Part shown: piece after piece, positions 1 through 64,000 of the stretch
How the letters are laid out: every line of letters starts with the position of its first letter
How positions within the stretch are numbered: the stretch's first letter is position 1
Assembly: GCA_964017185.1 (NCBI GenBank)
Contig: OZ024875.1
Span: 63,173,043 to 63,237,042, forward strand
Direction of reading: 5' to 3'
Origin: Rugalucina vietnamica
Taxonomy: Eukaryota; Mollusca; Bivalvia; Lucinida; Lucinidae
DNA length: 64,000 nt
Program-made: the position numbers and the translations under genes
Notes under the pieces: generated by a model
Told to the model about the DNA's origin: nothing
Databases searched by the model: none
The model's input: the letters and a program-made list of their open reading frames with translations, nothing else

Positions 1-313
1 TGAAAAGAAATGCTCTTTTTTTTTTAAAACAAAGAGATAAATCAGCTTTTTGCCGGAAATATAATCCACCCCCGCTATACACCCTATATTCATATTGCAT
101 ATCTCTGACATCATCTTCTGGGGTTGTACAGCCCAGTTTGTGTCAAACCTTGTAGGAAACGTACAGCATTTCTTTCTGGCAATAATACAACATACACATA
201 TGAACCTCAACGCGACAAAATGTACCTTCGGACATTCTGACATTACTAGTAGAAAGCAGCAAAAAGCGGAAAAATGATGTTTGTGTCAAAATTTGTAGGA
301 AACATACAACATT

Positions 314-552
314 TGAGCCGTGCCATGAGAAAATCGAATTTATGCCTATGTAAAAACAAAGGCGCAGACCAGCTTCGCGGTAACCGCGAAGCTGATCAAC
401 ACCTTTGTTTTCACTACAAGGATAGTACAATCTTGCTTCTTCTTTAATCCAAAACGTCAAGCTTTTAGCCTTCTTATGTGACTGCACAGGCAGGTTTGTG
501 TTGGACGTGGTCAGAAACCCTGAAGACCGGTTTTTTTCGTGTAACGGCTCAT
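314..552 (-). mobile_element. H1 hairpin MITE, copy 1
   Basis: H1 is a roughly 230-bp non-coding element. Its ends are inverted repeats (TGAGCCGC...GCGGCTCA), and a palindromic core of two 15-bp arms flanked by AACAAAGGCGC/GCGCCTTTGTTTT lies off-centre. This copy is reversed. Its ends are B-type (GTCTTC or CGAA context) while its core is A-type (CTTCGCGGT). Confidence 0.85.
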
Positions 553-603
553 TTCTTTCTCGCAATAACTGAACATAAATGTTTTTAACCTCTACATTAA
601 CAG

Positions 604-841
604 GAAGCCATGAAAATGATGGGCCTGAGCACGCCGATGTACTGGATCTCCTGGTTCGTCAAGTGTCTCATCTACTTGCTCATCACGATCATCATCTTCA
701 CGATACTGTTCAGCATTCCTGTCGGCGAGAAGGGCAAGGTACTGAACTACAGTCAGCCGACCCTGTTCCTGTTTTTCCTGCTGTGTTACGTGATTGCGAC
801 GATAGCTTTCTGCTTCATGGTCAGCACCTTCTTCAACAAAG
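604..841 (+). CDS. ABCA3-like: ABCA exon 1 of window: TMD1 membrane segments
   Basis: The exon starts after an ACAG acceptor in phase 0 with EAMKMMGLSTPMYWISWFV, the conserved ABCA motif between the large extracellular loop and the next TMD1 helices (family consensus resembles KExMRMMGL). Two hydrophobic segments follow, the second ending in CFMVSTFFNK, another ABCA hallmark. The donor is AAAG/GTCAGG, leaving phase 1. The ATG at 610 is an internal methionine and not a start. The preceding exon is outside the window. Confidence 0.92.
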
Positions 842-2139
842 GTCAGGAGATTTTTGTTACTTGAAAAGTTTGTTTAAAGTACAGGGTCAGACCTACAGTA
901 TAGACACCGCGAAGGTTCGATATTCCCTGTCCCCGCGCGATGCGGGGAATAGCCGGGAAAGGATTAAAATTCACGTAAAATCCACGCAAAATTCATGCGA
1001 AATCCGCGCGAGTTTCTCGCAGCTCCCCTGCATCGGTAAAATCCGCGCGGGGAATTTCCACACATGAAGCGTGAAGCACGGGGAATTTCCTCGCATGAAT
1101 TATGCGTGTGACGTGTACTGTATTTAGGATCGGTCCTAGTGAGATACATGTTAACGGTAAAGTGCAATACAAATGACAAAGTATAGAGTATTTCATGGAT
1201 GCGCCCCTCATCACTGTTTTCTTTGCCACTGCTAGATAAGACTGAATTTTCTTGCCTTGATGTTTCCAAAATAGACAAAGTGTTTCCACAGGTGCAAGTC
1301 CTTAATATTCTGGGATTCTTGCGAATACAACGCTACGTCTGACTGAACGACGCCAGGAAGGCTTTGTAAACATCGTAGTTTATCAGTGAAGGTCACTGAC
1401 AATGTCGACGTCCGGTGGAAAATTAGGATATTTGTGGTGTTTTGAAAGAAAAAAACGTTGCTGCAGAATGAGAATAGTGAAGATGCATATCGTCGTATAT
1501 ACGGGCCTGAATGTTTTATGGTTTCGCTACGCGTCACCATAAAACGAATTTTCGGCCGCTATTATATCCGACGATCTGTGCTCCGTAGCGTAGAATATGT
1601 AGACATGTAGAATATGATCGGGCCTGCACTAGTCAGCACCACGAGTAGCACGTGTATTGCTACATGCACATGCTTTTGCAATCCGCTTGCTACATGTATG
1701 TATTGCAACATCGGCTATTTTATTTAGACTTACTTCACGTGCTACTTTGTGTAAACTTGTTGCCACGCGAACTACAGTGAATGGCCAATAACATATTCTA
1801 CTTTCTACCCATATACATGTGCACGTGTACATTCTTATTCACTGAGTGCTGCTATTTTGCATGGAATATTGCATATGCTTTCTCTTAAATCAAAGATCGC
1901 AGATTAAAGCTTGAAGTCCTTTGCTTGATGATCAAATGAGAAATGAGCAAATTTAGTGTAACCCATATCTTTTCTACAACAAATTTGGCCATCTACTGTA
2001 TGCCTCTCAGATAGCAGAAATCCCCTTTAACAAAGTTCGTTTATAAAGACGTTGCATAACGGAAACTTGCCCATGTAATTTACAGATTTTTTCAGCTGTA
2101 AAAATTAGAAGAAAAAAAATCATTGGAAAATATTTTGCG

Positions 2140-2290
2140 ATTCTTTTTTATTTTTGTTCAAAACATAGATTGTGGGTACACGTTAGAACCGCCTCGGCGA
2201 TGCGGTTCTATGCCGAGCCGGTTCTAACGAGTACCCACAACCTATGTTGTGGATCAAAAATAAGAAAAATAGGTATACCCCTGTAGACCA
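2140..2290. repeat. GGTATACCCC-type palindrome, copy 1
   Basis: TGTGGGTACACGTTAGAACC pairs with the inverted GGTTCTAACGAGTACCCACA. Flanks AGAAAAATAGGTATACCCC recur at 2535 and, on the other strand, 43810. Confidence 0.7.
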
Positions 2291-2334
2291 CAGTTTTTGC
2301 TATATGTAAAAGTGGGGTTCAAAGGGGTATATAC

Positions 2335-2388
2335 ATTACACGGTTTTCGTGATGGTATACAATACACGGTTTTCGTGATGGTATACAA
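2335..2388 (+). repeat. 26-bp tandem duplication
   Basis: ACACGGTTTTCGTGATGGTA with TACAAT/TACAAG occurs twice in a row. Confidence 0.7.
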
Positions 2389-2429
2389 GACAGGATACTC
2401 CCGTCAGCATTCCACGATACATGTACAAT

Positions 2430-2560
2430 TCTCGGCGGAACCGCCTCGGGGAGGCGGTTCTATGCCGAGGTGGTTCGCGGTTCTAATTCGAGGCGGTTCT
2501 AACGAGTACCCACAATCTATGTTTTGGAGCAAAAATAAGAAAAATAGGTATACCCCTACA
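2430..2560. repeat. GGTATACCCC-type palindrome, copy 2
   Basis: GAACCGCCTCGGGGAGGCGG and GAGGCGGTTCTAACGAGTAC repeat copy 1 with rearranged arms. Confidence 0.6.
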
Positions 2561-3061
2561 TATGGAACATATCATACGCACTTGTACGATATCCTGAAAT
2601 CCTGTCTATAGTGACTTGTTTAATGTTGAAATGTGTGGAAAAGTTCGCAATAATAACAACTGTTTACCATGCACTCTGTTTTATGTTGTAGCTTCTAACC
2701 AGGGTCATCTCTCCTATAGCCGCAGGTAGGTATGGGAACCATCAGCCACCTGAACTACTGCTCACCAACAGAAACGAAGCAAGACACAAAAAGAAGATCG
2801 TGACCTGATGAAGACGTGATCTGCATCTGCACATACTGACGGACACTAAATTTAGCTATTGAACGAGCGCTCTGACCTAACTTAAACTTGTGAACCACTG
2901 CAGCAGCTGAGTCCTAGTCCTTAGTCCTGTAAAACTAGTTTACGCCCGCCAGTAATTTACATTACTGATTGTTCCAAGGCGATACTTCAGTGTAGGTTCT
3001 AATTGTTTTACGTTTTGGTGTTGAATTTTTGTGTTGTTTGCACCTTTTGTACGTTTATTTA

Positions 3062-3299
3062 TGAGCCGCCTCGTGGGAAAACCAACAATGTGGTTTCCGA
3101 AACAGGTCTGACACAAACCGGCTTGTACAGCTACAGAAACAGGCTAGAAGCTTGAAATTTTGGAGTTAAGTAGAGGACGAATTTTACTATCCGAGTAGCA
3201 AAAACAAAAGCGCTGATCAGCTTCGCGGTTACCGCGAAGCTGATCTGTGCCTTTGTTTTCGCCTATGCAGATTGTTGGTTTTCCCATGGGGCGGCTCAT
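3062..3299 (+). mobile_element. H1 hairpin MITE, copy 2
   Basis: Complete copy, A-type ends (GTGGGAAAACCAACAAT) and A-type core. Confidence 0.9.
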
Positions 3300-3764
3300 A
3301 TTTTAGTTAAGTTTGGGTAACATGCTCACTCAACTTAGCACGATATGTTTTCTTTTTATAAGTCTAGGTTTTCCATCCTCTGGTTTTAGAGTGGGAATTT
3401 CTTTCTGATTGTGCCATTTCCTGATCATTGCCTACCTTTACCATTATTTCGCAGATCTATTGCATGTACTTGTTTGATTGGGATGAACCATTTCGAAATG
3501 TTCTTTTTGGAGACATGTCGTCGTACTAAAATTGTCAGAAATAAAAATTAAAACTGAGATCCTTTAAGAGCAGTGAACGCATTAATGAGAAAGATGATGG
3601 GCCATACCGCGGTTTCGACTATTAAATCCTGCTTTACGAAGACGATGACAAAATGTTTGAACGTATATATGACGACAACACCCGCCTGGTGCGCCTGTTT
3701 GGAATTTTAAGATCAATTTTAAGCCATGTGTTGGCCACACACTGTTTGTTTGTATTTAAATTTG

Positions 3765-4000
3765 CGACCCCGGTGGCCGAGCGGTTAGGAGCGCTGTTTC
3801 TTAATCTCTCGATCATCTCACCGCTGGGTTCGAGCCTCGCACTGGCCACATGTGAGACAAGACAAGTTCTGCTTGTGGGTGTGCCAGGTGTTTTTCTCGG
3901 GGTCCTCCCGTTTGCGCCAACCTACTGATCGGCTCGTCTCATACGAGCTGAAATAATCTTGAAAGGGACGTAAAACTGAATTCTATATTATTAAAAAAAA
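3765..4000 (+). mobile_element. S1 SINE with tRNA-Leu/Ser-like head
   Basis: TGGCCGAGCGGTTAGGAGC resembles a class II tRNA A box and GGTTCGAGCC a B box. A tail AGCTGAAATAATCTTGAAAG and A-rich end follow. The acceptor stem does not pair, so it is not a working tRNA gene. Confidence 0.75.
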
Positions 4001-4008
4001 TCTTTATT

Positions 4009-4244
4009 TGAACCGCGACGCGAGAGAACCGGGATTTCCAACCAGGTCCGACACAAACCGGTCTGTGAAGTCACTGAGGATGCTTCAAAGATTGATATTC
4101 CGGATGTAAGAAGAAGAATTGTACTATCCGTTTAGCGAAAACAAAGACGCTGATCAGCTGTGCACTGTGCTGATTACTGCACAGCTGATCTGCGCCTTTG
4201 TTTTCGCATGGGCAAAAATCGTGAGTTTCTCATGACTTGGCTCA
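4009..4244 (+). mobile_element. H1 hairpin MITE, copy 3
   Basis: B-type copy with CTGTGCA/TGCACAG core containing a short internal duplication. It begins next to an S1 SINE tail. Confidence 0.85.
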
Positions 4245-4329
4245 TTTCTAAAGCCACAGTAATTTAAACGCCACCATGCTACTAAAAGGGTAATGGGCAA
4301 CCAATAGTGATTGCTCCGAATGCTACAAC

Positions 4330-6395
4330 TTCTGTTTATTATAGCCCCGCTTTGGAAAAGTGGGGCTATACTGGATTCACCCTGTCCTTCCGTGGTTCCG
4401 TGATTCCGTGAATCCGTGATTCCGTGATTCCGTGGTTCCGTCATTCCGTGAACATTTCGTTTCCGCCCAATATCTTAAGAACAAGTTGACAGAATCTGAC
4501 CAAATTTTGTATGCACATCAACATTGACAAGATCTAGCTTGGGATTGTTGCCCGTCATTTTTCCCAAAATTTTGATGGAGTTACGGCCCTTGATTGACGT
4601 CAGAATTTCGTTTCCGCTCAATATCTTAAGAACAAATTGACAGAGTCTGACTAAATTTTGTATACACATCAACATTGACAAGATCTAGCTTGGGATTGTT
4701 GCCCGCCATTTTTCGCAAAATTTTGATGGAGTTACGGCCCTTGATTGACGTCAAAATTTCGTTTCCGCTCAATATCTTGAGAAGGAATTGACAGAAATTG
4801 ACCAAATTTTGTATGCACATCAACATTGACAAGATCTAGCTTGGTATTGTTGCCCGTCATTTTTCCCAAAATTTTGATGGAGTTACGGCCCTTGATTGAC
4901 GTCAAAATTTCGTTTCCGCTCAATATCTTAAGAACAAATTGACAGAATCTGACTAAATTTTGTATACACATCAACATTGACAAGATCTAGCTTGGGATTG
5001 TTGCCCGCCATTTTTCGCAAAATTTTGACGGAGTGAATATGGCCCTTGATTAACGTCAGAATTTCGTTTCCGCTCAATATCTTGAGAACGCATTGACAGA
5101 ATCCGACCAAATTTTGTATGCACATCAACATTGACATGATCTAGCTTTGGATTGTTACCTGTTATTTTTTGCAAAATTTTGACGGAGTTACGGCCCTTGA
5201 TTGACGTCAGAATTACGTTTCCGCTCAATATCTTGAGAACAAATTGACAGAATCCGACCAAATTTTGTATGCACATCAACATTGACAAGATCTAGCTTGG
5301 GATTGTTGCCCGCCATTTTTCGCAAAATTTTGATGGAGTTACGGCCCTTGATTGACGTCAGAATTTCGTTTCCGCTCAATATCTTGAGAACGCATTGACA
5401 GAATCCGACAAAATTTTGTATGCACATCAACATTGACAAGATCTAGCTTGGGATTGTTGCCCGTCATTTTTCCCAAAATTTTGACGGAGTTATGGCCCTT
5501 GATTGACGTCAGAATTTAGTTTCCGCTCAATATCTTGAGAACAAATTGACAGAATCGGACCAAATTTTGTATGCACATCATCATTGACAAGATCTAGCTT
5601 GGGATTGTTACCCGTCATTTTTCGCAAAATTTTGACGGAGTTACGGCCCTTGATTGACGTCAGAATTTCGTTTCCGCTCAATATCTTGAGAACGCATTGA
5701 CAGAATCCGACCAAATTTTGTATGCACATCAACATTGACAAGATCTAGCTTGGGATTGTAGCCCGTCATTTTTCCCAAAATTTTGATGGAGTTATGGCCC
5801 TTAATTAACGTCAGAATTTCGTTTCCGCTCAATATCTTGAGAACGAATTGACAGAATCCAACCAAATTTTGTATGCACATCAACATTGACAAGATCTGGC
5901 TTGGGATTGTTACCCGTCATTTTTCACAAAATTTTGATGGAGTTACAGCCCTTGATGGACATCAGAAGTTCATTTCCGCTCAATATCTGGAGAATGAATT
6001 GACAGAATCCGTCCAAATTTTGTATGCACATCATCATTGACAAGATCTAGCTTGGGATTATTACCCATCATTTTTTGCAAAATTTTGACGGAGTTAACAG
6101 CCCTTGATTGACTTCAGAATTTTGTTTCCGCTCAATATCTTCAGAACGAATTGACAGAATCCGTCTAAATTTTGTATGCACATCATCATTGACAAGATCT
6201 AGCTTTGGATTATTACCCGTCATTTTTCGCAAAATTTTGAAAGAGAACGAATTGACATAATCAGACCAAATTTTGTATGAGCATCAATATTGATGAGATC
6301 TAGCTTGTGATAGCCTGTGATAGTTACCTGTCATTGTTTTTTTCACCCTGCAAAAAAAGCTGAGAAGCGGGGCTATAGTCAGATTCTCTGACAAT
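4330..6395. repeat. Element with 151-bp tandem array
   Basis: The array (about 4450-6300) has 12 or so units, seen as GATCTAGCTT at 4531, 4682, 4833, 4984, 5138, 5289, 5440, 5591 and onward, almost always 151 bp apart. Ends ATAGCCCCGCTTTGG and AAGCGGGGCTATAG are inverted. A short GATTCCGTG tandem repeat precedes it at 4385-4450. Confidence 0.88.
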
Positions 6396-7138
6396 TCTAG
6401 TTCTGCCTTCCTCTCTGTTGCGCTCGTTGTCTTTGGTTTTGATTGAGACTATCCGAATGGCTACCTTGTTGGGAAAGAGCTAGTCATCATGCTCTACCTG
6501 TGTCTTGTTGGGGAAATATGGTTTGTGATGTGTTATATTTTTTCTTTCCAGTCTAGTGTTTGATCCCTCTATTCTTACTTCCCAGATGCAAACATTGCGT
6601 GCAGATTTCACCTAAATCTTAGATGTCGTAATGATGGACGTTCTGTGTGTTTTTTGAAGTGTTCGTCCGTTACAAAAGACAGCTATATTCTTTAGGTCGT
6701 TAAAAATAGTTATCCAGGGACCAATTTCAGAGCCACCAATGTATCGTAGCGATGCTCGTGATGCTGTTTAGATCCTAAGCATGTAATCGGTTCTTAAGGT
6801 AAGATTAAACTCCTGAAATAATAAAAGGAAATCACTGCAATTATACTATGATACTTATTAGCAATTTTTAATTGATTTCCAAATTGCAAAGTGGTATGAA
6901 GATGAACTGAAACAAACGCTTTAACTCATTTAGGAGCCGCAGTGTCGAATGCTATCTTTTTCTGACGCAAATGCTCTAACGTAACTAAAAATGAAAACCT
7001 ACATTTTTATAATGTGCTAACAGCAAAATTACAACACCAAGACATAAAACAATAAGAACCACCACAGATGCATCGCCTTGGAACGATCAGTAATATAAAT
7101 TACGTTACAACCTTGATTGATGGGATAGCTGACGTCAC

Positions 7139-7345
7139 CGGTCCCGATAGCGTAATGGTTAGAGCATCCGCTTCGGGAACGGGAGGTCGTGGGTTCGACC
7201 CCGGGCCGCATTATACCAAAGACGCTAAAATGGTACCAGTGGCTACCTTGCTTGGCGCTCAGCATTCACACATGGCAAACACTACCTTACTCGGGGTTAG
7301 ACCGAGGTGCGCCGATAAGTCAACGGCGGAACACTATATACATAC
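7139..7345 (+). mobile_element. S3 SINE, tRNA-like head
   Basis: TAGCGTAATGGTTAGAGC (A box) and GGTTCGACCCC (B box) are well preserved, followed by a tail (GGTACCAGTGGCTACCTTG). Stem ends do not fully pair and the tail marks it as a SINE. Confidence 0.68.
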
Positions 7346-8074
7346 GAACATGGCACAAAGTAACGCCCAGTGAAATGTTGCACAATATAACACATTTTTA
7401 ATCATTTGCTACATAGGCGAAAAATACATAGAAAAATCCAGTTATATTGGTTTTAGTGTTCTGTTGGTACACCAATGATTGATCAGGTTTGGTCAGTTAC
7501 TTAATATAGAAAGGTTTTAAAAGCATATTAAAGACATTTTGTCTTCGAATATATACATGTACATGTGTGCGATATACGATATACGTTGACTAATCAAGAA
7601 GGTATCTTGCATCATAATTTAAATCCACGCAAGATTGTGGAGACAGAATGTCACCTTGACGTCGTCGTCACAAACTTTATATACATGAACTTGTGCATGC
7701 ATTTGGGTCTATGATCTTGGTTATCCTTGATTGTACATAATTTGCAGTGAGTTTTTTTTGTTGTTGCTGCTGCAGCTGCTGTGAGGGGAATTCTGCAAAA
7801 AAAAAAAAAAATATATATATACAAAAGCACAGACTTATGTTTGACTTTTGATGCCTCCATTGATCTTCTGTGATTGTACAATCTTGTGTTATTGATTTTC
7901 GTCCACGACTACGGTCAACAGCTTAACAGACTGTATTTTATACATATACATGAATATATGAAGCAATGTGTGGTGATAAAGATACGGTAGGATTGAGCGA
8001 CCAGGAGCTGGGGCAATGCGAACCCATGTTGCGAAAAACACAAATCAGACAATTAGTTACTGATACTCAAAGGA

Positions 8075-8122
8075 GATATCGTAATACGAGATAGCAACTA
8101 TCGTAATACGAGATAGCAACTA
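8075..8122 (+). repeat. 23-bp tandem duplication
   Basis: TATCGTAATACGAGATAGCA is present twice in a row with AC between. Confidence 0.7.
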
Positions 8123-9179
8123 TTTCCATAAAGGAGGTCAAGCATTTACATGAACTTAACTAAATATAGGAATACGCACACAAAAGACACAAACAGCACA
8201 AAAATATCGACACCGAAACATAAAACAAGTAGACCCACAACTTGAACTTGAAATGGTGAGAAATAGAAAGCTAGGGCGGGAGGAACCGGTTACGAAATTC
8301 CAACCTTGTCCTCAGGTTCTAAAGTGGATGAAATATTTAGTCTATTGTTCAGATCTCTACGATCTCGACGACATGCATGCTTTTATGACACCGGTTGTCG
8401 CCCTTATGACACCGGTTGTCGTCCCAGTTTCGATCGTCGTAGTTGAAGTCCACTGGATGTAGAATCACAGCATCCACAATCAGCCTGCCCAGTCGTTAGT
8501 AGCGGAAATGTCAGTCTGACGTATATGTTCTTATATGTACATATACGTGACTCAATAGCTTGTAATACAAGTCAAATGGGGACACAAACTTATAAGAGGT
8601 AAACACATCGGCAGGACTCGAAACGGGAAGTTCTGTCTTCCCGAAAAATATATGGAAGTAATAGGCCATGCATATCTTTTGAAAAAAAGGTTATTTTGTT
8701 ATGGCTTTATGTCTCAGTCAAACGCTTTCAGTCATGTCGGGACATAGCAACCGCTTTCTGCTGGACACTTCGATGCCCCATAGTCCTGAAAGAAAAAAAA
8801 AATTTTTTTTTTTCCAATAATTTATGACAAAGTCAATTATCAACCTAGTCGACACATAGTAGTGGTTATGTTTGGCCGTCCATGCATATGTTGCTTGCTT
8901 GAAAAGTGCTTCGATCATTGTGTTCGTTCATTCCAAGGACCACCGGGGTCCAAAATTCAGGTATGAACATACTTCTTTTTAATTGGATGCTAAACAACGG
9001 ACAACTCGGTGAAATTTCAAGTTGTGTTTGACAACGGTGGCTCTACCATGCATGTATATTTTACTATTTTTTTTTCATTTGATTCAGTTTAGAAAAACCC
9101 CGATATCATGATATTCAAGATATCATGTAATTTTCATCCCCCAAACAGTACACGAATGGTATTATTTCTACGGACGCAC

Positions 9180-9305
9180 CTATCTACATCGCGCATGGTC
9201 AGAGCATGCTTTCCTCATGCACAAAACGTGAACACGATTCAGTGATGATCAAAGTAAGCCACGCCGGCATAATTTTTGACCACTGACCATGCGCGATGTA
9301 GATAG
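9180..9305. repeat. Perfect 22-bp inverted repeat
   Basis: Bases 9180-9201 are the exact reverse complement of 9284-9305 (core ATCGCGCATGGTCA). The 82-bp spacer holds GAGCATGC and TCATGC motifs. Confidence 0.85.
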
Positions 9306-10164
9306 TTCTGCACACTATGTGTTTACTTCTTAGTCTACATGTACATGTACTTCTTAACATCGATTTAGACCAGTTTTCGGAGAACAAACGATAACTTCTT
9401 AATCAGTACAAACTGACTTACGGATTCTACATGTAAGTAGGCTTTGTAGAACATGGACAATGGTCAACAAACGTTGGGGAAATATTGTACACTCACGTGG
9501 GTTCCAAAAGAGCTTGACACAACCTCTGCTCAGCGACAATGGAAAAGCAAAAACATGCATGAAATTATATGTGTTTGTCCCAGTTTACAAAGGAGGTCGT
9601 AGTGACAAGATGAAAACGTTTGCATGCGTCTTCATTGAAGTCGTAATTTAACACAGCATGTACATGAGTGGGTACACAGCAAATTCCTCGCCTTTTAGCA
9701 TTGTTTAGCGGAAGATGTGATGTTCACTGCATCAAAATATGGATCCGGCAAACATGATTTTTCCCTCATTAAAATTTGCGTAGCCCTCGGTTTTCGACAC
9801 TCCCAGGTTGACCTTGCGAATGCTAATAAATGACAAAACCATTTTTGATCGCTATTATTGCATATTTCTGCACAAAACGAAATACATAATGGTGAGCTAT
9901 ACTTTACAGTATTGTCACATTATCAAATGCGTAAAACCTTTCATTCTTATGCTCGTTCCGGGTGGACTTAAGTTAACCATTAGTAGCACGTGTTTTGCGT
10001 GGCGCTCGGTAACAGCACGTGTGCACGCAAATTGTCACATAATACACAGCTTTTTTAATATACGCCTGTTAATATCGACGTATAAATAGATAGAGATTTC
10101 GAATCTTAACAATATGACTTCCGACCGTACTCGTACATACAACAACAATTTACGTACGCATACC

Positions 10165-10318
10165 ACTGGACATGTTATGATTTTCCTACAAACATGCACG
10201 TCGTCTTTTACGTTTAACCGCGATGAGCATTGACCTATCACACACCACTGGACATGTTCTGATTTTCCAACAAACATGTACGTCGTCTGTAACGTTTAAC
10301 CGCAATGCTGACCTATCA
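10165..10318 (+). repeat. 80-bp direct tandem duplication
   Basis: ACCACTGGACATGTTATGAT and ACCACTGGACATGTTCTGAT begin two copies that both run to TGACCTATCAC. Confidence 0.78.
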
Positions 10319-10589
10319 CAATCGATGTTACTCATGACTTCGATGTTCCGACGTTATGTCGCAGGATTATACATGTATCTTGACTATATTCCATAAGGAC
10401 GACGTCACGACATGAACATTCAACTAATCTAAAGAACCAAACGACCAACGAGTTATGAGGGACACATGGAAATACACTTACTTCAAGTTTTTTGAAACTA
10501 TATTCAGAAGTTTATAGACCGTAAGTGTCACTTTGACTTTTCATGCAACACATCATTGTGTCAAAACATACTTCAAGTTCCATGTAATT

Positions 10590-10790
10590 TTCGTGTCATC
10601 CGCGCGTGAACTTTTCCCGCCACATGTGAAATTTCCCCGCCACGCGCGAGCGTAGCGTGGAAAAGTCCCGCGACTGGCAACAAAATTTCTCGCAAAATTC
10701 ATGCGAAATTCACGGATTTTCCGCGCGAGTTTTTTGTTTTTCTTGCGTGGAAAATGTTCAAAATCCACGCGAGACGCGAGTATTATAGAA
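10590..10790. repeat. CpG-rich repeat related to 904-1085
   Basis: CGCAAAATTCATGCGAAATT and CCGCGCGAGTTT recur in both places in an otherwise CpG-poor intron. Confidence 0.6.
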
Positions 10791-11002
10791 CTATCGCGCC
10801 GTGTGTACTGTATACTACAGTTTTAAATGATCCGTTTTTACATTGTATTTTGTTATAAAAGTGATCTTAATTAATTTGCTTCATATTAAAAAAACAACAA
10901 CATATGGTTATTAGCCAAAATGAAATTATGTCATGATTGTTATCATCCACATTTCAAATGTGTTTGCAAAGCTGTGATTAAATGATTTATGTTAGACATC
11001 TT

Positions 11003-11065
11003 GAGCCAGTTGTTCAATAGTTCGCTAGCTTAACACCATCGTTAAGACCGCGACTCCTTAATTAC
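11003..11065. repeat. H4 end fragment
   Basis: GAGCCAGTTGTTCAATAG and CTTAACACCATCGTTAAGAC match one H4 end only. Confidence 0.55.
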
Positions 11066-11103
11066 AAAAGATAGCTAATTACCACTCTCTCTCTCTATTC
11101 CAG

Positions 11104-11280
11104 CCAATTCAGCAGCCTTTGCGGCAGGGATCCTATTTTTCCTGACCTATTTCCCAGTGTTTTTCCTGAGTGGTGATCGCTTTGAGACGATGACTCAAGG
11201 AGAGAAAATGGCTGCGGGGTTGCTGTCTAATGTTGCCATGGCATTTGGGATCAATGCCTTTATGATCTATGAAGGGACTG
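11104..11280 (+). CDS. ABCA3-like: ABCA exon 2: TMD1 helices
   Basis: After TTCCAG the exon continues from phase 1 and encodes NSAAFAAGILFFLTYFPVF followed by an extracellular or luminal turn and GLLSNVAMAFGINAFMIYEG. This matches the ABCA region after VSTFF, where a helix pair precedes the final TMD1 helix. Its length is 177 nt, leaving phase 1 at donor ACTG/GTAGGT. An H1 MITE lies only 42 bp downstream of the donor. Confidence 0.93.
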
Positions 11281-11322
11281 GTAGGTCTTGTTAACTATTG
11301 CTACTTTGAAAATGAATTTATT

Positions 11323-11556
11323 TGAACTGCTGCATAAGACAACCAACAATTTGCATATGTGAAACCAAAGGCGCAGATCAGCTGTGTTACTGCACAGCTG
11401 ATCAGCTCCTTTGTTTTTGCTCCATAGATAATATGATGCCTCTTTTTTCTAAATCTGAAATTTCAAACTTCTAGCCTGCTAATCTGGCTGTAAAGCCTGA
11501 TTTGTGTTGGACCAGGTCAAAAACAAAGATTATTGGTTTTCTCATGCAAAGGCTCA
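11323..11556 (-). mobile_element. H1 hairpin MITE, copy 4
   Basis: Reversed, diverged copy with B-type core, 42 bp after exon 2. Confidence 0.82.
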
Positions 11557-11740
11557 TTTTACATTAATAATCTCACAAAATGACAAGACATGATTTTCTA
11601 TGGAGAAATCTGTGATAAAAAAGATCATAATCCACCACATAGCTGAAAATAGGTTGACATTCTCGTGTTTCCTCAGGGTTTTAATCGTTTTAAAGCACCA
11701 GTCTTCAGTGTAAACCTGCATGTCTGGTAGAACTTCAATT

Positions 11741-11976
11741 TGAGCCGCCCCATGGGAAAACTAACAATCTGCCAAGGCGAAAACAAAGGCGCATATCAGC
11801 TTCGCAGTAACGGCGAAGCTGATCAGCGCCTTTGTTTTCGCTACTCGGATAGTACAGTTCCTCTTCTACTTTAATCCGAAATTTCAAGCTTCTAGCTCTT
11901 TTCTGTGACTGTACAGGTCGGTTTGTGTCGGACCTGGTCGGAAACCACATCGTTGGTTTTCCCACGAGGCGGCTCA
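11741..11976 (-). mobile_element. H1 hairpin MITE, copy 5
   Basis: Reversed, complete, A-type. Confidence 0.9.
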
Positions 11977-12075
11977 TTTGTTCTTTTTGCTATCTAAGCT
12001 GGGAACTGCTATGATGACTAATCTTAATTGTAATCTTATCCTATAGCACGGTGATCTGATTGCTTTGCTTATAAT

Positions 12076-12319
12076 TGAGCCAGAATGCCAGATAACTGGT
12101 CTTCGGGGTTTCTGACCAAGCTCCGGCACAAACCAGCCTGTACAGTCACAAAAGAAAGCTATTAGCTTTAAATTTTCAATAAAGGTAGAAGATGAATTGT
12201 CCTATCTGTGTAGTGAAAACAAAGGTGCTGATCAGCTGTGCAGTTACTACATAGAATCTGATGATCTGCATCTTTGTTTTCGCAAAGGCAAAAATCCAAT
12301 TTTCTCATGACATGGCTCT
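12076..12319 (+). mobile_element. H1 hairpin MITE, copy 6
   Basis: Plus-orientation B-type copy whose right core arm has decayed. Confidence 0.8.
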
Positions 12320-12390
12320 ATTCAAGCATGGGCAACCAGTTTGGGTAAATTAACCTAACAAGACAGATTTATGCAAATTTCCCATGACAG

Positions 12391-12572
12391 GTGAAGGTGC
12401 CCAGTGGTCAAACTTCTACCATCCCGGTACAGTCGACGACAACTTTTCCCTGTTGGACGCCATTATCATGCTGTGGGTGGATACAGTGCTGTATATGCTG
12501 ATAGCGTGGTACATTGACAATATAAACCCTGGAGACGCGGGAGTGGCACAACCACCCTGGTTCATTTTCATG
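12391..12572 (+). CDS. ABCA3-like: ABCA exon 3: last TMD1 helix and approach to NBD1
   Basis: Acceptor CATGACAG is followed by GEGAQWSNF and a long hydrophobic stretch (AIIMLWVDTVLYMLIAWYID), then NINPGDAGVAQPPWFIFM. In ABCA proteins this is the last TMD1 helix followed by the PxPWYFP-like segment before NBD1. Donor ATG/GTGAGT is strong and phase 0. The 3' two thirds of this exon are repeated directly downstream (12588-12712). Confidence 0.92.
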
Positions 12573-12587
12573 GTGAGTTTTCTAGTA

Positions 12588-12712
12588 AGGTTGACGCCAT
12601 TATCATGCTGTGGGTTGATACGGTGCTGTATATTCTGATAGCATGGTACATTGACAATATAAACCCTGGAGACGCGGGAGTGGCACAACCACCCTGGTTC
12701 ATTTTTATGCCC
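12588..12712 (+). pseudogene. Tandem partial duplicate of exon 3, donor destroyed
   Basis: The sequence repeats exon 3 from its GACGCCATTATC segment to the terminal ATG at over 90% identity by eye. It lacks the 5' part and acceptor of the exon. Where the donor GTGAGT should stand, a CCCCCAACTTT repeat begins. The expected GTGAGTTTTCTA reappears at about 15052 after the repeat, so the element appears to have landed exactly at the duplicate's donor. The copy is unlikely to be spliced. Confidence 0.8.
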
Positions 12713-15048
12713 CCAACTTTGAAAAAGTTGGAAGGGCATATTGCTTTCGGCTTGTCTGTCTGTGTGTCTGTGTGTGTGTTAACTGTTGAATGGTGAATGC
12801 TAGGGTTTTGAAATTTCATATGCACATTCCTCATGAAAAAATAGTTGACCCGTATTTTTTTTTCATGTCCGAGTTACGCCCCTTTTCTGAGTTATGTCCC
12901 TTTGAAAACAAAATTTGAAAATCTTGTGTGCAAGATATCTCAAAAAGTATTTAAGCTAGAGCCTTCATATTTGGTACACTTGTTGGGGCTGAGGAGTAGA
13001 TGACCTGATTAACTTTTGAGAACTTTCCGTCAATTTTTTACAAAAATAAACTTTGAAAAAGTTGGAAGGGCATATTGCTTTCGGCTTGTCTGTCTGTGTG
13101 TCTGTGTGTGTGTTAACTTTTGAATGGTGAATGCTAGGGTTTTGAAATTTCATATGCACATTCCTCATGAAAAAATAGTTGACCCGTATTTTTTTTTCAT
13201 GTCCGAGTTACGCCCCTTTTCTGAGTTATGTCCCTTTGAAAACAAAATTTGAAAATCTTGTGTGCAAGATATCTCAAAAAGTATTTAAGCTAGAGCCTTC
13301 ATATTTGGTACACTTGTTGGGGCTGAGGAGTAGATGACCTGATTAACTTTTGAGAACTTTCCGTCAATTTTTTACAAAAATACGGAATTTTGAAATTTTG
13401 ATTGATTTTTCCACTTTTCGGTGAAATTTGAAACTTTTGAACGGTGAATGCTAGGGTTTTGAAATTTCATATACACATTCCTCATGATAAAATAGTTGAC
13501 CCATATTTTTTGTATGGCCAAGTTATGCCCCTTTTTTGAGTTATGCCCCTTTGAAAACAAAATTTGAAAATCTTGTGTGCAAGATATCTCAAAAAGTATT
13601 TAAGCTAGAGCCTTCATATTTGGTACACTTGTTGGGGCTGAGGAGTAGATGACCTGATTAACTTTGAGAACTTTCTGTCAGTTTTTTACAAAAATACGGA
13701 ATTTTGAAATTTTGATTGATTTTTCCACTTTTCGGTGAAATTTGAAACTTTTGAACGGTGAATGCTAGGGTTTTGAAATTTCATATACACATTCCTCATG
13801 ATAAAATAGTTGATCCGTATTTTTTTGTATGGCCAAGTTATGCCCCTTTTTTGAGTTATGTCCCTTTGAAAACAAAATTTGAAAATCTTGTGTGCAAGAT
13901 ATCTCAAAAAGTATTGAAGCTAGAGCCTTCATATTTGGTACACTCATGCTGAGAACATCCTCTTATAAAATTAAGTGCGGTTACCCGAGAAACTAGGTGC
14001 TAACTCGGGTTAGATAAGGAAGTGCGGTTTTGAGGCTTTCTGCTGATAACAGGTGGCTTTGATTCAATCTGTAGTAATTATTGCAATAAAATGTTGGAGT
14101 GGTCAGAGTCTGATATCTGCTTGGTCATTAAAAGGTAATCTGATACCACAATCAAAAGAATGGAAAATATATAAATTTTAAGTTTTTGAATTGTACAAAA
14201 AATTTAAGGCTATAGCTTTAAAGAGGGGGAAAAGTTAATTGAATTTTGTTTTTCAAACGTTAAATTTGACCAAAAAATAACATTTTTAATACTTTGTTGA
14301 GGTAAAGAAAATGGACAGAATACAGGTAAATGTAGCTGAAGACTCGAGGTGTTAATTAGTTCATTTACATAATAGGTGAATAACTGCAAGATAAGAATTC
14401 TTGTTTACAGATATAAGAGATGTTCTCATCATGTGTTGGGGCTGAGATGTAGATGACCTGATTAACTTTTGAGAACTTTCTGTCAAATTTTTACAAAAAT
14501 TACAGAATTTTGAAATTTTGATTGATTTTTCCACTTTTCGGTGAAATTTGAAACCTTTGAACTTTGAATTATAGGGTTTTGAAGTTTCATATACAGATTC
14601 CTCATGATAAAAAAAAGTTGGCCTGTATTTTTTTTTCAAGAACGTGTTATGCCCCTTGTTGGAATAATGTCCATTTGAAAACAAATTTTGAAAATCTTGT
14701 GTGCAAGATATCTCAAAACGTATTTGAGCTAGCTAGCTAGAGCCTTCATATTTGGTATGCCGGTTAGGGCTGAGAAGAAGATCACCTGATTAACGTTTGA
14801 GGACTCTCTGCCAAATTTTGACATAATTACTCCATTTTTAAATTTTTACTTCATTTCTAACTTGCCTGCAAAAAAGCTTACATTCTGTTTCTGGGTCGAG
14901 GTCAAAACAGACGCAACCGAACAGCTTCTTCAGGAAATTAAATTTGACTGCATTCGAATGAAATAAATGAACCATACAAACTGCCAGTTTAGGGACAAGC
15001 ATAAAGTTGGGGGCATAGTGTTTTACAAACACGCATTTCTAGTTATGG
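12707..15048 (+). repeat. ATGCCCCCAACTTT element with ~350-bp internal units
   Basis: Inverted ends ATGCCCCCAACTTT and AAAGTTGGGGGCAT bound repeats of TGAATGCTAGGGTTTTGAAA and GTACACTTGTTGGGGCTGAG. It interrupts the duplicated exon 3 at its donor, with TTATG on both sides. Confidence 0.78.
13945..14433. mobile_element. MITE nested in the 12707 element
   Basis: CTGAGAACATCCTCTTAT on the left and ATAAGAGATGTTCTCAT on the right are inverted ends; the host repeat sequence continues on both sides. Confidence 0.72.
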
Positions 15049-15056
15049 TGAGTTTT

Positions 15057-15598
15057 CTACTGTCTGTACACCATCTTTCAGAAACTGCAATTTTCAAAAT
15101 CTCACTTTTCTGAAACACCACAAGAAAAATGTGACAATGTCGTCTTTTTTGCAACCCAAATGTCGTAAAAATATCACGATAATCTTTAAAATCTGTTCAC
15201 TATAAAAATAATAATTTCGCCCAAAAGTTATTTTGAATAGGCATTTTGCATGGGCAAGGGAGGTAATCCAAACACCTTAAAAATCAAGCAAAGCTGTGGA
15301 ATAATTTTAAGAGTTTGGTGCTAAGCTATGCATACAATACAATTTTGTTTTGGTTTGGTGCATTTTAAATGAAAAATAACCAATATTTTTTTTTCTGGGA
15401 ATATAGTTCCCTTGCTGACATTTTTAGAAGCCCTATTCAAAATTATTTTCTGGCATAAAATCTTTATTTCTTAACCGATTTTCAAAATTTTTGTGGCACT
15501 ATTTAAGACTTTTGGATTGGTAGTATTTTTCATGGGGTCTTTCAGAAAAGTGAGATTTTGAAAAATGCAGTTTCTGGAAGATGGTGAATAGACAGAAG
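15057..15598. mobile_element. Palindromic MITE with ~60-bp inverted ends
   Basis: TTTCAGAAACTGCAATTTTC with neighbouring bases pairs with TGCAGTTTCTGGAAGATGG near 15570; ends CTGTCTG and AGACAG. The interior is AT-rich and non-coding. Confidence 0.78.
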
Positions 15599-16206
15599 TT
15601 AGGTTGTTGCCAGGTTAGATTGTCATGAATATCACATTCATTTTATAACCAAAGGCTTTTACATTTTTCCTGAAAAAGAAAATCAAGGAGGTTCCACAAT
15701 TTACTTAAGATTATTTTTGTCAGCAGGGCCTCGACTGAGAATAGCCTGAAATTAGACCTCAGATTTCCTCTCTCAGCATGGATTTCATTAATGACATCAC
15801 CATGGATAGCCTCTCATATGAAATGATTTTATTACAAATGAGTGAAGGATTGTCATAAGCTCTATATAGAAATATTATATACAGTTCAACGTAATTATAA
15901 CGCACCCCACTAAAGTGCGGTTTTTAATATAACACGACCATGTCATGGCTCCTAAAATGAATATTTTGCTATATGTCTATTGTAAATAACCTAATTATAA
16001 CAGTTTTGCTCATAACAAGGTCTGCTAGATAGCATTATAATGGGGTTGACCTGTAAATGTGATATAGGTACTGCTGTAAATGTGATATAGGTACTGGCCT
16101 ATGCACTTGATCAAATTTAGCCCACCTGAAGCAATTTGAGCAAGAACCAGCAATATGTGTAACAGCTATCCTGAAATTTTCATGAGGTAGCCTGCTAATT
16201 GACATT

Positions 16207-16425
16207 TGAGCCGCCTCGTGGGAAAACCAACAATGTGGTTTCCGACCAGGTCTTGTACAGCTACAGAAGCAGGCTAGAAGCTTGAAATTTTGGAGTTTAG
16301 AGGAGGAATTGTACTATCCGAACAGCGAAAACAAAGGCGCTGATCAGCTTTGCGGTTACCGCGAAGCTGATTTGCGCCTTTGTTTTCACCTATGCAGATT
16401 GTTGGTTTTCCCATGTGGCGGCTCA
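16207..16425 (+). mobile_element. H1 hairpin MITE, copy 7
   Basis: A-type copy with a small deletion in the CCGACACAAACC segment. Confidence 0.88.
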
Positions 16426-17159
16426 TTTGGTTATGGCACATTGATTCTATAATGAAACTGAAAAAAGAAGATCATATTTACAAACCCAAGAATTTGAACA
16501 CTGATTGCACTTTTCTGAAAATTCTCTTTTGAGACTCTGTCATGGAGTTATTTCTTATTAAAGAGACAGGTGAAATAGTGAAACAGTGAAAACTCTGATC
16601 ACACTGCCATTCAATGAGCAGCCTCGTCTGTGTCTGCTCTGTGTCTGAAATTTAGAATAATTAGGAACTGTGTATTGATTAGCTGCCTGTTTGCTGGTAA
16701 TTTTGTTGTGCATTATTATTTACATTATTCAGGTATAGATTGATTAAGCAAAGGCAGAATATGGTTTAGATAGTTAATTATATAGACATAATGGAAATGT
16801 ACTTTACTATAAAACAGAACATTATGGAATAGAAAAAAAATAATAAAGTTTCTAAATTTTTGGATTCATTCCTCTTCTAAAGTTTTGTTCTCTTTGTATC
16901 ATTACCTTATCGTCAATTTGTTTCCCCCCCACCAGGGTTTTAAGGGTGGGACTTTGGTTCTCTTTGCAACGGTTCCTTATCACTGCTTATTTTTACCATT
17001 AAAATCAAACTGTAATTTGGTTTGTCTAAAAAGTACAAATGAATAGGTAACAATGGAAATACTGATGTGATGAGCATCTGATTATGATTATATACATTAT
17101 CATACATGTATTTTGCAACTACATGTATGAACATTCAATAGCGAATTTTATTGTATGAC

Positions 17160-17330
17160 CCCCATTAGCTCAGTGATCAGAGTGTCTGCTTAGGGCCTGA
17201 TAGTCGTGGGTTCACCCTCCCCCCACCACCCCCCCAAAAAACCCCAAACTCCAGCACCATGCAAAGATGTAGAAGTTGTACCAGTAGCTAGTTTGGTCGG
17301 TGTTCAGCATTACAAGTCTAGCACTAAGTG
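17160..17330 (+). mobile_element. S3 SINE, diverged copy
   Basis: TTAGCTCAGTGATCAGAGTG and GTGGGTTCACCCTCC correspond to the head; GTACCAGTAGCTAGTTTGG is the tail shared with the 7139 copy. Confidence 0.62.
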
Positions 17331-17375
17331 TTGCACATGCCTGTCATGTTGGTGAAGATTGCCTAGGACATCGTT

Positions 17376-17604
17376 TGAGCTGTGTCATGAGAAAACCAAC
17401 AAAATGGTTTCTGAACAGGTCCAACACAAACCGAGCTGTACAATCACAGAAGATGGCTAGAAGCTTGAAATTTAGGAAGAAGGGGAATTGTACTACCCGT
17501 TTAGCAAAAACAAAGGCGCTGATCAGCTGTGCACTTACTGCACAGCTGATCTCCGTCTTTGTTTTCGCATATGCAGAAATCCGGTTTTCTCATGACCCGG
17601 CTCA
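17376..17604 (+). mobile_element. H1 hairpin MITE, copy 8
   Basis: B-type core (CTGTGCACTTACTGCACAG), 94 bp before exon 4. Confidence 0.87.
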
Positions 17605-17698
17605 TATTGAATTAGTTCCGTTTTAATCCATCAGACACCAAACATTGGGTGACACATTTTTTGTGTGTAAAAGAAATATAGTATATTTTATTTTTCAG

Positions 17699-17830
17699 CC
17701 GTCATATTGGTGTGGCTCCAAGAGGAAGTATGAACTAGATCACCATGGGGAGGTTGCCGCGGACAACCAGTACTTTGAGAGGGACCCAGCGGGGGCTCAG
17801 ATTGGAATCAGTATTAAACATCTGAAAAAG
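17699..17830 (+). CDS. ABCA3-like: ABCA exon 4: TMD1-NBD1 junction
   Basis: After TTTTTCAG the exon reads PSYWCGSKRKYELD and then IGISIKHLKK, with 44 codons in phase 0 on both sides. SYWCG is the conserved tail after the last TMD1 helix in ABCA proteins. The exon ends at the first beta strand of NBD1. Donor AAAG/GTGGGC. Confidence 0.9.
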
Positions 17831-17908
17831 GTGGGCTCATCAGTTGCTTTAACATTTATTAGCCTTGATATAGTCAGTCAATATAACTCAAGATGAGTCT
17901 CTATTTTC

Positions 17909-18030
17909 TAGAGTTTTTGTCTGAAGATTGCTGTCAAGGATACGACCTTGAACATTAATTTGATTGAGGGTCAAATAACTTTTGGTCAATAAGGGCCTGA
18001 CAAGACTAATACAATATCTAGTTTGGCAGA
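17909..18030 (+). pseudogene. Decayed duplicate of exon 5 (NBD1 Walker A)
   Basis: The sequence aligns with the following real exon 5 from its CTAG acceptor (AGTTTTTGTCTGAAGATTGC against AGTTTTGGCCAGAAAGTTGC) through GATACGACCTTGAACAT to GACAAGACTAATAC. Small insertions, a deletion and a TAA in the Walker A region break the frame, and the GHNGAGKT coding is lost. It sits about 50-170 bp upstream of exon 5, so it is a tandem duplicate that has lost function. Confidence 0.82.
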
Positions 18031-18081
18031 TTTAGTATCATAATACCAAAACATATTGTAATTTCTTTTTTTGTGTTACAG

Positions 18082-18199
18082 AGTTTTGGCCAGAAAGTTG
18101 CCGTCAGGGATACGACCTTGAACATCTTTGAAGGTCAAATAACATCACTGTTGGGTCACAATGGGGCTGGGAAGACTACAACTATATCTATGCTGACAG
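18082..18199 (+). CDS. ABCA3-like: ABCA exon 5: NBD1 Walker A
   Basis: The exon reads [20 protein letters not shown] and continues to [25 protein letters not shown] is an intact Walker A P-loop that binds ATP phosphates. Acceptor TTACAG, donor ACAG/GTAGAG, phase 0 in and 1 out. It is preceded by its own decayed duplicate. Confidence 0.96.
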
Positions 18200-18453
18200 G
18201 TAGAGTATTTTTATTGAAAAGGTTAAAACTTGGAACCAATTTTTTGCCAATTGTCTTTTAGAATTCAAAGTTTCGCTGATAATGACTCACTAAAAACTTT
18301 AAAGCTAGACTGTCAGCTTTAAACGCTACAAAGGTAATTTCTAAGAAAATGTATTATGTAGTTTTTTGAGCATGTTAGCCTCAAAACCAACCTGAGAACC
18401 AATTAACTTGAGGTTAAACTTGCCCTAATGCCAGCTCCTTAATATCATGGTTA

Positions 18454-18595
18454 CCAGATTTCTAGAGCCTAGTGGAGGGACAGCCATAGTGGAAGGTTAC
18501 GATATACAGACTGATATAGCCAATGTTCATAAAATGCTTGGACTGTGTCCACAACCCTATATGCCTTTTGACGAAATAACTGTAAAGCATTATTA
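18454..18595 (+). pseudogene. Duplicate of exon 6 (NBD1 Q-loop), truncated
   Basis: The sequence is about 85-90% identical to exon 6 at its start and encodes FLEPSGGTAIVEGYDIQTDI and LGLCPQPYMPFDEITV before TAG at 18593. One base is missing at the acceptor relative to exon 6, which would break the phase. The last part, including the normal end and donor, is replaced by the AGCTCACCTGAGCC repeat. The open frame before the stop suggests fairly recent loss. Confidence 0.82.
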
Positions 18596-20815
18596 GCTCA
18601 CCTGAGCCAAGGTGAGCTTATAGGATGGCCATGCTCCGTCGTCCGTCCGTCGTCCGTCCACAATTTCAAAGATCTTCTCCTCTTAAACCGCTTGGCCGAC
18701 CAAAGCCAAACTTCATGTGGAAGCATCCTTAGGAAGGGGGAACAAAAGTTTATATAAATGGTCCAGGTCACATGACCAAGATGGCCGCCATGGCTATCTC
18801 CAGAACCAGTGGGCCGATTTTCATGAAACTTGGTATGTAGCATTGGGGACGCGGGCCCATCATAGTTTATATAAATCATGACCCTAGGATGACCTTGACT
18901 TATTTTACGGCAAGGTCAACTTAGGTCGCCGATGCATTTGAATGGGAAAAAATGGTAAAATGCTATTTAATGGGTAAAACTTACTGGGAATAGGCAAATG
19001 GACAGAAGATTAATGTTAATGGAAAATTTTAGCCCCTGGCCCCATATACATGTATATTTCCATAATAATGAAACATCTTCTCCCCTCAAACCGCATGGCC
19101 AATCAAAGCCAAACTTCATATGGAGCATCCTTGGGAAGGGGGAAAGAAAATTATATAAATGGTCAAGGTCACATGACCAAGATGGCCGCCATGGCTATAA
19201 ATAGAAAAAACTTTTAAAAATCATCTTCTCCAGAACCAGAAGGCCAATGATTTTGAAACTTGGTGTGAAGCATCAGTGACTAGAGCTCTACAAAGTTTAT
19301 ATAAATCATGACCCTGGGATGACCTTGACCTATTTAACGGCAAGGTCAACGTAGGTCGCTCATGCATTTGAATGGGGAAAAGTGTTAAAATGTCATTTGT
19401 AGGGAAAAACTTGCAGGAAATGGGCAGATGGACTTAAGATTGATGATTCTGAAAAAAATTGGACCCCAGGGGTCTGTCTGCCCCCAACCCGGGGCAATAT
19501 ACATGTTTGTTATATGACTGAAGGAATTCCTGTCTCCTGATTGGCTCATTTAGTATTAATAAATCCTTATATTTCTCTGAAACCAGACCAAACTGATGAA
19601 AACCAGATCAAACCAGTTCCTGGAGGTTAATTATTTTGACAGGTTTTCTATATTAACCTCCAAAATCTATATTACACTCCTGAGTACCCAAAAATAGTAC
19701 CAGCATGAAATCAACATGGGCTTCATGAAATTGACATGATTTGATGTATGTGTTTAAAACCTGCCAGTTAGCTATAAATAGCTATGAACTCATTTCAGTT
19801 CATGAAATCTACATGCTTTGTAGTAGCACACTAATACAGGTAAACAAAGCACTAGATAATGAGGTGTATTTGGTGATAATTAAGGGATAATTTTGTTTAT
19901 TTTTCATAAGAACCTATGTTGTTGGTACCCATAAGAATTGCCTCATCATGGTGATTCTTAGGAGTACCCTTAACATATGTATTATTTAAGAACTAACAAA
20001 ATTATCTTTCAAGCATAATCAATTGTTCCGCATTGTCTAGCCTTCTTTTAACAACTGATATGATTTGTTTATTAAAATAGTTGAAAAGTCATATAACAAA
20101 ACAGTTATTGTCCGGCCTCGGTGAATATCACTTTTTCAGGTAGATAAATCCTTATATCTACCTCATTGAAGTCAATAATTATACCCCCTGGCATTTATGC
20201 CGAGGGGTATATAGTTTTCGCTTTTCCGTTCGTCCGTTCGTATGTTCGTTAGTTCGTTAGTTCGTTGGTTCGTTAGTTCAGTTGAAATGTCAAAGTTTTG
20301 GTTAAAGTTTCTCTATTGGTGTATATCTCATAAACTAAATATAAGAAACCATTCATATTTAGACTATAGGTCCCCTATAAGGTTGGCTTCGTTTCTATGG
20401 GTTTGGACCCCAGGGTCCATGCCCGGGGGTGGGGCGAGAGTTCAAAATCTAGGTCACCTTTAACTTACGTCAAAGTTTTGGTTAAAGTTTCTCTTTTGGT
20501 GTATATCTCATGAACCAATGATCAGAACCATTTATATTTGGACTACAGGTACCCTGTAGGGTTGGCTTTGTTTCTATGGGTTCGGACCCCAGGGTCCATG
20601 CAAGGGGGTGGAGCTATTTTGACTACAGGTACCTTTTAGGGTTTGTTCAGACCCCAGGATCCATGCCAGGGGGTGGGGCTAGAGTTCAAAATGTAGGTCA
20701 CCTTTAAAATGTTTTATTACACAATGTTTTCTTTTTTTTTCTTGGTCCATATCTTAACATTACACACAGTAATGTATTCCTATTTCGATCATAGATATCC
20801 TGTAGGGTTGATTTT

Positions 20816-22830
20816 TAGCTCACCTGAGCCGTTAGGCTCACAAGGTAAGCTTATAGGATGGCCATGATCCGGCGTCCGTCCGTCGTCCGTCCGTCCGTCT
20901 GTCCACAATTTCAAAGATCTTCTCCTCTGAAACCGCTTGGCCAATTAAAGCCAAATTTTATATGAAGCATCTATAGGAAGGGGGAACCAATGTGTATATA
21001 AGAAATCCAGGTCACATGACCAAGATGGCCGCCATGCCCATATATGGTAAAAACACTTCAAAAATCTTCTTCTCCCGAACTGGTGGACCGATTTCAACGA
21101 AACTTGGCATGAAGCATCAATGGTTCAAGCACTACAATGTGTATATAAATTATGACCCTGTGATGACCTTGACCTATTTTACGGCAAGGTCAACACATGT
21201 CGCCAATGCATTTGAATGGGGAAAACTTTTAAAATGTCATTTAAAGTGAAAGTCTTGCAGGAAATGGGCAGTAGGACTGAATATTAATGATTCAGAAAAA
21301 AAATTGGACCCCAGGGGCTCATGTGCCCCCTACCCGGGGCAGTATACATGTATATCTTCATAATATTCAAACATCTTCTCCTCTGAAACCACTTGGCCAA
21401 TCAAAGCCAAATTTTATGTGAAGCATCTATAGGATGGGATAACCAATGTGTATATAAACAATCCAGGTCACATGGCCAAGATGGCCGCCATGCCCATATA
21501 TGGTAAAAACCCTTCAAAAATCTTCTTCTCCGGAAACAGTGGACCAATTTCAATGAAACTTGGCATGAAGCATCGATGGCTAAAGCACTACAATGTATAT
21601 ATAAATCATGACCCTGTGATGACCTTGACCTATTTTACGGCAAGGTCAACATAGGTCGCCAATGCATTTGAATGGGGAAAACTTTTAAAATGACATTTAA
21701 AGTGAAAGTCTTTCAGGAAATGGGCTGTAGGACTGAATATTAATGATTCTGCAAAATTTGGACCCCAGGGGCTCATATGCCCCCAACCCGGGGCAATATA
21801 CATGTTTATTATATGGCAAGCGATGAAATATAGAGAAATATGTATTAAATATAACCTATATTTGAAAAAGTTATATTTTCACATGTGAAAATATAAAAAA
21901 GTTATATTTTCACATGTGAAAATATAAGATTTGGGAATATGCAAATTACGATTCCACCGATTCATTTCTAATTTATACATAACTAAATTTTATAATCTGT
22001 GCTATTGTTGACGCAATGAACGTTCACACACAATAGCGACGTAATGATGTGACGTAATGACGTCATTTAAGATTTTGACGTCATATGCTTTAGCGCGCAA
22101 CGTTACAATGACTACATGCAATATAATAAAAAGAAAATTCAAGTTTTTGTCGTGAATATGACTTTTATTTCATCTCGTGAAGTGAAAAATTGTATATTTC
22201 ATTCGTGCCTTCGGCACTCATGAAATATAAAATTTTTTCACTTCACTCAATGAAATAAAACTCATATTCACTCCAAAAACTTGAATATCCTCTATATATC
22301 TCCATCACATTCAAACATCTTCTCCTCTGAAACCACTTGGCCAATCAAAGCCAAATTTTATGTGAAGCATCTATTGGATGGGACAACCAATGTACAATGT
22401 ATATATAAATAATCCAGGTCACATGACCAAGATGGCCACCTTATCCATATACAGTAAAAACTCTTAAAAAATCTTCTTCTCCAGAACCTGTGAACTGATT
22501 TCAAGGAAACTTGGCATGAATCATCAATGGCTCAAGTACTACAATGTGTATATAAATCATGACCCTGTGATGACCTTGACCCAGTTTATGGCAAGGTCAA
22601 CATGGGTTGCCAATGCATTTGAATGGGAATAACTGTTAAAATGTCATTTGAAGGAAAAAGCCAGCAGGAAATTGGCAAATGGACAGGATATTGATTATTC
22701 TGAAAAACAAAATGGCCCAAGGGCTTCATCTGCCCCTGCACTGGGATTAAATACCATAAAATTCAAACATGTTTATTGGTATATGCAGCAGATCTCAGGT
22801 GAGCGTTTACAGGACCATTGGTCCTCTGGT
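20816..22830 (+). repeat. AGCTCACC-type element, inner copy
   Basis: Starts AGCTCACCTGAGCCGTTAGG and ends GGACCATTGGTCCTCTGG. Three units carry ATGGCCGCCATG-like and TGACCTTGACC motifs. It contains another insertion at 21825-22295. Confidence 0.72.
21825..22295. mobile_element. Palindromic insertion inside inner AGCTCACC element
   Basis: GATGAAATATAGAGAAATAT at the left and ATCCTCTATATATCTCCATC at the right are roughly inverted. TTTTCACATGTGAAAATAT occurs twice; the host repeat resumes afterwards. Confidence 0.65.
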
Positions 22831-24003
22831 TATTTCATGGCACCAAACTCAAGGGGTGGGGCTAGAGGTCAAAATCTAGGACACCTTTATATACATGTTG
22901 TAATATGATAGCTATTCGAAATGTATATTATGTAGGTCTGTATCTTGACAACCACTTGTCAGAAAGCATTCATACTTAGACCATAGGTACATGTACCATG
23001 TTGGGTTCAGACCTTTGGGTCCATGTCCGGGGGGTGGGGGGTGGGGGGTGGGGGGCTTGTCTTCAAGATTGTGTTCAAGATTGAGGACATCAATACTTTT
23101 TTATTATTAATTTTTGTATTAATTTTTTTTTGTTTTGTTTTGGAATGGCATTCTATTTTCATTTTCCATCTAGGACTGAGGACCTGACCCTCAATGTCCG
23201 AGATTAAGTCCTAGATGGAGTACACAAGTCAGCTCTGTGTACTGCTGTAAAGTAGATCTGTAGTACTCAACTACACAACCTCATGTCTATTGGCAAACTG
23301 CTTTAGAACACACATTTCTCAAATCTACAATGTATTTGATAAAGGTACTGTCTTTCGTTTGGGATTTGAGGTTCAATGTTAGTGCATGTGCTGGGTGGTT
23401 GAGGGAGGGAGAAGGCGGGCTGGGTGACTACCAGCCGGGGGTATACGTGCCTCTCAAGGCACTTTTTCTAGTTGTATAATATTACAGTGATATACAAAGA
23501 TCTTCTTCTCTGAAACTGCTCGGCCAATCAAAGCCAAACTTTATGAGGAGCATTGTTAGGAAGTGGGAATGAAAGTATGTATAAATGGTCAAGGTCACAT
23601 GACCAAGATGGCTGCCATGGCTATAAATAGCAAAAACATTTAAAAATCTTTTTCTCCAGAACCAGAAGGCCTATGATTTTGAAACTTGGCATGAAGCATC
23701 AGGCAATGAAGCTCTACAAAGTTTATATAAATCGTGACCCTTGGATGACCTTGACCTATTTTACGGCAAGGTCAACATAGGTCGCCCATGCATTTGAATG
23801 GGGAAAATTGTTAAAATGTCATTTGAAGGGCAAAACTTGCAGTAAATTGGCAAATAGACTGAAGTTTTATGTTTTCAAAAAGAAATTGACTCCAGGGGTT
23901 GCTCTGACCCGGCCCTGGGGTTATATACATGTATATTACCATTCTAGTCAGACAAGTTTATTGGTATATATCTCGGGTTTCAGGTGACCATTGGTCCTCT
24001 GGT

Positions 24004-24110
24004 TTATATCTGGAGCCTAGTGGAAGAACAGTCATAGTGTACAGACCGATATAGCCGTAAAAACCTTCAACTGAGTTCACAACACAGTATCCTCTTTGAC
24101 CATTAAAGGA
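24004..24110 (+). pseudogene. Second decayed duplicate of exon 6
   Basis: GGAGCCTAGTGGAAGAACAG and following bases match exon 6 (GAGCCTAGTGGAGGGACAG), continuing through TACAGACCGATATAGCC to CAACACAGTATCCTCTTTGA. Several indels break the frame. It lies 60-170 bp upstream of the real exon 6. Confidence 0.78.
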
Positions 24111-24171
24111 TGAAGGGTCATGTGATTTCATCTTTGATTATAACAACATTTACATATTTTTATATCTTCAG

Positions 24172-24326
24172 GATTTCTAGAGCCTAGTGGAGGGACAGCC
24201 ATAGTGAATGGTTATGATATACAGACTGATATAGCCAATGTCCGTAAAACACTTGGACTGTGTCCACAGCACAATATCCTGTTTGACATGCTTACTGTGG
24301 AGGAACATCTCAAGTTCTTCGCAAAA
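24172..24326 (+). CDS. ABCA3-like: ABCA exon 6: NBD1 Q-loop
   Basis: The exon continues LTG from exon 5 into FLEPSGGTAIVNGYDIQTDI and ends LTVEEHLKFFAK. LGLCPQHNILFDMLTVEEHL is the classic ABCA Q-loop, which links the nucleotide site to the membrane domain. Acceptor CTTCAG, donor AAAA/GTAGGT, phase 1 in and 0 out. Two dead copies of this exon lie in the intron upstream. Confidence 0.96.
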
Positions 24327-24883
24327 GTAGGTTCTCTTTTTATCATAGCTATTTGTGATGTCAGTAACTGTCTTTTCCTATTTGAGCGGCGACACAAGAA
24401 ACCGGCCTGTGCAGTCACAGAAGTAAGCTAGAAGCTTGAAATTTTGGAAATAAGTAGAAAAAGAGTTGTACTATCCGTGTAGCCAAAAAAAGGCGCTGAT
24501 CAGCTGTGCAGTCACTGCACAGCTGATCTGCGCCTGTTTTCTAATAGGCGAAAATCGGGTTTTCTCTTGACAGGGCTTATTTTATGACAGTTCCTAGACT
24601 TTGCTATACTTTTATGCTGTTCTGCAGGATTTGCACAGGCTTGAAAAAAAACTTGAAAAGGAAGAGCAGTCTAGGAAAGTGCTTGAAAACAAAACTTGCC
24701 ATATTAATGTGCTAAAGATAGGATATGAAAAGAACTTGAATTTTACTGTTCTTGAAGACTTGACAGTTGAATTCTGCCTAAAAAAGAAGTTTCTTGATGA
24801 AAATTGGCACATTAAAACAATGTCAGACATGCAAGATTAATGATTTCTTATTTCTACTATATATCAGTGACTTATATTTGCAG
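24327..24883 (+). other. Intron 6, with truncated H1 MITE
   Basis: The intron contains an H1 copy at 24383-24580. An open frame at 24601-24840 with charged, coil-like residues has no recognisable family and ends in a stop before exon 7, so I treat it as intron. Confidence 0.6.
24383..24580 (+). mobile_element. H1 hairpin MITE, copy 9
   Basis: B-type copy with a deletion after the left end. Confidence 0.8.
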
Positions 24884-25039
24884 TTAAAAGGTTGCTCTAG
24901 TGAGGATGTCAGCAAAGAAGTTGAAGATATGATTGAAGTTCTAGGTCTACAACAGAAACGCAAGGCTCTATCACACACACTGTCTGGGGGTCAAAAACGT
25001 AAATTATCAGTTGGAATAGCACTTATTGCTGGATCCAAG
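24884..25039 (+). CDS. ABCA3-like: ABCA exon 7: NBD1 ABC signature
   Basis: Acceptor TTTGCAG; the exon reads LKGCSSEDVSKEVEDMIEVL and then SHTLSGGQKRKLSVGIALI. LSGGQKRKLS is an intact ABC signature motif, which completes the opposite NBD's ATP site. Both phases are 0 (52 codons). Donor AAG/GTATAC. Confidence 0.96.
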
Positions 25040-25487
25040 GTATACTTTTCTACTGTAAAATAAATACTATGAAACTGCAAAAGTGTGGACAAGCATTGCA
25101 ACCAAGAGAAGACATGATATCACGAGAGAAATTGAACATCAAAATGTCATCAATTCCGGGCAAAGATCTCGACCAGACTGCCACTGCCAGTACATGATTG
25201 CATTTTGAATATTATGTGAGATGTACAAGGCCCAAACATGTCTTTTTAAGATTGAAACAAAACACTTCCCTGTTGGCCCTTAGGGAATTTTGGAGATGTA
25301 CCAGTACCTATTTTCCGTATAATGTTTCTGAGCAGTATATTGCAAGTAAGGATTATATCGGGTGTCACATTACTCTAATGAGGCAGCACTTTTGATATGA
25401 ACATTGAGACTATTATTGTAACTAGACATGTTTAACTAATTTTTACTACACTGGCATTTAGACAAGTTGACTTATTTTATTTCTTAG
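25040..25487 (+). other. Intron 7, nothing recognised
   Basis: 448 bp without a repeat, RNA or coding feature that I recognise. Confidence 0.6.
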
Positions 25488-25698
25488 ATTGTAATTCTGG
25501 ATGAGCCCACCTCAGGCATGGACCCAGCAGCCCGTCGTCAGACCTGGGACATTCTTCAGAAATACCGACAAGGACGTACCATCATCCTGACCACCCACTT
25601 CATGGACGAGGCTGATATCCTGGGAGACAGGATTGCTATCATGACGGATGGTGTTGTGAAATGTTGTGGGACGTCCCTCTTCTTGAAGAAACTTTATG
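25488..25698 (+). CDS. ABCA3-like: ABCA exon 8: NBD1 Walker B, D-loop and H-loop
   Basis: The exon begins [20 protein letters not shown], an intact Walker B with catalytic glutamate and D-loop. It goes on to [20 protein letters not shown], in which TTHFMDEAD contains the switch histidine. It ends [12 protein letters not shown], the standard end of an ABCA NBD core. Phase 0 in, 1 out. Acceptor TTCTTAG, donor TATG/GTAACT. Confidence 0.96.
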
Positions 25699-26242
25699 GT
25701 AACTTCCTTGTTCTGTGAAGATTTCTAATTTGCTTGTGTATAAAATGTATGGTATAATTGGACGACCGGTGTACTATCAAGGTGCTTTAGAATGCTGACT
25801 AAATATATATCTTCCACTGTTAAACAGACCTGACACACAAATTATAGATATAGCTGCATCCCAGTAACATGTTTTAGCTCATTGAGCACTCCTAAATTCA
25901 AATAGGATTTCCCCTGCTTTGCTGTCGTTTACGTACTAATTTTTAACAGCTCTTTTATGTGAAGCATCTTTAGAAAATTGTAAAATTTTATCTATTCTGT
26001 TTTGATAGTGTGGCCATTTCTATTAAGGTGACCTTTCTATCATTGTGAGGCTTCCCTAAATGATTTCAGATGTAAATACACAAATGTTTAGCAGATGTCT
26101 GTCAAATGCAATCAGTATTCACAGTTTGCATCTCAATTACATTGATATAAACATTTTGTGGCCATTTCAAAAAAGCCACATTTAAGACGAAATGATTGCT
26201 AAACATATACATGTATCAAAGTTCATATTTTGCTCCATTCAG
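25699..26242 (+). other. Intron 8, nothing recognised
   Basis: 544 bp of AT-rich sequence with no feature that I can name. Confidence 0.6.
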
Positions 26243-26492
26243 GTGCTGGCTACCATCTTGTAGTTGTGAAGACTAAAACTTGTAACGTTGACAACCTGAG
26301 TAAAATGATACAATCCTACATCCCGTCAGCTTCAAAGGAAAGTGAGATTAGTGCTGAAGTCTCGTACCTGTTGCCATTCAACGAGTCGGCAAAGTTTGAG
26401 AAGTTGTTTACTGATATTGAAAAGAATTTTTCATCCTTGGGAATCACAAGTTTTGGAGTGTCGGCCACAACTATGGAGGAGGTTTTCTTGAA
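26243..26492 (+). CDS. ABCA3-like: ABCA exon 9: post-NBD1 regulatory subdomain
   Basis: The exon reads GAGYHLVVVKTKTCNVDNLS, then VSYLLPFNESAKFEKLFTDI and GVSATTMEEVFLK. GYHL, SYLLP and TTMEEVFLK are the conserved marks of the ABCA regulatory subdomain that follows NBD1. Phase 1 in, 2 out; donor AA/GTATGT. Confidence 0.95.
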
Positions 26493-26559
26493 GTATGTTT
26501 TGTACCCTTTGTTAAAATACAAGCACATTGCAGATTCAACTCCATTACTTTTTAATTGA

Positions 26560-26765
26560 GAGTGCAGTGGCCAGGTGATTAAGCGTCAGACTACGAATTG
26601 AGAGGTCTGGCTTTGATCCCCACTCAGGGGCCTGTGTTATGTCCTTGAGCAAGGCTCATTAACTCCCCAGAGTACCTAGGAAGCGGACTGTGGTGGCTCC
26701 GATCCATCATGGCTTAAAAATTGTTGACTGGGACGTTAAGCCTCAATCCAAACAAAAATATTTTA
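26560..26765 (+). mobile_element. S2 SINE, tRNA-like head
   Basis: GTGGCCAGGTGATTAAGCGT begins the head; TGTCCTTGAGCAAGGCTCAT and GTTGACTGGGACGTTAAGCC form the body and tail. Confidence 0.72.
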
Positions 26766-27895
26766 AACAAACTGCAGACACACTTTGAGTCAGTGGCAGT
26801 TCCTATTTCGTAGCTTTTTGAGCATTTTTAGACCTGCATAATTTGGCAGTAAGGAGAATTCAATACTTTATGACCTTAGGAAATAACTTTATGAGCTATA
26901 TTTGCTTGAATCATGTACAACTCTGTGTTTTTAAATGTAGTTAGAGACATTTTGCTCTTTCCCAATGATTGCATAAGCAGTCGTGTGTCGCAAAGGCACT
27001 TGAACAGCGATGTCATAAACTTGGAATATGCACAGATTTAGGAAATTCTATCAGGTATTCTTAAGTTTTGTGTATTTTATTTCAGTGTAAATCAGACGTA
27101 AGTTCTGCAGCAGAAAAAATAAAAAATGTGTAGCACTTTTAAGTTCATGGGTAGATAATTTTGTTTAAGTTCATGGGTAGATGATTTTGTCACTGTTGTA
27201 TGTCAATATTTTGAGTTGCTTTCCAACACTGGCTTGCCCTCAGTCATTGTGATCATTATGCCCATTTTCACATCATGATTTTGGCTTTTAGCATAACTGA
27301 GTCTTAATGTCTTATAAGAAGTCACTCCTAGCCTGCGTTTCCACCTATTTCTGACACATTCTGCACAATTTTGATTTTAGTTACGTCTACCTATTCTTGG
27401 TTGTGTTTAAGTTATTGTACATAATTTTTGTTTATGAAAAAGCAAATTATCATCCTCAAATTCCTTATTTCTCTGTTGCATAGTCATTTATTTTGGGTAT
27501 GTAGTAGCATTTTTACATGTCTTTTATTTTCATCTCTGTAATAAACTACATTATTTTGTGTTGTAAATTTATACACTTGTTTCGAAAAGTGAAATAATTA
27601 ATAGATACTGTAAGTTAGAAATCTTTGTGAGCACTCAATTTTTGTGAGTATTTGGGAGTTTGTCGCCTCGCAGTAAGTGCTAATTTGTTGCCTCGCAGTA
27701 AGTGCTAATAAAGATTCACAATAACCCAGAAAGACTACACAAGGTTTGTTCAGGAATTCAAGACCTTGCGAATAACTCAGAAATAGAAAATTCGTGAAAT
27801 AAAAGTCATGCGAAGGTTTCTAATATTACAGTACTGCAAAGCCTGATGACAAATATAGGCACCCCCATAGAAGTGAACTAAATACTGTAGATATA

Positions 27896-28115
27896 TGAGC
27901 CGCCTCATGAGAAAACCAACAATCTGCATATGCGAAAACAGACGCAGATCAGCTTCAGGGTTATGATCAGTGCCTTTGCTTTCGCTACACGGATAGTACA
28001 CTTCCTTTTCTTCTTATAACCAAAATTTCAAGCCTCTAGCCTGCTTCTGTGACTGTACAGCCTGTGTCGGACCTGTTTGGAGACCACATTGTTGGTTTTC
28101 TCACGAGACGGCTCA
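27896..28115 (-). mobile_element. H1 hairpin MITE, copy 10
   Basis: Reversed copy; most of the core palindrome is deleted but the ends remain. Confidence 0.82.
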
Positions 28116-28399
28116 TATGATGTACAATCTTCTTTCCTGTCTGAAAATATAACAGAATACCTTGACTACCAGGTAAGTTTTTGTGACATATGTCAGCAAT
28201 AATGGGTTAAGTATTTGTGATGATATTATCATTGTAAGCAAGGCTTACCATAGTAATGCAGGTATTCAACACTTATGTTGCTTGTGATATTACCTATCAC
28301 CAACACACACGTACCTATTCAAGAAATAATGATGGTTTTTCTCATAAGTGAGAGATGAACGACCACCTATCTCCTTCTCTCCCTCAACCCATATAAGCT

Positions 28400-28615
28400 T
28401 GATGTCCCTTTTGTTGGACATAAGCAAACAGTAAAGCCCCAGATGTGATAATGCAGAATGTGGCATCACATCAGGGACTATTCTGTTTGCTTAGAAGTAA
28501 TTTATCTTAAAATGAAATAAAAATTAAAAATCATTTTTGATGCACCTAAAAATGAAAATCAACTTGCCCAAATGATATTGATGGGCAAGTCCATCCATCA
28601 CAAATGGGGTTACTT
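28400..28615 (+). repeat. H3 hairpin repeat, copy 1
   Basis: The arm AAACAGTAAAGCCCCAGATG pairs with the inverted CATCAGGGACTATTCTGTTT. The unit ends in GATATTGATGGGCAAGTCCA. The copy extends to 10 bp before exon 10. Confidence 0.75.
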
Positions 28616-28624
28616 TTTTTCCAG

Positions 28625-28814
28625 GGTTGGTGAGGGTGCAGAGGATGATGATGATATCACCACAGAACCAGCTGTACCGACGTACAAGAAAACTGACAGC
28701 TTTGTCAACCCAGGGTATGGCAGTATGGACAAGCACAAGATTGCGTTTGGGGAGGATGCCACACAGAATGGAGTTGTTAAGACCGAGAATGGAGGACTGA
28801 ATGGGGGACTTAAG
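28625..28814 (+). CDS. ABCA3-like: ABCA exon 10: acidic linker after NBD1
   Basis: The exon completes EEVFLK and reads VGEGAEDDDDITTEPAVPTY, then an Asn/Gly-rich, low-complexity stretch ending in NGGLNGGLK. This is the cytosolic, probably disordered linker between NBD1 and TMD2. Serines, threonines and acidic residues make phosphoregulation possible (inference). Phase 2 in, 0 out; donor AAG/GTAAAG. It precedes the duplicated exon 11 pair. Confidence 0.9.
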
Positions 28815-28883
28815 GTAAAGAAGTACACATCAGGATGTTATGTCCGTGAAATGTATACCCCTGTACATGCAACTTTTTTCTCG

Positions 28884-29291
28884 CACACCAGATACAGAAA
28901 TCCAACGTTTTACCCCATGTGAGAAATTCTTATCTCACCCTCGTTATCTCACCGGTCGCACCTTGCGTTCAAATGTTCTTTTTAAACACTGGTTGTATAG
29001 GACGTCACGTAATTTCGTCGCTAAGCGCACACATCACAATGACGTCAAAACGTTTTAAATCAAAATGGCGGACACAGCGATTTTATCATTTTTCTAGGTA
29101 AATAGTATAAAAATCAATCTTCGCTGCATTAAGGTGAGCAAGAAAAAGAATCCATCATTCGTGTCAGGTATGGATAGACAAATCTGTCCCTCGGGTCACA
29201 ATTTGGCATCACTCGGCAAGCCTCGTGATGCCAAAATGTGACCCTCGGGACAGATTTGTCTATCCATACCTGACACTCATGTAAGATTCTT
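28884..29291 (+). repeat. H5 repeat, copy 1, with long inverted repeat
   Basis: The 0.4-kb repeat starts GCACACCAGATACAGAAATC and contains CAAAATGGCGGAC. Its 3' third (29160-29281) is a hairpin: GGTATGGATAGACAAATCTG and its continuation pair with the inverted copy around TGGCATCAC/GTGATGCCA. Confidence 0.82.
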
Positions 29292-29812
29292 ATAATTTAG
29301 TATAACTGGGGTGTACAGGGGTATACTTTTTTTGCTCTAAGATATAGACTATGGATACTGGTCATCATTATCTTCACAGAGATGGTTATAGTGTGTTGCC
29401 CAGATCTCTGTTTTTAGCAAAAGTAGTAAGAAAACTTTTCAAACAGGAATTATAAATTTTTATGGCTGTAAAAACTGTATATTTCATGGATGTTTTTTTT
29501 TCGTAACAAAAAGGCCTATCCATTGATTTTCTAAATTTTTGCTATTGGAGAGGACTTTATTGTATCTGTTATAATAGTTTGCTTTGCTAAGAAATCGTGT
29601 TAAAATTGCCTGTCTGTAGGTCAATTTGTAACGTTATACATGCCTCTGTTCATTTTATGACATTCTGTCACACGCTTGCAAAAGCTTTCTTTAAATTTGC
29701 AAAATTAACTAAAATCTGAATAATAATGAATGCAGTCAGAATATGCAGTTACTCACAATGAAAGGTAAGTTTAGATGAATATACCATGTTTTAATGTTAT
29801 CTCATTTAGCCT

Positions 29813-30015
29813 TGTGTCCCTTCTGTGGGACATGGGCAAACAGTATAGCCCCAGATGTGACGCTACAGAAGGCAGCATCCCATCTGGGGCTATTCTGTTT
29901 GCTTACAGGAATTTCATCGAAAAATAGAATAAAATTCTAAAATCACACCTGCAGCCCCTAAAAATGACAGTGGACAAATGATAATGATGGGTGAATCCAT
30001 TCATCAATAATGGGT
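29813..30015 (+). repeat. H3 hairpin repeat, copy 2
   Basis: The arms AACAGTATAGCCCCAGATG and CATCTGGGGCTATTCTGTT are nearly perfect inverted repeats. It ends about 83 bp before exon 11a. Confidence 0.78.
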
Positions 30016-30098
30016 TAATGACATTATACACAATGCTTTCCCAAACAATGCTGGTATCCAACATTAACCTCATGCTTGTCATCTTTGCTTCACCTTAG

Positions 30099-30219
30099 GG
30101 GGAGAATAGCTGGGTGCAGGGTGGTGAGAAGGGGGCTTACGTGAACCCGGCAATGGATCAGGCTGCGTACGGATCAGCTATTGTACCTATGGAGAGTGTC
30201 GGACAGAGTAAATTTATTG
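30099..30219 (+). CDS. ABCA3-like: ABCA exon 11a: linker, alternative version 1
   Basis: Acceptor CACCTTAG; the exon reads GENSWVQGGEKGAYVNPAMD then QAAYGSAIVPMESVGQSKFI and leaves one G (phase 1) at donor ATTG/GTTAGT. It has 40 codons plus one base. It joins exon 10 (phase 0) to exon 12 (needs phase 1) without a frameshift. Exon 11b, 54 bp downstream, is a paralogous copy with the same phases. The donor GTTAGT is weaker than the average donor in this gene. Confidence 0.85.
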
Positions 30220-30273
30220 GTTAGTATAATGCATGAAAATATTGCATGAGAATTTGTACTTCTTTTCCTAAAG

Positions 30274-30397
30274 GGAGAGAATAGCTGGGTGAAGGGTGGT
30301 GAGAAGGGGGTGGTGCATGTTGCCCCGGCGATGGATCAGGCTGCGTACGGATCTGCCATTGTACCAATGGAAAGCGTAGGGCAGAGCAAGTTTATTG
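30274..30397 (+). CDS. ABCA3-like: ABCA exon 11b: linker, alternative version 2
   Basis: Acceptor CCTAAAG; the exon reads GENSWVKGGEKGVVHVAPAM then DQAAYGSAIVPMESVGQSKF and leaves phase 1 at donor ATTG/GTAAAT. It has 41 codons plus one base. Against 11a it changes Gln to Lys and AYVN to VVHVA. In the 24 shared C-terminal codons it has 10 silent and no replacement differences. Using both exons would shift the frame and meet TAG at once; skipping both also breaks the frame. Confidence 0.85.
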
Positions 30398-31787
30398 GTA
30401 AATATTGTATAGCACCATTAAAACTGTGCCTGTACTTACTGTTCTACAGCTTTCTTGTGTGTAACAGTGTTTAGTTTTACTGTGTTCATTCTTTTTACAA
30501 ATGCTCTTTGTTTATGTTTATCGCTTTGCTTTATCTAAAGAGGTAAAAGTATGCAATGATCAGGAAGTGGCACAATCAGGAAAAAAAACGAGGTGGGAAA
30601 GAACGAAATTGACAATCAAGAGTACTTACACTAAGGGAACTTTATAAACTGTGATTCCGATGGATAGATTTGACAGACCATGCCTTCAAAAGGTCATCCA
30701 GGTACCTTGAAGTTGAATAAATGCCTTGATAACATCAGCTTGATTGTCATGGTTAAGAGAATCCATGAAATCTCTCGTAACAGTATAAAAACAAATCAGC
30801 TAAAAGAGGAGCGTAATTTGTACCTATCAGAATTCAAACAATTTGTCTGTAAAAATTGGTCCAAAATCGAATAAATACAGGGAACAATATAGATGCTTGC
30901 CAGCTGGCCAGTGAGAGTAAAAAAATAAATCTGTTGGCAAGTTACACTTGGCATCCTCGCCATGGCTGGCAAGTGTGATTTTCAGATGGTTTCTCTCAAT
31001 TATCCATCATTTTCACGAGAAAAACATGTTAAAAACAAAAAGATAAGGGAAGCGAGTTTGTTTTCATTAAAAAAATGAAAAAAAAAAAAAATGTAATTGT
31101 GCTGGGGTTTCACACTTTTCTTTTACACACTTCTCAACAACTTTTTGTTGTGGCGAGTGTGAATTATTCTTTAAAAAGTCACTTGCAGACACCAGCCAGT
31201 GTGAAAAAAATCCCATATTTTCCCTGTAAACATGATCCAGGAGATAGGATAAGGCATCACACACATGCTGACATGACCAAAGTGTATATTGTCTTTGGTG
31301 AGAGGAAATGAAAAAAGCCTTGCTGTCATTACAGGCCAAATAAAGTGAACTGTGAAGCTTTTACAATTTCATTATAGTGCTTTCCATGTTTTGTGTGTGT
31401 AAACCTTTGTCTTAATATGCTTTTAGGGTTATAAAATGCTTTCCTTATGCAAGCTTGAAAGATAAACTTTAAAATTCACAGACTTTTATTCACCAGAGCA
31501 CTTGCGTTTTATTAGACATCACAGACTTTTATTCACTCGAACGCCACAGTATTTTATTCACAAAAACGGTTTAGACTTCACCAAGACAGTGACTTTGTAT
31601 AGCGAAAAAATCTAACTTTTATCCAAAATATCCTCCCTTTTACTGGTTTTACCGAGTGTGCCAATATGTCAACGGCAGAACTCTACAAAACAACTGAACT
31701 GATGGCTTGTAAATGAACGAAAAATGCTTTTCTGCTTGTGATATTGAGAAACATAATTACTGCAATGATCGCCTGGATGCCCTATTT

Positions 31788-33625
31788 ATTAGCTCACCTG
31801 AGCCGAAGGCTCACAGGTGAGCTTATAGGATAGGCAGGCATCCGTCGTCCGTCGTCGTCCGTCGTCCGTCCGTCGTCCGTCCACAATTTCAAAGAAGAAT
31901 ATTTCTGAAGCTAGTAGACCGATCTTGATCAAATTTAATGTGAACCATAATTGGGTTGGGGGATTGATGGCATTAGGTTTTGGAGCAGATTGTATCAAAA
32001 TTGTGGTTTCCATGGCAACAGATAGGTCCCATAGACTTACAGTGGGAAAAACTAAAAAAATCTTCTTCTCTGAAACCACTAGGCCCACAGCTTTGATATT
32101 TGGTATGTAGCAATGGCTAATGGTCCTCTACATAAATTGTGCCATTCATGCCCCTGGGTTCAAATTTGGCCACGCCCCTGGGGGTCGATAGTCTCCATAG
32201 ACTTACTATATGAAAAAAATTAAAAAATCTTCTTCTCTGAAACCACAGGGCCCACAGCTTTGATATTTGGTATGTGGCAATGGCTAATGGTCCTCTACAT
32301 AAATTGTGCCAGCCATGCCCCTGGGGTCAAATTTGGCCACGTCCCGGGGGTGGATAGTTTCCATAGACTTACAATTGGAAAAACTAAAAAAATCTTCTTC
32401 TCTGAAACCACTAGGCCCACAGCTTTGATATTTGGTATGTAGCAATGGCTAATGGTCCTCTACATAAATTGTGCCATTCATGCTCCTGGGGTCCATATGG
32501 GCCCCGCCCCGGGGGTTGAAATTCTCCATAGACTTACTATGGGAAAAAAATTAAAAAAATCTTCTTCTCTGAAACCACAGGGCCCACAGCTTTGATATTT
32601 TGTATGTGGCAATGGCTAATGGTCCTCTACATAAATTGTGCCAATCATGCCCCTGGGGTCAAATTTGGCCACGCCCCGGGGGTCGATAGTCTCCATAGAC
32701 CTACAATAGGAAAAAAACTAAAAAATTCTTCTTCTCTGAAACCACTAGGCCAACAGCTTTGATATTTGGTATGTAGCAATGGCTAATGGTCCTCTACATA
32801 AATTGTGCCATTCATGCCCCTGGGGTCAAATTTGGCTACGCCCCGGGGGTTGATAGTCTCCATAGACTTGCTATGCGAAAAAAATTAAAAAATCTTCTTC
32901 TCTGAAACCACAGGGCCCACAGCTTTGATATTTTGTATGTGGCAATGGCTAATGGTCCTCTACATAAATTGTGCCAATCATGTCCCCGGGTCAAAATTGG
33001 CCACGCCCCGGGGGTCGATAGTCTCCATAGACCTACAATAGGAAAAACTAAAAAAATCTTCTTCTCTGAAACCACTAGGCCCACAGCTTTGTTATTTTGT
33101 ATGTAGCAATGGCTAATGGTCCTCTACATAATTTGTGCCATTCATGCCCCTGGGGTCAAATTTGGCCAGGCCCCGGAGGTTGATAGTCTCAATAGACTTG
33201 CTATGGGAAAAAAAATCAAAAATCTTCTTCTCTGAAACCACAGGGCACACAGCTTTGATATTTTGTATGTGGCAATGGCTAATGGTCCTCTACATAAATT
33301 GTGCCAGCCATGCCCCTGGGGTCAAATTTGGCCACGCCCTGGGGGTAGATAGTCTCCATAGACTTACAATGGGAAAAACTAAAAAAATCTTCTTCTCTGA
33401 AACCAAAAGGCCCAGAGCTTCTATATTTTGTATGTAGCAATGTTTGGTAGTCCCCATTATAAATTGTGCCAGTCATGCCCCTGGGTCAAATTTGGCCATG
33501 CCCCGGGGGTCAATAGTGTCCATGCATAGACTTTCATTGGTCGATTCTCAATTAATTTAAATCTCATGAGCTTACAATGTGATAATCTCTCAGGTGAGCT
33601 ACAGGACCAATGGTCCTCTAGTTGT
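31788..33625 (+). repeat. AGCTCACC-type element with ~166-bp tandem units
   Basis: Starts AGCTCACCTGAGCCGAAGG and GTCCGTC repeats; about nine units share CTTCTTCTCTGAAACCAC, spaced 163-169 bp. Ends CAGGACCAATGGTCCTCTAG. Confidence 0.85.
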
Positions 33626-33702
33626 ATATAATGTGCATAAACTTAATTGTACTTGTATAACGATGATATGCCATGATCTTTGTGAATATGCTTGTAATTA
33701 TG

Positions 33703-35057
33703 TCTCCCCCCGACAGGGTCGGGAGACATATTGTTTTTCCCCGTGCGTCTGTCCGTCCGTCTGTCTGTCTGTCTGTCTGTCCGTCTGTCCGTCACAAATC
33801 GTGTCCGCTCTATAACTTGAAAACCGTTAAAGATTTTTAAATGAAACTTGGTACACTTGTAAACCACGACGAGACGATGTGTCATGCACAAGAACCATAA
33901 CTCTAGCTTGAGTATTTTTGGAGTTATTTCCCTTTGATTATTTTCTATACAATTTCGTGTCCGCTGTATAACTTGAAAACTGTTAAAGATTTTTCAATGA
34001 AACTTGGTACACTTGTAGACCACGACGAGACGATGTGTCATGCATAAGAACCATAACTCTGGCTTGAGTATTTTTGGAGTTATTTCCCTTTGATTATTTT
34101 CGATACAATTTCGTGTCCGCTGTATAACTTGAAAACCGTTTAAGATTTTTCAATAAAACTTGGTACACTTATTGAGCATGATCAGATGATGTGTCATGCA
34201 CAAGAACCATAACTCTGGCTTGAGTATTTTATGAGTTATTTCCCTTTGATTATTTCCATACAATTTCGTGTCCGCTTTATAACTCGAAAATCGTAAGAGT
34301 TATTTCAATGAAACTTGGTACACTTATAAAGCACGATGAGATTACGTGTCGTGCTAAAGAACCATAACTCTTGCTTGCATATCTTTGGAGTAATTTCCCT
34401 TTGATTATTTTTCATACAATTTCGTGTCCACCCTATAACTTGAAAACCGTAAGAGAAATTTCAGTGAAACTTGGTACACTTATAAAGCATGATGAGGCGA
34501 TGTGTCATGCTCAAGAATTATAACTCTTGCTTTCATATCTTTGGAGTTATTTCCCTTTGATTATTTTTCCATACAATTTCATGTCCACTCTATAACTTGA
34601 AAACCATAAGAAATATTTCAATGAAACTTGGTACACTTATAAAGCACGATGAGACGATGTGTCATGCTAAAGAACATAACTCTTGCTTGCATATCTTTGG
34701 AGTTATTTCCCTTTGATTATTTTTCATTCAATTTCGTGTCTGCTCTATAACTCAAAAACCATTTAAATAGAGATTTTTCAATGAAACATGGTACACTTAT
34801 AAAGCATGATGCACAAGAATCATTACTCTTGCTTTCATATCTTTGGAGTTATTTCCCTTTGATTATTTTCCAAACACTTTCATGCACCCTCTTTAACTTG
34901 AAAACCGTAAGAGATATTTCAATGAAACTTGGTACACTTATAAAACAGAATGACAGGATATGTGATGCACAAGAACTATAACTCTTGCTTGCATATTTTG
35001 GACATGCACGTAGAAAGTGGGGAGACATCAGTTTTCACATAGAAAACAAATTCTAGT
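33703..35057 (+). repeat. GGGAGACAT element with ~156-bp tandem units
   Basis: TCTCCCCCCGACAGGGTCGG and CTGTCCGTC repeats open it; units share GAAACTTGGTACACTT at 155-156-bp spacing. It closes GGGGAGACATCAGTTTTCAC. Confidence 0.85.
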
Positions 35058-35710
35058 TTGTCTTTGTGTGTACTTGTATTGGTATGTTGTCGGTAAATAG
35101 CTATTCATAGCTGATGTTATATGTTACGTTATCCTTCTTTATATAAATTTTGACTGTAAGACAGCTCTGAGACACTCAAAAGAATTTACATACCGTATTC
35201 ATTCTAGTTAGCGCACATGCTCCAATAAGTGCACACCCTGGTCGTTTCTGAAAAAACATTAGCATAAGTGCACACAGCTTGACTAGCCTATTGGTATTTT
35301 ACACTAATTTTGTACATTCATACCATATTTGCCGCTTTAAAACTTAAAACCTCGGATGATCAATCAATATTTTGCAAAGCTTAAATGGCATCATCATTGA
35401 TATCTTTTGACATCTTTTGTTATGATGAATTGATCATTCGTGCGTATTGTGCACTTATTAGAATGATATTTTGTTACCTTCATTTTCAGTAAGTGTGAAA
35501 ATTTAAGTGCACAGTGCACTATAGAACAAATATGGTAAATTAAAACAGCAATAATGCTAATGCAAGGTTCACACAGGCTTGAAAATTACATTTTCTTGAA
35601 AATGAAGAACAGTGTGTAGGGCTATGTTATCTTACAGAAATCATGGGTGTCCTATTCTTTGTTATCTTGATATTTTTAAAGGCTACATAAAAATGTTCAA
35701 AGAATATCAA

Positions 35711-36095
35711 GGCGACCTCCTTGGCGGAGTGGTATAGAGTACTGGCCTTGAGGTTATAAAACTTTTTTCATGCTCAGCTCTGCTGAGACTAAAATTTATC
35801 CTGAGCAGGATAAATTACAGGTTTTGGAATTCTAAACCATCAATTTCAATATATTTGGGCTATTTCAGTATTTATGAGGAACTGAAATTTCAAGCTCAGC
35901 TGAGTTGAGCATGAAAAAAGTTTTATAGCCTCGGGACCTGATTTCATTACTGCGCTTATAATCGTTTGATCATCTCACTGCTAGGTCTGGTCTGGGTTTG
36001 GGGAACATGTACCCAAGCTCTGTTTTCTGTTGTGTCAGGTGGTCTAGTATGAGCTGAAATAATCGTGAAAGGGATTTAAACTATATAAAAAAAGG
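35711..36095 (+). mobile_element. S1 SINE, copy 3, split by H2
   Basis: GGCGACCTCCTTGGCGGAGT begins it; after the H2 insertion it continues with TTTGATCATCTCACTGCTAG and the AGCTGAAATAATCGTGAAAG tail. Confidence 0.7.
35750..35933. mobile_element. H2 palindromic MITE, inserted in an S1 SINE
   Basis: Ends GAGGTTATAAAACTTTTTTC and GTTTTATAGCCTC are inverted repeats of each other. TCATGCTCAGCT and AGTTGAGCATGA continue the arms. The SINE sequence continues on both sides. Confidence 0.8.
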
Positions 36096-36220
36096 GGAAA
36101 AACTAAGGGATTTTGAAGATTTCATGTTTTGGTGTAACAGAAGAATGTAAAATCATGAACACTTACGCTTGATTGGATCTTATTAAGGCTTTTAGAAGCT
36201 GTCATTATTATAAGAAAATA

Positions 36221-36411
36221 TGAGCCGCCACATAAGAAAACCAAAAACATGCATAGGCGAAAACAAACACATATCAGCATCTTTATTTTTTGCTATACAG
36301 TTAACACAATCCTTCTTCTTAAATCCGAAATTTCGAGCTTCTAGCCTGCCTCTGTGACTGTACAGGTCAGTTTGTGTTAGACCGGGTTGGAGATCTGAAT
36401 TGTTGGTTTTC
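36221..36411 (-). mobile_element. H1 hairpin MITE, copy 11 (truncated)
   Basis: Reversed copy without core and with its right end cut off, where the H5 repeat begins directly after GTTGGTTTTC. Confidence 0.78.
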
Positions 36412-36826
36412 TTTCACACCAGATAGAGAAATCCTACGTTTTACCCCATGTGAGAAATTCTTATCTCACCCTCGTTATCTCACCCCGGTCGCACCCTGCG
36501 TTCGAGTGTTCTTCTTTAACATTGGTTGTATAGGACGTCACGTAATTTTGTCGCTAAGTGCACACGTCACGATGACGTCAAAACGTCTTAATTCAAAATG
36601 GCGGACGCCGCGATTGTAGCATTTTTCTAGGTAAATAGTATAAAAATCAAGCTTCGCCGCATTACGACGTGCAAGAAAAAGAATCCATCATTCGTGTAAG
36701 GTATGGATAGACAAATCTGTCCCTCGGGTCACAGTTTGGCATCACGAGGCTCGCCGAGTGATGCCAAAATGTGACATTCAGGACAGATTTGTCTATCCAT
36801 ACCTTACACTCATGTAAGATTCTTAT
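36412..36826 (+). repeat. H5 repeat, copy 2
   Basis: Direct-orientation copy of the 28884 repeat, about 90% identical by eye, including the long hairpin (36698-36813). It ends 37 bp before exon 12. Confidence 0.82.
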
Positions 36827-36863
36827 ATTCTCATGGCCATCGGCTCTTTTCTTTGTCTGATAG

Positions 36864-37862
36864 GTTACAACAAGAATATTCACAAGAACACTGGGTTTGC
36901 TCTGATGTGGCAACAATACTACGGCATGTTCGTAAAGAAAATGATCCATTCCTGGCGTAACAAGGTCATCTCCGTCGTACAACTCGTACTGCCAATACTC
37001 TTCACGATGATGGCTCTAGCGGTTGAGACAGCGATCCCCAGCGTTGGAGATGAGCCCGAGTTGTTACTGGACTACCAGGCTTTCAGTGGATTCACGGTAC
37101 CCTACAGCGACGGCACGGTAGCGAATATGGCTAATACAGCGCTCGCCGACACATACAAGAATCAGTTCAGTGATGTTGAAAAGGTTGACCGGGGAACTTT
37201 TACTACTATGGATGATTACTTCTTACAAAAGAAGAAGGATATTGGAGAGTCAACATTCAATAGCAAAATAATCGTGTCTGGAGATTTCGAATACGCAACG
37301 CCAAGCAGCCTAACTGCTCATTTCAACGATCAGCCATATCACGGAATAGCCATCTCCCTGCATTACTTGATGAATGGTATGCTGCGGTACTTCACGAACG
37401 ATGCCTATAACATACAGACCTACAACCATCCTTTTCCAAAGCGACTGAATGACAACACCAGGGCCGTGTTTTTCTCTACCAACGGTACAGGCTTCACCAT
37501 AGCGATCAGCGTTCTGTTTGGAATGGCTTTCATGGTGACTAGCTTCATCATCTTTCTGATCAAGGAGCGGTCTGTCGGAGCCAAGCACCTGCAGGTCGTC
37601 AGCGGCGTGGGTCCTGGAGCGTTCTGGCTGTCGACATTCACCTGGGATATTATCAACTACACCATACCCGTGCTCTGCATCCTGGTGGTGTTCGCAGCCT
37701 TCAATACTGAGGCCTACGTGTCGGATGGTCGACTGGGGATCGTATTCCTGATATTTATGACATACGGCTGGGCTGTACTGCCTTTTGTGTATCTCTTACA
37801 TTTCCTGTTCAAAGTCCCAGCAACAGGCATGGTGGTGGTCTCCATGATTAACTTGGGCTCAG
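36864..37862 (+). CDS. ABCA3-like: ABCA exon 12: TMD2 first helix, extracellular loop, helices
   Basis: This 999-nt exon begins YNKNIHKNTGFALMWQQYYG and MFVKKMIHSWRNK, the standard entry to TMD2 in ABCA proteins. A first helix (ISVVQLVLPILFTMMALAV) is followed by a loop of about 190 residues (ECD2) with NGT sequons. Then come several helices (FTIAISVLFGMAFMVTSFII; WDIINYTIPVLCILVVFAAF; IVFLIFMTYGWAVLPFVYLL). The motif IKERSVGAKHLQVVSGVGP is the ABCA coupling-helix region. Phase 1 in and out; acceptor TGATAG, donor TCAG/GTAAGT. Confidence 0.96.
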
Positions 37863-38664
37863 GTAAGTTTGGTTAACGATAGTAATCGTAAATTTTCCAA
37901 CCCAGGACCCAGTTGTTCAAAGCATCGTTAGCTTAACGATATCGTTAAGACAGAGATTTTATAAGCAAATATCAGCTGCATTAACAAATACACTGTTATT
38001 TTTTGTTGAAAAAATGTGAGAATCCTTTGCAGTGCAAAGGATTCTCACATTTTTTCAACAATAAATAACTGTATTTGTAATACATGTGTTAATGTTTGAA
38101 ATTTTAATGAAATGTTAACTAACGACGTTGTTAGTTTTGAACAACTGGGCCCAGGGCTTTTTCTCACATTTTGGGGAAATTGTTGGTACTGATGACATTG
38201 GGGAAAAAAGGCCCAATATTTCATTTAATTTGGGGAAAAATAGCATGATTTTTAGCCAAATTTGAAAATGCTGTTTTACCCCAAATTTGAAAATTTTATG
38301 TTTTCAATTGGGATTTTCCTGCTGATTGGGAATTTTTCATGCTAATTGGGATTTTTTTTAGCGAAATGGAAAAAAAATGTACCAGAAACCAGACAGTTTT
38401 TGGATACTGTAACCTATTAGAATGTAGTATAAACTTTACTGATATGCAGTCTATTATATACATCTATACATAATACCTCTAGTTTTCAATATCAAAACTA
38501 TGTCACAAGACTTTGTATGGCAGATTTAAGCATTACATGGCAGATATAGATTTCACTGTGTACTTAATTAGATGAACTATGTCATATATTTTGTTTGAAA
38601 TTTCTTCTATTTGTAATGTTTTAAAGTTTTTGAAAAGGCAAATATGCTGTTTATGTATTGATAG
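37863..38664 (+). other. Intron 12
   Basis: An H4 hairpin element (37903-38157) occupies the first third. The stretch 38158-38400 repeats a TTGGGGAAA/GGGATTTTT pattern imperfectly. The remainder is AT-rich with nothing recognised. Confidence 0.6.
37903..38157. mobile_element. H4 hairpin element, copy 1
   Basis: CCCAGTTGTTCAAAGC and TTTTGAACAACTGGGCCC are inverted ends. In the middle, TTGTTGAAAAAATGTGAGAA with its following TCCTTTGCA pairs perfectly with the inverted copy. Confidence 0.82.
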
Positions 38665-38898
38665 GTCTGGTGTTCCTCCTTGCCACCTACACCCTGAGTA
38701 TACCCCAACTGGGAACCGAGGACATTGGTATAGCCCTAGAGTGGGTGTTCCTCATCCTGATGCCTAACTTTGACCTGGGCTCGGCCCTCATGGACATGTA
38801 TACCAACTCAGGGTTCAAGGACACATGTGAAGGTTACAACTACAATGTTATTTGTGCAAACCTGCGGGGGAATGCTACTAATGGATGTTGTTTCCCAG
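38665..38898 (+). CDS. ABCA3-like: ABCA exon 13: TMD2 helices
   Basis: The exon reads GLVFLLATYTLSIPQLGTED, then WVFLILMPNFDLGSALMDMY, the ABCA FxLMPxFxLGxGL-type motif in the last part of TMD2. It ends with a Cys-rich luminal loop containing a GNAT sequon and GCCFPG. Phase 1 in and out; donor CCAG/GTAACT. Confidence 0.93.
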
Positions 38899-39274
38899 GT
38901 AACTCACATAAATTGCTACAAACATGCATTTTTGTCCAATTTGGGACTGGTCTTTTAGTCTGGTCAGATTCTGATAGGCCTTTGTCAAATTATATCATTT
39001 GCCTAGATGTTTTCAATTTGACACCAAGTGCCAGATGTGGAGACAGAAAAAAAATGTCTATGCTAATTACCAACAGGGTCTCTGACAATTTTAACTACAC
39101 ATGAGTGATACATGTACTTGGAAAACTACTAATTAGCTCAAGCCTCAACATTTATTTCTTTTCCATACATTTGACAGGGTCAAGACTTAAGAGTGGTAAA
39201 CTAGAGATTTTACTCTTCCGAAAAATTTATTGAAAACAACAACATAAACAACAACTTCCATGCTTGTTTTACAG
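38899..39274 (+). other. Intron 13, nothing recognised
   Basis: 376 bp with no repeat or RNA that I can identify. Confidence 0.6.
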
Positions 39275-39600
39275 ACAGATGTGGGGGTACTTGTTTCACC
39301 TTCTATGACAACTTTCTGAACTGGGAGAAGCCTGGTGTAGGCCGACAAGTCACTTTCATGGCTCTGCAAGGATTTGTCTACTTCATTCTTGTCCTACTCG
39401 CCGAAGCCGGAATCTTTACAAGAATATGGTCCAATGTTTCCACACGACCAGCTCGCGTTGGTTCTGAGGCTGATATCCGACTGTCCCGCCAGAGTTCTGT
39501 TTTTGGGCACGCTGAGGACAGTGATGTATTGGCAGAAAAGAACAGGATACAAGACACGCCGCTGGATACTCTCATGCAGACAGATTCTATTATACTGAAG
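39275..39600 (+). CDS. ABCA3-like: ABCA exon 14: last TMD2 helix and approach to NBD2
   Basis: The exon begins DRCGGTCFTFYDNFLNWEKP and GVGRQVTFMALQGFVYF. NxxxWxxPGVGR before the last helix is a conserved ABCA pattern. The helix FVYFILVLLAEAGIFTRIW is followed by a cytosolic segment (SRQSSVFGHAEDSDVLAEKN) leading to NBD2. Phase 1 in, 0 out; acceptor TTACAG, donor AAG/GTAGGT. Confidence 0.94.
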
Positions 39601-39649
39601 GTAGGTACACCACAAACTTTTTTTCAAGGCAGTTAACTGACTGATGTAA

Positions 39650-40105
39650 GACTATTGTGTCCTATAGGCATAGGCAAACAGTATTGCCCCATATGTGACG
39701 TGGCAAAACCTGGCGTCCCATTCTGGGGCTATTCTGCTTGCTTACAGGAATTTCATAAAAAATCAAGCAATTTTGAAATCAATCCTGATGTCCCTAAAAA
39801 TGAATGTGGACTCAAAATTTGAGCCGCCTGGTGGGAAAACCAACAATGTGGTTTCCGAACAGGTCCGACACAAACCGGCATGTTCAAGCACAGAAAAGAG
39901 CTAGAAGCTTGAAATTTCGGATTTAAGTAGAAGAGGAATTGTACTATCCGAGTAGCGAAAACAAAGGCGCTGATCAGCTTCGCGGTTACCGCGAAGCTGA
40001 TCTGCTTCTTTGTTTTCGCCTATGCAGATTGTTGGTTTTCCCACGTGGTGGCTCAAATGATAATAGTTGGCAAGTCCATTTCAAATTTTGTCACAAATGG
40101 GTTGA
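39650..40105 (+). repeat. H3 hairpin repeat, copy 3 (split by H1)
   Basis: Left part to 39819, right part from 40056; the H1 copy 12 lies between. Confidence 0.75.
39820..40055 (+). mobile_element. H1 hairpin MITE, copy 12
   Basis: A-type copy inserted inside an H3 repeat, which continues on both sides. Confidence 0.9.
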
Positions 40106-40125
40106 ATGAGGGTAAATATTTGTCA

Positions 40126-40378
40126 GCGGCCCCTGTGGCCGAGCGGTTAAGAGCGCTGTTTCTTAATCACTGGATCATCTCACCGCTGTGTCTGGTGTGG
40201 GTTCGAGCTTAGCTCTGGCCACATGCGAGACAAGCCAAGTTCTGCTTGCGGGTGTGCAAGGTGGTTTTTCTCTGGGTTCTCCTGTTTTCACACACCTACT
40301 GATTGGCCGGTCTCATAAGAGCTGAAATAATCTTGAAAGGGATGTAAAACTGAATTAAACAAAAATAAAAAAAATAAT
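40126..40378 (+). mobile_element. S1 SINE, copy 2
   Basis: TGGCCGAGCGGTTAAGAGCG and GGTTCGAGCT are the internal promoter boxes; the tail and AAACAAAAATAAA end match copy 1. It ends 23 bp before exon 15. Confidence 0.78.
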
Positions 40379-40401
40379 TATTTGTCCTTTACTTTCTTCA
40401 G

Positions 40402-40605
40402 AATGTCGAGAAATATTATGGTCAAGGAGGATTTCATGCTGTCAAGAACCTCAGTCTTGGCATAGCATCTGAAGAATGTTTTGGCCTTCTTGGTCAGAAT
40501 GGTGCGGGCAAGACCACAACATTTAAGATGTTGACGGGTGATGAGATTTTATCATCAGGAAGTGCCTATCTTGACAAGTATTCAGTAAAGAAGGATATCA
40601 AGAAG
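40402..40605 (+). CDS. ABCA3-like: ABCA exon 15: NBD2 Walker A
   Basis: The exon reads [20 protein letters not shown] and continues to [29 protein letters not shown] is an intact Walker A for the second ATP site. 68 codons, phase 0 in and out. Acceptor CTTCAG lies just after an S1 SINE; donor AAG/GTAAGC. Confidence 0.97.
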
Positions 40606-40689
40606 GTAAGCTTTAGTACTTTTGATGTTCTTCGCAAATGAGCATAAACTTTCAGCTTCATTTGTGGGGAGGGCTTATACTTAGGTGTA

Positions 40690-40822
40690 GATTGTCAGCC
40701 TCTGAATAAAGGTCCTTAATTCGAACTTCACTGGTGCTGGAAACCCAGGAAGCGGTGGCACTGTCCTAACATGCCTAAAAAAATGTAGACTGGGATGTTA
40801 AACCTCAATACAAATAATCAAA
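40690..40822 (+). mobile_element. S2 SINE, partial
   Basis: 3' part with AACCCAGGAAGCGGTGGC and GACTGGGATGTTAAACCTCA tail. Confidence 0.65.
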
Positions 40823-40862
40823 TATTTTGCAAAAAATGTCAATTTCCATTTTCCACCCACAG

Positions 40863-41050
40863 GTACAGCAAAACCTCGGCTACTGTCCTCAGTTTGACGC
40901 TCTGATTGACCAGATGACTGGGGAGGAGACCCTATACATGTACGCCAGGCTGCGAGGGATAGAGAATTCCCAGATACCTAACGTTGTGGATAGTCTGATT
41001 GAAACATTGATGTTGAAGAAACATGCTGAAAAGCAGGCTGGCGTTTACAG
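40863..41050 (+). CDS. ABCA3-like: ABCA exon 16: NBD2 Q-loop
   Basis: The exon reads VQQNLGYCPQFDALIDQMTG and EETLYMYARLRGI. GYCPQFDAL is the NBD2 Q-loop shared by ABCA proteins. It ends in HAEKQAGVY with phase 2, so the next exon supplies the signature motif. Donor ACAG/GTAACT. Confidence 0.96.
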
Positions 41051-41902
41051 GTAACTAGTTTACAGAATTTTAGATAAGCAATGATGAGGTTTAGTTTGGC
41101 AGTATGGTTACAGTTCATGTGTTAAATGTATAGAGGAAACAAAACTTTAAAACACCAAAAAATCCCTGCAGTCATTAGTAACTGATTCAAAAAAATTGAT
41201 TTTATGATAGATTGATAGATTTGTGCTTTCTTAGGATGAGGTAAACTAGGAATCGGTAAAACCGCTGATAATAGCCTGAACTATTTTCCTCTGTGTGTTT
41301 TACATGAGCTAAGGTAGTGTGAATTTTCAAGAATAGTGAGGTAAAACATATGAGCCACATCATGAGAAAACCAACATTTTGCATATGCGAAAACAAAGAC
41401 ACAGATCAGCTTATCAGCTTTGCGATTTCCGCGAAGCTGATCAGCACCTTTGTTTTCACTACACAGATAGTACAGTTCCTCTACTTTGTAAATCCAAAAT
41501 TTCCAGACTCTAGCTGTCCTCTGTGGCTGTATAGCTTGGTTTGTGTCGGACCTGGTCAGAAACCACATTGTTGGTTTTCTCATGACGCAGATCATATCAT
41601 ATGGAAGGCACAGGAAGTGCCATTTAAAAAAGAACAACACAGTACCTAATATACTAAGTAACATCAAAAAGATCAAGATAAAACCCTTCTGATAATAAAT
41701 TTTTGGGTAATTATTTATTTTTAGCTGAAAAAATGGTTCTAACTCACACTTGGAAAGTTAAACATCAGCTTTTGTATTTGAATGATAGACGGAAACCACT
41801 TTTCTATATTGAGCCTCTTGAGTTTCTAGCCTCTAACAGTTTTCTTTTTATGGATCATTGTATTCTGCTGATGGACTGGTGACACTAACATTGTATTTCC
41901 AG
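41051..41902 (+). other. Intron 16, with H1 MITE
   Basis: The H1 copy at 41351-41594 is the only element recognised. Confidence 0.6.
41351..41594 (-). mobile_element. H1 hairpin MITE, copy 13
   Basis: Reversed copy, A-type core with CAGCTTAT duplicated in the left arm. Confidence 0.85.
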
Positions 41903-42073
41903 TGGTGGTAACAAAAGAAAGCTATCCACAGCGGTATCACTGATAGGTGACCCACCATTTATATTTCTGGACGAGCCCACCACTGGCATGGACCCCGGGG
42001 CTAGACGCCAGCTCTGGAATGTCCTGTCCCAGGTCCGAGCCAGCGGGAGAACACTGATTCTTACGTCACACAG
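41903..42073 (+). CDS. ABCA3-like: ABCA exon 17: NBD2 signature, Walker B, H-loop
   Basis: The exon completes [20 protein letters not shown] (signature SGGNKRKLS), then [20 protein letters not shown] (Walker B and D-loop) and RTLILTSHS with the switch histidine. All catalytic residues are present. Phase 2 in and out; acceptor TTCCAG, donor ACAG/GTAGGT. Confidence 0.97.
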
Positions 42074-42126
42074 GTAGGTGCCTCAGGGGTGAGAAAAGAT
42101 TGGAGTCACTTGGTAATATTTGTAGA

Positions 42127-42363
42127 TGAGCCTGTGCGTGAGAAAACCAACAATTTGGGATTCTGACCAGGTCCGACACAAACCGGCCTATAAAGTCACA
42201 GAAGCAGCCTAGAGACCTAAACTTTTGGATTTAAGAGGAAGAAGGATTGTACTATCCGTGTAGCGAAAACAAAGGCGCTGATCAGCTTCGCGGTTACCGC
42301 GAAGCTGATCTGCGGCTTTGTTTTCGCCTATGCAAATTGTTGGTTTTCTCATGCACAGGCTCA
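42127..42363 (+). mobile_element. H1 hairpin MITE, copy 14
   Basis: Complete copy, A-type core, 53 bp after exon 17. Confidence 0.87.
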
Positions 42364-42637
42364 GATGTTAAATTTGCAAAACTACTAAGAAATGCCTCTT
42401 GATTGATGCCATCCCTTTGATTGAGGTGTTGAAATAAATATAAAAAAAGATTGGCAATGATTAGGAAATGGCACAATCAGAAAGAAAATTAAGAATTTTT
42501 ATGTAAATTTGTTTATCTAATCTTTGAACTAAATAATGAGAAAAGCTGTCATTTGGAATTCCAACAAGATAGGGGGACAAGACTGTTTTTGGATTGTGGT
42601 TGCCTATATTTAGTGAAAAAGAAAGAATGTTTATTTG

Positions 42638-42741
42638 GTCTCAATAGCACAGTGGTTAGAGGGTCTGCTTCAGGCCGGGGCTTCAGGCCCTGGGTTTATG
42701 ACTTGACAAGGCCCTCCAAAGGCCTAAAAAATGTAAATTAA
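42638..42741 (+). mobile_element. S3-like SINE fragment
   Basis: AATAGCACAGTGGTTAGAGG and CCCTGGGTTTATGACTTG resemble the A and B boxes only. Confidence 0.5.
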
Positions 42742-42783
42742 TTGTGAGTAACAGCATCATGAAGGTTTATGTTGTATTTACAG

Positions 42784-43216
42784 TATGGAGGAGTGTGATG
42801 CTCTATGTACCAAAATAGTCATTATGGTAAACGGTCACCTCGTTTGCCTTGGTAGCCCCCAACACCTGAAGAGCAAGTTCGGCCACGGCTACACGCTGTT
42901 CTGTCGCATGGCCCTAAACGGGGCCGGAGTCGTAGCCAGCAGCGAGAAATTGACCAACTACATCACATCAACGTTCCCTAACACGACGGTGTTCGAGAGC
43001 AGCGAGGGGTACGTAGATTACCAAATACCAGACGACAACGCCAAGTTGGGACAAGTCTTTGGAGTGATGGAGAGAGCGAAGGAAGAATATGAAGTGGAAG
43101 ATTATTCTGTGCATCAAACAACATTAGAACAAATTTTCCTGACATTTACACAAAATCAAGTACCACCGAAAGAAAAGAAGAAGAGAACATGCTGCTTTTG
43201 CTGTAAGCTAGACTAG
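42784..43216 (+). CDS. ABCA3-like: ABCA exon 18: end of NBD2 and C-terminus
   Basis: The last coding exon reads [20 protein letters not shown] and [19 protein letters not shown], the conserved end of an ABCA NBD2. A regulatory region follows with [20 protein letters not shown] and [11 protein letters not shown]. The terminus is lysine-rich and then cysteine-rich ([13 protein letters not shown]) before TAG. Phase 2 in; acceptor TTACAG. The ATG at 42785 is internal. Confidence 0.96.
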
Positions 43217-43333
43217 TAAAAGACTCGAGTAAAAAAATCAGAATACAAGTTTAAAGTCGACTAGTAGTTATGACAGAATAGCAAATAGTGCTGAGCCTAG
43301 TCAGATGACCTCTCATAGAACAGTTTAATATTA

Positions 43334-43569
43334 GAGCCGCGATGTGAGAAAACCGGTCTTCTGGGTTTCCAACCAGGTCCGACACAAACTGGTTTGTACA
43401 GTCAAAGAAAAGAGCTAGAATCTTGAAATTTTGGATATAAGGAGGGGAGGAATTGCACTATCCGTATAGCAAAAGCAAAGGCGCTAATCAGCTGTGCATT
43501 TACTGCACAGCTGATCTGCGTCTTTGTTTTGGCATAGGCAAAAATCCGGTTTTCTTATGACGCGGCTCA
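43334..43569 (+). mobile_element. H1 hairpin MITE, copy 15
   Basis: Complete B-type copy 118 bp after the ABCA stop codon, so probably in its 3' UTR. Confidence 0.87.
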
Positions 43570-43785
43570 TTTGGTTCTAAAATCAAGTGTTTTTGGCTTT
43601 GACCTATTTGTCCAAAAATAATTTACGATGTATTGAAGCAGAATTGGTGAAGGAAATTATCTAGATCATTTTATGACCTTCTATAGATAGTTGTAAGATA
43701 CAAGTTTTCTTTTAAAGCTGGTCTTTAAAAGCACAGAATACTCAATTGACCATCAGGAAAACATATCCGTGTAATGTATACCCCC

Positions 43786-43920
43786 CTGAACCCCACTTTT
43801 ATATAGCAAAACTGGGGTATGCAGGGGTATACCTATTTTACTTATTTTTGCTCCAAAACATAGATTGTGGGTACACGTTAGAACCGCCTCCCCGAGATAA
43901 ATAAGAAAAATATATCGCAA
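43786..43920. repeat. GGTATACCCC-type repeat, copy 3
   Basis: GGGGTATACCTATTTTACTT and TGTGGGTACACGTTAGAACC match the 2.2-kb copies. Confidence 0.6.
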
Positions 43921-44144
43921 AAATAAGAAAAATATCACAGATTTTCCAAGAAAATTTTCAATTTTTACAAATGAAAAAAATCTCTGTATATTGCATGGGC
44001 GTGTTTTCGTAATGACGATGTCTATGGGTCTGTAAAATCAAAGTTCTCACAGAATGTTTTATCTACCAAATTTTCTGTATCACTTTCAGCATTATTTAAT
44101 ATGCATCTAGTCTAACCAATTATGCGGGAAAAGGAGCTCTTTAA

Positions 44145-44380
44145 TGAGCCGCCTCATGGGAAAACCAACAATCTGCATAGGCGAAAACAAAGGTGCAGAT
44201 CAGCTTCGCAGTAACCGCGAAGCTGATCAGTGCCTTTGTTTTCGCTACTCGGATAGTACAATTCCTCTTCTACTTAACTCCAAAATTTCAAGCTTCTAGC
44301 CATCTTCTGTGCTTGTACAGGTCGGTTTGTGTCGGACCTGTTCGGAAACCACATTGTTGGTTTTCCCACGAGGCGGCTCA
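44145..44380 (-). mobile_element. H1 hairpin MITE, copy 16
   Basis: Reversed, complete, A-type. Confidence 0.9.
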
Positions 44381-44967
44381 TTTATGAGCAAATGCCGAAC
44401 ATAGGGACCAAAGATGTACAAGTTTCAGCCATACTTTTAAAGCTTTATGAAGTCTATACAAATTCCATTTAAATGTTTAAGAAATCCTGACTACATTTAA
44501 AGAACTCGGAAAAAGTGTCATGTGGAGAAATGTTTACAGTTGCAGTCTAACTGGTATGAAAAAAAAAGTATCGTATTTATTTTAATTAGCACACTGTATG
44601 CTTAATAACTGTTTGAAAATGTTTCAGTGTTTAGGAAATAAAGTATAGCCACTTATACTGAAAATCATGATTATAAACCTGTATTTAACAGGTAAATACA
44701 TACTTCATGCTTTTATTCTGACAAATGTACAAGCTTATTAGAAAGATTTTGGATAGTCAAAAAAGGTCGACTTTGGGCTTATTAGAGCTTGTGTGCTAAT
44801 TAGAATGAATATGTTATTTCTAAGTTGTAGCATGATAAAGGCCATGCTAGAGAGGCCACAGCATTCAATTTTATTGTTATTTTATAGTATTTCTTATTGC
44901 ATGACAAATCTTTTATATTGTTTTAAGCTTGATGTGATATTCCCTTCACTTACATATCATTACTGTG

Positions 44968-45203
44968 TGAGCCGCGACATGAGAAAACGGGTCTTCGGGA
45001 TGTCCAACCAGGTCTGACACAAACCAAGGTGTATAAGCACAGAAGATGACTAGAGGCTGGAAATTTTGGATTTAGACAGTAGAGGAATTGTACTATCAGT
45101 CTAGTGAAAACAAAGGGGCTGATCAGCTTCGCAGTTACTGCGAAGCTGATCTGTGCCTTTGTTTTCGCATAGGCAAAAATTCGGTTTTCTCATGATGTGG
45201 CAC
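44968..45203 (+). mobile_element. H1 hairpin MITE, copy 17
   Basis: B-type ends with a TTCGCAGTTACTGCGAA core, a mixture of both types. Confidence 0.85.
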
Positions 45204-45250
45204 GTAGCAAGTCAGGAGAAAACCTGTCTATTGAGTTTCATACCAGGCCC

Positions 45251-45439
45251 TAAGGTTTCAAAACTTTTTTCATGCTCATCTCAGCTGAGTCTGAAATTTA
45301 TCCTACTCATAAATGTTAAAATGCCAACAAATGTAATGTAAACATGGAATTTTCACTGATTTTCGTTAGTACAATATTTATGAGGAATTGAAATTTCATG
45401 CTCAGTTGAGCTGAGCATGATAAAAGTAATATAACCTTG
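45251..45439. mobile_element. H2 palindromic MITE, second copy
   Basis: TTTTTTCATGCTCATCTCAGC on the left and GCTGAGCATGATAAAAG on the right are the same inverted ends; body similar to the 35750 copy. Confidence 0.75.
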
Positions 45440-45827
45440 GGTTCAGGTGAGGTGGTTAGACAAATCTTCTTGAGCCAGTCAAACTGAGTTTACAGAACTG
45501 TAATGAACTGTAATGAACATGTCTATACGAGTGTACATCAGTTGAATATACATGAAGTTACATGATCTTTGTGGTTATGGGAAAAAACATTTAAAGATAA
45601 CACAATTAAGTCTGAATTTGTTGGGGTGCAAGTACTAAGCCTCATAAGTGATTCATATATTATCCATCAATGTGGTTCTTCTGGCAGAGGTTGGATCTGT
45701 GAACAACAACAACAACAACCAGGCTGTGTAGTGAAAACAAGCACTGATGTGTGATGTTCAATGTATGGAGATAGTTCACAGCCCAGAGATAACTTTCATT
45801 TTTTTTCAAAAGCTGGTTTTTGCATTA

Positions 45828-46058
45828 CCTGGCCCTGAGGCCCTAAAACACTTTTCATTCTCAACTTAGCTGAGCATGAAATTTTCACTGCCCATAGTCA
45901 AGGAAGTTACCAAAATGAGTAGAAATTTCAGGTTTACTTTACCAAAGCAGGATATTTATCCTGCTAATAGATGTTAATTTTCAAGGTGTTTGTTAGTGAG
46001 CAGGATAAAGACTCAGATGTGTTGAGCATGAAAAAGTGTTAAAATTTCTGGGCCAGGT
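45828..46058. mobile_element. H2-related palindromic MITE, third copy
   Basis: Inverted ends of about 38 bp start ACCTGGCCCTGAGG and finish TCTGGGCCAGGT. Internal TTAGCTGAGCATGAAATTT relates it to the H2 copies. Confidence 0.75.
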
Positions 46059-46167
46059 CAGAAACAAAGGAAGACAGGATTCCCCCTGGTATGGTTCAGT
46101 TATAAACCTTGTTAAATTTCGTTACTTTGTTACAAGTGTAGTTTTGATACTTACTCCACATTCATAT

Positions 46168-46396
46168 CAGCTCCTCCCGAGAAAACCGGTCTTCGTGATT
46201 TCAGACCAGGTCCGACACAAACTGGCCTATATAGTCTTTGAAGAAGGCTAGAAGCTTGAAATTTTGGATATAAAAAGAACATGGATTGAACTATCCATGA
46301 AGCAAAAACAAAGACGTTGATCTGCTGTGCAGTTACAGCTGATCTTCAGTTGTGTTTTCACATTTGTATACATCTGGTTTTCTCATGACATGGCTC
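46168..46396 (+). mobile_element. H1 hairpin MITE, copy 18
   Basis: B-type, diverged, core arm shortened. Confidence 0.8.
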
Positions 46397-46980
46397 GTAT
46401 CATGTAAACTAACTTATTGACTCATAAGCTCACTTGATTCATGTGTTCATGTTCTTCTTGTTGTCAGTCATATTTTGATTGCAAGTTAGAGTTCCTTGAG
46501 CTTATAAAATCAGAAACAAGTGCAAGTTGTTTAAGATAACCAATATGAATATTTATTTAGCTAAAGATTTGATTGTTTAACAAAACCTGTGATCCGTTGT
46601 TGAAAAAAATGTAATAGTTTTTGTTGATTTTGCAAACTTAATACTTATGATGAAGTCATTTAAAAGATTCCCACTGTTCAAGCTGTTTGTTAAGTCGTAA
46701 GTTTTATTGGGCTTATGTTCACATGGACCAATCTGTAAGCATGATGTCACAGTGTCTCATGATGCTGTGACAACTTGAAACTATGATAATGGGTTTCTTT
46801 TATGCCCGTACAATAAACTTTGATTTTGCCAGTTTATTGAATAACTCATGTGAAAAAAAGAGATGTATGAGTTCTGTAAGAACAGCAACAGCTATGTACG
46901 CATATACAAAATGTAGCAATACACAGCATGTGTTTCATGAATTTGCATTGGAATATTTTTGCATCCTGATCAGCTTTTGT

Positions 46981-47182
46981 GAGGGGAGGGATGGCGTAGT
47001 GGTAGTGCATCGGACTCCAAATCGAGACGTCCTGGGTTCAAGTCACACCAGTGGCATCTTGTTGTGTCCTTGAGCAAGGTCCATTAACTCCACAGAGTAC
47101 TGCTTAATGCCCAGGAAGCGGCTACATCCCGGCATGACAGAAAAATTGTTGACTGGGATGTTAAACCTTGAAACAAAGAAAT
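46981..47182 (+). mobile_element. S2 SINE, near full length
   Basis: TGGCGTAGTGGTAGTGCATC (A box) and GGTTCAAGTCA (B box) form a good tRNA-like head; the tail is TTGACTGGGATGTTAAACCT. Confidence 0.78.
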
Positions 47183-47425
47183 AAAATTTTGTGAGAAACT
47201 GCTAATGCACTTTTTTTTTACACAATTGTACCAATTATAGATAATTTTTGTTTGTTGTATAAAGGAGCACTATACCATATACAAGAAAGATGTATTTTGT
47301 TTTCTTGCCAGTAATAAATTATTTTGTTCTGTTAATATTTATTGTTAATCTAGTTTTATTATACAAACAAAATGCCTTAAAATAATCATCAGGATGTAAA
47401 TCTGGTAATTTTTGCCAATGATAAT

Positions 47426-47662
47426 TGAGCCTCCACATGGGAAAACCAATAATCTACCTAGGCGAAAACAAAGGTGCAGATCAGCTTCGCGGTAACCGCG
47501 AAGCTGATCTGCACCTTTGTTTTCGCTACTCGGATAGTACAATTCCTCCTCTACTTAACTCCAAAATTTCAAGCTTCTAGCCTGCTTCTGTGACTGTACA
47601 GCCTGATTTGTGTCAGACCAGTTCGGAAACCACATTGTTGGTTTTCCCACGAGGCGGCTCAT
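47426..47662 (-). mobile_element. H1 hairpin MITE, copy 19
   Basis: Reversed, complete, A-type with a perfect core palindrome. Confidence 0.9.
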
Positions 47663-47828
47663 ATTATGCCTCCACATTACAATTTTAGCCATGTCATTGT
47701 TTAAAGAAAACTATTGACAGCTGTTCCAATTTGGTTCATGGTAAACATCTTGTATTTGCATTAAAAATAGCATTTCCTTAAAATAGCATTCCATAAGGAA
47801 ATGCTTTATCTTATAGCAGTTAGACATC

Positions 47829-48101
47829 AGGGGCCAGTTGTACAAAATTACATCAGGGGCCAGTTGTACAAAATTAATGATGTCATTAGTGAACGATTTG
47901 TTAAAATTTCAAATGACAATATTACAAATACACTGTTATTTTTTGTTGAAAAAATATGAGAATCCTTGGCATTGCCAAGGATTCTCACATTTTTTCAACA
48001 AAAAATAACAGTGTATTTGCTTTTGAAGTTGATATATAGTTAACAACTTGAGGGCTTAATAACAGCGTTAAGCTAACAAAGTTTTGAACAACTGGAGCCA
48101 A
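47829..48101. mobile_element. H4 hairpin element, copy 2
   Basis: Same ends (GGGGCCAGTTGTACAAAATT, TTTTGAACAACTGGAGCC) and the same central hairpin with CCTTGGCATTGCCAAGG at its tip, a compensated variant of the first copy. Confidence 0.82.
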
Positions 48102-48265
48102 ATTTGTATATCCCAGGAAAGAAAAAGATATGAATGAATGAAGAAAGAATGAAGTATCAATACTGCAATAACAATTTCATAATATTTTAACCAGTGATTA
48201 ATGGAAACAAAAGTTGAAAATAAAATTGTAAGTGGTGTAAACGAAAAACAAATAAAGGAGTTGTA

Positions 48266-48470
48266 TGAGCTGCAACATACTGGTTTTTGGGATTTCCGAC
48301 CAGGTCTGACACAAACCAGCCTGTACAGTCACAGGAGAAGGCTAGAAGCTTGAGATTTTGGATTTAAGAAGAGGAGAAATTGTACTATCCGAGTGACGAA
48401 AAAAAGGCACTGATCAGCTTCGCAGTTACCACGAAGCTGGTCTGCGCCTTTGTTTTTCATGATCCGGCTT
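48266..48470 (+). mobile_element. H1 hairpin MITE, copy 20
   Basis: B-like left end with A-like core; part of the right arm is deleted. Confidence 0.78.
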
Positions 48471-48560
48471 GTTATGATATGGGTCTACTCTGTTAATCGA
48501 GAAGAACAAAATCATTGACTGTTACTGCAACAAAGTTTTAGAGAATTCTCCACTATAATA

Positions 48561-48770
48561 ACAATGTGGTTTCCGAACAGATCCGACACAAATCAGGCTG
48601 TACAGTCAAAGAAGCAGGCTAGAAGCTTGAAATTTCAGATTTAAGAGGAGGAGGAAGTGTACTATCTGTTTAGCAAAAACAAAGGCGCTAATCAGCTTCA
48701 TTACCGCGAAGCTGATCTGCACCTTTGTTTTTGCATATGCAGATTGTTGGTTTTCTCATGAGGCGGCTCA
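48561..48770 (+). mobile_element. H1 hairpin MITE, copy 21 (5' truncated)
   Basis: Starts at AACAATGTGGTTTCCGAAC and lacks the left TGAGCCGC end; right end present. Confidence 0.82.
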
Positions 48771-49124
48771 TTACTTGTTTTCTTTATCAATGTTTTTAAT
48801 GTGAATTGTTAGAAATATGATAAATATGTGTGTGTACCAGAGATACTATACGTTAGTTTTTATTTGTAACAGAAATCGAGCCTAATTCCACCCATTTACG
48901 ATATGTGTACCAGTGATATTGAAAAGTGATACTCTAAGTGTTGATACTTTAAGTGTTTATTATCTTTGTAACAGGAATCCAGTCTAGTTTCATCCCCTTA
49001 AGGTTACTTACAGAATGTGTACCAGTGATCATTTATGTTTTTATTATTTTGTACTAGAAATCCAGTTTAGTTTTGTTATCACCCGAGTGCCTAAATTAAC
49101 ATTGACAATTATGGTGTTGAAATA

Positions 49125-49361
49125 TGAGCCACCTCGTGGGAAAACCAACAATGTGGTTTCCGAACAGGTCCGACACAAACCGGCCTGTACAGCTTCAGAA
49201 GCAGGCTAGAAGCTTGAAATTTTGAAGTTAAGTAGAGGAGGAATTGAACTATCCGAGTAGCGAAAACAAAGGTGCTGATCAGCTTCGCGGTTACCGCGAA
49301 GCTGATCTGCGCCTTTGTTTTCGCCTATGCAGATTGTTGGTTTTCCCATGGGGCGGCTCAT
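49125..49361 (+). mobile_element. H1 hairpin MITE, copy 22
   Basis: Complete A-type copy, close to the family consensus. Confidence 0.9.
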
Positions 49362-49378
49362 AGTTTTTTATGTATTAT

Positions 49379-49615
49379 ACGCCATGTCATGAGAAAACCA
49401 ACACTTTGAATATGCACAAACAAAGGTGCAGATCAGCTTCGCGGTAACCGCGAAGCTGATCAGCGCCTTTGTTTTCGCTACACAGATAGTACAATCTCTC
49501 TTCTTCTTAAATCCGAAATTTCAAGTTTCTAGCCTTTTTCTGTGACTGTACAGGCCGGTTTGTGTCGGACCTGATCGGAAACCCAAATAGTTGGTTTTCA
49601 CCTGCGAAGGCTCAT
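49379..49615 (-). mobile_element. H1 hairpin MITE, copy 23
   Basis: Reversed copy only about 18 bp after copy 22, so the pair is tail to tail. Confidence 0.87.
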
Positions 49616-49710
49616 TTAGAGTCTGAGTAATTTAGACATAAAGAAGTAAAGATACTGTGGCAAAATGCCCCCAAAAGATGCAGAAATTTTATAATCTGAT
49701 GATATTTAAC

Positions 49711-49912
49711 ACATTAATGATGAATGGACTTGCCCATTGTTATCATTTGGGAGAGTCCACTTTCATTTGTAGGGCCACCAGGAGTGATTTTTTTTATTCC
49801 ATTTTTGGATGAAATTCCTCTATTAGCAAACAGAATAGCTCCAGATGGGATGCCACATTCTGTGACATCACATCAGGGGCTATACTGTTTGCCTAAGTCC
49901 CATATAAAGGAT
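49711..49912 (-). repeat. H3 hairpin repeat, copy 4
   Basis: Reversed copy: GGACTTGCCCATTGTTATCA then GCAAACAGAATAGCTCCAGATG-type arms. Confidence 0.75.
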
Positions 49913-50380
49913 GCCGGGCTTATAAGATTTGCGAATGACTATGAGTACTTGTATAACTGAACTAACTGGTGACCAGGAATGGCTCAGTCCGACATCCACA
50001 TTTGCTCAGACTTGCTAAACCCTTAAAAATTAATTGTTTTAATACCATTTGACACTGTCATGTGTTTGAAAAAATGGAACACATAGTGCCAGAGTTGTTT
50101 CGTCTTTAATTCAGAAATCCTACTGCATGTACCATAATTGCATAAAGCTCATATGTATACATAAAACTTACAAAGATTATTTTCTTTTACTTTGTGTGTA
50201 TAGTTATACGGATAGTTACCCTAAAGACATAATTTAATCATGACATTCCTAACAATTTGTGTATTACATCATTAGACATGGTTTGTTTGCCTTTATTAAG
50301 TCAGGATGAACATTTATAATAGTCACTAACCTGACAGGCATGTGCCAGTATTAAGCGCCAGGCAAGGTAGCCACTCACTG

Positions 50381-50552
50381 GCGGTAACCGCGAAGCCGAT
50401 CAGCGACTTTTTTTCACTACTCGGATAGTACAATTCCTCTTCTACTTAAATCCTAAATTTCAAGCTTCTAGCTCTTTTCTGTGCATGTACAGGCCGGTTT
50501 GTGTCGGACCTGTTCGGAAACCACATTGTTGATTTTCCCATGAGGCGGCTCA
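50381..50552 (-). mobile_element. H1 hairpin MITE, copy 24 (partial)
   Basis: Reversed; begins inside the core (GCGGTAACCGCGAAG) and lacks one end. Confidence 0.82.
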
Positions 50553-51099
50553 ATTTTGTAACTTGTTTGGTATAACATGGCTGTGATGGGCACCCTTGGC
50601 TTACCGTTCTGGAAGCGGTACATGAATAAGCATGAGAAAAGGAAATTTATGTTGATGAAAACAGAGTAACAAACATAGTGTACTACTAATACATTAGTAA
50701 ATAAACACCAGTCTGAGAATAGCCTTGTAGTGAGAAGACATCTTTCCAGGCATGAAAATGTTTGAAATCAGCTGGGCATTGTCTGTGTTTGTACAGTCTG
50801 ATCTGTGTTTGAAATTCCTGACATTTTTTTTCTTGGCAAGGATAATGCTGATCATTCTTTAAGCTCATTTTAAGAATCACTTTTTCATGTTCTGTTTTCT
50901 ATCATTGTGATATTGTTTACATTTGTCATACTATTGAAAGTTTTATTCAAGCTTTTATTGTGTTGATATTAAAATATTCTTAAGAAAATGGTCTTAGTAT
51001 ATATTTGAACCAAAGAGATAGAGTTTTCAGGAGCATTTAGGTTTAAACTTGTTTTCAAAGTTTACACCATACATGTAGCTTATTGTATTCCACTACCCA

Positions 51100-51292
51100 T
51101 ATTGCTCAAGGGGTTAGACCTAACCTTGAGCAAAAATCAGTTTCATATCTGGTAAAGCCACTCAGCTTTTAACCAGGAGTCCACATTAACTCCCCACAGT
51201 TCTTGTTAAACCCAGGAAGCATTGGCCCTGTCCCGACATGACTGAAAAATGGTTGACTGGGACGTTAAACCTCAATACAAACAAACAAATAA
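51100..51292 (+). mobile_element. S2 SINE, diverged
   Basis: TTAACTCCCCACAGTTCTTG and GTTGACTGGGACGTTAAACC with a CAAACAAACAAATAACAA tail; head degraded. Confidence 0.68.
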
Positions 51293-51439
51293 CAAGAAGT
51301 CATTGGTTTGATCATTCGGGGTTTCTCCAGTCCTTTGGAGATACCATCTCCATATGACTGTAGCTGTTGAATGGGACAAAAACATGAAATCAACCAATCA
51401 GCCAATTAAATGAGCAGCATCATTTAAAAAAAAAAAAGA

Positions 51440-51657
51440 TTTTTGCCTAATGAGTATGCAAAAACAAAGGCGCAGATCTGATACGCAGTAACTGCGAAGC
51501 TGTTCAGCGCCTTTGTTTTCGCTATACAGATAGTACAATTCCTCCTCTTCTTATATCAGAAATTTCAAGTTTCTAGCCACCTTCTGTAGCTGCACAGACC
51601 GGTTTGTGTCGGACCTGGTCTGAAACCCCTAAGACCGCTTTTCTCGCATGGCAGCTC
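51440..51657 (-). mobile_element. H1 hairpin MITE, copy 25
   Basis: Reversed; left end degraded, right end B-type (AAGACCG...CTCGCATGGCAGCTCA). Confidence 0.82.
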
Positions 51658-51946
51658 AAATATTTTTGGTATATATATGTACAGATAATGCAGCTGGTCA
51701 TTATTAATTTAATCAAGGTGTTGACAAAATGATCCATGTACACACTGAAATATGTAGATTGTGCTTGTTGAGAAAAATGCAAGATGACATCCAAGATGGC
51801 TGTTAGAAAGAATAACGAGGTTCTGGTAAGCCTAATTGTTTACAGGTTTAATTCATACATATATGAAACAAATGATATCTGTTTTTATTATAGAATATAG
51901 AGTTTAACTTTTTCAAGATACATTTAGAACTTTAATTTAATAATAT

Positions 51947-52176
51947 AAGCTGCACATGGGAAAACCAACAATCTGCATAGGCGAAAACAAAGGCGCAGAT
52001 CAGCTTAGCAGTAACTGCAAAGGTGATCAGCGCCTTTGTTTTCGCTACACGGATAGTACAATGCCTCTACTTTCTAAATCCAAAATTACAAGCCTCTAAC
52101 CATCTTCTGTGACTGAACAGCCCGGTTTGTGTCGGACTTAGTCGGAACCTTAATTTTTGGTTTTCGCACAGGCTCA
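51947..52176 (-). mobile_element. H1 hairpin MITE, copy 26
   Basis: Reversed copy 20 bp beyond the SDR stop codon; it would form or border the SDR 3' UTR. Confidence 0.87.
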
Positions 52177-52195
52177 TACGAAAGTTCAGTCTGCT

Positions 52196-52201
52196 TTTAT
52201 T
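52196..52201 (-). promoter_or_regulatory. AATAAA poly(A) signal overlapping the SDR stop codon
   Basis: On the minus strand the last sense codon AAA and the stop TAA plus the next A spell AATAAA. It is the only perfect hexamer next to the gene end that I noticed. An H1 MITE begins about 20 bp downstream, so cleavage would fall at or inside the MITE edge. Use of the signal is inferred. Confidence 0.45.
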
Positions 52202-53089
52202 TCCCTTCCATACCGGCTATCTCCTCCTCTGTCAAATGTGGTCGTACAATGTCCATAGTTGTCGCCCATAACTGTTCTTGTTTCTCTTCATTCCTAGAAA
52301 TGACTGATGGGGTGGGGGTGGCAAAATTGGAGAAGTAAAATCCTGATTTACCGGACAATTCTGGGTTGACCGTGCAATTAATGCTACATTTTGCTCCTTT
52401 GAATGGACTAGTGGCGAAAAGTGGTCGACAGCAACATCTGAAACATTTATAGCATCCCTCAACTTCTCTCATGAATTCCGTGTCTACGAAGCCGGGATTT
52501 ATGCAGTTTAATGTTACTGTTCCTGTGCATTGACGTCGAAGCATGGCGAACATCTGCATGATTTGGTAAAGTTTTGACCGACGGTAGTATACTTGCATCG
52601 AATAGTTTTGCGGATCTTCCACATAATTTATCGTCTGCATGTCGAAATCGCTCCACTCATGGACGAAACTTGACATCAGCAGAAGTCGACAGTCATCTCC
52701 AGACTGTTTCATTACCGGTAAAAGTTTGGCTATCATGATAAAATGACTCAGATAGTTCACCTGCAGGCAGATTTCATAACCATCTTCCGTTTTCGAATAG
52801 GGTCGCAATCCCAATCATGCATTGCAAAATAACACGTGAAGCGGTCGACCGCTCTTTTTGAACTCTTCACAGAACTCGACTGTCGATTTAAACGAGGCTA
52901 GGTCGACTTTCATGAACTCTAGGGCTAGTGTTTCATAGTCTGCAAGCATCTGTGTGCCTTTAGCCTTTTCTTCCTTGAATTCTTTGTTCATGCGTTCCAT
53001 GGCGTCACGGGCTCGATCCTCGGACCGACAAGCCAGGATTACGGTCGCTCCCATCATGGCAGTCCATTTAGCAATCTCGTATCCCAAAC
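52197..53089 (-). CDS. SDR exon 2, interrupted by in-frame TGA
   Basis: This minus-strand exon follows exon 1 in phase 1. It encodes GLGYEIAKWTAMMGATVILA and CRSEDRARDAMERM (NADP(H)-type Arg after the second strand), then DLASFKS, LHVLFCNA, a TGA at 52817-52815, and LGLRPYSKTEDGYEICLQVN. MSSFVHEW supplies the catalytic Ser, and YRRSK the YxxxK pair (about residues 194-198). CINPGFVDTEF is the usual PG motif. The frame is otherwise open for 297 codons and ends in TAA at 52199. The family (WWOX/retinol-dehydrogenase-like classical SDR) reduces or oxidises carbonyl or alcohol groups, often on retinoids or steroids; the substrate here is unknown. The TGA sits where NAG requires Gly (GGA to TGA would be one change). 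Confidence 0.88.
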
Positions 53090-55374
53090 CTACATTGAAA
53101 GAAAATATGACGGTTAGTACTAGGCGCACTCTTGGAATATTCAACAGGGGTGTGTATACTGAACAAAAGACATGAATGCATGATGTTACAATGAGCATAC
53201 CGTATTAGCAGCAATCGCAAACAACCAATTCTGTGCACAAAAAAGTTCTAAATTGCCAAAAACAGGCGTTTCGGATTGCCAAAACGACGATCTTAGAACC
53301 CTCTCGATTGCCAACACGTGCTTTTTGGCAATCTAAAACGCCTTCAAGTTTTGGCAATCGGAAACGCAATTTTGAATAAAATCGCTCATTCCACATTGCC
53401 TCTCTTGAATATATCGCCTGAGTAATTTGTAAACCATCACAGACATTACATCCAAAAACCTGATGTCGCCATAGTATATTGATAGCCGTAAAATACTGAA
53501 ATAGATGTTACAGTTTGCGATCTGCTTGTCTAAAGAGAGCAGAAACTGAGAAACCAGTTTAATCATGCGACACGGTTAATTTAATAACCGTGCTTATGTA
53601 ACGTGCAGCCGAGCCAAGCCACAGCAAACCCCGTCGGTGGAAAAGCATGCTTCATCCACCAAAAGTGGTTTACTACGCTATCTAGTCAACACTTATTAAG
53701 GCCTGTTTACACATTCATGATTTTTGGCTACGGTACCGCTACGATTCGCCACGATTTGTAAAATCGTCGTGTACCGTGTTGATTCGTGGTAGAACCGTGG
53801 TGAATTGTGGTGAATCTTGATGAATCGTGATGATTCGGGAAACTCCACGGTAGCGCTACGGAAGTTTCAAACTGTTTAAAACATTCGTGGCGAATCGTGG
53901 CTACTGGGCGTGGCCTAATTCGTAGCGCAACCGTAGCGGAATCGTGCTTATTCGTACTGACACCGTAGCTATATTCGCGCGGCTATTCGTGAGAGATCGT
54001 AGCCAGTCGTGGAATCTTTGACACCACGAATACTCACGATTCACCACGAATTGTCGGTTGTCCTACGAATCATCCACGGTTTCGCTACGGAACTACCGCC
54101 ATGAATCGTACTAGAACCGTATCGAACCGTACAAGCACCGTGAGCATTCGTTGTGCCACCGTGGTCAATCCTCATTGACCGTAGCGTTGCCGTCATGATT
54201 CGTCATTGATTCGTAGCGATACCTTACAGACACCGTACTAATATCGTGGACATTCTTACTGGAATCGTAGTCCACTTTTCGCCACGATTCATCCCGATTT
54301 TTCTGACCATGGGAAATCGTGGTGAATCGTAGAGAAAATCATGAATGTGTAAAGCCCCGTTTACACATTCACGGTTTTCTCTACGATTCACCACGATTCA
54401 CCACGATTTCTCATGGTCAGAAAAATCGGGGTGAATCGTGGTGAATCGTGGCGAAAAGTGGAAATATTCAGTGTGACTACGATTCCAGTAAGAATGTCCA
54501 CGATATTAGTACGGTGTCTGTAAGGTATCGCTACGAATCAATGACGATTCATGACGGCAACGCTACGGTCAAGGAGGATTAACCACGGTGGCACAACGAA
54601 TGCTCACGGTGCTTGTACGGTTCGATACGGTACTAGTACGATTCACGGCGGTAGCCGTCGTGGCCAATCGTGGAGCTCCGTAGCGAAACCGTGGATGATT
54701 CTTAGGACAACCGTACACAATTCGTGGTGAATCGTGAGAGTTCGTGGTGTCAAAGATTCCACGGTTTCGCTACGGAGCTCCACGATTGGCTACGATCTCT
54801 CACGAATAGCCGCGAATATAGCTACGGTTTCAGTACGAATAAGCACGATTCCGCTACGGTTGCGCTACGAATTAGGCCACGCCCAATTACCACCACGATT
54901 CGCCACGATACGCCACGAATGTTTTAAACAGTTTAAAACTTCCGTAGCGCTACCGTGGAGTTTCCCGAATCATCACGATTCATCAAGATTCACCACGATT
55001 CACCACGGTTCTACTACGAATCACTACGGTACACTACGGTACACGACGATTTTACAAATCGTGGCGAATCGTAGCGGCACCGTAGCCAAAAATCGTGAAT
55101 GTGTAAACGGGGCTTAAACGGGTCTTTACTCGATTTACACAGTTTCGAGTTTCTAATTTGCATATTACAAGCACTCAAGATGCCGCTAATACGTTGCACC
55201 AACGTATTCTACCAAGGGAAGCTATCCCGTTACATTTACCATAAATTCGATTTTACCCGGTGATAAACTACATACTAATTAATTACATTTGCCATGTACA
55301 TACAGGGTACATACGCATCTGTAGTCTCTTAGCATGCACTCTTCTAATGAATTAATAGCCTAACACAATCTTAC
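53090..55374 (-). other. SDR intron (2.3 kb), contains giant palindrome
   Basis: GT at the exon 1 end (53090-55374 read on the minus strand) and AG before exon 2 define the intron. The 1.4-kb inverted repeat (53697-55118) fills most of it. The segment 53200-53400 contains short TTGCCAA/TTGGCAA inverted motifs spaced by tens of bases. No coding feature. Confidence 0.75.
53697..55118. repeat. 1.4-kb near-perfect palindrome
   Basis: The arm 53697-54352 is the reverse complement of about 54355-55118 at roughly 90% identity by eye. Both outer ends read TTAAG plus TTTACACATTC (or its complement). The arms consist of degenerate 10-12-bp motifs such as CGTGGTGAATCGTGG and CTACGGTAGCG. At the centre two ends meet head to head (AAAGCCCCGTTTACAC). 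Confidence 0.9.
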
Positions 55375-55450
55375 CTGTATTTGCTCCCGTTACTATGACA
55401 ACTCTTTCCCTTGGAAATTTCACGATTGGAAACGAAGTAGAACCTCCCAT
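55375..55450 (-). CDS. SDR exon 1: start codon and cofactor-binding motif
   Basis: The ATG at 55450 on the minus strand starts MGGSTSFPIVKFPRERVVIV, followed by TGANT and one G that joins exon 2 to give TGANTGLGYE. TGxxxGxG is the SDR dinucleotide-binding motif. The exon is 76 nt, phase 1 out, with donor ACAG/GTAAGA. No membrane anchor or signal peptide is seen in the short N-terminus. Together with exon 2 it would code for 322 residues if codon 117 were sense. Confidence 0.9.
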
Positions 55451-56093
55451 TATTAAAACACTGTTCTCAGCCTAACCGATTTGCATTGACATAATGATTT
55501 AGTCCTTATTTCTGACTTACTGGCGAGTTATGACCTACAAATACATAACCAGATAACATAAAATATACTTATAGCCAGGTACATGTAAATCGATTAGTGC
55601 CAACAGCATGAAATCAATACATTCACAAACATAGCCAGTTCCTCAAAAAGCTTAAGAGAAAGAATGTCGAATTAATGTAGCACTTCCAAATAACAACGAT
55701 TGCCTCAGGATAAAACTTCTTTCAATGATCTTGAAACCCTGAAAACATGTAGCATCGGGGACAGCCACTGTATACTGGCCGTCATTAAGCTACTTTAACA
55801 AGGTTAAATAAAAAGCCTCTAACTGGAGAAGAATATTTGCGTCCCGATACTGGGAAGTTAAGCAGTATATTACAAAGAAAGAAACAAAGGAAGATAAAGT
55901 TGCACCCATCATTTGTCGAGTTACGAAATGAATATCACAAAGAAATACTAGCTATCCGTGAATTTGTCTTCCTGTTATCAGTTTAAATAAATCTGTACGT
56001 GGTATAGTAACAAGCAGAAGCAGTCACGCCCATGTAATACAGATCGATTGCGTTGGTTACAGATTAACCGAAGGTAAGATTTTTTTTCTCTAC

Positions 56094-56288
56094 TTAACCC
56101 ATATTTACGAATGGATTTTTCCATTATTATCATTTGGGTGAGTCCACTTTCATCTTTAGGGGCATCAGGAGTGATTTTTCAATTAAATTTTTGATGAAAA
56201 TCCTCTTAGCAAACAGAACAGCCCCAGATGGGACGCCGCGTTCTCTGGTGCTATACTGTATGCCTATGTCCCAGGCTTAAATGAGTTA
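56094..56288 (-). repeat. H3 hairpin repeat, copy 5
   Basis: Reversed copy beginning AACCCATATTTACGAATGG, with arms around AACAGAACAGCCCCAGATG; followed at once by the H1 half copy. Confidence 0.73.
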
Positions 56289-56300
56289 AAGCAATAACAT

Positions 56301-56434
56301 GAGCTCCTTTGTTTTCGCTCTTAGATAGTACAATTTCTCTTCTTCCCAAATCCGAAATTTCAAGCTTATAGCCATCTTCTGTGCTTGTACAGCTCGGTTT
56401 GTGCCAGACCTGGTTTTCTCGCAACGTGGCTCAT
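56301..56434 (-). mobile_element. H1 hairpin MITE, copy 27 (partial)
   Basis: Reversed half copy from GCTCCTTTGTTTTCGCT to CAACGTGGCTCAT; the core and one end are missing. Confidence 0.8.
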
Positions 56435-56569
56435 ATAGGGTACATTCCCTATTAAACTAGTATACGAGTAACCATCGAATATTCGACCGCCTTATGACCG
56501 CACAGTGTCAGATTCACCGTATCACATAATACAATAGCCTTAAGCTGTAGTTAGAGCCCCAGCCATCAG

Positions 56570-59500
56570 AAAAATGGTGATAGGTGGTCGGAAAGTAGCA
56601 CAAATTTCATTCATACCCTCTTGTAGAGGAACCCACTGGAAGCTTGAAAACCAATGTTTGGTCAATTTTAAGTCTTGCAAAAGTGTTGAAATTATTGGAT
56701 GTATACTGCTACACATGACATTCTATAATGTGATTCTCGAAAATGAGGGTGTACATACAAAATTAGTCATATCTCTGCTGTACTTATCCTACATCACTGA
56801 TCCTGGTCTCATTTTAAAGCTTAGACATAGCCCTTTTATCCTATGATAAGTAATGCAAGTCATCTAATCTGTATATTCGTGAATTTTAATGAAAACATTA
56901 AAATGACAGAAAAACATTAAAAATCCATAAATAAACTAATTTGAGGCCCAAACTATCTCTGTGACACTTTGTTATTGAGCCAGTAATATCATATGACAAG
57001 TGTATTGATGTCAAGGGCCTAAATAAAAATTATTTCCTTTGGATATTCATGAATTTTAATGAAAATGTCAAAAATCAAGGAAAAACAAGGGAAAAACTAT
57101 AGCCATTGCATGGTTTTGGATAGGTTATAAGATCTATCTTGCATCCCTGGGACCATACTTTAATTGGTCTGATAGTGATGCATGGACCTAGCAATTTAAC
57201 CTTGATACCTAATATTCAAATCATTGGATATGCTTATTCATGAAAATTAAAAAAATACCCCGTAAGAAATCGGAAACAAATCATGGATAATAAGGGGTGT
57301 TAGTACAAAATCACTTGTTCCAGAGCTGTTAATAAACCCAGGATACTGGAAAAGGTATCAAATAACTGCTATGGCAATGTACTATGATCCTAAAGTATGA
57401 TATAGGAATAATCTGATTTTCAATTTCATGAATTTTAATGAAAACTTTAAAAATTGGAGAGAAAAAGAGAAAAGATTAAATGGGTAAACCTACAAAATAA
57501 CTTGTTTCTCGGCAATCAAAAGCCCTAAAGTGCTGAAAATGGCATTATATTGTTGCTAGAGCAATATTATACCATCGTGTACTACAATATATAAGTCATT
57601 TGATTTTTAGTTTTAAGAATATTAGCAAAACCTTCAGAATTTAGAGAAAAATATACGGAAAATAAGGAGGTATACATAGAAAGACGCATATATCTAGGCT
57701 ACTGATAGACTTAGATAGCTATAATTGGTTGCTAGGACTATGTTATGCTCATATATAAATAATAAGCTATTTTTGTTGTATGGTTGCCAATGAGATCTTT
57801 ATAAATAAGACAAAAAGCAACGAAAAGTGAAGGGGTACACAAACAAAATCGTGTATATCTTGACTGCCAAGAGCTGTAGAAAACTTAAAATGGCAGCAAT
57901 TTATTGGTAGGACACAGTTTTATTGCCATGTGTTTAGATATATAAAACATGCTTGCTGGCAATCAAGATTTAATAAATTTTGTTGGAGCACAATCTTCAA
58001 TTTTCTGTCATTTCCACAATTTTTAAAAATTTTGTGTAACTTATGCTTAAGCTATCAGACCACATGGCAATAGTGCATTGTCCCAGCATTCGATTGGTAC
58101 CATTTTCAATTATCTAAGGATATTGGCAGCTGAGATACAAGCGATTTTGTTGGTGTACCCCCTCGTTTTTTATTGATTTTTCTCTTATTCATAAAGAACC
58201 TTTTAATATCCACACAACAAAAATAGCTGATTATTTATTTATCAGATTACATTGTTATAGAACATTGTCCTAGCAATCATTTGACACCAATTATAGCTCT
58301 CTAGGTCTATCAGTAGCCAAGATACATGCGATTTTCTTTGTATACCGCCCTAACTTTTCCGTAATTTTCCTCTAAATTCGAAAGGTTTTGTTAATATTCA
58401 TAAAGCAAAAAATCAAATGACTCGTATATTGTAGTACAGGACGGCATAGTTTTGCCCTAGCAACAGTTTGATGCCATTTTCAGCATGTTAGGGATTTTGA
58501 TTGCCGATATACAAGTCATTTTGTATGTTTACCAGTTTCATTTTTCCTTTTTACATTCCTGTTTCTAGAGTTTTCATTATAATTCATGAAATTGGAAATC
58601 AGACCATTGTTATATAATACTTAAAGGACATAGTACATTGCCAAAGCATTCAGATGATACTTTTTTCAGCACCCTGAGTTTGTTACCAGCTCTGGTACAA
58701 GTGATTTTGTATGTCTATCACTATTTTATTTTACATATTTCTTATGTATTTTATTTTTTCATGAATAAGCAAACACAACCATTTGAATGATAGGTATTAA
58801 GGTAAAATTGCTTGGTCCATGCATCTCTATCAGACCAATTATAGTATTCTAGAGCATGCTTTTGTTGGAATATGTATATTTTTAAGTACCCTATTCATTA
58901 GAATCACACTAGGGGTAGGAGTGGAAACTATGTAATTTTACATCATGTAAATGCATTCATTGTTGAGAACAATATTTTATGGCATTTAGGTGATACCTCT
59001 GACTACACTGGCAGCCATGAGAATTGGTCCCAGTGATGCAAGATAGATCTTATAACCCGTCCAAAACCTTGCAATGGCTACAGCTTTTTCCCTTGTTTTC
59101 CTCGATTTTTTTACTTTTTCATTAATATTCATGAATATGCAAATGAGATCATTTTTATTTAGGCCCATGACATCAATACATTTGTCGTATGATATTACTG
59201 GCTCAATAACAAAGTGTCACATTGATAGTTTGGTCCTGAAACTAGTTTATTAATGGTTTCTCAATGTTTCTTCTGTCATTTTAATGTTTTCATTAAAATT
59301 CATGTATATGCAAATTAGATAACTTGCATTACTTGCCATAGGTTGAAAGTGCTATGTCTTAAGCTTTAAAATGAGACCAGGTTCAATGGTCTAGGATGAG
59401 TAACAGTGGGAATATGACCAATCCTGTATATATACCCCCATGTGCGAGAATCCTGTTAATGGTTGCCATGGAAACCATGCATTTTTCATAGAACAAAAGA

Positions 59501-59610
59501 GTTTATCTTTGACAACAAAGATGATTTGCATTTCTGGGGTCCCAATGAATGATTTGGCACCCTTGAAAGATTCTCCTGGGAGGGGATGTACAAGGTAGAC
59601 CAAATTAGCC
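56570..59610. repeat. 3-kb imperfect palindrome with internal periodicity
   Basis: Left CCTGGTCTCATTTTAAAGC (56800) faces right GCTTTAAAATGAGACCAGG (59363). Pairs such as TATTGCCATGTG (57930) with CACATGGCAATA (58062) continue toward a centre near 58010. Each arm also repeats a roughly 150-bp unit around ATTCATGAATTTTAATGAAA. Confidence 0.83.
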
Positions 59611-60333
59611 GCCGGGTTACCCAGAAATAAATGTCCTTAATGTCGCGGATCAAACAAGCTAGGGTACTTCATTTTCACCCGGAATAAAAGTACTTTTGCA
59701 AGACCGAAAAAAATTAAAACATTGGTTTTCATACTTCTTAAAGACAGTACTTAACAACTATACCAAGGAAATTTGTGCTAAACAGGTGGCCACCAAAAGT
59801 GATTTTTTGATGGCTTTTCTCAGTCTGGGGCTTTAGCTACTGTTTGAATCATTTCGATCGAAAGTTTGTCTCTTGAGAGGATGTGTAATGCATGATTCAA
59901 TATGTGTTTTTGAAAATAATGTCGTAATATAGGATTATACATTGTTGTAGGTAAGGATGCACAAATTAGTGTGAAACCGTATTAAAGAAAGCAAGTTTAA
60001 GCTTTTTTTTCAAAAAGCTTGCTCTATCTCAGGGTAACTGCCTTTTCACGCTATAGGACACTGACATTGTGGGCTGATATTTTCGAGTAAACCAAAATGG
60101 CACATGAAGGCTACACTGTAAAATTAAACAGAAAAAACTACTGATTTTAATCACTACATACAGACACTTTAAGATCCCAAACAAATCAGTATTTTTCTAG
60201 CAGTACTGAACGGGCATTTCGAGCACATATTTTACATTGAACGGGTATTCTGAGTCAATTTCTGTACAGGTGTTTCGAGTACTTAAAGATAGTATTTTAT
60301 CCTTTAAATATTCAAATCTTTGTCCTCACTCTT

Positions 60334-60341
60334 TATATAAA
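60334..60341 (+). promoter_or_regulatory. TATA box candidate for the second ABCA gene
   Basis: TATATAAA followed by GGGCAG lies 357 bp upstream of the ATG at 60698 in sequence free of recognised repeats. A start site about 30 bp downstream would give a 5' UTR near 330 nt, with a short upstream ATG at about 60521. Position and sequence fit, but AT-rich DNA makes chance matches common. Confidence 0.3.
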
Positions 60342-60697
60342 GGGCAGTTCTCAATTGCGGGAGATGTGCGATTTATCCGCCACGCATTAGGCATGTCAAC
60401 AGTCGTTATTACAATATATGTTTATCGCTACCTCTCTGTTTTTATTGCGAACACTCGCTAAACACAATATTCCATTTATCACAGGGGGCAGGTAATCCAA
60501 ACATCTTTAGATTGTCCGCCATGTTTTACTCGAAAAAATCGTCCCATAAGGTCAGGGTCCTATATCGTGAGCTCGTTAACTTTTTCAGAGGAGCCTTGGA
60601 ATGGATTTGTTGCAATAGCACCAGAAATGATATGATGGTTCACCCAGGACGCCATCAAGTAGCCAACTTACGGTGAGATACTGGTCGCCGGTTAGAT

Positions 60698-60992
60698 ATG
60701 GCCTCCCTAGGATCACAGTTTACTTTATTGCTTTGGAAAAACTTCAAGTTGCAGGGCCGTAAGAAATGTGTGACAGTTTTCGAGATCATAGTGCCCTTGT
60801 TCTTTGCCGCATTGCTTCTCCTGATTCGGGCGGTGTCGGACTCAGAGTACGTAGACCATAATACTCAGTATGCGAAGTTTTCCCTCAACACGGCTCAGTC
60901 TGGATATGGGGCCAAGATTCTCTACACGCCGTCCAACCCGTATACTGATGCATTGATGACAACTCTGAATTCTGTTTATGACAGAGAGACAG
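60698..60992 (+). CDS. ABCA3-like: Second ABCA gene, first coding exon
   Basis: The exon begins MASLGSQFTLLLWKNFKLQG and RKKCVTVFEIIVPLFFAALL. LLLWKNFKLQxRK followed by a long hydrophobic helix is the invariant N-terminus of ABCA half 1. After the helix comes the start of the first extracellular loop (YVDHNTQYAKF, ILYTPSNPYTDALM). Phase 1 out; donor ACAG/GTAAGA. The rest of the gene is beyond the window. It lies 17.5 kb downstream of the first ABCA gene in the same orientation, suggesting a tandem paralogue. Confidence 0.93.
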
Positions 60993-61040
60993 GTAAGAAT
61001 ACAACCTGAATATTACCTTATCGGGACCTGAGTTTATATT

Positions 61041-61275
61041 TGAGCCGCCTCGTGGGAAAACCAACAATGTGGTTTTTGAACCAGTCCCACACAAACCGGT
61101 CTGTACAGCCACAGAAACTGGCTAGAAGCTTGAAATTTCGGATTTTAGTAGAAGAGGAACTGTGCTATCCGAGTAGCGAAAACAAAGGCGCTGATCAGCT
61201 TCGCAGTTACTGCACAGCTGATCTACGCCTTTGTTTTCGCCTAGGCAGATTGTTGGTTTTCCCATGTGGCGGCTC
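61041..61275 (+). mobile_element. H1 hairpin MITE, copy 28
   Basis: Complete ends. The core pairs an A-type left arm (CTTCGCAG) with a B-type right arm (CTGCACAG), so it is a mosaic. Confidence 0.88.
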
Positions 61276-61298
61276 AAATTTTATTTTGAATTTTATCT

Positions 61299-61335
61299 GA
61301 ATTGGTGCTTAACGTCCCAGTCAACAACTGTGATC
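61299..61335 (-). repeat. Inverted S2 SINE tail fragment
   Basis: GCTTAACGTCCCAGTCAACA is the reverse complement of the S2 tail. Confidence 0.55.
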
Positions 61336-61560
61336 CTGCCAGGAACGTTGCCTGCTTAATTAAATCAGTCAAACATTGTGCGCAGATGCTGACTGAAAAC
61401 TCGGTTACTAAAAGTCAGGTTTAAGTCGCCACCGTTATCGTAATGATTATTTTTCTGCTCATTAGGGCTTTTAAGATTATAAAAAAGCTGTTTCTGGTGG
61501 TTTTCTTAGTTTTTGCTCTAACGATGTAAATGGTAAGTGGTATACATGTATTTACTTTTT

Positions 61561-64000
61561 AGCTCGCCTGCACGAAGTGCACAGAGCTATTGTTGTCACC
61601 TCGGTCGTCCCCGTTTACGTGTACGTTTACGTCCGCGTCCGCCTCACACTTTTGGTTAAAGGTTGTAAAATTGTTATATCTTGATAGTCACTGACCAGAA
61701 ATCATTCATATTTGGAACATTGCTGCATATGAGGGTCCTCTATGATTTAGTGTGAAGGGACCCGTGGGGTCGTGCCTGGGGGCGGGGCTAGAGGTCAATA
61801 TCTAGAAGACCTTTGTTCACTGCTCAGATGCTGTGTTAGTTTCTCATCAACTGTAAAGCCTAGAACTGACAAACCTTACATAAGACTTCTCCTTGATGTC
61901 CCGACTCGGCACCCACATTGACCTACTGACCTTGACCTATATTTCATGCTCCAGTGACTTTGTCATTTTTGAAGCCAACCCTTAATATCTCATCAACTAT
62001 AAAGCCTACAACCATCAAACCTTGCATATGGCTTCTCCTCGATGTCCCGACTCGGCACCCACATTGACCTACTGACCTTGGCCTATATTTCATGCTCCAG
62101 TGACTTTGTCATTTTTTAAGCCAACCCTTAATATCTCATCAATTATAAAGCTTACAACCATCAAACCTTGCATATAGCTTCTCCTCGATGTCCGGACTTT
62201 GCACCCACATTGATCTAGTGACCGTGACCTATATTTCGTGCGCTAGTGTCTTTGTCATTTTTAAAGCCAACCTTTAATATCTCATCAACTATAAAGCCTA
62301 CAACCATCAAACCTTGCATATGGCTTCTCCTCGATGTCCCGACTCGGCACCCACATTGACCTAGTAACCTTGACCTATATTTCGTGCTCTAGTGACTTTG
62401 TCATTTTTTAAGCCAACCCTTAATATCTCATTACAACTATAAAGCCTACAACCATCAAACCTTGCATATGACTTCTCCTCGATGTCCCGACTCGGCACCC
62501 ACATTCACCTAGTGACCTTGACCTATATTTCGTGCTCTAGTGACTTTGTCATTTTTGAAGCCAACCCTTAATATCTCATCAACTATAAAGCCTACAACCA
62601 TCAAACCTTGCATATGGCTTCTCTTCGATGTCCCGACTCGGCACCCACATTGACCTACTGACCTTGACCTATATTTCATGCTCCAGTGCCTTTGTCATTT
62701 TTTAAGCCAACCCTTAATATCTCATCAACTATAAAGCCCTTGCATATGGCTTCTCCTCGATGTCCCGACTTTGCACCCACATTGATCTAGTGACCTTGAC
62801 CTATATTTCGTGCTCTAGTACTTTGTCATCTTTGAAGCCAACTCTTAATATCTCATCAACTATAAAGCCTACAACCATCAAACCTTGCATATGATTTCTC
62901 CTCGATGTCCCGACTCGGCACCTACATTCACCTAGTGACCTTGGCCTATATTTCGTGCTCTAGTGACTTTGTCATTTTTTAAGCCAACCCTTAATATCTC
63001 ATCAATTATAAAGCTTACAACCATCAAACCTTGCATATGGCTTCTCCTCGATGTCCGGACTTTGCACCCACATTGATCTAGTGACCGTGACCTATATTTC
63101 GTGCGCTAGTGTCTTTGTCATTTTTAAAGCCAACCCTTAATATCTCATCAACTATAAAGCCTACAACCATCAAACCTTGCATATGGCTTCTCCTCGATGT
63201 CCCGACTCGGCACCCACATTGACCTAGTAACCTTGACCTATATTTCGTGCTCTACTGACTTTGTCATTTTTAAGCCAACCCTTAATATCTCATCAATTAT
63301 AAAGCTTACAACCATCAAACCTTGCATATGGCTTCTCCTCGATGTCCGGACTTTGCACCCACATTGATCTAGTGACCGTGACCTATATTTCGTGCGCTAG
63401 TGTCTTTGTCATTTTTAAAGCCAACCCTTAATATCTCATCAACTATAAAGCCTACAACCATCAAACCTTGCATATGGCTTCTCTTCGATGTCCCGACTCG
63501 GCACCCACATTGACCTACTGACCTTGACCTATATTTCATGCTCCAGTGCCTTTGTCATTTTTTAAGCCAACCCTTAATATCTCATCAACTATAAAGCCCT
63601 TGCATATGGCTTCTCCTCGATGTCCCGACTTTGCACCCACATTGATCTAGTGACCTTGACCTATATTTCGTGCTCTAGTACTTTGTCATCTTTGAAGCCA
63701 ACTCTTAATATCTCATCAACTATAAAGCCTACAACCATCAAACCTTGCATATGATTTCTCCTCGATGTCCCGACTCGGCACCTACATTCACCTAGTGACC
63801 TTGGCCTATATTTCGTGCTCTAGTGACTTTGTCATTTTTTAAGCCAACCCTTAATATCTCATCAACTATAAAGCTTACAACCATCAAACCTTGCATATGG
63901 CTTCTCCTCGATGTCCGGACTTTGCACCCACATTGATCTAGTGACCGTGACCTATATTTCGTGCGCTAGTGTCTTTGTCATTTTTAAAGCCAACCCTTAA
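61561..64000 (+). repeat. ~147-bp tandem array with higher-order 860-bp unit
   Basis: The element opens AGCTCGCCTGCACGAAGTGC; from about 61850 units of CTTCTCCTCGATGTCCCGAC repeat every 146-147 bp to the window end (about 14-15 units). Variant units recur as a block 860 bp apart (for example 62881 and 63741; 63041 and 63901). Confidence 0.9.

Follow-up and report, generated by a model that had tools for sequence, protein, structure and literature searches.

Duplicated tandem exons, probably used in a mutually exclusive manner, in an ABCA3-like transporter gene of the bivalve Rugalucina vietnamica

Introduction

Mutually exclusive tandem exons are known from OGDH, in which exons 4a and 4b form such a pair (PMC7969005), and from sets of human genes (PMC5740500, PMC9741552). 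In the accessible portions of these papers they are homologous exons lying next to each other, with equal phase and similar lengths, which are separated by a very short intron and whose joint use through canonical sites breaks the reading frame. The available part of PMC7969005 puts the steric limit for the distance between donor and branch point in mutually exclusive exons at about 50 nt, and that of PMC5740500 classes 57 of 629 human clusters (9%) as potentially steric. Three further papers (PMC7917623, PMC11215311, PMC7364508) treat mutually exclusive exons, in the text available, as an event type only and name none in an ABCA gene. Among the matches listed from open-licence literature, none describes an ABCA gene with mutually exclusive exons, and no paper on intron length in bivalves was found by literature search. 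For oyster abca3, expression data point to a link with cadmium handling, according to the accessible part of PMC11988029.

Here we describe, in a window of 64,000 nucleotides (the whole stretch of genomic DNA that was analysed) from Rugalucina vietnamica, two neighboring exons, 11a and 11b, which resemble the known pairs in homology, phase, length, the very short intervening intron and, at canonical sites, the broken frame on joint use. They belong to an ABCA3-like lipid-transporter gene and probably represent a tandem exon duplication whose copies have been retained for mutually exclusive use. Duplicated, alternatively used exons are also a feature of Drosophila MRP, an insect ABCC transporter, although this protein belongs to another subfamily and the exons lie in another of its regions. 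Exons 11a and 11b differ from the known mutually exclusive exons in that their host segment is a fast-evolving linker, and in that their alternative use is predicted from the sequence.

Results

The visible part of the host gene occupies positions 604-43216 of the window on the + strand and comprises exons 1-10, 11a or 11b, and 12-18 with the stop codon, the N-terminal part lying before the window. With the exon 9/10 boundary best read as 26492 and 28625, joining the 17 other exons to either copy gives an assembled protein of 1494 or 1495 aa without an internal stop. The gene model contains two copies each of what we take to be the Walker A and signature motifs, and Pfam assigns two stretches of ABC_tran and two of ABC2_membrane_3 to the close relative P0001. 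The full ABCA architecture of two NBDs and two TMDs is present, with the first TMD partly outside the window, and the NBD1-linker-TMD2-NBD2 order, preceded by part of TMD1, is that of the ABCA3 family. Human ABCA3 (7w02/7w01) is the best solved structure for a 691-residue piece running from exon 10 into exon 15 (E 6.6e-98), followed by ABCA1 (1.9e-69). The alignment with human ABCA3 begins, however, only a little way into exon 12, and the linker with exon 11 is without an aligned counterpart. When the linker region was used as query, 39 homologs were obtained, the best of them at 61% over this region; 34 are named, presumably all from molluscs, with ABCA3 or ABCA3-like as the name in 22 cases. 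The closest named homologs are those of the clams Mercenaria, Ruditapes and Mya, and the closest overall are P0001 and P0002 (82% identical over the assembled protein). Such neighbors would most likely place the DNA near the heterodont clams, in Imparidentia to judge by the lineages of Mercenaria and Dreissena. In NCBIfam the best match of the relatives P0001 and P0003 is rim (TIGR01257), at scores of 977 and 1021 that fall far below its 4013-bit cut-off, and no ABCA3 model appears among the best 25 matches listed. Searches of the protein collection returned no transcript from the species itself. The only same-DNA match is P0040, a reading frame in exon 12, and the partial matches from four 'ena' contigs (P0041-P0044) cover about half of the query or less. 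The preliminary description had called this an ABCA gene with the exon pair in the NBD1-TMD2 linker; the gene model and the human ABCA3 structure match bear this out, and the same match, together with the homolog names, sharpens the call to an ABCA3-type transporter. The host gene is likely to be of this type, and phospholipid transport to lysosome-related organelles would be its predicted function.

Elsewhere in the window, three reading-frame pieces lie end to end on the minus strand at 52197-53507, in one frame with stops between them. Two of the three weakly match short-chain dehydrogenases, below the Pfam cut-off, and the whole is perhaps a decayed intronless copy. A dispersed repeat with a translation much like ENKGADQLRGNREADQRLCFRY is also found many times in the window, for example at 41323-41649, 47425-47577 and 49232-49409.

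Exon 11a (30099-30219, + strand) has 121 nt, or 40 codons plus 1 nt, and encodes GENSWVQGGEKGAYVNPAMDQAAYGSAIVPMESVGQSKFI, and exon 11b (30274-30397, + strand) has 124 nt, or 41 codons plus 1 nt, and encodes GENSWVKGGEKGVVHVAPAMDQAAYGSAIVPMESVGQSKFI. Both are entered in phase 0 and left in phase 1, and sequence inspection places a 54-nt intron (30220-30273, + strand) between them. Intron sequence borders 11a as ttag and gttagt, and 11b as aaag and gtaaat. In the gene model the upstream neighbor is exon 10 (28625-28814, + strand), which encodes linker sequence and ends in the donor AAG/gtaaag, and the downstream neighbor is exon 12 (36864-37862, + strand), in which TMD2 starts. Over their last 24 codons the two copies show 10 silent and no replacement differences, over their first 12 codons one silent and one replacement difference (Q/K), and in the middle stretch 11a reads AYVN (four codons) where 11b reads VVHVA (five codons). 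When one 11b codon is dropped as an indel, the 40 aligned codons hold 19 nt differences, with 4 replaced and 12 silent codons. These values reproduce the preliminary description throughout: the coordinates and phases of its paralogous exons of 40 and 41 codons plus 1 nt, 54 bp apart, were re-derived identically, a recount of the last 24 codons agreed with its own, and the difference in sequence and length that it reported for codons 13-17 is the AYVN/VVHVA stretch. Searching the window by tblastn with each copy's peptide returned the other copy at E ~6e-21 and nothing further better than E 1.7, which excludes a chance likeness; no third copy of exon 11 was found within the window by this search. 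The two copies are thus neighboring similar exons of equal reading frame and similar length, the properties by which mutually exclusive pairs are recognized in the accessible part of PMC5740500.

The reading frame stays open when exon 10 is joined through canonical sites to 11a and then exon 12, or to 11b and then exon 12. Joining 11a to 11b at canonical sites, in contrast, yields FIGRE followed by a stop, after three codons, and skipping of both copies yields LKVTTRIFTRTLGLL followed by a stop, after 13 codons, so that both of the dead ends foreseen in the preliminary description, an immediate stop on joining and one soon after entry into exon 12 on skipping, are found. Retention of the 54-nt intron gives IG and an immediate stop.

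The intron between the copies is also very short, as had been claimed, at 54 nt compared with 251-10262 nt for the gene's other 17 introns. Counted from the 11a donor, TnA adenines occur at 4, 10, 17, 30 and 52 nt, of which those at 10, 17 and 30 are plausible branch sites below the limit of about 50 nt, and the strict yTnAy branch consensus has no match in the intron. With 15 nt or more between it and the acceptor, a branch adenine could be no farther than 39 nt from the donor of 11a, and the predicted distance between donor and branch point therefore falls by geometry below the same limit, steric exclusion being one known mechanism for such pairs and not a required one. Introns of about 50 nt are spliced in animals such as flies and worms, and steric exclusion is for this reason not certain here. 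The splice sites of the pair are themselves weak in part. In the gene's own small donor matrix 11a scores lowest and 11b third lowest of 18 donors, and in a ranking of the 18 by U1 pairing energy 11a comes out second weakest and 11b fifth weakest; weak splice sites are common in alternative exons. Acceptor scores are 10.0 for 11b and 3.0, second lowest of 18, for 11a, from which one might guess that 11b is the default exon.

Two other possible mechanisms of choice were considered and rejected. RNA structure gave no signal when positions 30060-30440 were folded (z 0.27, with 59 of 100 shuffles matching or exceeding its stability), and U12/U2 incompatibility was set aside because both copies have GT-AG ends. 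No Rfam family reaches its gathering score in 28600-37000. A repeat with a palindromic section is present on either side of the exon pair, at 28876-29291 and 36407-36824; the first copy begins 62 nt beyond the end of exon 10, and the second stops 40 nt short of the start of exon 12. Their palindromes are predicted to form long hairpins of -101.9 and -91.5 kcal/mol, and mutual pairing (-210 kcal/mol) is barely better than the two hairpins; in such a model, pairing of the repeats could favor skipping or circular RNA. The long intron after 11b also contains two tandem arrays (32021-33510 and 33786-35010), with spacings of ~166 and ~156 nt.

The linker in which the pair lies changes rapidly among relatives. 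Of the 18 exons, exon 11 is the least conserved by identity in eight of the nine homologs compared, with 12 of 40 residues matching P0001 as against 285 of 333 for exon 12, and in the last 24 residues of exon 11 only 10 match P0001 and 9 match P0002. Linker length ranges from 61 to 194 aa in the 34 of 39 homologs that could be measured and is 124 aa here. In a charge-hydropathy plot the whole linker falls just past the boundary and exon 11 alone on the folded side; because this gives no clear disorder, we term the linker fast-evolving and length-variable and not disordered. Duplicated exons conserve 15.6% of predicted disordered residues compared with 44.3% of others, in the part of PMC9741552 available to us, whereas 11a and 11b share 36 of 40 aligned residues in a segment that lacks a clear disorder signal. 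To judge from their sequences, the linkers of relatives appear too diverged to show whether they hold the 11a/11b pair. The linker also carries an NPx[Y/F] motif, here NPGY, within exon 10 (28625-28814). This motif is present in 17 of the 34 linkers measured, five of the 39 homologs (P0001-P0039) having been dropped on account of unmatched landmarks, against about 0.9 expected from shuffles, a comparison in which the homologs are related and hence non-independent. NPx[Y/F] resembles an endocytic or PTB-binding motif. Exon 11a reads YVNP where 11b reads HVAP, and the tyrosine of YVNP is found in 11a alone.

Silent and replacement differences between the copies were also compared by the Nei-Gojobori method, which gives pS 0.65 and dN 0 for the last 24 codons and, in the dN/dS comparison that the preliminary description had proposed, dS 1.0 and dN 0.055 over the 40 aligned codons with one indel codon dropped; silent divergence stands at 0.55-0.65. 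In simulations of divergence to an equal number of base differences (20000 runs), replacements as few as those observed arose with one copy free of selection in none of the 20000 runs for the last 24 codons, a block picked post hoc, and in one of 20000 for all 40, a test not so chosen although it depends on which 11b codon is dropped. With both copies free of selection, none of 20000 runs reached the observed values for 24 codons or for 40. Both copies are under purifying selection, as the preliminary description had concluded from the silent-only pattern, and this supports a mutually exclusive pair although it does not define one.

Discussion

Taken as a mutually exclusive pair, the two copies would be used as follows. 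Equal phase, splice dinucleotides on both sides and open frames, all of them visible in the sequence, would make either copy usable. Donor and branch site in the 54-nt intron may be too close for 11a to be spliced to 11b, and the spliceosome would then connect exons 10 and 12 through a single copy. Errors that include both copies or neither would, at canonical sites, run into stops with exon junctions downstream and, since these stops lie upstream of the remaining junctions, nonsense-mediated decay should remove the products. The resulting isoforms would differ in the part of the cytosolic linker that immediately precedes TMD2, by Q/K and by AYVN as against VVHVA, and a swap of about five residues may amount to a small tuning of linker interactions. 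In the preliminary description these isoforms had been proposed as possibly differing in regulation or in the partners that they bind.

An alternative is that the exons are near-equal in protein and differ in RNA, the choice between them, or the failures that hit stops, serving as a switch that tunes transcript output. All 24 of the last residues are identical at a pS of 0.65, a silent divergence near saturation. This identity within one gene is striking given how few of the same residues P0001 and P0002 keep. Two histories would account for it: a duplication more recent than the divergence from these relatives, with strong constraint acting on it, or selection in favor of the silent changes themselves. 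Stops in both failure products would suit such a switch as well. The first 12 codons, moreover, contain a single silent codon compared with 10 of 24 in the last block (P 0.059), which is suggestive only of constraint at the nucleotide level. The replacements, however, cluster in AYVN/VVHVA, where three of four aligned codons and the indel are affected as against one of 36 codons elsewhere (Fisher P 0.0016, with regions chosen post hoc), and this points to a difference in the protein. A switch at the level of RNA consequently seems unlikely to us, and we give little credence to the more specific form of the idea, in which selection has held one protein but two RNA sequences, with RNA-level control as the main function and the five-residue swap as secondary. 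If that were true, the silent divergence would have been driven by divergence of the splicing code and not by drift.

One copy might also be dead, or mere noise, beside a constitutive partner. The poor donor and low acceptor of 11a, as scored with a small matrix, also fit a little-used exon, and other exon copies in the same gene have decayed or are incomplete. A partial copy of exon 3 (12593-12709, + strand) has 4 silent and 1 replacement differences in 39 codons and is without a donor, and a copy of exon 5 (17912-18037, + strand), detected by tblastn, has decayed through a stop codon and indels. A decayed copy of exon 6 (18457-18593, + strand) has 3 silent and 5 replacement differences in its first 34 codons, followed by indels and a stop, and a short exon 6-like remnant (23990-24100, + strand) was recognized by eye only, being absent from the tblastn list. 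Exon duplication seems to be frequent in this gene, and the fate of an unselected or unusable copy can be read from those of exons 3, 5 and 6, which are decayed or incomplete. The exon 3 copy has diverged at only 5 of 117 bases, far below 11a and 11b, and its 4 silent and 1 replacement differences could be inherited polymorphism; in a copy without a donor, this ratio shows that, when the sample is small, a silent bias is not proof in itself. Frames and splice dinucleotides are nevertheless intact in both 11a and 11b, and the simulations with one copy free of selection (none and one of 20000 runs) run strongly against a dead copy, which we regard as rather improbable.

The claim that only one copy at a time keeps the frame is correct for canonical sites, but an AG 4 nt inside 11b, at the end of GGAG (30274-30277, + strand), permits an in-frame join of the two copies. 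Splicing from the native 11a donor to this alternative acceptor (exon start 30278) removes a 58-nt intron and leaves an open double inclusion, KFIENSWVKG, and mutual exclusion is accordingly a likely reading of 11a and 11b but not the sole one. Double inclusion might at times yield a longer linker by this route, and linkers in relatives do vary widely in length. It would depend, however, on a GAG acceptor lying 4 nt beyond an AAG and on an intron that is likewise short, and no relative's linker shows a repeat (by eye, among the matches listed). Some open noncanonical combinations are, in addition, expected by chance: within the scanned ranges 17 GT-AG donor-acceptor pairs keep the frame in double inclusion, two of them with the native 11a donor, and 12 combinations are open in double skipping, two of these pairing the native exon 10 donor with acceptors inside exon 12. 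We consider occasional double inclusion very improbable. That the pair is an assembly artefact, or two haplotypes placed end to end, is scarcely credible even though bivalves are very heterozygous, since the silent divergence of 0.55-0.65 is far above the allelic levels we take as usual and the 27-nt intron stretches flanking the copies are not significantly alike (P 0.14 and 0.35).

The reading that we favor is thus a tandem duplication kept as a mutually exclusive pair, and its setting makes it informative. The same gene contains a preserved pair, three exon copies that are decayed or incomplete, and a remnant, and offers a clean, testable case for why one duplicate survived. If both copies are used, the ABCA3-like lipid transporter of this bivalve has two linker isoforms.
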